From Cytidiella melzeri (taxonomy: Eukaryota > Basidiomycota > Agaricomycetes > Polyporales > Irpicaceae), in assembly GCA_022592445.1 (NCBI GenBank), contig JABYQR010000082.1:1-64000 (forward strand): a DNA stretch of 64,000 nt, in the 5' to 3' direction. Every line of letters starts with the position of its first letter. The stretch's first letter is position 1. A model generated the notes under the pieces. That model worked only from the letters and a program-made list of their open reading frames with translations. It was not told where the DNA came from and did not search any database. This document shows positions 1-64,000 of the stretch, piece by piece. The position numbers and the translations under genes were made by a program.

Positions 1-15
1 TGAGGTACCTCAGGT

Positions 16-843
16 TCATCCCGTTCGCCAGCAGGAGGATGCGATTAGGACTAGGAATTCTAGCAGGCTGATCCGGTCTCTTTGGAAGAGGGGTATCATC
101 ATGCCATTGTTGAGGGAACTCATCCTCGTCAACATCAGGCATGGGTGGCCGTTGATCATTGGAATGGTCGTGGTCATCGGACGGTGGCTGTCCATTTGGA
201 CGCTCTTTCCATGGCTTAGAATCTTTGCACTTAAAGAAAGTTCTTCGTCAAACTCGGCTTGAGTTGACTCAAATACAACATTGTTTGGTGCGCACATAAA
301 TTTCCATCCATGCGTAGTTTGGCCCAGTAGGTCATTAACTCGCTTTTGGGTGAAAGTTTGTTTGGCGTACTTTCTCTGGAATGAAAAGTACGCGCTGCAA
401 CCAAAAACACGAAGTTTGGAGACGTCTGGGACTTCTCCATTTATGACTTCATATGGAGTGCGCCACTGAGTACGGCGCAGCGGGGTACGATTGTAGACGT
501 AGACCGCGTGCTCCAAAGAGAAATTCCACCAGGACGGAGGAATGCATGCAGTGAAGCGCATGGCTTCTGCTTTATCCATCATCGTCCGGATGAATCGTTC
601 AGCGCGACCATTCTGCTGATGCATATGTGGTGTTGACTGAAGGATTTCAATCCCATTATCCTTGAGTAAGTCGGTAAAAGCACCGGACTTGTACTCTCCC
701 CCTGCACGACATCCAGCCCTTGACTTTGGTGTTATATTGGGTAGCCACCATAGCAAGGAATTGTCGCAAAGCGTTGATAGCTTGCAATTTTTTACGAGTA
801 ATACTATCCACGCATGTGATGTAGCGTCATCCAGAAACACCAT
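16..843 (-). pseudogene. integrase remnant of element A, frameshifted
   Basis: The frame begins at the integrase catalytic region (FLDDATSHAW), wanders out of frame over about 30 codons, then regains the conserved AGGEYKS and the downstream motifs HQQNGRAERF and RVFGCSAY before decaying again toward position 1. The 30 out-of-frame codons have a recognisable integrase match in another frame (residues like ALRQFLAMV), so at least two indels separate the catalytic aspartates. The ORF ends in low-similarity sequence. This is a dead pol fragment and not a cellular gene. Confidence 0.85.
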
Positions 844-2746
844 AGCGTATTTCTGGCGTAGTAGGACTCAACTGGAAGTTCCTTAGATCAGAGTGCACAA
901 GCTCGAAAGGATGAGATGCACATCGATCAGATGCAGGGAATGGGCGCATAGGAGTTTTTCCTTGTGCGCAACCAGGACATGGAGATTTACGTGGTGTAAC
1001 CTCGAAGTCAGGTGTTCCCTTAGTGTAATTCTTAAACCTGCGCAAAACCTCGTCACCGGGGTGCGCATACCGACGATGGGCAATGTCAGAGCTGATATTA
1101 TCGCTCATGACTGGTCGTGCCATTTGTTTTGGTATTTCCGATTCTTGTTTGATACAATAGACGGTACTACCTTGGAACAATGGCGTAAAAACCAAAGTAG
1201 ATTTATCATTGCGCACAGTAATACTGCGTGAATGACCGGAAACCGTCATGCCCTCATCTATCATGAGCTGTCCCAAGGAAATCAGCCTGAAATTTGCTTG
1301 TGGCAGCAAGTATACCTCGTGCAAGAGGAAAGTTTGGATGCTGCCGTCTGCAGCTTTGTAGCGCAAATCAGCATCTCCACGTTTGTTTATATGCACAATC
1401 TGACCATTTGCGGTTGAGACGTGCAAAGGTATGGGGAGACGTCTAACATCTCTCAAGTCAGACTTATTTCCGGTAATGTGCATTGAAGCACCGGAATCGA
1501 GCATCCAAAGCTCTGAAATTGGAGTATGATGAGGTTTACTTTTCACCTCTTTTCCTTTGCACAAATCACACTCAGACCATTTCTTAGAATGCACACAAGA
1601 TATATTTGAATCATCAAAATACAAATTGTTATCAGACACGAGCAGAGGCATTATACAGATAGAATCTGAAAATGCTGCATCAGTGAATGTGCATTGGTCA
1701 AGAGTGGAAGAAGATACTTGCCACAAAGCGGCATCAGCAGTCTCCTCATTGACGCCGAAGGAACCGAGAGAGACACTATCATCATTGTTGCCGTTGAGAG
1801 TGGCACCATCATTGTCTACCCACATTGGAGTGTTAACCATACCGTCCCCGTCGTCATTGAAAAGCGAGGTAGGAGGAAGAGGATCGCTTTGAGCGTAGGC
1901 TTTCACCTGCTCAGAAAAGCTACACATCTCCTCTTCGTTACTATCAGCCGCGTATGGGTCAACACACTTGCGCTTGGAAGGGCAACTAGAACCGTCAACA
2001 GGCTCAGGCGTGGCGGGAGGTGGAGTAGGGAGGCGTTCAATAGCCTCAGCAATGGGCTCAAGCGCACGAAGACGCTCAGAGGTGCCAGGGACACCTAGCT
2101 GATTAGCCAGGTCAAGAGCCTTTCGGAGGCCTGGGTACTGGTTCTGACCAGTGCGAACTGGACGTGCACCCTCAATACGAGTCTCTAGAGGACGAGAGGC
2201 GGGAGGAGGAGAAAAAGCGACAACAGGAGAGACAAAGGCCATTGTTGCCTGGTGGTTATGGCCCTGGTGCCCATTATAGGTCTTACCCTTGCCTTTACCA
2301 CCGCGACGGGTCTTCTTCCTTCCACCCTGCTGCTGCTGCTGCCCTTGCTGCTGCTGTCCTTGCGGACACTGCTGCTGGTGCTGCTGCTGCTGCTGGGAGA
2401 AGTTAGGGTTGCCCCTCTTCTGCTTGACAGCAGAGACCTTCAAGTTGTTCGCTGTCTTATTACCTCGGTTGAGGTTCTTTGTTCTCCACCACTCTCTAAA
2501 CTCCTTTCTATCCTCCTCAGACATAGTGGCGGGAGCAGCCGCAGTAGGGGTCTCTGCAGGCGCATCACCAGCCTCCTCATCAGTGGGGGGTGGAGGGATT
2601 GCAGCAACGACAAAGTCGGGCTCGTTCTCCTCAATGGTGTACCAGATACCCTTGGCTTGGAGGTAAGCCTTCATGAGTTCAGAGAACCCAATCCAGTTAG
2701 AGCCGCTGAAGGTGGGGATGAGTGTGAGCTCAGAGTTGGAAGACAT
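827..2746 (-). pseudogene. gag-protease-preintegrase ORF of element A
   Basis: The reading frame is open from 2857, but the Gag-like start is the internal ATG at 2746 (MSSNSELTLIPTFSG), which lines up with the start of Gag in element B. After about 90 residues it jumps to the glutamine-rich basic tail, so roughly 130 residues of Gag core present in element B are missing, with the junction near 2465. Downstream lie the Gln tract, a CxHx6CxxC motif (1559-1597), the DSGASMH protease motif and the HHCC domain. The frame is lost at about 830 in the integrase core. The Gag deletion makes it unlikely to form particles even if expressed. Confidence 0.85.
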
Positions 2747-2967
2747 GTTGAAGATGAAAATCTGAGATGGTGAAACACTAGTCAGCGTCATGTCAAAACA
2801 GAGCGACATAGGTTCCCCATAGCGAGGGCCACAGGCCACTCGCATAGGCGTGCTCATTGTGTGCAGCGTCGAGCACCAGGGCTCAGGCGCGCAGCAACAA
2901 TGGCAACAGCCAGGAGAGCTTTTTGCTCACTGCATGCAGCAATGAGCGCACAGCAGGGCAAGCCGCT

Positions 2968-2981
2968 CGGGGCTCATAACC
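2968..2981 (-). other. primer-binding site of element A
   Basis: On the minus strand the 14 bases right after the LTR read GGTTATGAGCCCCG, identical to the same site in element B. The sequence is complementary to the anticodon-loop region of initiator tRNA-Met. This is the arrangement known from Drosophila copia, where the 5' half of a cleaved tRNA-iMet primes reverse transcription. Confidence 0.8.
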
Positions 2982-3023
2982 TGTGGAACAGTGTCCTTCA
3001 CAGGCACTGGGCCAACAGGCAAC
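2982..3023 (-). repeat. LTR of element A, PBS-proximal 42 bp
   Basis: This is the 3' end of the 5' LTR of element A (minus strand), ending in CA next to the primer-binding site. It is cut at 3023 by element B. GCAAC at 3019-3023 is the target duplicated by that insertion. Joined with 8902-9161 the LTR is 302 bp. Confidence 0.88.
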
Positions 3024-3334
3024 TGTTGAGCTGTGTCGAAACCGTGTGGTGAGCTGTGTTGAACCACATGGTGAGCTGTGACGAAACCGCATGTTGAGCT
3101 GTGTCGAAACGCGATGGAAAGCTGACTAGCGCTCACGCGCTCCGTATTTACATATGTTTGTACGCTCATAGTTGTAGATAAAAACCTCACGACTCCTGTA
3201 GCAATACATACGTCTTTTACTCTTACTACTCGCCCCCAAAGCCTACACCTAACCCTACCAACCAACAACAGGTAAGCGTCCCTTTCCCCTGCCTCTGTCG
3301 GGCTAGTGTCGCGGTTGGCGATACTGGCTCGACA
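3024..3334 (+). repeat. 5' LTR of element B
   Basis: The LTR opens with TGTTGAGCTG and closes with GCTCGACA. Its first 100 bases contain four imperfect copies of a 22-23 bp unit beginning GAGCTGTG (3028-3120), probably promoter repeats in U3. A TATA-like GATAAAAA lies near 3176. It is identical to 8586-8896. Confidence 0.97.
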
Positions 3335-3348
3335 GGTTATGAGCCCCG
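3335..3348 (+). other. primer-binding site of element B
   Basis: GGTTATGAGCCCCG follows the LTR directly. It is complementary to the anticodon loop and arm of initiator tRNA-Met, not to a tRNA 3' end, which indicates priming by a tRNA-iMet half molecule as in Drosophila copia. Confidence 0.85.
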
Positions 3349-3561
3349 CGCCTGTCACTCTCGTCTACGACGATTGAGTGCGGCGCTTATCTGCAGCGCT
3401 CGCTCTCGCCGCGCATGTCGAGCGTACCTCGTTCCATGTCGCGCGCGATCGACGTCGACGCTGTCCGCGGGCGCCCGCTTGGGCCCCGCTAGGGTGAAAC
3501 CTTGTCGCTGTCGTTTTCAACGTCACTGATGAAGGTCTTCCCCTAGAACTCTTACATTATC

Positions 3562-5808
3562 ATGGCCGACAATGCCACTCTCTCCTCCATCAAGCATCTA
3601 GACGGTACAAATTGGAACGTCTGGAGCACAAACATTAAGGCCTACCTCATGACGCGCAAATCCTTCCGCGCTGTCGAGGAGCCTATGGAGCGGCCGACTG
3701 GCATCCCTGCCGTCGCTGCCCATGGTGATAGCCCGGCAATTGCTGCTCGCCCTCCTACTCAGGAGGAGCTTGACGCTTACAATGCCTGGGCAGAGAAGGA
3801 TGAGGAGGCACGTGGAGCGATTATCCTCCGTGCTGTCCCATCCATTCAAGAGCTCATTGTGGATCTCCCCACTGCTAATGAGGTGTGGGAGCTCCTCAAG
3901 GCAAAATATGGCAAGCCCAGTGTCCCCCTCATGTTCACTGAGTTTAGGCATGCCATTGACCATGTCATTGCTGCCGACAAGCACCCTGGACCTGCGATCG
4001 ACCAGTTCCTTCAGCACTTCCAGCGTCTGTCCGGCTATGGCGTTGAGGTCCCGCTCTTTCTTCAGGGCATGCTCCTTATCACCAAGGCTCCTCCGTACGC
4101 CAATACCCTTCTCCAGTTTCTCGCTGCCGCTACCTCTGTCAATGACGTCAAGCCTGACGATATTGGTGTTGCCATCGTCAACTCCTACGAGCAGTCTAAG
4201 TCACGTGGCAAAGGCAAGCAGGCGCAGCCCCAGGCCTCAAAGGTGACCGCTGTCAAGCGTAAGCCTGGCAACGACCCGAAGTTTGGTCAGCAGCAGACGC
4301 AGCAGCGCCCTCAGGGTCAGCAGCAGCAGACGCAGCAGGGGCAGCAGCAGCAGAATGGACCAAAGAAGAGGACTCGTCACCGCTCTCGTGGCAATAAAGG
4401 CGGTGAACACAACCACTTCGCTAGCGTCGCGTTGACCGCACCGCTGGCACCCGTCTTTGCTCCAGCTCCAGTGCCTGCACCTGAGCCAGTTAAGGTTCCG
4501 CTTGATAAGCGTATTGGTGCTCGTCCTGTTCGAGCTGGAAACAACTACCCCAGCTTCAAGGCTGCTCAGGCTCTTGCCCAGCGCCTTGGAGTTCCTGCTA
4601 CGGCTGAGCGTATCCGTACCCTCGAGGCTGTCATTCGCGACAAGCCATCAGCCAAGCACCCTTCTCCTGAACCAGAGTTCGTTGAAGGTTCGAGTCGCCC
4701 CTCGAAGCGTGGCAGGGTCGACGTTGTCTCTGACAGCGAAGACGAGGAAGTTGTCTTCCACGATAGTCCTTCCAAGGAGACCCCTGTGTCCCTTGACGAG
4801 CTCCGCGCGCCTACTCCCGGGCCTTACAACGATGATGAGGATGATGCAGTCTCATTCGGTACTGACGATGACGACGATTACCTCAAGACCGCTGGTACTT
4901 ACAACTGGCAAGTCTTTCGTTCTTGCGTCCCTGCACTCACAGTCGCTGACGCCGTTCCAACAGATTCTGCTTGTGAACGTGATCGCGTAGTTATTTCGTC
5001 GATGTATTACCATAACGTCTCGAATAAATGTGTGCATGACAGGGATTTTGCAGAATGTACTAAGTGTGAGAAACATCTCGACGCAGAATCACAACACTTG
5101 TGGCTGCTCGACTCTGGTGCTTCTATGCACTTCACTTTTGATGAGAATGAGTTGCAAGATAAACGCACTCTACCACAACTGATCACAGTCTCAACTGCAA
5201 CTCGGAACGTTAAAATTACGATCGTGGGTAACGTTACAATGCGTCTCTCAAATGGTGACACTTATACATTGAACGAAGTGTACTATATGCCAAATCTGAA
5301 TGTCAAACTCATATCACTCGGTCAGCTGCTAAATAATGGCATGCGTGTTACCGGTGATTACCAGCAAATTGACGTTGTCAGCAAAACTGGTAAGCTTCGG
5401 CTTCGTTTCGACCCTCTGTTTCCTAGATGTCCTACGTTTGGGATTCAGAATCACGCACATGTCGCTAGTCGACAAGTTGCGCATGTCACTCATGACATTG
5501 CCCATCGACGTTTTGCGCACCCTGGCGATGAGGTGTTGCGCCGTCTGAAGGGTCACACAAAGGGATTACCGGATTTCAAGTTTGATCCACCAAAAAACCC
5601 CTGTCAAGGATGCGCGCAAGGCAAGATGCCTACGCGCCCTTTCCCTGCATCAGATCAGCGTGCGACTAGATCATTCCAGATCATCCACTCTGATTTGAAG
5701 GAATTCCCTGTCGAATCATATCACCGTCACAAATACGTAATCACGTTTGTTGACGACTTCACATCACACACGTGGTTGAAGGCATTACGACAGAAGTCTC
5801 AAGCATAG
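3562..5808 (+). CDS. copia element B Gag-protease-preintegrase, upstream frame
   Basis: This 748-codon frame starts with MADNATLSSIKHLDGTNW, the usual Gag N-terminus of copia elements, followed by a helical Gag core of the UBN2/DUF4219 type (residues about 15-215). A Gln-rich basic segment (about 225-275) takes the place of a CCHC zinc knuckle. A CxHx6CxxC motif (5029-5067) lies just before the protease, whose active-site DSGASMH is at about residue 517. The HHCC pre-integrase domain (HRRFAH .. CQGCAQGK) spans about 646-683 and the first integrase aspartates (FVDDFTSH) are at about 730. It ends at a premature TAG caused by a one-base loss relative to element A. Confidence 0.93.
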   Translation: MADNATLSSIKHLDGTNWNVWSTNIKAYLMTRKSFRAVEEPMERPTGIPAVAAHGDSPAIAARPPTQEELDAYNAWAEKDEEARGAIILRAVPSIQELIVDLPTANEVWELLKAKYGKPSVPLMFTEFRHAIDHVIAADKHPGPAIDQFLQHFQRLSGYGVEVPLFLQGMLLITKAPPYANTLLQFLAAATSVNDVKPDDIGVAIVNSYEQSKSRGKGKQAQPQASKVTAVKRKPGNDPKFGQQQTQQRPQGQQQQTQQGQQQQNGPKKRTRHRSRGNKGGEHNHFASVALTAPLAPVFAPAPVPAPEPVKVPLDKRIGARPVRAGNNYPSFKAAQALAQRLGVPATAERIRTLEAVIRDKPSAKHPSPEPEFVEGSSRPSKRGRVDVVSDSEDEEVVFHDSPSKETPVSLDELRAPTPGPYNDDEDDAVSFGTDDDDDYLKTAGTYNWQVFRSCVPALTVADAVPTDSACERDRVVISSMYYHNVSNKCVHDRDFAECTKCEKHLDAESQHLWLLDSGASMHFTFDENELQDKRTLPQLITVSTATRNVKITIVGNVTMRLSNGDTYTLNEVYYMPNLNVKLISLGQLLNNGMRVTGDYQQIDVVSKTGKLRLRFDPLFPRCPTFGIQNHAHVASRQVAHVTHDIAHRRFAHPGDEVLRRLKGHTKGLPDFKFDPPKNPCQGCAQGKMPTRPFPASDQRATRSFQIIHSDLKEFPVESYHRHKYVITFVDDFTSHTWLKALRQKSQA

Positions 5809-8591
5809 ACGCTACGAGACAATTTCTCGCTATGGTGAATACTCAGTTCAACGCCAAAGTCGAGAAATGGATGTCCGATGCAGGGGGAGAGTACAAGTCA
5901 AAAGCGTTTGATGACTTGTTACTTGACAACGGCATTGTTATCCTTCAGTCCACACCACACATGCATCAGCAAAATGGTCGTGCTGAACGATTCATGCGTA
6001 CAATGATGGATAAGGCTGAAGCCATGCGTTTTACCGCGTGCCTTCCCCCATCATGGTGGAATTTTACCGTAGAACATGCTGTTCACGTGTACAACAGAAC
6101 TCCCATGCGTCGTCACAAGTGGCGTACGCCTTACGAAATCCTCTACAGCGAAGTCCCTGATGTCTCCAAACTTCGCGTGTTTGGCTGCGGCGCTTACGTA
6201 TTTATTCCGCCTAAAGTGCGTGCTAACAAACTTGCACCCAAGAGTGAGATGATGACCTACATCGGTCAAACCACTCATGGCTGGAAATTCATGCGCGCCC
6301 CAAACAATGTTGTCTTCGAGGCTACTCAAGCCGAATTTGATGAAGACTTTTTCCCTAAGTGTCCAGACTCTAAGACGCGGCGATCGCGCCCACGTGAGCA
6401 GCGTCCCGCCGATGACGATGATGACAACCATTCTGATGGTCTTGGCTTCAATGACGCCGGAGATGATGATATTCCTCCACGTCGCCCTCATCCTTCACAA
6501 AAGCGACCGGACCGAGATCTTGACGAAGATCCCGCACCGCTTCCAGAGCGTAGTCCGAGTCCTCCTGATGATGCTCCGGGAGATCAACCGGCACCTCAGC
6601 CGCGTCGATCTGCGCGTCAAAGGAATCCACCACCTGCACGACCAGGTGACGTCTATGGGAAAACAACACCCACTGAGCGTCAACGAAGTGATCTTCGAAG
6701 GAAGTTGGGTAATGATCAGCCTAAAACGAGTCGCCCTCGACGGCAAGATCCCCAACAGGTGAGAAAAGATGGTCCCGCGCCTCGTTCTCCCAGTCCTGTT
6801 CAGAGTAACAATCCCTCTGAAGATCCTCAACCTGGAAATGATAGCGACTCGAGCGAACTTACGCCGCTCAATTCTGAGAATGAGTCAGCATCAGTCGAAG
6901 CAGAACTGGCAGCCCTATGCCGTGAAGGGGGAGCAAATTTCCTCAACTACATGCTTAACAAAGCTGTCGAGCCGATTGACCCAATGTCTAATCCTCGCGA
7001 ATGGACATTCCGTGATATCCTGCAATTACCCAAAAAAGAGCAGGCAGAATGGCGTAAGGCTGCGCGTGAGGAGCTTAAAGCCCTCAAAGATCGCAAAGTC
7101 TACGATCTTGTTGACAGACCAAAAAACCGGAAAGTCATCAAGAATAGATGGGTTTTTGACGTGAAGTCAGACAATCGCAAGAAAGCCCGGCTTGTAGCTC
7201 GTGGTTTTACGCAGGTCGAAGGCATAGACTTTGACCAAATCTTCTCTCCAGTTGTGAGATTTGAGACCGTCAGGCTCATTCTTGCACTGTCTGCACTCGA
7301 AGGCTGGTTTATGACTGGTTTAGATGTGCGAAGCGCCTATTTGTACGGCGACTTAGAAGAGGAGATCTATATGGAACAGCCAGAAGGCTTCGTAGAGAAA
7401 GGCATGGAGCACCTTGTGTTTCGCCTGCGCAAAGCGCTCTACGGACTTAAGCAGGCTGGTCTAGTCTGGTGGCGAACACTAGACAAATTCATGAAGAAGC
7501 TCGGCTTTAAACGTTTAAGGTCTGACGCTGGTGTCTTTGTCAAATTTGACGGTGAAGACATTATTGTGGTCGTCATATACGTTGATGACGCAATCTTCAT
7601 GGGCTCCAACCAGTTCAAGGTGCGCCAAGACAAGGCACGCTTCATGGACAAGTGGGAATGTCGTGACTTACCTGAAGTCAAAGAATTCCTGCGCATGCGT
7701 ATTCAAAGGCACGGCACTAAGCTCTGTATAGACCAAAGTGCTTATCTTGATAAAGTGCTTGAACGCTGCGGCATGCAGGACGCCAAGCCGGCGCCGACAC
7801 CCTTGCCCGACGGCTACAATCCCGTCACATATGAAGGAGCTGTTGATCCAGCTCGCCGAAGTCGTTTCCAAATGATTATCGGCTCGTTGCTCTACATCAT
7901 GCTTGGCACCCGGCCGGACATTGCGTTCGCTGTCACTAAGCTTGCTCAACAGAGCGCTAACCCAAGTGAGGACCACATTAGCAAGGCACTCTATATTTGC
8001 CGCTACCTCATAGGGACTCGCGACTATCGTCTCGAGTATGACAGCCAATCAGACTTAGGTCTAGTTGCATTCACAGATGCGGATTGGGGATCAGATCCTA
8101 ACACTCGCCGTTCACAGACTGGCTACATCCTCAAACTTGCAGGAGGTGTATTCAGCTGGCAGTCACGCGCACAACGTACTGTTGCGCACTCATCAATGGA
8201 TGCCGAGTACATGGCTCTGAGCGATTGCTCGCGCCAGGTGATCTGGGTTAGATCGATGCTCTCTGAGCTCGGCTACAATCTCGAACCCATTCCGATCTGT
8301 TGTGACAACCAAGGCGCAATATTTGTCTCTACCAACCCTGTGACCGAGAAGCGCTCGAAGCATATCGACATCCGCTATCATTTCATTCGCGATGTCGTCG
8401 ACCAGCAACTCGTACAAATTCTATTTGTTCCAGGAGAAGAAAACCCGGCCGACCTTTTCACCAAGAATCTCGGAAGAGTCAAGTTCGTCAAGTTCCGACA
8501 AATGCTTGGACTTGAGATCAGCGTTCCAGGCGCTACAGTCAAGACAGTTCGAAGAAAACGACCCGCCATACTTAGCGAGGGGGAGTGTTGA
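5772..8591 (+). CDS. copia element B integrase-reverse transcriptase-RNase H, downstream frame
   Basis: This frame continues the polyprotein one frame over. Its true homology begins at about 5805; the listed start is only the first ATG of the open frame. It carries the integrase DAGGEYKS and NGRAERF motifs, a Pro/Asp-rich spacer, then the RVT_2 reverse transcriptase (NRWVFDVKSD, LDVRSAYLYGDL, catalytic YVDD near 7580) and RNase H (FTDADWGSDP, SSMDAEYMALSD, KHIDIRYHFIRD). The stop codon TGA at 8589-8591 lies inside the 3' LTR and is built from its first bases, with the preceding codons overlapping the polypurine tract. Confidence 0.93.
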   Translation: MVEGITTEVSSIDATRQFLAMVNTQFNAKVEKWMSDAGGEYKSKAFDDLLLDNGIVILQSTPHMHQQNGRAERFMRTMMDKAEAMRFTACLPPSWWNFTVEHAVHVYNRTPMRRHKWRTPYEILYSEVPDVSKLRVFGCGAYVFIPPKVRANKLAPKSEMMTYIGQTTHGWKFMRAPNNVVFEATQAEFDEDFFPKCPDSKTRRSRPREQRPADDDDDNHSDGLGFNDAGDDDIPPRRPHPSQKRPDRDLDEDPAPLPERSPSPPDDAPGDQPAPQPRRSARQRNPPPARPGDVYGKTTPTERQRSDLRRKLGNDQPKTSRPRRQDPQQVRKDGPAPRSPSPVQSNNPSEDPQPGNDSDSSELTPLNSENESASVEAELAALCREGGANFLNYMLNKAVEPIDPMSNPREWTFRDILQLPKKEQAEWRKAAREELKALKDRKVYDLVDRPKNRKVIKNRWVFDVKSDNRKKARLVARGFTQVEGIDFDQIFSPVVRFETVRLILALSALEGWFMTGLDVRSAYLYGDLEEEIYMEQPEGFVEKGMEHLVFRLRKALYGLKQAGLVWWRTLDKFMKKLGFKRLRSDAGVFVKFDGEDIIVVVIYVDDAIFMGSNQFKVRQDKARFMDKWECRDLPEVKEFLRMRIQRHGTKLCIDQSAYLDKVLERCGMQDAKPAPTPLPDGYNPVTYEGAVDPARRSRFQMIIGSLLYIMLGTRPDIAFAVTKLAQQSANPSEDHISKALYICRYLIGTRDYRLEYDSQSDLGLVAFTDADWGSDPNTRRSQTGYILKLAGGVFSWQSRAQRTVAHSSMDAEYMALSDCSRQVIWVRSMLSELGYNLEPIPICCDNQGAIFVSTNPVTEKRSKHIDIRYHFIRDVVDQQLVQILFVPGEENPADLFTKNLGRVKFVKFRQMLGLEISVPGATVKTVRRKRPAILSEGEC
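8577..8585 (+). other. polypurine tract of element B
   Basis: GAGGGGGAG directly precedes the 3' LTR and is the expected plus-strand primer. It is also translated as the last codons of pol. Confidence 0.85.
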
Positions 8592-8896
8592 GCTGTGTCG
8601 AAACCGTGTGGTGAGCTGTGTTGAACCACATGGTGAGCTGTGACGAAACCGCATGTTGAGCTGTGTCGAAACGCGATGGAAAGCTGACTAGCGCTCACGC
8701 GCTCCGTATTTACATATGTTTGTACGCTCATAGTTGTAGATAAAAACCTCACGACTCCTGTAGCAATACATACGTCTTTTACTCTTACTACTCGCCCCCA
8801 AAGCCTACACCTAACCCTACCAACCAACAACAGGTAAGCGTCCCTTTCCCCTGCCTCTGTCGGGCTAGTGTCGCGGTTGGCGATACTGGCTCGACA
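8586..8896 (+). repeat. 3' LTR of element B
   Basis: This is the second 311-bp LTR, with the same sequence as 3024-3334 by eye, ending in CA and followed by the target duplication GCAAC at 8897-8901. The pol stop codon falls in its first six bases. Confidence 0.97.
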
Positions 8897-9161
8897 GCAA
8901 CTTAGGGGATGTTGAAGAAGCTCACCTGAGATGCTAGTGAAGTTAGCTGTAAGCGTGGTGGTGGTTCAGGTTAAAGGACTGTCTATCCATTTACAGCTCT
9001 ACAGCGGTCTTATATACATGCTGGGGCTATGTACAAACAGAGGCAAATAATGATACCAATCAAGGAATGTGAAACAGAAATGAGGGTACCCAGAGTACCG
9101 GTATGATGGATGTAGCTATGCTCATACATGATGGATGTACTAGCTGTAGCTATGCTCAACA
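8897..9161 (-). repeat. LTR of element A, distal part
   Basis: This segment resumes the LTR interrupted at 3023. On the minus strand it begins TGTTGAGCATAGC at 9161, the same TGTTGAGC start as element B, and holds two copies of a GAGCATAGCTACA..ACATCCATCAT repeat. The next bases, GTACA at 9162-9166, would be the right-hand target duplication of element A. 9167-9437 shows nothing recognisable and is the downstream flank of PLD1. Confidence 0.85.
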
Positions 9162-9437
9162 GTACAGCTTTCAATCACCAACAATTCTCGAGTTCGATGC
9201 CATAGATCACCGTTCGTCACAGTCTGCTCTGCTAATCGTCGTCGTCAGAGTACCTTCTCTACTCAAGTGCTGAAGAACCAAAATCTACAAAGTGTGGGTA
9301 CAATTGTGCAATAGTTATCATCTATTACTGTGTACGTAAAGTAAGGGTATACCAGGCTTCAAAGTCACATGTTTCCAAAGTCCACGATACCTATACTAAA
9401 TGTCAAGGACTCCGAACGCAAACGAAACACGTTATAC

Positions 9438-12400
9438 TCAGTCATATATGGGCAAAGGCAATATCCTGGTGAGGATGTTAATGTATGCTATATCGGCGAG
9501 TAGTGGACGCAGACATCGTACCTGTCAGCATTGAACAAGAAGTTATTTGAGATATCCTCCCCCTCCAAAAATCGGTTCGGATAGAGTACTGTCGCATCAT
9601 TAGCATGTGTTAGCACGAGAACACTTGGGGACGTACCAAGATGACCACGAGTCTGCTCCAACAAATGCTCCATCTCCTCTCTCTCCGCCTGGTCGAACGG
9701 CTCGAAACTCTTAGAAGCCTTTCGCGCACGAGACTCCTTTTCATTGCTGGTCCCACTCGGCTGTGCAGCCCCATTGGCTTCACCGTTGTCGGGAAAGTCT
9801 TTACTTTTAGAGACAGTCTCCTGAGCGTCATTTCCCGCTGTGAGATCATTTCCGGGCCCTGCTGTACCGCTATCTCCTGTCTCTGAAGGCATTCTCGCCA
9901 AAGGCTCGGCGTTGGATGTGTCCTTAGCCTGAAGCAGAGGTCAGCCGATCATCTGCGCAAGTCAACGGGTTGCACGCACGGGCTTGTTCAGTCGTTCGTG
10001 GTGAACCACAAACTCTTTATACTGCTTCCAAGTTGTGACCAGATCATCTGGAATGGCATGGAATACCTTGCGGTATATCTCGGTCTAATATTGTGGTTAG
10101 CATCTTCAAACATGTTCACCACTATCGAGCTTACGTTGTGAACAGCGCACGCAAGCCACGTATTCTTCCAAAACGACTCGCAAATGGGATCCTCGAAGCC
10201 ATGTGGATCCACGTGAGGAGTAGGCGTTGTCAGAGAGTGTTTGGACACAAGCTTTGAACCAATTTGCTTTCTGATGATGCCACGAGCCTCCACAGCCTTC
10301 TCCTCCAGCTCCGAATGGTTCTCATTGCGCGTGCCAGGTATCTGGTCGTCGTGTTCAGGTTCGGCATTAGCGGGAGCACCAAATAGCTCTCCATCAATGT
10401 GAGGCTCTTGAGGTACCGCATGACCGTTCTCCGCAGACTTCGCGTCGCCATTGGCATGATGGGATGCATCCAGGCTGTTCTCAGCAATGAGCTTTTCCTC
10501 GATGGTCGGAACAACAGAGCTCGTGAATCCGTGCTCTTTTTTGCCGTCGCGGCTAAAGGTCTGACGCTCCTTCTCCAGGCTCTTGTCTGCGGCTGTCACA
10601 TCAGCCTTGGCTTTGCCCATTCCCAGTTTATGTAACAGCATAGTTGTGTCCTTCGCCTCTACGTCCACTGTCCCGTGCAAAGCTAGAATGCGCATAAGCA
10701 CACACAGACTCACATCGCAATAACCAAACCGACCTTGCTCAGCGCCATCCAGAACGTCATGCATCAAACGCCTATTTGCACCCTTTCGCCTGCTCTTTCC
10801 AACATGAGTAACTCCGTGCTCCTTGCCGTACTCCTGTTCCACATCGGGGTCCCATTCCTCCTGCTCGTCAGCTGGCTTGACTGGATCGGCAGCCATCAAG
10901 TCCTCTTCGTACATGGAATCGACATCGACACCAAGATGCTCGCGCATCAGCCTCACACGCAACGTATGCGCAAATCGCCCCACTTTGAAAGGCTTTCCTG
11001 CCATCGTTCTAAACTACATTCAGAAATGTGCTGTTGGTAGGACACAAGACTACATACCCGTCAATCATGTCGGTGTCTCGGATGACAGCTGCAATCTCGG
11101 AGTCCCGGTCACCGCGTTGCGACCGCTCGTTGATGTTGGCGCTGCCAATAATAGCGAGTCTATCGTCGACTATCATAATCTAAACTGAATCAGTCTCCAT
11201 AGCATGCATAAGGACAGAGTCAATACCTTTGCGTGAATGTAAACCTGTGAAAACTTTAGTTTGAGATCGAGCAAGCCATTTCAAGGCGTACACACCTGCT
11301 CCGTGGTAAGAACGTCTCCACGTAGTTTTGCCCAATTCCGCAGCGAAAGAACCGTAAAGTAGTTATCAGGCTAAATCTGACTTAGTACCAGTGTACGTGT
11401 ACAATGTCCGAAGTGAAACCTACGTCGATGCCCTCCTTTCTCAACCTTGCGAAAATTGAATTAGGTCCACGACATATGGTCCGGTTTTGACATTCCAGAA
11501 TGATTCGAATCTAGGCAAACCATCTGTAAGACTGTGGATTCATAGTAGAATGAGTGCTGTCGCTCACAGCACTAGCGTCGCTATGGTCCACTGGAAACGT
11601 AAAACCAGGTAGCAGAGGTATGAGAATGCAGCACTTGAATGGCGACCCCTCCCGGTGAGCCCGAATGATTCTATGCACAATTGCGTCGCCGATCTTGTTC
11701 TCGACCTTGACTTCGGAAACCACGGTGCTACAAACAGCCATTGCCATTAGCAATCTATAGAGTTGGTGGAGGTAGGAACTTGAACGTACGAAGTGATGAA
11801 GAACTGATTCTCAATGTACACGAAATGTTCGGACATTTGTATAGCTAATGAACAGTGCGTGGTCTCGTTAGCGTTGAGAAATCGTACGTGAGGTACGAGA
11901 AGACTCACCCTTCAAATACGCATTCTGAATAGAAAACTCAATCCTGTCCGGTGTACCAAGAGACCATGGACCCGCTGACCGACATATCTGCAGCTCGCAT
12001 GTACCCGTAAGTCCGAGCTGCGCCAGCTCGCCTGGTTTGAACTCCGGAGGAGGGAGCAGGGTAGGCATCGGGCGCGTATGGTTCTGGACATAATTCACTT
12101 CTTGTTCTACTGCAGTATTGGAAAAGTCCACGAACCTTGATACGCAACAGGTAGTTCCATCTCTGCACAAAGTGGCGAGCAAGATCACGTGCGGGTTGAC
12201 CAACAATTTGCATTGAGACATCATGCCTGTAGAATGTCATCAGAAATATACAAACGGTGGAACAGATGCAAAAAGGCCTACCAAGGCATCCGAGGCACTT
12301 TTGAGCGATCATACATGTCATCATGCGGCTTGCTCAAAGTATGGAAGTCGCCCACACGAGGATTACTGTAGTCCTTGCCTGTATATGATGATCATCAGAA

Positions 12401-15400
12401 GCCATGTTCGAAACACCGATTGAAAACTCTCACCTGGCCAGATAGCGTCCGTGGGATCGCCGCTGTCTGGATCATCGACCAACACGTGCTGAGGAGTGTC
12501 CCACCTAACAAGAGAGAAATGACACATTGAGCATATTCACGGATATCAGAAACGTGGATTTTGGCGCTCACCTTCCATAGCATGCATCCAGCCCACCCAT
12601 GAACGCGATTGCCTGATCAATGACGCAGAGCTTTTCATGCTAACCGCAGAAATAAATATAAGGCCCTGCGGTCTGTTGAAACCACGTACATGTGCCCAGT
12701 AGAACGTACCCGTCTGGAAATGCGACGGGGACCGTTGAACCATAATGTTCGGATGTAATGAGCTTAGGCTTTGCTTCGCGTAGCTATTTCGAAGATTTTT
12801 AGTTCTTGCTGCGGCAAAACACGATACGTGCCACTGACTTGCTATCAACTGGTGTCGTTCGACTCGACACCTCTTGACTAGACCAGCAATTAAGTGAAGC
12901 GCTCCCAGAAGGAACCGTTAGCTTACTAAAGAATGACGTAAATCTTCACTCCCTCCTTGGCTTTACGTTCAAGAAGGCGGTCGAGCCTGTACTTCTCCAT
13001 GTGTGGTCTACGCAGCTGAAGTTCTGAAAACATGTGAACAACCCCTTAGGAAACGACGAAAAGATAACCCACCGGGAGAAAGCCACCAGTCGTGTATGTA
13101 AATGCATTCCTTAGCTAACAGGATCGCCCGAGATAAATTCCAGAAGTAGTCACGCTGTGGGTCATCTTAGCCCACCGCACCACAGCAGGGACAGCAAAAC
13201 ACTCACGCCATCCACGAGCCATTGTGCCGCAACGTTCAGTCGTATCGGTGCAAAACTATCAAACCTATTTCGTCCCGTATAATGAGATTCCCGCGCTACC
13301 TTCTCCAGCGCGGCGATCCACTGCAACATCTGACGCTACACAAACCTATACATTAGCCCCACGCTGCTCGGACACCGAGCGCTATTTACCTCGTTCCTTG
13401 CAAAACATTTGAGCCGCATCTGCGAATTCTCGATGTAAAAGGTATGCTTCGACACGTCTCCCCCGTTCTTCTTGTGCTTTGCGCCCGCAGATTTATCCTC
13501 CTGGCCCAACAAAGGGTTCGTGTTCGTCGACGGATCAAGCATGGGTGTGATCTGCCTCGCCAGCGCCGCTCCTTCGCCATCCTCTGATGACAACGACGAC
13601 CCTGTAGAAGAGCTGCGGGCCCGTGAGGGACGAGAGTTAATCGTTTCGTTTCCTGCCGTATTGCTATCAGACGGTTTCTGATGATGCTTGTGCCCAAAGA
13701 TCCTCGAAATGCGAGATTTCATCGACGTCCCGGACTGACTGCGGGTCTCGTGGTGGTCCTCAGTCCCTTTCATGTCGTCAAGCGCGTCATCAGCATGTGT
13801 GAGAAGGTTAAGGCCTTGTCGATAGTAACGCTTGGGGCGCTCAATCTTAAAGTCAGAGTCGATCAAAAATACGTCGTATACAGTGAGCTGGTGAATAAAA
13901 CCAGAATGAGATGAAGAAACGAACATGGGACATGCAGTCCTAGAGCGTTGAAACGCACCTCTCCCATCTCCTCCGACACAACTAAGTAGCTTTCCCTGAC
14001 TGCACACCACTTCTGCTTCTTCTTTTCTTTCCAGCCAGCACCCCGCTTTCCCCACGGACCTTTGTTACCCGCAGCCTCAATTCGTAGAAACCCCGCCTTA
14101 TACTGAGACCCGCCAGACTGTGAGAGTGCCATCGACATAGCGCTAATCTCGAGAAAACCCGCCAGTCGGTTCGCCGTTGGATGAAACATCTAATAAAAGC
14201 GTAAGTCATCTGCAGAAAACATGGTGGCAATTGCTACATACAACTGCGCGTATCAAGCCAATGAGATAGTTCTCTAGGCTCTCCCTCTGCAACCTCGCAA
14301 AATCTTGACGCGAGAAGTCGTTGCCCCTGTCCTTCAAGAAGTTGAAGTATGGAAGACCAGCTCGCGGGAAGTCGGGCAGCGCGTCGACATTGCGATTGTA
14401 TGCATTCGAGATGGCGTAGTGGGTGTGCAAGGAAAGGAACTCCCGTAATTGTCTGTAGACAACCCAGCGAGCAGCGCCATTCGCATACTCGCATTCAATG
14501 CGAAAAACGGCCTTGTTTCCGTGCAGAGGGTGCAAACTGTCACTAATCCGAATCCGGAGCCTGTGGAACATGATCGGAACGCGCCGATGGTCTTTCTCAT
14601 CGCGTTCGAACCAAAGCCTCAGCATCAGCGTGGACAAACCTCCCACAAGCAGTTCATCAGTGATGTTGACAGACTGAGATATGACCGACGACGGTCCTTT
14701 CCCAGTCTGTTCTCTGCGTTGCTGTGCGAGATGCGGAATCAGGGATCGCAGGCGGTTCCATTTCGGCGCTGTATTTACTACTCCCTCCTCGCCCTCCTTT
14801 TTGATCTGAGGCATGGACTTTGCTCGTCGAGCAAATATGGGGGGAGAAGACGGCTTGGGGGTCGTCGACATTGTCGGGCTGCGTGCCTGCTGCCCGGGCT
14901 TGGGCTGGTCTTCCTCTTGGACTTGCGTTAGAGGCTCGCTGTTATCGCGTCGTTCAACTTGAGACTTCTCGCCTTCTGCAACTTCTTGCTGTGAAGGTTG
15001 CGCCGAGAGCGCCTGATGCTCTGATCTCGGGGAGTCCATAATCCAACGACCGGGGTTGAAGACGTCGTGAAAGTAACTGTCCCGCTCTTTCCTCTTTACT
15101 TTCTTCTCCGCAGCTTCCCGTTCTTTTTCCCGTTGTTCCTGGTCCTGATACTCCAGCGCACCTCTGAACGGAGTCCTTGCAGGAACGAAATCATCATCGT
15201 GAATATAGTCCTCCATGTGGTACTCTGGTAACTCGAGATGTGGCTGCTCGCGTATGGAGTGCGATTGCTGACTGTCATCCTGTGAATTCGCGCGAGAAGC
15301 AGGGTGAGAGCTGGGGGCGAAGTTGTAAGAGATAGAACGAGGAGGGCCAGTTCGTTCAGATGGGGTACCCATAGACCGCCTTGCGCTGATGGTAGAAGCT

Positions 15401-15579
15401 AACCGAGGAGAATGAGCCTTTGAGACAGGAGGGGGTTGACTCTCGGTGAGGTTTACGGATTGACCAAGAGGCGGTTCTTGCGGATGATCTTCGTCGGCTG
15501 AAGGCGAGGGCTTCGCCTCCCCGACGAGAGCCTTTGCCATCTCGAATATGCCATGGGGTGGCTGAGCAACTGAAGCCAT
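9438..15579 (-). CDS. PLD1: phospholipase D1 (PX-PH-PLD type)
   Basis: This gene encodes a phosphatidylcholine-hydrolysing phospholipase D that makes phosphatidic acid, the Spo14/PLD1 type. The first exon (15579 to about 14245) encodes a long disordered N-terminus and then a PX domain (about 14250-14560, with [19 protein letters not shown]). A PH domain follows (about 13860-14180). The first HKD motif, HEKLCVID, is near 12620, and the second, split by an intron as VYIHAK then VMIVDD, is near 11170-11240, followed by [17 protein letters not shown]. The C-terminus has the fungal signature [17 protein letters not shown], and a 28-nt last exon (9438-9465, after intron 9466-9521) adds ILPLPIYD. 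More than a dozen short introns are present and the product is roughly 1,700-1,800 residues. The element A/B nest lies about 270 bp past its stop. Confidence 0.93.
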
Positions 15580-16028
15580 GGTACCTGTCGTTCAACTACG
15601 AATTCTTCAGTCAGGTCGTTCAGCCAGAGACAGTGACTGATAGTCAAACTCCCTCTGATTTTGCCAAAGCAGTAAAGAGAAAAGATTGGCTGGGTGGAAC
15701 GTCTGGAGGTTGTAGTGGTAGAATGGTTGAGACCAGGGACACCGGAGCTCGATGAATGTTACCGGCGCCTTTCGACGTCATTCCTCGAGCCGAGCTTGCA
15801 ATTGGACAAAATCAACAACAAGTTGCATTCTTGGTGGCGGAGCTAAAGTCTCATTGGACTCGACGATACTTTGAGGGCATGCAAATCTACTCATAGGAAA
15901 CCCGATGAAGGCCAAATTGCAGGGGGGCGGCAGCGACGGACCGGTACTAAATCAATCGTACTGAACGCCCTGTCGGTATTTGCCTTTTACGGACATCTGA
16001 CGAGCCATAGTTTGTCACTCCTCGAAGA
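15580..16028. promoter_or_regulatory. PLD1 upstream region
   Basis: This 449-bp spacer lies between the PLD1 start codon and the stop of the PHD-finger gene, both on the minus strand. It must hold the PLD1 promoter and the 3' end of the neighbour. I see no clear TATA box or repeat in it. Confidence 0.5.
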
Positions 16029-17926
16029 TCAGAGCATCCATCTAGGTATTTCCCTCTTTACTTGAGCACTGGCACTTGGGATCTCAACGCTCTCTCTGAG
16101 CCGCAAACTCTGCATGCTCCAATTTATCCACTCCAGCCCATCCTTGTCCTTTCTCAACCTCTCCGCCGTGCTTAGCCTTGCCACTTTATGTGGTTCCGCT
16201 GCCTTCCTCGGTGACAACACACCGCTTTCCTGCTTCTCCACAGAGCGAAATTTCCTATTCGCTAAGAGCTTATCCATCTCGTGTCTATCCTCCTCGTCTT
16301 GCACTTGCTGTCGTTCCCTCAGCAAGTCTGGCGCCAATCCCTTGTCCTGGCACAGTAACGGAGACTTATTTTTGCGTCTCGCAGAAAAAAGTCTTAACCC
16401 GCTAGCAAGAGTCTCGTTATCGTGGTTCTCAGGCTTAACCTTGACGTCGGCCTGCCCCCCTGTTCCAGCGTCGTCCGGCAGAAACGCTCTCCCCTTCCCC
16501 TTGGATTCCCCACCCTGTCGCCGTTGCGCTTCATACTCGGATAGGAGCAAATCGTCCTCGGATCCCTCAGAGTCCGGCATGAACAAAGGGATAGCATGAC
16601 CCTTCTCTTTATCAACTCCTGGCGCATTGCTTGGTGGCCTCTTCGGATTACTGTCCGATGTGCGACTATCACTACTAGGTGCACGCTGCTGCGGCCCGTT
16701 GAGATAAACTCTGCCGTCCCGATTAGACTCAGGTGACCTATTTGTGTAGACATGCGAAGGCGGGGGAGCAAGCTTCCCTTGTGCTCTCAACTGTGCCTGA
16801 ATTGCGCGTATATCTAGTGCCACCGCCGTTGACAAGGACACAGTGCGAGACGGTGATTGAGTTTCATGTGCTGGCTCGCTCGCTTCAACTTTTCGCTTCT
16901 TCAACAACGATCGCGTCGACTCCTGAGAACTGTCTGAATGACCGTCTGGATCAGGTCTACGCCTTCGACGAACCCTTGTCTTCTTTGACCGTACGTTGTT
17001 GCTGGTATCCGCGAGCTCAAAGTTGGGTTTCTGTGGGAGAGGATGAAGTGGTCTGCTGCCTCCGACGACTAGATGAACATTGGCCCCGTTCGACAGCCTG
17101 AGGAAGTCCGATCGAGACTTGGAGTCGGCAGTAATGTTTGAAGCTGTAATGTCAGCTGCAGTAGCAAGGTTTTTAGTCCGCGATGCTTGAGAAATCCGTG
17201 ACTCGACCGCTTTGGACTTTGACAATGAGGCCCGGCTTGTTCGTGAATGCGCTATAGGAGGATCGACAAATTTGATGTCATCGTCTGAGTCAATGATCAT
17301 CAAATCTGTCTTGTCCTCGAGAAGCGTTTGGATTGTTGGCTTTGTTCGCAACTTTGGAGCCGGAACGACCTCCTCGATACCGTCTGAATCCAACTTGTCG
17401 ATGACCATCATGTCAGCCTTGACGGCTACACCTCAAGGTTCAATATCACAGCAGAGTAATCCAAGTATCTCAAGTTGGGTGCGTACCTGCTCCAGACACA
17501 GGGCCTTTAGACTGTTGCCGAGATGGACCAGGAATAGGAGAAGGCTCTGTCTTCTTGGCATTTGTTGGTAGTAGACTCGGAGCTCGAGAAAGCATCGTCG
17601 CAGCTCTTCCTAGTACCGTCTCCTTCGCTGCTGGAGGATTACGACTAGAGCAGCGCGGGCAAATCCACACTTTAGGATGCCCGAATTGCGGTGCGCCTAT
17701 TGGAATCACTGATTCCAGGAGAAGCTGGAGATCTTGGTATCGCATTGGGGGTGTCAAGCATGCTGTGTGTCCCCAATTTCTCAGTAAAAACTAGGAGACA
17801 ATCGAAGATTGTGTATGGCTTACAGTGATGCGTATTTCGCTTACAAAGACCGCAGGTCAGCATGATGCCACGAAGACCAAGGACGTCTCCCTTGTGACAA
17901 AGGCGACATTCCAGAGGTGTAGACAT
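16029..17926 (-). CDS. PHD-finger protein, probable chromatin reader
   Basis: The start MSTPLECRLCHKGDV at 17926 leads into a C4HC3 zinc finger: CRLC, then CGLC-KRNT-H, an intron just after this histidine region, then Cys and finally WICPRC. Joining exon 1 to the acceptor before about 17761 restores the C-x4-H-x2-C spacing of a PHD finger. An intron near 17420-17490 joins to a long disordered, Ser/Lys-rich region with acidic patches (about 460 residues) that has no domain I recognise. PHD fingers usually read histone H3 tails; the target here is unknown. The start codon is only 41 bp from the gypsy element at 17968, so the native promoter has been pushed away. The last exon is one long open frame ending at TGA 16029-16031. 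Confidence 0.75.
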
Positions 17927-17967
17927 CGTCGCTTCTTGTCAACGACATGCGGCTGTCCCGAGGAGCT

Positions 17968-18269
17968 TGGAAACCCGCGGCAGCGGGAAACACCGGAAAC
18001 AGAAACTAGCACGAGATATATTGTTCAGACTTCAACGTCGGGACAAAAGGAATCAATGAGCAGATAATAATGTATGATAAGGGAGCGTACCTTCAACGTC
18101 GGGACAAAAGGAATGAAGTCCGTCGACGTTGAAAGCGAGGTCTTTATATGAATGTCAGAGGCTCGGCGGTGACGAATAGGAATGTGAGAAAGGGAAGGAA
18201 GAAACTTTATGTAAGCAATCGTCCTTAACAGGTAACTGTATTCGTCGTGACCCTGTGGCCAGGGTTACA
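17968..18269 (-). repeat. 3' LTR of the gypsy element
   Basis: On the minus strand the LTR runs from TGTAACCC to GGTTTCCA. It contains a 23-bp direct repeat (18031-18053 and 18092-18114) and a TATA box, TATAAAGA, at 18141-18148 on the minus strand. This copy faces the PHD-finger gene in the same orientation and could act as its promoter. Confidence 0.97.
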
Positions 18270-21200
18270 CTCTCTCCCCTTCCGAAGAATTCGCGCCGGC
18301 GGTGGCATTGTCAGGTAGGTTGTTTTCGTGTAAGAAGTCATCCAAGGCCGCGAGGTTGTCTACTTTGCTGCCCGCCAACCACTCGTCGTGTTCCGGACCG
18401 AAACCTTTCCATCGAATCAAGTACTGGTAACCACGTCCAACCTTCCGGCGGTCCAAGATACGGTCGACGACATGCTCCATTCCATCCGGCGTCGCAATCG
18501 GCCCAGGTTCTTCGTGTTCGCGCTGAGGGAACAGCGAACCGTCGTTACGAACGAAAGGTCTTAACAAGGAAGCGTGGAATGTTGGGTGAATTTGCATGGA
18601 AGGAGGGAGATCGAGTGTGTATACGGAGGTTTCCGGGTGCGCGGTCGTTATTGTGTAAGGGCCGTCAAAACGAACCATAAATTTTGCCACGCGGTTGTCG
18701 CCACGACGCATGTAATCTCGACGGCGATGGAAGGTGGAAAGTAGTACTTTGTCCCCTACACGGTATATGATTTCCGAGTCGCGATGTTTGTTCGCATGAA
18801 AGGCCTGGTTCGACTTCGCAAGCAACAGATTGTCTTGAGCCTCCATCACGTCTGTGTCCAGTCGTCTGATTAGTTCGTGTGCGTCAAAAGCCTCGTTGCC
18901 TATCGTTTTAGAGACTGACTTCGCGGAAGGATTTGACAGTGGCGGAATGATGCGCGGAGAACGACCGTGACGGAGTTGGAAGGGGGAGAATCCGGTGGAG
19001 GCGTTGACTGTATTCATGTAGTTGAAACGCACGGCAGGGAGCGCACGTACCCATCCTTTTTGGTTGCGTTCGACGTGGAAGCGCAAGGCTTGAATTATCG
19101 TCTTATTTGATCTTTCGCTCGCTCCGTCGGTCTCGGGATGATAAGACGTTGACATCTTCAGTTCTACACCCGTCAATTTCGTCAGAGCCTTCCAGAAGCG
19201 CGACATGAACAGTTTGTCGCGGTCTGACACGATGTTCGCAGGGAGGCCGTTTTCGCAGTACCAGTGGTGGAAGAACAAAAGTGCGAACTGTTCCGCGTCA
19301 ATGTTGGTGGTGGATGGCACAATGCGCAGTTCCGAATTGAGGCGGCAAGTCATTGTGACTATGGAGTTGAAACCGTCGTCATCCGGCAGTGGACCTATAA
19401 AGTCGATAGCGACGCTCGCGCATCTGCCGTCTGGCACCGGAAGGGGGTGGAGTGGTCCAACCGGCTTACGCGTTAGGGATTTGTTCCGTTGGCATTGTTC
19501 GCATGCTGGTACGTAGAGGGTTTCTATCTCCTTTCGCATGTTTGGCCAGTAATAGCAGGAGCGCAGCGCGGCATAGGACTTGTCGCTACCGTAATGTCCC
19601 AGGGAGTCGTGCGATAAGCGGAAAAGGCGTTCCCTGAGGTGGCGAATGCGAGGAATTACAAGGCGTTCGGCCACGAAAAGGAGCTGGCCACGGACGGCGA
19701 AACCATTAGAAGCACGGCCATCAAGTAAACCTTCACGAAGGGCGTCCATTGAAGATTTGGAGCGCAGCGATTCTTCCACAGCGGCTTTCGCTTCCGCGTT
19801 CCACATGGTGTCAATTACTCTCGACGTCCAATTGTCTTCTCCGTAACCAGCGAGTATGTCCTGAGTCCAAGCGTTGTCTGCAGCGATGTCGAAACAATTT
19901 ACGGCACCGCAAGCCACATCTTGATGAAGTTTCGCGCGTACCACGGTATCAGGATGGCGAGACATGGAGTCCGCGGGCGAGTTATCTTTTCCAGCAATGT
20001 AGATAATGCGGTAGTCGTATTGGCTCAGGAATTCTTGCCAACGGCATTGGCGGCGTGAGAGATTCACCTGACTGTCGAAATTTTCCAACGTTTTGTGATC
20101 CGTGTAAACCTCGAATGGCACGCCTAGGAGGTCCACGCGCCATTTCTTCAGCGCTCTGATGATCGCAAGCAGTTCCTTCTCATGTACGGGGTAGTTGAGT
20201 TCCGCGGCCTTGAACGATTGGCTTTCGAACGCAACAGGACGGGCGGTTTGTAAAGTCTCGCCGTAAGAAAGTACAGCACCAGAGCAGAAATCGGAAGCGT
20301 CGGTGGATACAAAGATCTTATTATTTCCCATGTTTTGATGATCGATCACCGTCAGGCACTCTCGAGAAACGACGAGGTCCTTGATAGATTGGAACGCGCG
20401 CTGGTGTTCCTCTGTCCAGGTGAAGTTCTTTTCCGCCTCTGCAGTCGTCAAAGCGTTCAAGATGTGAGTGTGCGTTGCGAGAGCTGGTAGGAAGTTGGCT
20501 ATGTAGCGCACAAGCCCCAGGAAAGACAAGACGTCCTTTGTCGAGCTCGGAGTAGGCCATGAGAGAACTTTTGCGGTCTTCTTAGGATCTGCCTCGACAC
20601 CACGACGAGAGATGTGGTGCCCCAGGAAGTCCAGCTCGATGCAGAACAGGTCTGTTTTCTTCGGAGAACAATAGAGGCAGTGTTTTCGAAGCGCAGTGAG
20701 GATAGTTTCGACGTTTTTGCGATGTTCATCAAGAGTTTGAGACCAGATAATGATGTCGTCCAGGTAGACGTGACATATGGTTCCAATAAAATCGCGCAGC
20801 GCAGAGAACATACGCCGTTGGTGTGTCGCCGGAGCGTTTCGGCAACCTTGCGGCATGACTGTCCATTCGTACAGACCGAACGGAGTGGTAACAGCGGTAT
20901 ATGGAATGTCGTCAGGGTGAACCAGAGTTTGGAAGAAGGAGTTCGTCATGTCTATTTTGGCCCAAAATTGGCCTTTCGCGCAGTCCGACAGGATTTCGCT
21001 GATTTTTGGCAGAGGGTGCACGTCGGGAACGGTGTTCGCATTGAGAGCTCGGTAATCGTTGACCCAACGAGGTAGCGCGGTGGGGTCACTTTTTGGTATA
21101 AGAAAGGCGGGTGAAGAGTAAGGACTGGAAGACGGGCGTATACGCCCCGCGTGTAAGTGTTGATTCAGCAGAGTGCGCCATGCTTCGCGATATTTCTTGG

Positions 21201-23376
21201 GACACTCGTATTGTCTGCGCGCGATCACTGCGTCGGGGTCTTTCAAACGGAAGCGATGGTAAACATCGTTAGGTAGGTCGGAGATGTGAGGGATATCCTC
21301 TGGGAACAGATCAGCGAAACGGCTACGCATTTGTTTGTTCTCGCGCTGCAGCATCGCCATGGACGAGAGGTCGTCAATGCGTCCTTGGATGGCGTTCACA
21401 ATCTGTATGTTCTCGTCCTCAACGTTGGGGAGGGTTGGCGGCGTCCGTTTGGTCTCAAGTACTAACTCACGCAGTGTGTCACAGTAAGCGGTTCGCACAA
21501 GGTTGTCTCGCAGTGTTGACGATTCACGTAATGAGTCCGCGGCGCGTCGTTGGTCTCTGCGGCGTTCGCGAGGGGAGCGATGATCGAGTTCTGCAGGCAA
21601 GCCGGGAGCAGGCGCATGTATGACATCAAAACCGTCAGACTGGCGTATGATGGTGGAGCGAACAGGATCGATTGAACAGCGATTTGCAGAGTAAAATGGG
21701 AGACCAAGAATTACAGGAACGAATAAGCCTTTGACGATGATGGCTTTACAAGTACGAGAGGACCATGAGAGTTGCGAGTTGGAGACTTTGAATTTAATCC
21801 ATTCTTTTGCCATTTGCGATTTACCACCCCACGCCGCTCCAAACGATTTCGGTTGAGGCAAAGGCCTTCGGCGGAGACCAAGCTTCGTGACGAGGGCGTC
21901 ATCAACTAGGATAGCGGGAGAACCAGAGTCTATCAGCATCCGTGTCGGAGCAGCGAGTGTGGAAGGGGAGTGGACAAGGGCGTCCCAGTAAAGGTGGCGA
22001 CAGGTTAATGGAGGGACGTACTCGCTCTCGTCGTCGGTGGTGTCACCAGCGCTGAGGACTGAATAGCATCGTGCAGGGGGTGACGAGTTGTAGTTGAAAG
22101 CTGCAACAGGTAAAACGTCGTCGTCGTCCGAGAGATCGTTGATTGCGGCTACCCGAGTTCGAGAATTGGAAGCAGGTTGCGCGGCAGTAGAGGAGGCGAC
22201 AGGTGGTTGCCAGTCAGCCGGTACCAGCGGTACGTAAGACTTTGCATCAGGGAAGTCGTTGGTGCACTCCGAGCGGAAATGGTTCACATTGATACGGCGG
22301 CACTTGAAACAGCCTTTGTTCAGCGACAGATAGTTGCGTTCGGCGTCCGTGAGTTTAGGTAGCCTGGTCCGTTGACCACCGGTCCCAGGAGTCTCAGAAC
22401 GGCGTTCAGAAAAGCGAGAAGCGAGTGGTGGCTTGGCGTCAGAGATTCTAGACGACAGTGAAGGTTTGGCGTAGGTATTCGCAGAGGAAGAGGCGTAGCG
22501 ACGAGTGGCCACAGCTAAGTCACGGAGGAAGGCGCGTCGCTTTTCGTCTTCAATCGATAGGCCGTCCTTCAGGAGTTCGTAGGTCGCCAAGGCTTTCCCC
22601 TCTGTTGAACAGTAATCGCGGAGTTTCTGACAAACGTGCGTGGTGAGATGCGAACGGAGTTCATCGTCTTTCATGAACTCAGCGGTATCTGTGAGCAGCG
22701 TGTTGGTGCGCTCGAGGTTTTCGACCCAGTTGTCGAAGTTGTCTGCGTCCGCCATGAACGTTTGTTTGATCTGTACTTTTATCTTGTCCGACCAATTGCG
22801 TTTGAACCAGCGAGAGCGAAACTCGATGGAAAAATCCTCGAAGGTCATCGACTGTAGGCGTTTCTTGTTGCTGAAGTACCATGTAGCGATGAGTGGGTCT
22901 GCGAACGACGGACCGATGGCAGTGACTTTCTTGTCGTCATCCGTATTCTTGGCGTCGAAGAAGAAACCGCATAGAATCTGGAACTGGAGCCAGATCTCTG
23001 GCGTGACCGTACCCGTCGTGAGCACGGGAGGGGTTTTGTTCGTGGTGTTGTTTATGACGGTGGCGGTCTGAACCTTCTCTGACTGCATCGTGTGTGACGG
23101 GTTGTACGTGATGTAATGATCGTTGTCTTCTGTGTCTGAGTCGTCAGATGACGAGGGTGGAGGCGGCGGTGGTGTGGTGCGAGAAGGTGTGATGGAAGGT
23201 GCGCGAGTAGGAGGAGGAGGTGGAGGAGAAGAGGATGCGATGGCAAGGTCCGCGACAAGACTGGTTGGGTCTGGAAACAATAGTTGTTCAGTCGAACTGG
23301 ATTGTGCTGCGATTATAACGTAGTCCGAGTCGTCGAGGGTATCTGACGGATGGTCTATGTTGGGAGGCGTCGTCAC
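18265..23376 (-). CDS. gypsy Gag-Pol polyprotein with chromodomain
   Basis: The 1703-residue polyprotein has a Pro/Ser-rich N-terminus, a retrotransposon Gag domain (about 160-290), a zinc knuckle with the spacing C-x2-C-x6-H-x4-C (about 352-367), an aspartic protease with LIDSGSPA (about 480), reverse transcriptase with YLDD (about 870), RNase H (STDASDFCSGAV, about 1025), an H2C2 zinc domain (HDSLGHYGS .. CEQCQ, from about 1256), the integrase core (AIDFIGPL about 1324, then VSDRDKLF and ETDGASERSNK) and a chromodomain (about 1632-1680, with YLIRWKGFGPEHDEW). Chromodomains in this clade bind modified histones and steer integration. No frameshift separates Gag from Pol. The stop TAA is formed by the first bases of the 3' LTR. 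Confidence 0.96.
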   Translation of the reverse strand: MTTPPNIDHPSDTLDDSDYVIIAAQSSSTEQLLFPDPTSLVADLAIASSSPPPPPPTRAPSITPSRTTPPPPPPSSSDDSDTEDNDHYITYNPSHTMQSEKVQTATVINNTTNKTPPVLTTGTVTPEIWLQFQILCGFFFDAKNTDDDKKVTAIGPSFADPLIATWYFSNKKRLQSMTFEDFSIEFRSRWFKRNWSDKIKVQIKQTFMADADNFDNWVENLERTNTLLTDTAEFMKDDELRSHLTTHVCQKLRDYCSTEGKALATYELLKDGLSIEDEKRRAFLRDLAVATRRYASSSANTYAKPSLSSRISDAKPPLASRFSERRSETPGTGGQRTRLPKLTDAERNYLSLNKGCFKCRRINVNHFRSECTNDFPDAKSYVPLVPADWQPPVASSTAAQPASNSRTRVAAINDLSDDDDVLPVAAFNYNSSPPARCYSVLSAGDTTDDESEYVPPLTCRHLYWDALVHSPSTLAAPTRMLIDSGSPAILVDDALVTKLGLRRRPLPQPKSFGAAWGGKSQMAKEWIKFKVSNSQLSWSSRTCKAIIVKGLFVPVILGLPFYSANRCSIDPVRSTIIRQSDGFDVIHAPAPGLPAELDHRSPRERRRDQRRAADSLRESSTLRDNLVRTAYCDTLRELVLETKRTPPTLPNVEDENIQIVNAIQGRIDDLSSMAMLQRENKQMRSRFADLFPEDIPHISDLPNDVYHRFRLKDPDAVIARRQYECPKKYREAWRTLLNQHLHAGRIRPSSSPYSSPAFLIPKSDPTALPRWVNDYRALNANTVPDVHPLPKISEILSDCAKGQFWAKIDMTNSFFQTLVHPDDIPYTAVTTPFGLYEWTVMPQGCRNAPATHQRRMFSALRDFIGTICHVYLDDIIIWSQTLDEHRKNVETILTALRKHCLYCSPKKTDLFCIELDFLGHHISRRGVEADPKKTAKVLSWPTPSSTKDVLSFLGLVRYIANFLPALATHTHILNALTTAEAEKNFTWTEEHQRAFQSIKDLVVSRECLTVIDHQNMGNNKIFVSTDASDFCSGAVLSYGETLQTARPVAFESQSFKAAELNYPVHEKELLAIIRALKKWRVDLLGVPFEVYTDHKTLENFDSQVNLSRRQCRWQEFLSQYDYRIIYIAGKDNSPADSMSRHPDTVVRAKLHQDVACGAVNCFDIAADNAWTQDILAGYGEDNWTSRVIDTMWNAEAKAAVEESLRSKSSMDALREGLLDGRASNGFAVRGQLLFVAERLVIPRIRHLRERLFRLSHDSLGHYGSDKSYAALRSCYYWPNMRKEIETLYVPACEQCQRNKSLTRKPVGPLHPLPVPDGRCASVAIDFIGPLPDDDGFNSIVTMTCRLNSELRIVPSTTNIDAEQFALLFFHHWYCENGLPANIVSDRDKLFMSRFWKALTKLTGVELKMSTSYHPETDGASERSNKTIIQALRFHVERNQKGWVRALPAVRFNYMNTVNASTGFSPFQLRHGRSPRIIPPLSNPSAKSVSKTIGNEAFDAHELIRRLDTDVMEAQDNLLLAKSNQAFHANKHRDSEIIYRVGDKVLLSTFHRRRDYMRRGDNRVAKFMVRFDGPYTITTAHPETSVYTLDLPPSMQIHPTFHASLLRPFVRNDGSLFPQREHEEPGPIATPDGMEHVVDRILDRRKVGRGYQYLIRWKGFGPEHDEWLAGSKVDNLAALDDFLHENNLPDNATAGANSSEGERV
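18270..18281 (-). other. polypurine tract of the gypsy element
   Basis: On the minus strand AAGGGGAGAGAG directly precedes the 3' LTR. It is translated as the last codons of the polyprotein before the LTR supplies the stop. Confidence 0.8.
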
Positions 23377-23585
23377 GTCAGATGACGTTTCCGGGAGGGC
23401 AGAGTCTGCGAACGGTAGGAAGCTGAAGGTCTCTTTCGTCCTTCGCGATGCCGAGCGTGTTGTGGCCAGACTGAGCGACGGGCAGATTCAAAGACAGGAA
23501 CTGGAGGACGGCGGCGATAGACGGCGGACAGTAAGCGGCGAACAGTGGACGGCGGCTGCTATTTCGTGGGAAGTTTCAAAAAAAG

Positions 23586-23887
23586 TGGAAACCCGCGGCA
23601 GCGGGAAACACCGGAAACAGAAACTAGCACGAGATATATTGTTCAGACTTCAACGTCGGGACAAAAGGAATCAATGAGCAGATAATAATGTATGATAAGG
23701 GAGCGTACCTTCAACGTCGGGACAAAAGGAATGAAGTCCGTCGACGTTGAAAGCGAGGTCTTTATATGAATGTCAGAGGCTCGGCGGTGACGAATAGGAA
23801 TGTGAGAAAGGGAAGGAAGAAACTTTATGTAAGCAATCGTCCTTAACAGGTAACTGTATTCGTCGTGACCCTGTGGCCAGGGTTACA
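23586..23887 (-). repeat. 5' LTR of the gypsy element
   Basis: This second 302-bp LTR matches 17968-18269 by eye. Transcription of the element should start here and run leftwards, using the minus-strand TATAAAGA near 23760. Confidence 0.97.
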
Positions 23888-23892
23888 GAGCT

Positions 23893-24523
23893 GAGGGTTT
23901 GAGTTACGGATATTGTGGTAACCACTCACAAACAGCACTCTGACTCGGAGGTGGAGATATTCGTACTATCATAGTACGAGGTCGCAGAGTGGTTCTCGCC
24001 GGGAACGGCCGAAAGATGAGATTGCTGCCGTTATGTTATCTGTCACTTGAACGGTCGAGCTCTACGTGATCTGTAAAGACCCGAGGAAATTCTGTAGTTG
24101 AAGGTTCTTTCGAGGCAAAAATGAATAACGCAATTCTACATCCTGCTAGACGTACACTGGAAAACATGTTCACAATATCCTTAATTCCATTGCGGTCTTG
24201 CCAACGACTATCCCTATGACTCTCCTCATTCGTCCTGAGTAGGCCTGTTGCAAAGATCGCTCAATTCACAGGTGAACGAGGCTGGAAAATTCTGAGCTAT
24301 GCTCAGTAGCGGTCAGTAATATAGCAATTGCTTTCCTCCATATCAGCGCGTCCTGAGCTCATTTCTCGAGGCGACAGGTTGCAATTGCTCGGCCAGACAA
24401 GCTCGAAACAGTGCAGTAGCAGTCCTACGCTTCGCAACTTCAGGATGTCTTAACATCAAATTGACTATCCATGTGTAAATTCAATTCATCTGTGACCAGG
24501 CGGCATTGATATGTACGTTTGTG
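23893..24523. promoter_or_regulatory. displaced upstream region of the PHD gene and CAP1 3' flank
   Basis: Before the gypsy insertion this stretch joined 17962 and lay between CAP1 and the PHD-finger gene. It probably still holds the original PHD-gene promoter, now about 6 kb from the coding region, and the CAP1 terminator. I see no ORF or repeat of note here. Confidence 0.5.
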
Positions 24524-25831
24524 TCACGACAAGCCGCCAAGTCCACCCTTGCCTCCGGCTCCTGAAAGCTCTGCCCCGAGTTTATAACCGAGGACCTGAC
24601 GTACAGGATGAAAACGCGCACTGCCGCACGATGCAAGAGTTGAGACGTACCTTGTCCCAGTCCAATTTCGCTCGAGTCATGGGCAAGGCTCTCCTGAGAC
24701 CTTTGAAAGTCTTGTCACCCATATCTTGGTATGATTCGTTTAGTGAGGTCTGATACTTCGTTTCTTCCGCCTTGACTAGGGCAAAGATCTTCGACGCGGA
24801 AGAAACGTCTGGGGATGAGGTAATGCCGGTTGGCAGCTCCAGGGACAGCGAGTGGGTTGTGGACAGTTGGACCTACTCAAACAGTGAGCCAAAAATGGTT
24901 CGTATGCTTAGGTTCAGACGTACGTTTCCCTGCTCATAGTAATGGACATTCACGAGAATCTTCCCTTGAAGAGTCCGAGCTTCAAAGTCAACGATATATT
25001 CCGACCGCCAACGTCCAGACCTAGCAAATCGTTCATTTTTGAGATATGTCTGCTCAAGGAAGTTCCCATGACGAGCTCACCAGAAGTTTGAGGGATTATA
25101 TTTGTTGGCTACCACCTGGATAATGTACCGACTCGGGTTACCGTGCGTTGGCAAGATGGACGTCACCCCATCGTGAAAATGTGCCGCGAGGTATGAAAGT
25201 GCGGAGGTTTCCAGCGCAGTTCTTCGAGGAGTTGATGTCAGCCAGAGATGTTGATAGTCTCAAGACAGACACATACCTAAAGGGCTCAGACTCAACCTCA
25301 GGTTCGTAGTGCTCAGGCTCTTTAGCCTCCTGTGTAGTAGAGGATCTCCTTCAAATGAAGCACAAAATGCACCGTGGCATGATCATACCAGAGTCAAATG
25401 ATCAAACTTGAAGCTTGTTCTCGATCTAGGGTCCCAGAACCTGTCCTCGCCGTCTCCTTCCTCGTCCGCAATTGCCCGTGGTACACGCGCTGCCTCGCTG
25501 ACGATGCACTGTGAGGATAATTCATCTCAATAACTCTGGTCGGGATGGCAGCACTGGCTGTCGACGCACTTGATGTTGGCGACCCGGGACTTTCGCGACA
25601 ATGAACTGAGCGAGATTATACTGGCACAGAGCAGGAAGAACGCCTGCTTGGAGGCTTTCATCGTCCGAGATAATGGTTCGTACGTCTGAAAAAATGATTC
25701 CCTTACGAACTGCAAACGACGTGGAAGGCGGGAAGATGGGAGAGCTCACCATTCAAGACGTCGTTGATCTCCCCTGGAGGTGATTGCAGGAGAAACTTGG
25801 AGGCAGCTTGGATTCGTTCTTCTGCATCCAT
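24524..25831 (-). CDS. CAP1: F-actin-capping protein subunit alpha
   Basis: With the beta subunit this protein caps barbed ends of actin filaments. The gene is cut into short exons. The first starts MDAEERIQAASKFLLQSPP at 25831. Later exons give DVRTIISDDESLQAG, FWDPRSRTSFKFDHLTL, HYEPEVESEPFR, YLAAHFHDGVTSILP, WRSEYIVDFEARTLQGK, ILVNVHYYEQGNV, KYQTSLNESYQDMGDKTFK and RRALPMTRAKLDWDK. The last exon reads VLGYKLGAELSG and ends in a Gly-rich tail at TGA 24524-24526. These blocks match capping protein alpha in order and content. Eight or so exons total roughly 290-300 residues, a normal length for the fungal protein. Confidence 0.9.
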
Positions 25832-26233
25832 CGCGATGCGTGTTTTCTATTCTGAGACGTAGAGGAAAGTACAGTGAAAAATAGAGAGCCAAGCGCAATC
25901 ACATAGTAATTATAAGTTAGTTAGTCGCACTGGCTTGCAATTTCTGCCTATCATCTAGGCGCCCACTTGCATCTCTCCTCTCTCCTGACTATCCTCTCGC
26001 ACAAGAATGTTTCTAGTGATTCACATGACTGCCATAGCTATTACTGCATTCAATCAATGGTAAAGTTGAATTGTCACGAAGCAAACGTCCACGGACAAGT
26101 ATGCGGCTAAATTTACAGGTGACTCAGGCTAACGACACTAGAGTCTGTATACAAGAATCTATAGAACAACACACAAGTGTGTACACGCGCCCGGGTCGCG
26201 CCACGACACCAATACTCTTTTGATACATATATT
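25832..26233. promoter_or_regulatory. CAP1 upstream region and ICL1 3' flank
   Basis: This spacer of about 400 bp lies between the CAP1 start codon and the ICL1 stop codon, both on the minus strand. No distinct promoter element stood out. Confidence 0.4.
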
Positions 26234-28129
26234 TTATAGTTTAGCTTTGAACTGATCCTCAGTTACACCCTTGCCCATGGCTGCCGTCGACGAGACGCCA
26301 CCAGTAACGGTCTTCATCAAGTTGTCCATGTAGTCAGCGCCAGACCACTGTGCAGGAACAATGGTTAGCAGTCTACCCAAAGGCACAGTGGGACGTCGAA
26401 CATACCTTTTGGTGAGTGAGCACATCACAGCCAATTTCACGCTCACGCTGCTGAATCAGCTCGACGTACGCCTTCATTCCCTCAGTTGCGAACGACTTGG
26501 CGAAGAGGTCGTTGATATATGCATTCGAATGAAGGCCGGCCAGCTGCAACAGTTTCAATCAAATTGTTTACCGTATAAATTCAGCATGATGACGCACTGT
26601 GATGAACTGCCAGACGTAGCCAAGTTTGCCAAGATCCCAAACGAAATCCCTCGTTTGTGCAGGAGAAAGACCGGCCGCCTCCCAATTGAACGATGGGCTC
26701 AAATTGTAGGAAAGCCACTGGTCAGGATAAGCCGCATGAACACCCTCAGCGAACTCCTTTGCTTGTGAGTAGATCGGCTTCTTTGTCTCCATCCAAAGCG
26801 CATCAGCGTGAGGAGCATAGGCAATGGCACGGTTGACGGCACATTGCGTTCCGCCCTGGTAGCGGTAGAAACCCTCGCGAGTCCTCGGAGCATCCCAATC
26901 CCAGAATGGTACGTTCCTCAAGCCGAACTCTTTCTTCGCTATTTCTACAGCTCCAAGCCAAGACGCATGGGCGACGCGCGCCTGGAATTGTTGCAGCTTG
27001 GACTCGTTGGCACCAGTCTGTGCCTTCAGCGCGTTTGAGAGTACGACGGAGAAAAGTTGTATGTTGGCCTTACTCATCCAGTCATCTTCGATGGCCTCCA
27101 GCGCAGAACCGGTCTTTCCCTGAGCCTCGGCTTCGTTCAGAACGGTAACTAGAGGACGGAGGTTGGGATTCGTCGAACCAAGGATGAAGGCGTGGTCGCG
27201 CTCGTCCACGTTAGTGGTAATGAGAGTGGCAGCTTCCGAGTCTGTACGAGCAATGACAAGGTTGTCCACACCCATGATATCGAACTGCAAGCGTATGGCC
27301 ACCAGACGGTTGATGTGCTCCGAGATCGGAACGAGCACCTTGCCAGCCATGTGTCCGCACTTCTTCGTGCCTGGCGCCTGATCTTCAATGTGAACGCCTG
27401 CAGCGCCTTTCTCGATGAACATCTTTGCGAGCTTCATAGTCGCGGTGAGACCACCATGTCCCGTGTCCGCGTCGGCGATGATGGGTCGGAGGTAGTCAAT
27501 GACAGGGGTCTTTGCAAGCTCGGCTTCAGTCAAATTCGAGCGCGCTTCGCGTTGTTTCCGGTCGTGGAAGAGTTGCGCCATGAATAGATGCTCAACCTTG
27601 TTTGGCACCGTGTTCGAGGGATAGTCTAGGTGAGAAGTCAGTTGTCTGTTACAAATCCGAGGCGCAAGTACAGACCTGCGAGATCGGGACCAGGCTCGTT
27701 CGAGCTGGAAGCTGTGCTAGATGATTGCCATCCGGAGACGTACACAGTCTCGAGATATTTGGCCATTTGAGTCACTTGTACCGGGTCCAAACTTTGGCAT
27801 CAATGAGCAGCGTCCGAATTCAAGTGTACGATATGCAAGCTTTGACTCACGCGCCGTAGGTGTGGGACGGCTCACGCTTCGCCCAGTGCTCAGAGAGCAA
27901 AGCATAGAGCTTCTTTCCCATAACACCAGCTGGGTAGGCAATGGGGAGTGTGCCTCGCTTGGAGACAACCTGCTCAGCAGTGTATGGACGCTTCGTCTTC
28001 TTCCATCGCGGCTCCTAACGTGTTGTTGAGCACAACGTGACACTTACAAGACAGCTGAGACATACCGTCCACCATTTCTTGACCTGCTCGACCTCAGCCT
28101 GGAAGGCGGCGCGTTCGTTATGGGACATC
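26234..28129 (-). CDS. ICL1: isocitrate lyase
   Basis: Isocitrate lyase splits isocitrate into succinate and glyoxylate, the first step of the glyoxylate bypass used for growth on acetate and fatty acids. The start [20 protein letters not shown] at 28129 is the typical N-terminus. The second exon gives [16 protein letters not shown]; the main exon carries [37 protein letters not shown] with the catalytic KKCGHM, and [13 protein letters not shown]. The C-terminus ends KAKL; AKL is a type 1 peroxisomal targeting signal, so import into peroxisomes or glyoxysomes is likely. At least five short introns are visible. The product is about 550 residues, the usual size. Confidence 0.95.
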
Positions 28130-28828
28130 GTGAAAATATGGAAAGGTTACGGCGGACTACGGGGAAAAAGGTGAGGGGGGCTAAAAAGACCATACCGAGG
28201 TATTTTGTAGCTTGGCTCGAGATTCAGAATGACGATGGGACGCGGAGGGATAGGGGCATGTGATTGGCGTTTGCGGGGTACAGGCCGGCGGGAAGGAGCC
28301 GAGTGCAGCACGGCGTGCGATCGGGGCCACCGAGGGCCGTCGCCGGCGCTTCTGGCTCTACCGTCGGTACTCCTCCTCTGCACTACAGTCCCGCTCTTCG
28401 GCCGACAATACATTCTACCGCATGAAAGGTCCTGCGAGCCACTCGTCTTACCGTGCACCCAGCCCCGAGTGGGATAGCCACCAGATCCGTACTACATCGG
28501 CCTCAAGCTTACTCTCAAAGTCTTCGCAGATTCGCCTTAACCCCCTCATCGTGCGTGGTTGAAGCTCTAGATTCGGAAACTATGCCAATGAACGGCCGTC
28601 AGTGCGGGGAATACAAGTTGATAACAGGTGATTAAACGGCGTTTACCACTGCGTAACATGGTAAGTCCGCTACTTCCCTGTAAGCCGACTGAACCGGCAG
28701 TGTAACGTGAGTAGTAACAGAATCCCTTGCGCTCTTTCATTCGTTCAAACCAATGCTGCTGACAACCCTTGATTGCGTAAGGATCTGCAGTGGATATGAC
28801 TGGTACAGTGTTCAATAGCAGCCTGAGA
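28130..28828. promoter_or_regulatory. ICL1 promoter region and ALG7 3' flank
   Basis: This 699-bp spacer lies upstream of ICL1 and downstream of ALG7. Short open frames occur on both strands but none has recognisable content. Carbon-source control of ICL1 would be expected here, though I found no convincing binding site by eye. Confidence 0.45.
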
Positions 28829-30678
28829 CTACCTCCTGTTTCCGTCATAGAGAAGCCACGCCATGCCGTAGCGAACGGCGAACGCAAGAGCGCTCCCAGT
28901 AATCTACGCAATAATGGTCATCGCTTCTAAGACATCCCTATGGGTGAAAAATCAAGCTTACCTGCGTTGAGATCAACACCTTCACCAACGATTCTTCCCT
29001 CATTGGTCCGAGCCGGACGAGGAAGACGTTCAATATTGTCAGGTTCGTGGTTTCAGCGAGCCCAGTGTCGGGATGGACGCTAACCCGAATAAACCCTAAA
29101 GTCGCGAACACTTTTAGGACGATCGACGTCAAAGCCGAAGGAGGTTTCTTGAACTGGGCTTTCGAGGGATAGAGCAGGCCAGATGCCTTCTCGAACCTGT
29201 AAGGTTGGAGACGGTTGAGAGCGTGGCGGACAACGGCCCAGCCCCGAGGCTGGGCCGGTGAGTCGAATTGGACTCACATTGGCACGCGATGTCGCGGGCA
29301 TGGGACCAATCCAAACAGTTGTGGACATGAGAGAACGAAATTGAATATTTGAGGAATGAAGAACAGCAACAGCGTCTTCGAGAAGTGTGCTTGAATCCCT
29401 ACAACGGCGAAGGCCATTCCTGTGACGTAGCAGAGGGTGTCTCCTGGGAATGCTCGCGCAGGATACCTAAATCATGGAGATCAATATTTTTAGCATAAAC
29501 AAATTCACGGCTTGATTTCGAAAATCAGGGGGAGGCGGAATAGGAGGAGCACGAAGCATGTGAAAAACCAAAAAGCACCGCTCACCAATTGTGGTATAGA
29601 AATCCAGCGCACACGCCTACGAGGGGCAGCATAAAATACAGGCTGAACAAGTGACGCTCCACCAGTTCTCTACTGCCATATGCCATTCCTGCGCTCCATG
29701 GGCCACCAATTTCCAGTTCTGCGTATCCGCCAAGCAGATGTATTGGAATTTTGAAGCCGAATGGCCAAGGCAAGTATAATAGATCGTTAAGGATGACGGA
29801 AAGGGCGATGATGAGTGCTTGAGACGTTTCAGAGCCGTTAATACCTGCGAGAATATTGATACTGTTCGTCGAAAATGTTGACAGCAGAGACATATAAAGG
29901 TAATAGAGAGGGCCTGTAAATTATGTCTGTCAGGTCGAAAGTTGAGAAAACATAGAACTGGCGCACCGAGATTGACGAGCATCCCAAACAGCCAACGAAG
30001 CGGGATAGGAACTACTACGTTCGTGTTGCCTCTCTCGGCATAATACACCATCAAGAGAGGTATAGAGGCAATGATAGGCACTGGCAGTTTGTGCCTCCAA
30101 CGGATGTCAAACACATCGTCCAGGAAGCCCAATAGAGTTGCAATCATGAGTGACAGGAGTGATGAGAGGTATACTGCCAACTGCAATGAAAGGTTCAACA
30201 TGTAAGACGAGCGAAATTGTATGTGATTCACCTTCTGGTGCGGAAACTCGGCTACGACAATACCATGACGTGAGCGTTTGTCATACTCGTTCAAAAAGAC
30301 GTCGGAAAAGGCGAAAGGAATGAAGAGGATGAGCAGGAGGATGTATACGGATGCGCACACAAGGCCCATGCTCTCTGGACTAGAACCAGGTAAGTCGTCT
30401 TCACGCCAAGCAAACGTTGTCGCTTACATGGGCGTATCATACGTCTTCAGGAGGTCACGGCCACTGAGCCGCGCTTTCACAAAAGTGGGCCCCAGTGCTG
30501 GGACGAGATAGATCGTTGACAAGAAAGCGAAGATGGAAAACCCTAGAGCGGCGTGAAAGGCGGGTAGCGGTGGGAGAGGGTCAAGGAGAGGGCGGACTAA
30601 GAGCCATGCGCCAATAGGTATCAAGGAGAGTATCAGTACAGAGGGGAAGGGCCTCGGAGTCAAAGCCGGCTGGGCCAT
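28829..30678 (-). CDS. ALG7: UDP-GlcNAc:dolichyl-phosphate GlcNAc-1-phosphotransferase
   Basis: This multi-pass ER membrane enzyme transfers GlcNAc-1-phosphate from UDP-GlcNAc to dolichyl phosphate, the first step of N-glycan precursor synthesis and the target of tunicamycin. From the start at 30678 the protein runs through hydrophobic helices and the loops DLLKTYDTP(I)[22 protein letters not shown] (the catalytic DD motif), [33 protein letters not shown] and CPRHRVPRFDPDTGLL. The last exon ends in [14 protein letters not shown] with TAG at 28829-28831. Seven or so introns separate the exons. The family length is about 410-480 residues, which fits. Confidence 0.93.
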
Positions 30679-30938
30679 TGGGTTTATGCGTTGGACTTCA
30701 GCTGGAGAAAAGGATTGACATCGGTCGCAGGGTTGTAAGATACATCAGACGGTACATACTTGACTATTATTTATGAGCGTACAGATATACGTGAATGCAA
30801 CCCTCCCTATTGTTGCATAGACTCTTCCTGACTGTCTGTCGTAGTGTCTGCGGAGGAGATGGAACGTTAGCAGTGGGCCCGGTTACAACGAAGGGCGGAC
30901 ATCAGAATTGCGAGTTGACATCCAGCGTGCGCAAGCAC

Positions 30939-31700
30939 TCAGCCTGACGTGCAAATGTCTTCAAGTTCATCTTGTCGGGAAACGTAGTGTCCACGTCAAG
31001 TAGCATGGGACTTACCAATAAACGGGTTTCTTGCGCTGCTGTCTACCTTCCCAACACCGTCTGCTAGATATGCTTCTCCACAGTCGCCAGTGAGTATGGC
31101 TTCGTCAAAAGGAGTGTTGGAACGGTAGAGGGTGAAGTCGCAGTGAACAGTTTGGGCTCAGTTTGCACTGTGCAGCAGTAGAAAGACAAGCTGATAATTC
31201 TCAATCGACGTGGCGTTAGACGCCAGAACCAAACAGCACACACACGTTTGTGCCGCAGGTGCGACCCCCATCCAACGTCCGTCTTTTTTGACAAAACTTG
31301 CCAAGCAATGCAAAAACATACACTGGCAGAAATCTACGAAAATAACAGAGAGGACTTGTCCGAGTCTTTATGTTGTCAGACCTTTGCTATCGCAGCCAAG
31401 CAACTCCATCCACAGAGACAGTACACCATCTTCTTCGCACCCGACTTCCATTCCGTTATCTTTCAAAATGAAATGCTCTCTACTGGGAGTCTGGATGACA
31501 GCGAGTGCAGGATGCAGTGGGACGCCGGCTGAAGTTGCGAAGTGGACGCTTTCAACGTGATGATGTCTAACCCCAACATTTCTGGTCAATAATAACAGTA
31601 GGAGGCAGGCGGGAGATGAGAGCTCTTACGCAGGTAAATATAGGCTGACGGTATCTTGCGCGTGCGTCCTACTGGTGGAAAGACCATATCTGCTAGGCAT
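30939..31700 (-). CDS. small multi-exon gene of unknown function (tentative)
   Basis: I do not recognise this protein, and the model is assembled from short exons. A possible start, MPSRYGLSTSRTHAQDT, is at 31700, and another in-frame ATG (MAQEF) is 27 bases upstream. The next exon carries HHHVESVHFATSAGVPLHP, IQTPSREHFILKDNGMEVG and LSLWMELLGCDSKG. A third gives DGRWMGVAPAAQT and a fourth CDFTLYRSNTPFDEAILTGD and YLADGVGKVDSSARNPFI. A short final exon would end at 30939. The frames join only at specific GT..AG pairs, and the junction near 31160 is uncertain. The start overlaps the stop codon of the SAP-domain gene. The composition looks coding, but there is no family match from memory. Confidence 0.4.
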
Positions 31701-33835
31701 ACCAGCGAATTCTTGTGCCATATCGACCGTCGACATCCACGTTCCACTGACGCTGGAGATGGATTATCACAAGATTAGCCCAAAGGACAAGTGAGCCAGG
31801 AGAGACTAGCCTATTCGCAACAACGCAAGCGAGTACATATCTTTCCGCCACGCGCCGTTTTTGAATTCCTGCCTCTCCCTCTTTAGAAATACGGGTGAGC
31901 CAGAGGCGGCTTAAGCCTCGGTCATACTCTGCGTGATGAGCCCACTTCAGCTGGGAAAGTAGTGACACTGGCTGAAGGTCGACAGCCTGCATGCACTTGC
32001 TCAAGTATGACGACCAATCGACACGTAGAGCCAAAGTATTAGCCTCCTGATCTTCATTGTCTTGTGGTAACGGCGGGAGAGTATGACCAATGACTTCGCA
32101 GGTAGCTTCGAGAACATAGACCGTAGAAACCCTTCCTAGACTACTGCTTTTCTTGTTGGATAATGAGAACGAAACGCCCCAGATTTCCCCAGCCACAACT
32201 TCTTTAGCGCTGACTATGCTGCCATGAAGCCAATCGTCGTTCCTGGCACCACCTATTGAGACAGTAAACCAGAGTCGCGTCAACAAAAACCTATGGAAAT
32301 CAAATTGAGAGTGGACCTCGTCATGAAGCAAGATCACAACACGATTTTAAACATACCGAAGAGCAATACTGATCTGTCTATCGTCATCAGGGCTGCCCCA
32401 CAACCATTCAGACACAGCGGTCTCAGGGGGGCAGCCCGTGTGCTGTTGAAATGCATCAGCAAGAAATGACCGCATATATGCGGCTTTCCGGTCGGCAGTC
32501 TCCCGTTGGCGAAACCTAAGGTAGGGCCAAAAGTTGGTCGTGGGTGTTGGGTAACTTTCAAGAACCTTTTCCGTTCGTTTCCCTGCGAAATCGTGCTGAA
32601 GGCGGTACTGAGCAGACATATACACTACAAATCGTCAGTAAGTCTATCTCAGCGAGATAGTTCACAAAGAACGAACCTGCATATCGAAACATCTTAGAGA
32701 CAAAAACACATTGTTTACAATCTTCTTCGCTTACTTGACTAAGAATCACAGCCCATCGCTGTACGCGCTTCCTGTGAAGTAGAGGTGGCGGCAAGATGAT
32801 CGAGTGAAGTTGTGGAGCTGAGAGTGAAGCAGAGAATTCAAGGTATGGCATATATAACGCTTGACCTGCTTGTACAAAGGCATCAGCGTCAAAATTCCCA
32901 GTGCCAGAGGCGCAAGCCAAAGTAGGAGCTCTGAGAGCAGTAGTAACGGACGATTTGCCAGGCGTCCTCGAGCGTAGTTTATCCTTCGTTACAAGAGGCT
33001 TGAAGCGTTTCCCAGGTGCGTTGGCTAGGTTCGAATGAATAGCAGTATTCAGAACCGCACGGCTGGATTTTTCCTTCCTTAGAATACTCGACGTTTCTAT
33101 GAACATCTTCGCATTCTCGAGGTGTTCTTCCACGCTAGGAGCAAGGCGAGCTGGTGGTGCTGATGGCAGGGTCAATCGACTAGGTGGGACGACCTTCGCC
33201 TTCTTCGAAGGTACGCGGACTACAGGTGTGGAAGCTCGTTTCATCGGCGCTCCTACGGGTGGAGGAGGAGGCATGGCTGACGAGTCGGAGGATGTTTCCG
33301 AGGTCCATGGCACGGGTACTCGAGAATTAGGCTGAATGTCTGCAGAAAGATCCAGATGTGCTATGACATTCCCTGCAGCGCCTTTAGGTCGAACTGTAGC
33401 AATTGCGGGAAGATATGTAGATGCTGAGGCTGGAGAACGAACGTTGGCAGTGCGAGCTATTGGTTGGTTGCCATGTAAATCTCCTTGGTGAGCAGTAGCA
33501 ATAATAATGGTAGATCGACCATGAAGAGAAGTGGGTAGTAACGCAGTCTTTTTGGCGTTCGTACTCTTGATAATCGGCCGCCCGACTTCGACACTGGAAA
33601 CAGTTGACGTTCCAGATACGGGAGTAGGAGCGTTGTTTGGGTTCAAGGGTGTAGCTGAGCTGGTTGCATTACCTGCCTCTAGGTTGCCAGCAGGAGCGAC
33701 GCCATTAGAGCCAGCTAGTTTCTCAACCAGAGCAGCTTTTCCGAGTTTCGAGTACCCAGATATCTTGCGCTCTTTGCACAGAGCCTTCAGTTGAGCAACA
33801 GTCAACTTCTCGCAATTGACAGTATCGTCCGCCAT
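31693..33835 (-). CDS. SAP-domain protein, conserved fungal type
   Basis: The N-terminus holds a SAP motif, LTVAQLKALCKERKISGYSK, within the first 40 residues of the ATG at 33835; SAP domains bind DNA, often at scaffold-attachment regions or in repair and transcription proteins. An upstream in-frame ATG at 33904 would add 23 residues and is less likely, since it crowds the divergent mL58 promoter. A Ser/Pro-rich middle contains basic stretches (RVPSKKAKVV) that could be nuclear signals. The C-terminal half is well ordered, with SVSEWLW-like and KWAHHAEYDRGLSRLW segments, but I cannot assign it. Introns lie near 32630-32690 and 32290-32355. It ends RWYA at TAG 31693-31695. Confidence 0.7.
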
Positions 33836-34023
33836 ATGGAATTGTATGCGGACTGAGATGGTATGAGTAGCGAGAAGAAAGCGCGAAGAAACGACGGACG
33901 CCATATTTTTGTTGTGGACACTCGCGGTGTCCCGCCTTGGTATCCGGGGTCTGCCTCCTTGATGGCGGCCGCGCTTCGGTACTGCAGGCTCTCAATATTT
34001 CGCACTCATCCCAGCTACAGACA

Positions 34024-34584
34024 ATGTTGGCCTCTGCAGTGATGAAGTCGAGACTTCCTCTGAAACTCACCCTTGCGCGCTCCTACGCGACTCGTCTACC
34101 ACAAAGACCGCCTGCTCGCGCTCCGGACCCGCTGATCAACAACCCTCATGCCACATACGAACCACTTCCTGGTGACCTAACATTCATTCATCGTCCACCG
34201 CCCACTGCACCTGCTCCTGAGTCATACACCAGTCGACCATCGTCACCGCTGTTAATGCCTTCTACAGCAACGACCCCCACAGACGCGCTCCCCCCCGTCT
34301 TATTCCCAGACACTCGAGTACATCCGGAGCGTATGTCACAAGAGGACATCAGAAAAATGAAGGACTTGCGAAAGTCTGACCCATCCACCTGGACAGTGTC
34401 AAAGCTTGCGAGAGAGTTCAAGTGTACCACTCAGTTCGTGAGACTGATGGCTCCCTTGACCCCGTCACAAAGGAAAAAGAAGCAGGCAGCCAGAGATGCT
34501 GAGCATGAGCTACAGCGTGCCCAGTGGGGAGAGAGAAAATCGCTCGCGCGGGAGGTTCGTCAAAAAAGGAGAGATTTTTGGTAG
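34024..34584 (+). CDS. MRPL20: mitochondrial large-subunit ribosomal protein mL58
   Basis: The product of about 187 residues starts MLASAVMKSRLPLKLTLARS, a basic, amphipathic presequence expected to send it into mitochondria. The middle is Pro-rich; the C-terminal half contains RMSQEDIRKMKDLRKSDP, WTVSKLAREFKCTTQFVRLM and a Lys/Arg-rich helical tail, which match the fungal MRP-L20 (mL58) family. The frame is open upstream to 33937, but the presequence favours 34024 or the next ATG at 34051. No intron is needed. It shares a promoter region of about 190 bp with the SAP-domain gene on the other strand and converges on the SET-TAD3 gene. Confidence 0.85.
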   Translation: MLASAVMKSRLPLKLTLARSYATRLPQRPPARAPDPLINNPHATYEPLPGDLTFIHRPPPTAPAPESYTSRPSSPLLMPSTATTPTDALPPVLFPDTRVHPERMSQEDIRKMKDLRKSDPSTWTVSKLAREFKCTTQFVRLMAPLTPSQRKKKQAARDAEHELQRAQWGERKSLAREVRQKRRDFW

Positions 34585-34755
34585 TGCTGGTTTAAGGTGC
34601 GCATTTCTGGTTTTCAAATGCTGCGCTTCGTTGAACAATTTTGGCTGTCCAGGACCAGGGCATTCGTGGCCCTTGGATGATCGATGATAGCTAACAGTCG
34701 CGTATATCAATGTGCGCATTCATAGAGATTTAATTTGCTTATTTCGCAAAGACTA

Positions 34756-36600
34756 TCATGCGTCGACCTCTTCTCCAACGTGCAAATCATCGGCCTTCCA
34801 ATCACTCGCCGTCAACTTCCACCGTCCAATACTGAACCGGTGATTTACTCCAGGAAGCTTGGGTAGACACGCAACACTACCACAGCCACCTGTCTTCTCC
34901 ATAGGAACGAAGTAGATAACCTCTTGAACGCGGGAATGTAAAAGTGCCATCGAGCACATAATACAAGGTTCGTGAGACAAGAAGACGGTCAGGTCTGTGA
35001 GAAGGTAGTGTGCGCCGTTGCATGTCTTTGAGTCATCGTTGTTCGCAACTTCCTTGCCCGCACATGGTGCTGTCGGAATTTTGGCGTGCTGATCTGCAAT
35101 CAACCTGACCAGGTTCAGAGCCGCGTGGCGGAGAGGATGTGATGCGGACACTCGTTTGTCATGTGCTGTAATGGCCTTAGTCACCTGAGTTGCCTGACGA
35201 ACTGCTTCGTCGTAAGGAACTGGGACGTGAGCAACTACAGGGAGCTGCGATAAATGAGCTTCAGCTTTCAGCTACTTGGGAATACAGCAAATACCTCGCC
35301 CTTTGCCTTCACGGCATTTGTTTCATCCATCACGGTACGCATCGCTTCCCACGCCCAGCGGACTTTCGCTCTCGGCCACGGCTCTAGTTCGTGTTTTTTG
35401 CGAGGGGCATAAACCGTAGGCCAAAACATTGTCTTGTGTCGTAATGCAGCTTGGGTCAGTGCTGCGCTTCGGGGCACCTGGAGGACATATGGTGGGTCGA
35501 GACCGATGTCAACAGGTAATTGCGGAACCATAGGCGCAAGCGAGACAGTACACAGCAGCAACGTGGTAGTCGAGCCTGTCTTGCGTATCCGCTTGAGGTG
35601 AGCAAGTGCGTCGTAGTCAGTCTGCTTCAACCACCTGTTCGCGTCAGTTAGGGCAACAGCGCAGTAAATCTCGAAAAAGTCTGACTTACTTCAACATCCC
35701 AGCTGTATACTTTGGGTTGGGAATATCCACAACCCATGCCGGCTCTGCATGTGAACCAATATTTCAGCAATACTCTTCATGACGATGTGTTCAGAACCAA
35801 TACCAGTCTGAACCGCGCTCAATTCATCCTCAGCTTCATCATCCACAAGTCTCAAACGCGTGAACGGAAGCTCATGCTCTGGTACAAGCTCCTCTGGGCT
35901 CCCCTGAAGAAAAGGGCCATTTTTCTCTTCCTCCTGTTGTAAATGAAATAGTCCGCCCCATTCATCCTCTACGGCATCTTCCCTCACAGTACTATCCTGT
36001 TTGTCAACGGGCTCAAACCACAGCGCATGTCCGTAGAAAATGCAAAGCTCTTCGTCGGGCTTGATTCTCCGGGTGGTTGTGTACCTAATTGAATCAATAT
36101 TCGGTTCCAATCTGTACGATATGTTCGGTGTTTGTGAGTGATTAAACAGCGATCCTAATTAATCGTGAAACTAGCGAATTTGCGGTCAAAAAGAAAAGTG
36201 AGCTCACCGAGGCCAAGGGAGAGAGCCATACGACCATCTCTCCATTTGAATGTATAATGGTCCAGCATAGTATACTTGCCATGCTGCTGGTATTCTGAAG
36301 ACGTGAACAAGAGAACTGGGCTAATCTCGATGTCTGTATGTGCTAGAATTTCGCGGGAAGCTGCCATAGAGGTCAGCTTGAGGAGCAGTCAACTAAAACA
36401 GGAACATCTACCGAATACACCTCTTCCTTTCCCTTCCACGTTCTGGATGTAACATCCTGTACTGTTTAGATAGTTTCGCTGAGAAGAAGCAGCATGCTAA
36501 TATGACGTATGGCTGGCGTAAGGGACATCATACAGTATTGTACCGAGTAGAGATTACATACAGCGGGCACTTCGAACTCTAGAGGCTTTGTGCTCTCCAT
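34756..36600 (-). CDS. TAD3: SET methyltransferase domain fused to tRNA deaminase subunit TAD3
   Basis: One spliced reading frame joins two enzymes. The N-terminal part is a complete SET domain: GCYIQNVEGKGRGVF, then SREILAHTDIEISPVLLF, KWRDGRMALSLGLGSLFNHS with the NHS motif, and DEELCIFYGH. After an acidic linker, a phase-1 intron (about 35692-35800) leads straight into PAWVVDIPNPKYTAGMLK and, after a phase-2 intron, WLKQTDYDALAHLKRIRKTG, the N-terminus of TAD3. The deaminase domain has HPLRHAALN, with no catalytic Glu as is usual for TAD3, and the zinc motif EPCIMCSMALLHSR. With TAD2 this subunit converts A34 to inosine in tRNA anticodons. The start MESTKPLEF at 36600 is likely, but the first intron junction is unclear. 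SET substrate unknown. No stop or obvious start separates the parts. Confidence 0.75.
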
Positions 36601-36763
36601 GTCAACTCGTAGAGTTCATACTGGATAAGTTGGTCAAAATGATTACGACAACCTAAATTGGCGGTGCCAGTGGGCTACATGCACAAGGACCCCAGATACT
36701 TGCTTGTTTGTAAGCGCAAGTGCAACTTGACTCCAGACTCTCAAGTCCTCGTCGTGTACGACA

Positions 36764-45389
<8,626 letters not shown>

Positions 45390-45483
45390 TCGTGTCGTAT
45401 CGTTGTGTACTCAATTTTGTCGTACTGCTCTGATTGTATGGTTTATGTGATTTGTACTGTAATGCGGATCCATCCAAGATTGT

Positions 45484-45489
45484 AATAAA
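45484..45489 (+). terminator. possible PRP8 poly(A) signal
   Basis: AATAAA lies about 95 bases after the PRP8 stop codon, in the 217-bp spacer shared with the convergent PH-domain gene. Confidence 0.4.
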
Positions 45490-45606
45490 TGCAGAAGTAC
45501 ATGCGTGAGCGGGCGCTTTCAGTAGACGAGACCCGAAAAGTAATACAAGCTATGAGTAATAACCAGCAAAGCATCAAAGGAAGAACAAAAGAGAGGAGAA
45601 GACAAA

Positions 45607-48600
45607 CTAAATGCGGACATCTACCAAAGAAACAGCTGAATACTCCGAAGACCTGACGGTAGTAGGAGCAAGAAGAGATGCAAACGCGTCGACTTCCGGG
45701 GGCGGGCCTGGTGTCGGACCAAGTGACTCAACCTCTCCACGGTGCGCAGGTTCGCCCAAGCCAATATCTACGGTCCCTAAGGGTTCCACTTCGTGTTGAA
45801 GCATTTCCCTGTCGGGCGTGGCGACCTGACGAGAACCACGGCGGGGAGGAGGAGAAAGTCCTTGAGGAGCATCCTCCAGTATGGAATTGTCTCTCTGCGG
45901 AGTAGCAGGAGAAATGGAAAGAAAACTAGGGTCATTTTGCAGGGTAGTGATGGGTCCCCCGACGTATTTGGGGATGATGGGCGACTCGGGGATAGACATA
46001 GGGCTGAAAAACGACTCAGCAAAATCAGCGATGGGTGGAGCTGGGGGAATGGTCATAGGTGGGGAACTAGGTGGGGAGCTCAGTATGCGCAGGCGCCGCT
46101 TGATGAGCGATGTCGAACGAGTAGGCGAAGATGAGGATGATGGCGTCGTTGCTGTATGCGGACGTGTGGGAAGAGGAAGAGGGGAATTAGGTGGCGGTGT
46201 CGGTGCTTGAGTTTGGACGAAGGTGCTGGGCGCGTTCGAGAATACGTAAGACCCAATAGGAGTTCCTTGGCTAGAGCTACGTCGATGACTAATGACAGGA
46301 GGACGATAAGCAGGTTCGTCGGGTCTGGGAGGCAATGCGGATGCAGGTGGCAATGTTGGAGGAGCGGTGGAAAGACGTTTGTTGCCTCTGAGTATCAAAG
46401 ATTCTCGCAACGTCTTCGGGGCAGGAAGTGACAGAGTAGGAAGCATGGGCTGTGCACCGTGACCATTTTCTGATGGCGTAGGAGGCAGAGCAGAGTTTGG
46501 TGCAGGTCGTTGCGGTGGTGGCATCGAAGTACGATGAGCAGATTTTAGTCTGCCCGGTGTCACGATCGACTTCCCGTTAGATATCGCTGAGTATGAATGG
46601 GTGCTCGAGGTGCTCCAGCTCTGCAGAGAGGCGACGGAAGCCCGTTTTGTCGAGAACGGCCGAACTTGCAACTCTGATACGCGACTGTGTCCGGATCCTA
46701 CAGATGAAGACCGACTTACAGTCCTAGCTTCAGACGCATATGGATGTCGCATTGAAGGTATCGGCAGGTCCTGGTTGAGCGGCGAGGACGGTGGAGAAGT
46801 CATCGCCGGATACGGTGGGCTCATCCGATGCGGGATGCTACTCCTGCGAGACCATCGACGCGATCTCGATTCGTCAAGAGAGGTTGGCGACTGCTCACCT
46901 GAGCCGTACGTGGACACAGATGACCAAGATGCACGAGTCATACGGCGGTCCTTTGATTTTGCTGCTGCTGATCCACTACCAGACGATAAGGGAGTGCTAG
47001 GCAATGGCGGAGTCAGAAGACTGGAGCTCTTAACACCCATACTCACGCCCAAGCTTTCTGCTGTGCTGCTGTTGGCGTGGGAATATGTATAGGAAGGCGG
47101 CGGCAACTCCGTAGGACTTGAGACTGCAACAGTGACTGTGTTCGAGTTCGTCGTCCCAGCGCGTTTCCGAGGTGGTGGAGGCTGCAAGGCTATCGACGTG
47201 ACACCTTCTGAGCTTATCCTACCATGGATAACATAGTTCTCGTCCACTTCTCGAGGCCGCCTAGCACTTATGTCTTGTCCGTTCACCTGTTTCGTCACGG
47301 CTGGCTCTGACGCAATCTCGCTTTCCATTAGCTGACGATTAGGGTCGGGCAAGATCTTACGATCCAACAAAGCTTCAGGCGCCATAATTGGCGTACCGGC
47401 TCGCGGTGTGTTGGGCACAGTGGGAGTCGTGGGTGACAAGGGACGGTCAGCCGCGTAGCAGTTAGAGCGACTCATGCCCATAAGGCTAACCCCGGCGTGT
47501 CCGAAGGAGTCTTCAGGACGCGTTTCATCGTCGTCCAGAGCGGATGATGGCGGCGTCAAAGACGAAGTGGAAGGGGACCTCGGCCTATTACTTGCGATAG
47601 TGAACAGACTCTTTAGCGCGGTTGTAGCACGAGGAATGGGACTACTGGACCCGCTAGAGTACGAGGTTGCCAAGGTAGAGCCGGTATCTCCGCTGATCAT
47701 GGAGGCAGCTGTGGATGAGTAGCCAGTAGAGGCAGTAACCGACTGCGAACGCGTGAGATGCGGTGTGTGGTTGCTCTCGGCCGTGAAAGTCGACTTTGTA
47801 GGACTAACAGCTTCAATGCTTCTGGCCGTAGGCGAAGTAGACATCGAGGGTGTCGGAAACAGGCCTTGTGCACGCATCGAGAGTACCACGTCGAGGTCCC
47901 CTCGCGGTTCCAAACCATTGACCACACTGGACATACCCAAACCCGCACGAATGGAGCTTCAATGTTTCTCTTAAGTGACAAGCAACATAGAAGGATCATA
48001 CAACGGAAACTCACCGTTGATTCAGAACAGATCCTTTGATTGCCCCTATCCAGTCTTTAGCTTCCCCGGGATCTGTGATCTGCACTACCCACATCGTCCT
48101 GCCTTCAGCGCTAGTAGAGCCAGAGGCCAAGCTATTGTCATGGCTTAACGGAGGAGGATCGCTAGCATCCTCCACAGAACCCATACTCGAGCTTGACGTT
48201 CTGGAGCTGATCGCAGAAGGCGAATACCGAGAAGATGGAGAGTTTTTCTTCCTTAGAGATCCCCCGACCTTGATGACGCCCTTTCTACCGCCCACTTCAC
48301 CCTCAGCGACATAAACAACGCTTTCCTCGTTGATCTCTAGTCGCTCGACCTCTTTCTCTTCACTGCCAGATGTCTTGAAGAGATGCAGAAAGGAAGGAAT
48401 CGGGATCGTGTTGTGCCCTCGCTGGCCTGTCGAGTCTGCCCCGGTGCCCCAAGGCGATCGGAAAACCGGTTTTTGTGTGGACGGCTCGGCGTGTGGGCAG
48501 GTGAAGACCAGGTATCGATTCTTCCACTGCTTCGTGAGAGTGAACATTAGCAACGAAGGTGCGGGATAATAGCGCGGCATAGTGCCGGATAGTTGGGTGA

Positions 48601-49914
48601 ACGGAGAAAGCGCAGCAGGCGTGCTGGGGAAGGGCGGAATTTCGGCAACTGGGCCAGAAAGGGTGTCGTCAAAACTGTTCATCTTGGACGGACTAAGCGT
48701 GTTGACTCGCAGCGTTGGAAAGGTGGAAGAAGGTGGAGTTGAATGTGATTTGGGAGTCTGTGAGCGTGCCGGCTGGGTGGTAGACAATAAATGCGGCGAA
48801 GACTGCGGCGTTGGAGATCTCGCAGGTTGAGATAGCAACGCGTGAGGAGAGATATACGAGCCAGAGCGCGATCGAGAGTGTGTGAATGACGGTGTTAATG
48901 AGCGTAGAGAAGTTGCCGTGGGTGTCTGCGCATCGTCACACCAGGCCTGCTGGTCGATGCTTTCCTCCTCTTCGAGAGTCTCACCAAGGTCGAGAAATCC
49001 TGCTGAGCGCTTTCGCGAGCTCATGCTGACTGAATCGGCATCCTTGTCGTTGATGCCTAACGCTCTCGCAGCAGCATCCCTAAGACGGTCCCGTTCTGCT
49101 TCCTCCTCTTCCCGCAGCTTACTAGCACGGACGGCGCTCTCGCTTATTTCTATTACCTCGGTGAGAATGATCGGCTGCGTCGTATGGTTGAACGCCTTGG
49201 TGCTGTTGTGTCTTCCAATGCCATTCATGTTGAGATGTAGTGACCGCATTGGCGTCTTGCGCGCAAACGACGATAACGCGTCTGATGCTGCGACAAGAAT
49301 GCTTCCCCTCCTTCGTGCTGTCGCTGATGCGAATGTCTGCGTTGGTTGGGTCGGCGACACAGGCGAAGTAGGGACTGAATGAATGGACTCGGCAGCGTCA
49401 GAGTCCACGGTCCTCGGTCGCACGTTCAGAGCTGCTGGCACCCTGGACGGTGGGAAAGTCGACGGAGTAGGCGAATACGTCACAAACGAAGCAGACGCGG
49501 CAGGGTTGGCGGCAAAGGGGTCTACGACTGTGAATGGAAGGTCGTCAGACAGCGGTGGTGGGGAACTACTGCAAACGACTCACCTGATACGCTGGAGCTG
49601 GCTGCTTTGCTGGACACTGCTTCCTCCCCATCTCCCCTGTCTCTGCCCTTGCCCTTGATAGTGCCGAGTCTGTGGCCTAATGTCTGCCGCGTAGACAATG
49701 ACTGTATGCCACTGCTGGAGTGGGGCCGGACTGGCAACGAAGACGTGCGGGAGCGCAACATGAAGTCGTTCAGTCTGCTCAAACGCTTTGGGCTCGTGGC
49801 TGGTTCGCTGGATCCCGTTGATGGCGCTTCGTGCACGCCGTTGACGGACACCGTACTGCTGCTCATTGTTGACGAGTGCTGGGGGTTTAGGGTCGCATAC
49901 GGGGTCTGATGCAC
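45607..49914 (-). CDS. PH-domain protein with long Ser/Pro-rich tails
   Basis: Three large exons give about 1,370 residues. The first begins MHQTPYATLNPQHSSTMSS at 49914 and ends near 49577. The second (about 49525 to 48017) carries a PH domain: MFTLTKQWKNRYLVFTCPH, later LEINEESVVYVAEGEVGGRK and finally TMWVVQITDPGEAKDWIGAI. It is joined through a split Arg codon to VVNGLEPRGDLDVVLSMRA, a motif often found next to this PH domain in fungi. The rest is low-complexity Ser/Thr/Pro sequence with SH3-ligand-like Pro clusters. PH domains bind phosphoinositides or protein partners at membranes; a cortical or polarity role is only a guess. TAG or another stop is at 45607. The exact start is uncertain. 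Confidence 0.7.
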
Positions 49915-50732
49915 GGAGAGGATGTGAATATGAGAGGGGAATAGATCATGAGAAGGCAGGAGGCGAGGTTGATTGTTGATTCCAGAGATGAGCCCGTCAG
50001 CACCGGAACGCTCAACGTCAGGATAACTTTACTCACACTGCACCGCTCACTGCGAGCGACGGGCTGTTGTGGTTGCTGTCGTCGCCGTCGTTGTCGAGGA
50101 CGGTCGCGGTGAAAGTACTTGACCTTTTCGGTTGTCTGTTTAGCTCCCGATGAGCGTGGAAAGCACCTTCCTCATGCGGACTCGCTAAATTAACTAGGCA
50201 CAATCCTTAGCTTGTTCTTGTTCTTGCCGCTATGTTTGTTTTCTTTTCTCAGTCGTATTGTACATTCAGCAATGCATAGGTGTGACCGGGAATCTGTCCA
50301 ACACTCATGGTATGGCAGGCTATCACTCTGTCAAGCTTCACAGTGGCCGACTGCCCAATCATATTTCCTGCCTGGAATTCTCAGTGATCCAAAATGTCTT
50401 GTTACTGTTTCAGAAAACGAGGAAGTACGATGCATCGACTCTGAGGTGAAGCTTGAATAAGGACTATACACAAGGCATGTACTATTCCCAACCCATGGCT
50501 TCGCAGACTGACGTAAGAAAACGCGTGGTTCGCGGTAATAGCTCTTAAGTTGGGCAGAATTTCTCTTGCGCAACTCATGGTCGGCGAATTCGAACGTTCC
50601 TTTGCATCTCTGGCGTGGTCACGTTTGCGAATGACTTCCAGCAGTATAAAGGCCCGTGCTCTGTCAACGCCAATGCGTCGCTCCTTGCTAGTGAGACGAC
50701 CTCCTCTGTTCACACGGCAATAAAACAAAAAC
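49915..50732. promoter_or_regulatory. divergent promoter region, PH gene and phosphatase gene
   Basis: This 818-bp spacer separates the PH-domain gene (minus) from the phosphatase gene (plus). It contains a TATA box for the latter; no other element is clear. Short open frames here lack coding features. Confidence 0.5.
50645..50650 (+). promoter_or_regulatory. TATA box of the acid phosphatase gene
   Basis: TATAAA lies 83 bp before the ATG at 50733, a normal distance for a fungal promoter with a short leader. Confidence 0.6.
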
Positions 50733-52593
50733 ATGTGGGGTGGGAACCTATGCTCTGTTTTCTGCGCCCTCGTAGTATCTAGCACTTTAGTGGAAGCGTT
50801 GGACCCCTCGTTCAATCCCCTTCACCACTCCGGACCAGCATCTCCCTACTTTAACTCTCCTTCACTCTTCAACATCCCTTCAGACCTACCCGCAGGATGC
50901 GTAGTAGACAAAGCGTCGTACATCATGAGGCATGGAGCGTGGGTATCCCGCTATTCACCCGCTCGATCGAGTTGCTCATGATTCCCTCAGCCGCTTCCCT
51001 GAACCTGGCTCATTCACAGGATGGGTCAACCTCTTCGACAAGCTGCAGAGCACAACTTACAACGCAACCGGTGCTCTTACTTTCCTTCCCTCATGGGTTC
51101 TTCCTGTCGACGACGTCCCACACGAGCCGCTCTTTCTCACCTCACATGGTGCGGCTGAAGCTTTCACGCTCGGTGCCCAGCTACGGGGACGATACAATGT
51201 GACCAAGGGCGGCAGCAACTTTACTGTTTGGTTGTTAAAAATACTCCTGCGTCTGCACATGAGCTCCACTCACGTAAATCGTCAGGTCTGCGGGCCAACA
51301 GCGCGTCGTAGACACCGCCAATTATTTCCTCAGGGGATATCTCGGTCAAGGGAATTATTTGAACTCGACGGACGAGAACCGCGGTACCGTGTTTTTCATG
51401 CCTGACTCAGTCAATTCCACTGGCGCGGACTCCCTCACTCCGTCAGCCGCATGTCCTCTATATAGCGGGAACGATGGCACGGACAAGTCTAACGCATTTA
51501 GGGCTACGTTCCAGCCCGCCGTCGCTGAGCGGCTGAACACGATGTTGGAAGGGCTTACTCTCAACGCGACTGATATCGGCGTGATGCAAGATTTGTGCGG
51601 GTTCAGCTTCGTGATCAACGGTGATACGAGGTTTTGCAAGATATTCACCGGTGCGTGAAATGTTTGTGCCAATGGTTTACTCTCTTTCATCATCTATGGG
51701 TGTATAGAACAAGAGTGGCTGGATTATGAGTACGCGCACGATTTGAATTACTACTACGGGTACGTCTGTCACTGGCAGGACTGGTCAAACCAGGGTTTGA
51801 CAGCAATCCGGCAGATCTGGACCCGGCAATCCTCTCGCTGGCACGACCGCATTTCCATGGCTTTCGGCTATGGCTTCCCTGTTCAACGACACGACGACTA
51901 ATAACAACACCTTCATACCTCCTTCCCTGTTAATAAGTACAACCGTCAGTTATCTATCCGTCTTTGCAATACGCACTCAGACTGAGTACTATTGCCATTG
52001 ATCAGCATGACAACAACATACCTCCAGTCGTCGCCGCCCTCGGCATCCTGAACTCCAGCGCAAGCTCAAATGTCTTCCCGCTCTCACCCACCAAGCCCAA
52101 CCCGCGCCGCACGTTCTTCGCCTCCAACATGGTCAATTTTCTCGGTCACGTTGCGCTTGAACGACTATCGTGCGAAGCACCTCTCGGCTCAAAAGTGCAG
52201 CATATGGCAGGGCAGGTGAACGCAATGCCTGGCACTGGGCCTGACGCGAAGAAGTTTGTTCGCATTCTGGTGAGAAAATCATCTGTGTCTTGATATCAGC
52301 ATGCGACCCCCGCATGCTATCCACAACTGACGAATGCTCGCTTTCGTCGCCAGGTGAACAATGCGGTTGTCCCTCTTCCGACGTGCCAAAACGGACCGGA
52401 TGCTTCGTGCGCGCTGGTAGACTTCTTGACGTACGTGACGCAGCGCGGTGAGGTGCTCGGTGACTTTGTGCAGCGTTGTGGGTTGGGTAACCTGACGAGC
52501 ATGGGTGTCCAAGTCCCGGACGTGGTTGATTTTTACGTGGACCCGTCCAGTGCGGGTGCGGACGTTACACGTTTGGAACTCCCTGTACTGTGA
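50733..52593 (+). CDS. secreted histidine acid phosphatase (phytase family)
   Basis: The product starts with a signal peptide, MWGGNLCSVFCALVVSSTLV, and belongs to the histidine acid phosphatases, which include fungal phytases that release phosphate from phytate. The catalytic RHGxRxP motif is split by an intron (50939-50990): RHG plus part of Ala lies before it and RFPEPGSFTGW after it. Later exons give GQQRVVDTANYFLRGYL, DLCGFSFVINGDTRFC and EQEWLDYEYAHDLNYYYG. The proton-donor region is DQHDNNIPPVVAALGIL. The last exon ends VTRLELPVL at 52593. Several N-x-S/T sites suggest glycosylation. Six or so introns of about 50 bp. The length, roughly 480-520 residues, is typical. Phytase versus general acid phosphatase cannot be decided from sequence alone. 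Confidence 0.88.
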
Positions 52594-53293
52594 TACTTAA
52601 CTGGTGCTTCGTACGGCACGGGCTTGGTACGACGTGAAGCAGTGCTGACCACGCCTGTGAGTGCTTGTGTCGAACTCAGGAATTCAAGTTATACTGATAC
52701 ATCCGTCGCAATCCGAGCCTCAAGTTTCAGAGGCTCAGACATATGTGCCTCTGGGTGATCAACCGCACAGATGGCCACAATTTCCTACTGAACTGGTACG
52801 ACCCATAAACACCCCAGGTACAATTGAAAACGTAGAGTCGACAGAGATTTTAGCCATCTGGAATCTCTAGATCTATGTAGAGTTGCTTATTCGCGTCTTT
52901 CATACATCGATAGCAGTGCTTCACACCATTTTCAGGTTGTTACAGGACTTCTCAGATGACAGTGGTGCAACATCAACGGGCGCCTATCCAAATCGAGACA
53001 TACACCTGCCTAAATTGGCAGGTGAGGTGGGTTCAAGATTTCCAGAAGGACCGATCTTACCTCGTTTTGTGTCTAATCTCTCCGAATAACGCCTCTTCCT
53101 ACATGTTCAAACATTCCATTTTCCGGCATCCATTTGGGCCTCCAGACCGTCTCCCCGACCGTTTATAAACACGCACCTCGACGGGCCAGAACCCTTCCCC
53201 CCATTTCCCCCTCCCCATCCCGCCTCTACACGCGACGCACCTCCACTCATTTTTTTTCTTCCAAGCCCATTTTCTAACATCAACTAGCCTGCC
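52594..53293. promoter_or_regulatory. DUF6534 gene upstream region
   Basis: No gene is visible in this 700-bp stretch. The last 130 bp hold a TATA box (TATAAA, 53164-53169) and pyrimidine-rich runs of the kind seen just upstream of fungal start codons. Confidence 0.5.
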
Positions 53294-55188
53294 ATGGGCT
53301 CACCGGCCACCGTCACGTACGTCTTTTTGAAGTTGTCAGACTCGCTATCACTCACCGATCTCGTAGATATGGGCCGATTTTCATCGGCGTCATCTTCAAC
53401 GTTTTGCTATACGGGATTATGATCACGCAGATGTTTTTGTACTTCACGGTCTACAAACGGTGAGCATGCACGTAAGTGACTTTCAAGTGATTCAGCCAAG
53501 CTGACGAACTTACAGAGATAAACGATGGATGAAGTGCTTTGTGAGTACCATTGTAACAACCTCCGTGTCTTGAACGTGTTTGACAGGACTGCCAGGTCGC
53601 TGTTCTGTTCGTATGCGACTCGTTGAATACCGCTTTTGATATTGCTTTTCTGTACATTCCTCTCGTGACGAAGTATGGTGAGGAGCAAACAATCACCGTT
53701 CGAGGGCATATGCTTACCGAGTATGGACACACAGGAAACGAATCTGCATTGTCCTACGCAACATGGAGTAAGGCTTCTTTGTTTGATATACGCTAAACAC
53801 GCAGATCGCTGACTTGAGACTAGTTTTCTCGACAGGTGCGAATTGACTTAGTCAACCGGCAGGAGCAGAATTTGACATTTGACTTTTGTCATAAAGACCC
53901 TGCGATGACGGTGAGTGTCGATACTGTATGCTTGGTGCGACTTCACAAACTCACTGTAGATGTGAACTAGGCTATCATTGCCCTCATGGTTCAAGTCTTC
54001 TTTGCCTGGCGTGTAAAGGTGCTCACTAACAACTGGCCACTTGTCGCGTTCATCGCGTTTTGCTCCTTTGCGCAGTGGTGTGAGATATCCTTCCGTGGCT
54101 GCAATGCTGCGCGTGCTGATCACTTTGATCTGAATAGGTGGAGGACTCGGAACATCCATTGCTTGCGGCATGTGAGTCTATTCAAGTTCGAATTAAACGA
54201 GTTTATCGAAAAAGCTCACATGCCTCCCTCACAGCGTACCCGAGTTCATCCATTTCCAGAACTTCAAGGTCATTGTCATAATTTGGCTTGCGTTCTCAGC
54301 TACCGCGGATACTGTCATTACTTGCGCGTTGGTCTGGCATTTGGTAAGTCAAGCGAGTCGACCGCGTATACGTCAGTTCGCTGACCCTATGGCCCTTGCT
54401 GCAGCGCAAACATAGAACTGGTTTTACTAACACGGACGATGTTGTCAACAAGATCATTCGCCGTAAGCATAATGGGATAGTAAACCACGAGGCGTTACTC
54501 ACGATGCGATGGCAGTCACCGTCCAGACGGGTATGATCACGGCGGTTTGTGCCATTATCGACTTGATCGCTTTTCTGTCGAGCGTAAGCGCCACAGTCCT
54601 TTACGAGGTACGGTAGACTCACCCATATGCTCTCAGCCGACTGGTATCCATTTGGTCTTCAACCTGCCTCTGGCTAAGCTCTATACCAACTCGCTGATGT
54701 CCAGTCTGAACTCGAGGGCAGGGTGGAAGTACGGCAACTCCGCCGGAAAGGCTCTCAATGGCATGAATGATTCCAACGGTCGGCAGAGTGCACTGCATGA
54801 CACTAGTCGAGGCGGTGCACAAACGTTTGCGTCGCAGCTGAGGGTAAGCCCACTACATTTTCATACACCAAGCTTGCGCACGCCTTCCGATTACTCTCTG
54901 CCTTCGTCGAACGCGACTCCCGCACGGAATCGCTACAAGAGTGGGCTGAGCGGGAGGAGTCAATCGATGTGATGGTGGGAGGCTAGAAGGGACTTGAGAA
55001 GCGAGAGCTCACGCGCCCCTCTGCAGCCTGTTCAACAGGTTTTCATTGACGTTGAGTCGCACGAGATGAAGGATCGTCCCGAGGAACAAATCAGCCTGAA
55101 GAAGAGCGTTCCGTCGAATACAACTGTGAACGAGTACCCGTCGGAGAAGTTGTTGAGGTCGATGCCCTCGGAAAGTTCTGTTTTGTAG
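53294..55188 (+). CDS. seven-helix membrane protein, DUF6534 family
   Basis: A tiny first exon, MGSPATVT at 53294, is spliced to YGPIFIGVIFNVLLYGIMIT, the usual first helix of a family expanded in Agaricomycetes. Further helices are in VAVLFVCDSLNTAFDIAF, IIALMVQVFFAWRVKVLTNN and FKVIVIIWLAFSATADTVI. The family signature RTGFTNTDDVVNKIIR, TVQTGMITAVCAIIDLIAFL and LPLAKLYTNSLMSSLNSR follows. The cytoplasmic tail is uncertain: one reading stops at 54972 (RSQSM), and an alternative splice from 54842 gives a tail from about 55039 ending at 55188 (SMPSESSVL). Function is unknown; the topology resembles receptors or transporters but no ligand site is evident. Confidence 0.75.
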
Positions 55189-56414
55189 GGAGACTCTTGG
55201 GAGCGGCAAGGGGAGACGGACAGTGGACGAAGATGACTGGCTTCGACGATGTTTCTCTGGAGCACGGGCCCTTGACGTTTTACGTAGACTATCTCTCTCT
55301 ATTCGCGCAGTCACCAGATTGTGTATATTCTTCATCGCTAGTATGGAGGTGACGAGACGTAATGCGATACCCCTTACCTCTGGAGATGCCGACACGGTGT
55401 CTGGGAGCACCATCGGCTACTGATGCAAACCAGATGGAAAGTTGATTGTACGGGACGAGCAGCCTAAGTACTAAAGGATGTCGACCATATTCAGCAGGCA
55501 CCCGACAGACGTTGCACGTACAGAGAGTGTTCTGTATGCCGATGACAGATGCTTGAACATACTGGACGGAGCGCACGAGCGGTGAGTGATTGGAAGGGTC
55601 GAGCTCTGTTAGTTGACGAATAAAGAGCTTATCTTGGCACGAAGAACGCTAGATAAGGGATCTAAACTTGAATGAGCGACACTTGTCTGTGTTGAAACCG
55701 AGAAGGATCCCTAGACGAAGGCAGGTGCGCTGTGACCTAGCTGATCATGAGTACGATGGCTTGCGGTATAGCATACTCTCGCGTATCTCCTGCCTGTCGA
55801 GCGTGAGCCTCCGATCTCAGGCACGTTTCGTCCTGTGACATTCAGAAAGGGCATAGACGTCATTTTGTGATTGGACATGACATCACGCGAGTGGGTATGT
55901 TTTCCAAGAGGACATGTTCGTCGTCGTCCGTCGCGGCGATGAGCATGGAACTTGAACGAAACTGATTGGTAATAAGGGTGAGAACTTTCGAAGCGTGTTC
56001 GAGGCGTCATTTCCGTCTTTCCATTGTTTGCGGGACTGAACTAGAGACGGTAGCATGCCGGCAGACTTTGTTCCTGTCGCGAAGCTAAGTGGGCAGCCCT
56101 CGTTGTGGCACGTTTGAACCCGGACTCTGTTGCTCGCGCGTTCCTTGTTCGTGTCGTACACGCGATTTCGAGTTCGAAAGGGGATTTAATTTAATTTGTA
56201 GACCGTATACATATATATATATTCTGGAGATCGCATTGGCACCTTCCACGCGTGCATCTCTGGATCCATCCTCCTTTCCTTCCTGTCCTCCTCCTCCCTC
56301 CTTCCGCTACTGCTGTTCGCAGCCTCCTCGCCCCGCCCCGCCCCTCCCCTCTCCCTTTGTCGGAGGCCGCCGCGTCAGATCTGACTACCCACGTCTGGTA
56401 ATCCAGTGTTCGAC
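55189..56414. other. intergenic region without recognisable gene
   Basis: About 1.2 kb holds only short unsupported open frames. Near its end are a TATATATATATAT run (about 56209-56222) and a strong CCCCGCCCC-type pyrimidine tract (about 56320-56360), which likely form the promoter of the next gene. Confidence 0.5.
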
Positions 56415-58586
56415 ATGAAGTCCACACCACAACGCACGCGGGCGTATGCACTCGGCAAGGCCTTCCAGGTGGGAGTCAACAAACTTGGGTTGAACGTTCG
56501 CGTTCGGGGCAGGTCTAGGGACGGAGGACGTGGTACTGCTCAAGAGCGAGACGGTGAGTGTGTACAGTACCACATCTTGATTCTGGACGGTGGCTCATTT
56601 GCGCGTGCGCATGCTAGGTTTTTCCTCGACAAGCTCAGAGGGCAAGTTGCCCGTATCGGAGGATATGAAGCACGACGAGGACGAGGGCGCTGTACCAACA
56701 CAAGGAGACGGTACGCCCAGAGAAAAGTCAGTCGCCGAGGTCTACCATGACGTGCTGCTGTTGCCGTCACCTCTGCCATACCACAGACAAGAGCCAGAAA
56801 CAGCCTTCGAGGACAAGACGGCACCACAAATCCACGACAGCGCACAAGAGCATCAGACGCCTGAAGCCGCACAGAACACGAGCGACCTCCCGTCGTATGA
56901 AGCCAGCAGAGCCGTTCAGGATCATCCGGCGGAGGATATATGTGTTGGGGATCCGTCACCGTTACCTCTGCCACAAGCACAGCCGCAGCCTGACCTAAAT
57001 GCGCTCTCTGTGGATGAAAGCCCAGAATCCGACGAAGAGATCTTCGAACCCCGCGCGGCTTACGACTTTGTCGATTTTGAGCCTGACGAGACGGATTCGC
57101 CTGTGCTCGAGGGAACGGGTAGTCTCCAGCGTGAGCATGAGCTTGATGATCAACGACGTGGGGAACATGTCGATCAGGACGGATGGTGCGACGCGGGAGA
57201 GAGCGTTGTGATGGACGAGGACGAGTACTTTTTCGAGCAGAGCTTCCGGTTGACGCCGTGTGCGGAGCTGGAGGAGGACGAGGAGGAGGAGGAGGAGAGG
57301 GAGAGGCGGGTACGAGTACTTAAGGAGCCGATGATTGTATCGATAACCGCACAGGCAGAGGAGCGTACAACATCGACGGTCACAGCAGTGAACGAGCAAC
57401 AGGAGAAGGAGTTGCCGGCAACACCAGCACCACTTGAGACATTGGGTCAAGAGCTGCAGAAAGATGTCGAAAATGAAGCGCAGAAGACGAAACCAAAGGA
57501 GAGGGAGATGAGCCTGGAGGAGGAAGTCAACCTGGTTGCGCACTGGGAGAAGCGGAGGGAAGTGTGCGAGCGTGTGAGTGCTAGTCCGCACGGCTCGCGA
57601 GGAGGTCAACTCATCACTTTGTTCCACGCAGCACGCCACGACACTCGAACAGATCCTGTCCGCGAACCAGTCCAATAAAACCTGGCTCGAACGTGGCGGA
57701 CTAGATGTCGATGAGCTGCTGCGATGTTTGAGGTGGACTCCGGAAGGGTTTGTCGAGCTCGCGCAGGAAGTCAAGGCTCTGAACCTCACCCTCGCCTCCA
57801 GCACTTCATCATCCTTACCTTTAGCATCCTCTCAATCAAACGGGACAGCGGATGGAGAGCTGCAGAAAGAACGCGGTGTGACGGCAGGCGAGGGGCCTTT
57901 GCAGAGCGAGAGACCAGGGTTGGAAGAGGAGGTGAAGAAGGGAGAGCGACAGAGAAAGTTGAGGGAGTTGAGGAGGCAGCATCGGAAGAATGCGAGGACG
58001 TTGTTGGAGAATACGAAGAAGGTCGATGAGGTGCGTGCACCTGTTTATTGTCCTTGTGTAAGATTGGTATATGTGATCCTCCGTGCAGATGATGGCCGTC
58101 CTGCAAGATCTGGTCAAGGCGATGTCAGAAGCTGCTGACAAGAGAAGGGCGGAACGGCAGAAGATGAAGGAGAAGGAACGCGAAGAAGTAAGGACGAGGA
58201 GAGTTGAGACAGCGAAGGGAAAGGGGAGAGCGGGGGTACCAGAGAAGGCGCGTGACAAGGCTCAGGACAAGGAGATCCAGAAGCAACGCACAAGTAACAT
58301 ATCTTTGGCGACGGCTTCGCAACCCTCCACTACCAAGCTAGGTTCCTCCAGAGCTTACCGCCAACGCCTCCCCTCCTCTCAGCGGCCGGCCGTTACACCG
58401 ACAAGGGGTAAATCCTCACACTCGCTCCCGACCATATCTCCTGCTGTCACGGCTTCTAGCAAACCCGTTCCAAATAAATCAAGAAGTTTTTGGGCAGCAG
58501 CCGGAGCCTCTGCGAACTTGGACAAGGCTTTACTCGATTTCCGAATTTTTCCTACGAGGCGTGTCTCGGTCACTACGAAAGCCTGA
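56415..58586 (+). CDS. unknown acidic coiled-coil protein
   Basis: I do not recognise this protein. Exon 1 is MKSTPQRTRAYALGKAFQVG and a basic stretch ending near 56554, joined by a phase-1 intron to GFSSTSSEGKLPVSEDM at 56620. A long acidic, Glu-rich region with an E/D run (about 57265-57310) follows. The next exon, after 57630, reads HATTLEQILSANQSNKTWLE and DVDELLRCLRWTPEGFVELA. A Lys/Glu/Arg-rich coiled coil (REEVRTRRVETAKGK) leads to a basic, Ser-rich tail ending SVTTKA at 58586. The total is about 660 residues. Charge and coiled coils suggest a scaffold or chromatin or cytoskeletal partner, but that is a guess. Confidence 0.6.
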
Positions 58587-59058
58587 GTTTTGAGGATGCG
58601 TTTGTTTTGCGACATTTGGTCACGGACACCATGGACATTGTCAGACATCGTTTACACTCTGGATTGGACACTCAGTAGAACTGCAGGATGGAGCTTTGGA
58701 TTCTGCTTACGGTATGGATTTGGAACTGCAGCGTACACTGTGTGTTTTTGCATTGTTGCAATTGTTTTCTTGAGACACACTCGCTTGGCTCATAGCTTTG
58801 CTCTACCTTGTTGTCGTTGTTGTCGTTGTACATAGTTGTGGAGAGCGGGAGAGATCCCGAACTCGGGCGCTGTAATAATGATCGTGTCTGTATGTGTCAT
58901 TCATTACACTTGTACTTGATACAACAAACCACCACCAGCCTCGTTTCTCGAACGTTCGTACGCAGGCAAGTTGGATACAAAGGTCGCTCTTTTATAAGTA
59001 GCTCTTGGTTCACAACTACCATCGTTTCGCTTTCACATCCACAGCATCCCAGTATCAA
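58587..59058. promoter_or_regulatory. CDC37 promoter region
   Basis: This 472-bp spacer ends at the CDC37 start codon. It holds a heat-shock element (58945-58957) and a TATA box (TATAAG, 58993-58998). The first half is presumably the 3' flank of the coiled-coil gene. Confidence 0.7.
58945..58957 (+). promoter_or_regulatory. heat-shock element upstream of CDC37
   Basis: TTCTCGAACGTTC is three perfect alternating units TTC-nn-GAA-nn-TTC, the binding pattern of heat-shock factor Hsf1. It lies about 36 bp before the TATA box and about 100 bp before the ATG. Confidence 0.8.
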
Positions 59059-60883
59059 ATGCCTCTGAACTACTCAAAGTGGGACAACCTCGAGGTACTG
59101 TACAACCCTTGCTCCGTCTCTGGTCTCCGTCGACTGACCGTGATTGCGCAATGTGCTGCTGCAGCTCTCTGACGACTCTGACATTGAAGGACACCCAAAC
59201 GTAGACAAAAAGTCTCTTATTCGGTACGTGTCTCCACGTCCTTCTTTCTGCTTACCCGCCTCGAGCTGACTGGCACACCCACCATTGTCTTTTTTTTTTC
59301 GCAATCATTTCAATGTTTATCTGGTCATTTTTTTTTGCGAACCAGATGGAAACAACGTGACATCCACGAGAAGCGTGAGATGCGCAAAATTCACATCGCG
59401 CAGCTCAAGGCCGACATCGCGTGCAACGACGTCCTGCAGCCGCGACTTGTCCAGATCGCGTCCGACGTTTCGGCGAAAGGACCGTCCGAGTTTTCGTCGC
59501 TCGTGGAACGGTTCAAGACGAATCCGTCCCCGGACGCGCCGGTGTCGAACGCACCGGACAAGAAGACGTATGACGAGATGCTGTTGTCGCTGATGTTGTC
59601 CGTGTGGGAGAAGGCCAAGGAAGGTGGGGCGGACAAGAGCGATCCGCGGTTGGGGGAGAAGTTGAGTGAGGGGTTGTACAAGCATGTCGAGCTCATGAAG
59701 GAGCACCAGGAGAAGCTGAAGAAGGAGTTGGAGCATGAGGAGGCGGAGCAGAAGAAGAAGATCACGAGCGACGATATTCACGAGGGATTCGAATCAAAGG
59801 TGGGTTGTTTGACCTTTGGGTGTTGGTGAGCACTGACATGTTGCGCGTTGGACAGTATGTTCCTCCCAAACCCGAACCTGCCCCCATCAAGAATACCATC
59901 CCCTCGAGCTCGTCATCGAAGAAAGCGACAACGACCGAGTTCGAGGTGTTGAACCCGAAGGGTGTGTCCGCCGCAGCGTCTTCGTCCAAATCCGTGACGG
60001 ACGAGGACGAGGACGTCACGAGCGAGCTGCCAGAGCTGACTCCCTCGCTCGAAGCCTTTTCCCACCTCCCTCTCAAAGGCTTTGAACAATCCTGGGAATT
60101 CATCAAGCAACATCGCGACGTCGTCGTCCCCGGCGCGTCCGACGCACTTCTCGTCGCTTCCTTCAGAGCACAGAGCGACGGTAAAGCAGACTACGCCCGA
60201 AGATGTGTCCACCAGAGTCTGCTGCTCCAATACTGCGAGAAGCTCGGGAAAGACGGTGTCAATGTGTTCTTCCGAAAGTGGGTTACGCCTCATTCAATAC
60301 TGTCTACCCGTTCTCATCATGATTATTGACAAGGATGATCGCAAACGATCACCGTGCCGTACCCATCTTTGAGAAAGACGTGCTCGACACGTACGCGCAC
60401 CTCGTCGAACGGGTGCGCATCTCCAAAGCGGAAGAAGCCGCTGCAGGCGAGAGCGAGCAAATCCAGCTGGTACCGGAGAGCCCTGGCCAGACCATCTCCT
60501 TCAACGTCCCCGATGGCCCTCCACCCGAAAACCTCGTGCTGGAGGGGCCGGAAATGGAGAATTACGACGTGGAGGAGGTGAGGAAGGCGCTGCAGATGCG
60601 ATGGGACGTGTTCGAGGGGTTCAAGCCGGAGATGCAGGAGGCGTTGAGGAGTCAGAACTTGGAGGAGGTGAATAAGGTGTTGGGGAGGATGCGGGTGCAG
60701 GATGCGGAGGAGGTGGTGAGGTTGTTGGACATGGCGGGGATTTTGAACTTCGGGGAGGGGGGGATTCGGGACGAGACGGGGACGAGCATGAGGAGGGACG
60801 GGGATGGAGAAGAGGCCGATGAGGAGGAGGAGGAGGAGGAGGAGGAGGAGGAGGAGGAGGAGGAGGAAGAGGACGGGGAGTAG
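59059..60883 (+). CDS. CDC37: Hsp90 co-chaperone Cdc37
   Basis: Cdc37 brings protein kinases to Hsp90. The start MPLNYSKWDNLELSDDSDIE is the conserved kinase-binding N-terminus, including the serine normally phosphorylated by CK2. It continues RWKQRDIHEKREMRKIHIAQ and the Hsp90-binding core LEAFSHLPLKGFEQSWEFI, then YARRCVHQSLLLQYCEKLGK, and a C-terminal domain with MRWDVFEGFKPEMQEALRS. An acidic tail is coded by a run of GAG repeats. Introns follow NLE (about 59093), SLIR (about 59223), FESK (about 59800) and FFRK (about 60275). Length is about 500 residues, normal for fungi. The heat-shock element upstream suggests stress induction. Confidence 0.95.
60820..60880 (+). repeat. GAG triplet repeat coding for poly-Glu
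   Basis: About 20 near-perfect GAG/GAA codons form the acidic end of CDC37. Such runs are prone to length changes. Confidence 0.85.
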
Positions 60884-61539
60884 CGTCCCGGTTGGATATA
60901 AAGAAACTTCAGAATGTGTATGATATATCTCAGCGGTTGATTGTTGTCTGTATCTACATAGACTGTGTAATTACAACTGTTCATGCATTGCACCTCCCTC
61001 GGAGCATGAGACTCGTGGGCATCCGAGTTGCATCAAACGCAAATCTCAATATCACGCAGCATGCCAACATTGCAGATCCTCCTGCGCGTACGTGTGCTAT
61101 ACGCAACATTGTCCGAGCTGAAGTCAGTTTCAATTCAACAATGGTATACATTTATAAGCCTATCTCTCATTGCGCAGCACGTACAGCCTGTGTATGTATA
61201 GGCTATATATAACCAGAGTCTACAACTCTGTAAACCTTCTGAGACGGGCTGAGATGAGCCGGATGCAAGTACTATATGCTTTCTGCTGACAGTGGTTGTT
61301 GGTAGAAATAAAGGAACACTCACAAAGTGTGCCAGCAGATTTCAGCTTATTCAACTCGATTGGGACTGAGCGGTATGCAGATAAGCAGTGTTTACATGTG
61401 AAGGACAGGTTACAGATATGCAACATGGTACATGCCTAGTATTTTGTCTGTGGAGGAAGTCGAAACCCGGATTTCCCTACCGTACTACGTGACTACAACG
61501 TACATGAGTCTTGTGAGCCGGTCTCCCTCTTCTGTTTGA
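60884..61539. other. intergenic region without recognisable gene
   Basis: This 656-bp spacer separates CDC37 from the convergent secreted-protein gene. It is AT-richer than its neighbours and has no ORF with coding features. Confidence 0.5.
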
Positions 61540-62031
61540 TCACAACTTGTTCCCTCCTTCATCACTGGGTGCCTTTCCCTCTTTCTTTTCCTCCTTGCCC
61601 TTTACCTCCTCTGCACCCTTTGCAGCAAGTCTCTGCAAGTCCGCCTCCGCTGCCGAAATACCATCATTCCCTTGTGAAGATCCCTTCCGGACATTCGGCA
61701 TGACTTTCATCACGAGTCCGAGTCGCTTGGTGTGACTATGAGCCCCTGCAGCTGGAGCTCCTTCCCCCTCTCCCAAACTCTCTATTTCTGCCTGGATTTC
61801 CTTAACAGTTCCTGGCACTTTGAGTTCTGCCCCAAGTCGTTTGACAAGGTTTGCTTGAGGAGAGATATGCAGGTCATCTGTGCCTGCAGTCTGTGGACCC
61901 TCCAAGGTGTCAGAGGGGGTCAAATCAGCGCGGGATTCTATACTGCCGTGCGGGATGGCAGACACAGTCACAGTGTGGAACGTGGTGGTGACAATGGTGG
62001 CAAACAAAACAAGAGTGGTTGAGAAGCGCAT
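61540..62031 (-). CDS. small secreted protein with repeated Kex2-like sites
   Basis: The 163-residue product starts MRFSTTLVLFATIVTTTFH, a signal peptide with a likely cut after residue 25 (VSA-IP). It has no cysteines in the mature part. The tetrapeptide KRLG occurs twice, at residues 64-67 and 102-105, and what follows each is similar: RLG-x3-KV-x3-V. KR is the cleavage signal of the Kex2 protease, so the precursor could release related peptides. The C-terminus is rich in Lys, Glu and Gly. An upstream ATG in the same frame (to 62301) would remove the signal peptide and runs through repeated leader sequence, so 62031 is the better start. Role unknown; a processed surface or signalling peptide is one option. 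Confidence 0.65.
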   Translation of the reverse strand: MRFSTTLVLFATIVTTTFHTVTVSAIPHGSIESRADLTPSDTLEGPQTAGTDDLHISPQANLVKRLGAELKVPGTVKEIQAEIESLGEGEGAPAAGAHSHTKRLGLVMKVMPNVRKGSSQGNDGISAAEADLQRLAAKGAEEVKGKEEKKEGKAPSDEGGNKL

Positions 62032-62500
62032 GATGGTTTGGAAGGTTGAAAGGTGATGAAAGAGTTTTAAGACAGCTGATTGTAAGAATAATATGAGTAA
62101 AGAGATATGCACCAAGAGCAACAATGTACTTACAGGGCAGTGCTGAAGCAATGAGAAAACCCTGGAGCAGGTACAAGGATGAGGGGTGGTTTGGGATGGG
62201 TTTGAACAGACAATGAGGCAGCTAGCTGTGAGAACAATGTCAGTACAACAAGATGAGTATGGCACAAACAAAAATGGACTCACCAACCAGTGCTGGAGCA
62301 ATGAAGCAAAGTTGAGGAGTTGTTTTTATATGGGTTTGAATGGACAGTATGACAGCTGAGAACAATGTCAGTTACCCAAGGTGAGTGCAAGACAAAACAA
62401 TTGCACTTGCCGACCAGCACTGAAGCAATGAGAGAAGGAAGCAATGAATGGGTACTGAGGTATGAGGATGGTGACAAGGGGGTTTATATCTCTTATTGTT
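62032..62500 (-). repeat. tandem exon-intron-like units in the leader of the secreted-protein gene
   Basis: Three imperfect direct repeats, 127 and 150 bp apart, lie upstream of the start codon. Each has a CATTGCTnCAGCACTG block, then a splice donor, then a CTGACATTGTTCTCAG-like end. Candidate introns are 62356-62410 (GC donor, 55 bp), 62226-62283 (58 bp) and 62076-62133 (58 bp). TATA-like sequences occur near 62325 and 62485. Confidence 0.65.
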
Positions 62501-62896
62501 CATGTGCAGTGCTGATGTGACAAATATTGCACACACGGCCTAGAGATGCAATAACATGCGCTAAGACTACAGGAGTTGGAGATGTCTTGGTAAAATTGGC
62601 TCCCAAAAATGCATGCCGTGATGATCATGCTACAGTCTCAGCTACTGTCTACTGATTGCTGTGTATTTTTGCCCCTTATTGAGTGAGTTTCCGTCAGCCA
62701 TCAAGGTGATGTTCAGCTTGAGGTCAATTCTTAAAGTCCGACCTGTGCCCAAACGCTCCGTGAGACATCGGAGGCGCCGAGACATCGGACACTTCGAACC
62801 GGCTGGACAGACCTCCGGAGTGGTGAGCGCTGAACGGGCGGTTAGTGCAATACCAACGGATAGTCCTGAGACGAGGTGCAGTTCATGAGCGCTGAC

Positions 62897-63190
62897 GCTC
62901 ACGACACGGGCGGTTGCCTTTTCTCCTGTCTTTCCTGCGTCGGCCTGATTTACTTTCTAAGCGCCAGCAAGTGGGATGATGGCGGTGTCCCAAAGCTCGA
63001 CGCAAAACAAACACAGAAATTGAACAGGGGTGCTTGTGTTCAGCCAGACTTTTGCGATTGAAAGCCATGCGGCAAGTCCCTCATTTCCAGCTCGGATGCA
63101 CACCTTCGAAACAATGCGAGCCAGTACTAAGTAGTGATTCGGCAACGTCGATGAAGCAGTGTGTACATTGTAATCATGTTTGTTGGCTCC
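62897..63190 (+). repeat. diverged direct duplication, copy 1
   Basis: This copy starts GCTCACGACACGGGCGG and ends TGTGTACATTG then GGCTCC. It shares many blocks with 63405-63722, including CCCAAAGCTCGACG and TTTCCAGCT, with indels between. It is probably an old tandem duplication or a non-autonomous repeat. No terminal inverted repeat is evident. Confidence 0.7.
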
Positions 63191-63404
63191 CAACGTACAG
63201 CCTCACCCATTTCTCCCCACCAGTACTCAGTCATCACCGGATGGCACCCCCTCTTGAGACGAAGAGTTTCAGGATATGCCCCTGTCTACATCTCTTGGCT
63301 TACCATGCTATTTGTGTGGAAAGATGTCAATCAAGACACCGCGGTACGTTCTATCCCTCTAGCGCTACGTTTTGTGCTCTTTGCTGTTTGTGGCATGCAC
63401 TGGC

Positions 63405-63722
63405 GCTCACGACACGGGCGGGTGCCTCTTCTCCTGTCCCCTACCACGTCGACCTAGTCTACTTTCAGTGTTTTAGGCGTCAGCAAGTGTGATGATCTGG
63501 CGAGGCGGTGTCCCCAAAGCTCGACGACGCAACAAATCGAGGTGCGTTGAAGAGCGCTCGGAATTATGGCTGTCTTTAGCTAGACACTTGCGTTTCGAGG
63601 CAATCCTTGCGGCAGGCCCTCGTTTCCAGCTTGGGGTTTTCAAAACGCTTTGAGCTGGTACTGATTCGTCAACGTCGAATAAGTTGTGTACATTGTGCCC
63701 ATGGATGTCATCAGTAGCTCCC
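63405..63722 (+). repeat. diverged direct duplication, copy 2
   Basis: This is the second copy of the repeat at 62897-63190, offset by about 510 bp. The 214 bases between the copies (63191-63404) hold no recognisable gene. Confidence 0.7.
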
Positions 63723-63768
63723 GGGCCATACCAATGCTCAGCTATGCAACGTTCTTATGCCCGCGTAT

Positions 63769-63998
63769 TCACACCTCCGCTGCCCCCCTATCCCGCTCGT
63801 CCTCCTTCTGCAGTCCATACACCAGCCCTAAAGCCACCTTCGCCGCAGCCTTCCTCCTCTCGCCCTCATCGTCCATGCCCGCGATCTGCTCCTTCATCCC
63901 CTGCAGCGCACCAAGCACTCTAGACAAGTCAAACGCGCACATTTCGAAACCATCGCCCTCGCCCTCGTCGCCATCCAAGTTCAAGGCCAAGCCTGAGT
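63769..63998 (-). CDS. C-terminal fragment of a gene cut by the window edge
   Basis: The frame is open at the right edge and ends at TGA 63769-63771. The visible end reads FEMCAFDLSRVLGALQGMKE, then a helical segment RRKAAAKVALGLVYGLQKED and a short tail. The pattern faintly recalls the C-terminal helix of alpha/gamma-adaptin-binding proteins (p34/AAGAB type), which assist clathrin adaptor assembly, but the match is too short to trust. Confidence 0.55.
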   Translation of the reverse strand, partial: SGLALNLDGDEGEGDGFEMCAFDLSRVLGALQGMKEQIAGMDDEGERRKAAAKVALGLVYGLQKEDERDRGAAEV

Positions 63999-64000
63999 CG

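Follow-up and report, generated by a model that had tools for sequence, protein, structure and literature searches.

A gene of the polypore Cytidiella melzeri (Polyporales, family Irpicaceae) joins a Set7-type SET domain to an essentially full-length TAD3 in one continuous open frame. Our data suggest, with a probability of roughly 0.7, that its product is a single bifunctional 56-kDa chain in which TAD3 carries a tethered, predicted Set7-type methyltransferase, and this methyltransferase, sitting on the scaffold subunit of the ADAT complex, is probably active. Both families are known; their fusion looks ancient as well as real, and the combination is conserved, though apparently undescribed.

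SET7-TAD3 lies on the minus strand of the window (the whole stretch of DNA analysed, 64,000 nt), with its ATG at 36600-36598 and its stop at 34758-34756. Seven exons and six GT-AG introns of 83, 51, 53, 59, 55 and 50 nt form a coding frame with no internal stop (Table 1), and translation of the spliced model gives 497 aa and 56,018 Da (~56.0 kDa), confirming the original prediction of a SET domain fused in frame to TAD3. The product is letter-for-letter identical to P0001, deposited as 'hypothetical protein BC835DRAFT_1406574 [Cytidiella melzeri]', and the deposited annotation therefore has the same gene model. Pfam recognized SET at residues 31-128 (E 5e-15; 56.2 bits vs. a cut-off of 22.4), MafB19-deam (E 2.7e-7; 31 bits vs. 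27) and dCMP_cyt_deam_1 (E 8.8e-6; 26 bits vs. 25). Against NCBIfam, P0001 and P0180 matched TadA below cut-off only, Schizosaccharomyces pombe Set7 gave one weak below-cut-off match to another SET protein family, and P0263 had no match.

Table 1 Positions of SET7-TAD3, its parts and its upstream flank in the window.
Feature	Position	Strand	Basis
Whole SET7-TAD3 gene, CDS of 497 aa	34756..36600	-	Stop-free spliced model; identity with P0001
Exon 1, residues 1-13, variable N-terminus	36562..36600	-	Spliced model; pLDDT <50 for residues 1-16
Exon 2, start of SET domain (KGRGVF)	36412..36478	-	Spliced model and Pfam
Exon 3, middle of SET domain	36208..36360	-	Spliced model and Pfam
Exon 4, residues 87-203: SET NHS and YG, linker ~134-173, first TAD3 segment LPFTRLRL; fusion joint	35804..36154	-	Spliced model, structure prediction, alignments
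Intron 4, 59 nt, GTATTG..CAG, after residue 203, within TAD3 N-terminal domain	35745..35803	-	Spliced model; P0148 read-through at same place
Exon 5, residues 204-221 (AWVVDIPNPKYTAGML)	35690..35744	-	Spliced model
Intron 5, 55 nt, GTAAGT..CAG, after residue 221	35635..35689	-	Spliced model; equivalent site starts many short TAD3 ORFs of relatives
Exon 6, rest of TAD3 N-terminal (tRNA-binding type) domain with HLKRIRK, and approach to deaminase domain	35295..35634	-	Spliced model, structural matches
Exon 7, TAD3 deaminase-fold domain; zinc ligands H375, C429, C432; Ala at 377 instead of catalytic Glu	34756..35244	-	Spliced model, Pfam, alignment
Divergent intergenic region, 169 bp, common with PRP8 (ATG 36770, + strand)	36601..36769		Neighbour-gene reading

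The interpretation first placed on this gene is partly supported. The in-frame fusion stood, while the two introns supposed to separate the halves (introns 4 and 5) proved to fall inside the TAD3 N-terminal domain. The SET-TAD3 boundary lies wholly in exon 4, so that no splice is needed to join the halves, and the case for a fusion is stronger than originally supposed. The expected lack of a good start codon between the halves was borne out. Methionines occur at residues 1, 67, 80, 220 and onward, with none between M80 and M220, and consequently no AUG of the spliced frame starts an intact TAD3 downstream of SET; among seven near-cognate start codons tested, only one GTG (codon 143) occurs in frame between codons 134 and 183. 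We considered the LPF at residues 182-184 as an old Set7 tail motif and rejected this, since the alignment to yeast Tad3 already begins at residue 174. [LF]PF occurs in 25 of the 89 SET-only sequences with 15-60-aa tails among the listed matches of our short-protein SET search, and LPF most likely belongs to the N-terminal strand of TAD3, judging from the alignments.

The SET half (residues 19-133) is intact, as originally predicted, and KGRGV, NHS..PN and the Tyr of YG are all present. Among solved structures, S. pombe Set7 (PDB 5h6z, 5ww0) comes closest, with 50% identity over 112 aligned residues and an rmsd of 1.8 A. A single-sequence search separated 5h6z (E 6.4e-36) from the next SET match, 1n3j (1.8e-7); a profile search likewise gave 3.8e-58 for Set7 vs. 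1.9e-14, though this value is not independent, as S. pombe Set7 (P0240) is a row of that profile. More distant, at 27-30% identity, are vSET, the H3K27 methyltransferase of PBCV-1 (1n3j, 3kma), and Plasmodium PFL0690c (4rz0). S. pombe Set7 is a free protein of 147 aa, whereas the C. melzeri domain is the N-terminal part of a 497-aa TAD3 fusion rather than a free-standing short protein, and the product is thus not a Set7 protein, although it contains a Set7-type domain. N91, H92 and Y127, which correspond to the catalytic residues of SET enzymes, are all kept in 115 of the 120 best of 484 homologues. One of the three is missing in the other five (P0005, P0068, P0085, P0088 and P0113), of which P0005 looks mis-spliced. 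Fused SET domains have a median identity of 50.4% to S. pombe Set7 (117 of the 120, leaving out P0005, P0102 and P0117), and free ones 47.9% in Serendipita (n=3), 54.5% in Mucoromycotina (n=17, picked) and 54.2% in Mortierella (n=7, picked). Fused domains are thus about as close to Set7 as free ones, and the fusion brought no visible speed-up or relaxing of the domain. A SET search of the C. melzeri genome gave 17 exon-level matches. According to a title cited in the accessible part of PMC9145779, Set7 methylates H3K37 and is required for gametogenesis.

TAD3 and TAD2 together deaminate A34 of tRNA, and TAD3 is essential in yeast. Residues ~174-497 of the C. melzeri protein resemble the solved TAD3/ADAT3 chains of yeast (7bv5), mouse (7nz7-7nz9) and Trypanosoma brucei (8aw3) in their N-terminal tRNA-binding-type domain, their pseudo-catalytic deaminase fold, their zinc ligands and their missing Glu. 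None of these chains covers the SET domain; unlike them, the C. melzeri protein has a methyltransferase placed N-terminal to the tRNA-binding domain. The zinc ligands H375, C429 and C432 are present in 119 of the best 120 of 484 homologues and Glu at position 377 in none, a state to be expected of TAD2's inactive partner. Searched in six frames with the whole protein, the 49.7-Mb assembly yielded five exon matches in the window and, at C190, a TAD2-like gene with an HAE motif (E 8e-7). Two further SET matches were weak (E 0.019 and 0.046), and this search found neither a second TAD3 nor a second Set7. A piece of the TAD2-like gene, assembled across a splice that is unverified, gave 5.9e-32 against ADAT2. 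The accessible text of earlier work describes the ADAT3 N-domain as needed for tRNA binding (PMC8216470) and Fusarium Tad3 as inactive through an E-to-V change and paired with Tad2 (PMC11156358, PMC11087585). TAD3 is also essential in Fusarium.

The fused architecture recurs widely, as the original prediction had suggested for related agaricomycetes. A search with the whole protein found 484 homologues at E <= 0.001, and both PF00856 and PF00383 are present in all of the best 120 (precomputed domain column), a list biased toward fusions as the query is itself fused; this search and the SET search scored the ~8000 candidates sharing most words. Judging by genus names, these 120 presumably represent Polyporales, Russulales, Boletales, Agaricales, Gloeophyllales and others. 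We rejected a single-species artefact on this ground, and the check proposed with the original prediction, a database search for proteins with both SET and a cytidine-deaminase-like fold, thus found the pair across agaricomycete orders. Five homologues from jgi or lgn sources (P0029, P0091, P0095, P0098 and P0103) are single ORFs of 478-535 aa with no insertion at the intron sites they cover (P0029 and P0095 stop short of intron site 1), and by their continuity they look like spliced RNA. Other sequences read through introns at exactly the same places (introns 2 and 3 in P0246, intron 3 in P0273, intron 4 in P0148), so that intron positions 2, 3 and 4 are common to some relatives.

Two further profile searches, with TAD3 and with SET, used length limits under which most full-length fusions drop out. 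With TAD3, 856 matches were obtained; among the best 120, 117 were new, and the named ones are, we take it, from agaricomycete genera only. Sorting the 117 by pattern gave 37 with a SET motif, 33 with LPF without SET, three with the AWVVD strand only and 44 shorter or missed, a rough division in which at least eight of the 33 keep a SET remnant and P0127 and P0182 of the 44 hold LPF or SET pieces. Many short TAD3 ORFs start at the equivalent of the end of intron 5 (RWLKQ), as expected of genomic ORFs, and several ORFs of relatives (e.g., P0258, P0307, P0329 and P0334) leave the frame just past the T at the intron-4 equivalent. Some deposited TAD3-only models appear to be truncated, as sequence comparison argues for Amanita muscaria and Sistotremastrum. 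For A. muscaria, the 323-aa TAD3-only model P0171 shares 96% identity with the ORF P0180, which extends upstream into SET. In Sistotremastrum, the TAD3 model P0227 starts with MPDLQHLKR, and the SET model P0247, on an equally long contig, reads LPF...AWVVDIPEP into the TAD3 N-terminus; we rejected an unfused state in this genus on account of that continuation. Plicaturopsis, Leucogyrophana, Hydnomerulius, Postia and Hohenbuehelia each have one SET-only and one TAD3-only model on equally long contigs, a pairing that fits split models.

Cerioporus squamosus has two fused models (P0036 and P0040) on equally long contigs and a SET-only sequence (P0241) with LPS replacing LPF, possibly reflecting a duplication and a partial copy. 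The 780-aa model P0102 of Marasmius crinis-equi, with short-chain-dehydrogenase domains plus SET-TAD3, probably represents neighbouring genes run together.

The short-protein SET search, whose profile included one stretch of S. pombe Set7, gave 1468 matches. Among the best 120, which were listed, free Set7 occurs in Schizosaccharomyces, many Mucoromycota and Mortierella relatives, three species of Serendipita and, as a partial sequence, a chytrid. The Serendipita proteins (P0245, P0250 and P0253; 156-160 aa) lie within Agaricomycetes and may represent either an ancestral state or a fission. Tulasnella P0263 continues from SET into LPFERFKF...MQIWATNV and is thus fused; Exidia P0267, which stops two residues past the intron-4 equivalent with a TAD3-like tail, is probably fused as well. 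In a SET tree of 45 picked sequences, where Tulasnella, Sistotremastrum and three Auriculariales-type sequences were labelled fused by us, 29 sequences (Agaricomycetes, Dacryopinax and a few others) stand apart from the rest (97/91). Resolution inside the tree is poor, with 11 of 42 inner branches starred; one change was counted between the fused label and Serendipita, with 21 sequences uncounted. This pattern fits a single origin near the base of the Agaricomycetes, with Serendipita keeping or regaining a free Set7.

How the two halves relate in the cell can be read in several ways. That annotation ran two neighbouring genes together is very improbable: several genomes do carry SET-only and TAD3-only models on equally long contigs, but the joint lies in an open frame within one exon, the fused architecture is found in all of the best 120 homologues, and uninterrupted transcript-like ORFs span the joint. 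We also consider it improbable, though less so, that alternative promoters, internal initiation or proteolysis yield a free TAD3 and a free Set7, leaving the fusion as a precursor or a minor product. Methionine occurs between the SET end and LPF in 55 of the 120 best fused homologues, where internal initiation could give free TAD3 in those species, and this counts against our preferred reading; several deposited TAD3-only models begin in the same interval, and the accessible text of PMC11156358 describes stage-specific short TAD2/TAD3 transcripts in Fusarium. The C. melzeri protein itself, however, lacks such a methionine, its M220 sits within the TAD3 N-domain, the A. muscaria TAD3-only model is matched by an ORF running upstream into SET, and in Fusarium the two FgTAD3 transcript isoforms do not differ in the protein they encode, according to the accessible text of PMC11087585.

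The main rival to functional coupling is passive linkage, to which we give slightly better than even odds. The fusion would be real and its halves would work independently, in histone methylation and in tRNA editing, with the join fixing co-expression and stoichiometry or being a neutral accident held in place by the essential TAD3. This estimate overlaps with that for our preferred reading, as both accept a bifunctional chain and differ only on coupling. The linker of ~40 residues is disordered at residues 137-162 in the predicted structure, which gives no fixed docking of SET onto TAD3, and in the alignment of the best 120 of 484 homologues it is poorly conserved and varies from 23 to 72 residues; a disordered linker of variable length speaks for loose tethering. 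The similarity of fused SET domains to S. pombe Set7, within the range of free ones (47.9-54.5%), also favours passive linkage, whereas the conservation of all three SET residues in 115 of the 120 asks for SET function, though not for coupling. Further points against the bifunctional chain are the five homologues short of one SET residue, the free-standing Set7 of Serendipita, and the slightly greater distance of fused SET domains from S. pombe Set7 than those of Mucoromycotina and Mortierella.

In the bifunctional chain that we prefer, the C-terminal ~320 residues would act as TAD3, with an N-terminal domain that would bind tRNA and an inactive deaminase fold that would pair with TAD2, the product of a separate gene, in the conversion of wobble A34 to inosine. 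The N-terminal 133 residues would form the Set7-type SET domain, a predicted lysine methyltransferase using S-adenosylmethionine as methyl donor. TAD2 pairing, tRNA editing and methyltransferase activity are attributed to the fusion here by analogy with the known families; the choice of substrate and any coupling of the two activities are conjecture. Histone H3 K37 would be the first candidate substrate, by analogy with S. pombe. The mostly disordered linker would connect the two parts, and since TAD3 is essential, the SET domain would be made whenever the ADAT complex is made, in a 1:1 ratio to TAD3 and anchored to the tRNA-binding end of that subunit.

A more doubtful extension is that the tethered Set7 domain regulates the ADAT complex in cis. 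It might methylate TAD2/TAD3, a tRNA-bound factor or H3 at tRNA genes, tying wobble inosine (or other RNA editing in sexual tissue) to methyl-donor supply or to fruiting. The site would be the TAD3 domain that Ame1 binds in Fusarium. In the Tad2-Tad3-Ame1 mRNA-editing complex described in the accessible text of PMC11087585, a further protein likewise acts at the TAD3 N-terminal domain, but Ame1, a DUF726 protein, is not part of the same chain and binds in trans. Basidiomycete A-to-I mRNA editing is disputed: the accessible part of one review reports it for Polyporales (2020; PMC7306014), and that of another attributes it to errors (2024; PMC11156358).

The PRP8 gene (PRO8NT, 6.3e-86) is divergent from SET7-TAD3; the two ATGs are only 169 bp apart, and a bidirectional promoter may serve both genes. 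The Irpex lacteus model P0005 starts with MPGGGGGMPGG..., resembling the antisense of the C. melzeri PRP8 N-terminus, which makes it probable that Irpex keeps the PRP8 neighbourhood and that the start of P0005 is mis-annotated. A convergent plus-strand neighbour at 34024-34584 encodes the mitochondrial ribosomal protein MRP-L20 (1.6e-24) and ends ~170 bp from the TAD3 stop. Beyond it, a minus-strand stop-to-stop ORF at 32558-33991 (477 aa) gave no Pfam match when a 448-aa piece was tested; by its look, we assume a SAP-like N-terminus.

The original prediction knew of no characterised protein with SET and TAD3, and we found no description of the pair in the passages reached by full-text searches, which scarcely cover subscription papers. 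The accessible main text of a 2022 survey of fungal SET proteins (PMC9692433) contains neither 'deaminase' nor 'fusion' by word search, and PMC12884345, in its accessible part, glosses Tad3 as a telomere-associated protein. Databases already hold the architecture, with P0004 named 'SET domain-containing cytidine deaminase-like protein'. The fusion explains why orthologues bear conflicting names, such as 'histone lysine methyltransferase set7' (P0038) vs. 'tRNA-specific adenosine deaminase subunit tad3' (P0078), and a survey of Agaricomycetes for SET or TAD3 genes may catch only half of the protein.

TAD3 is needed for inosine-34, by which one tRNA reads several codons. What is seemingly its only copy is fused, in a conserved manner, to a histone-type methyltransferase, and from this follows a concrete claim open to test: in mushrooms, methylation of chromatin or proteins would be physically tied to anticodon editing. 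If the in-cis regulation outlined above were true, the evolution of mushroom-forming fungi would have linked protein methylation directly to the editing of anticodons.
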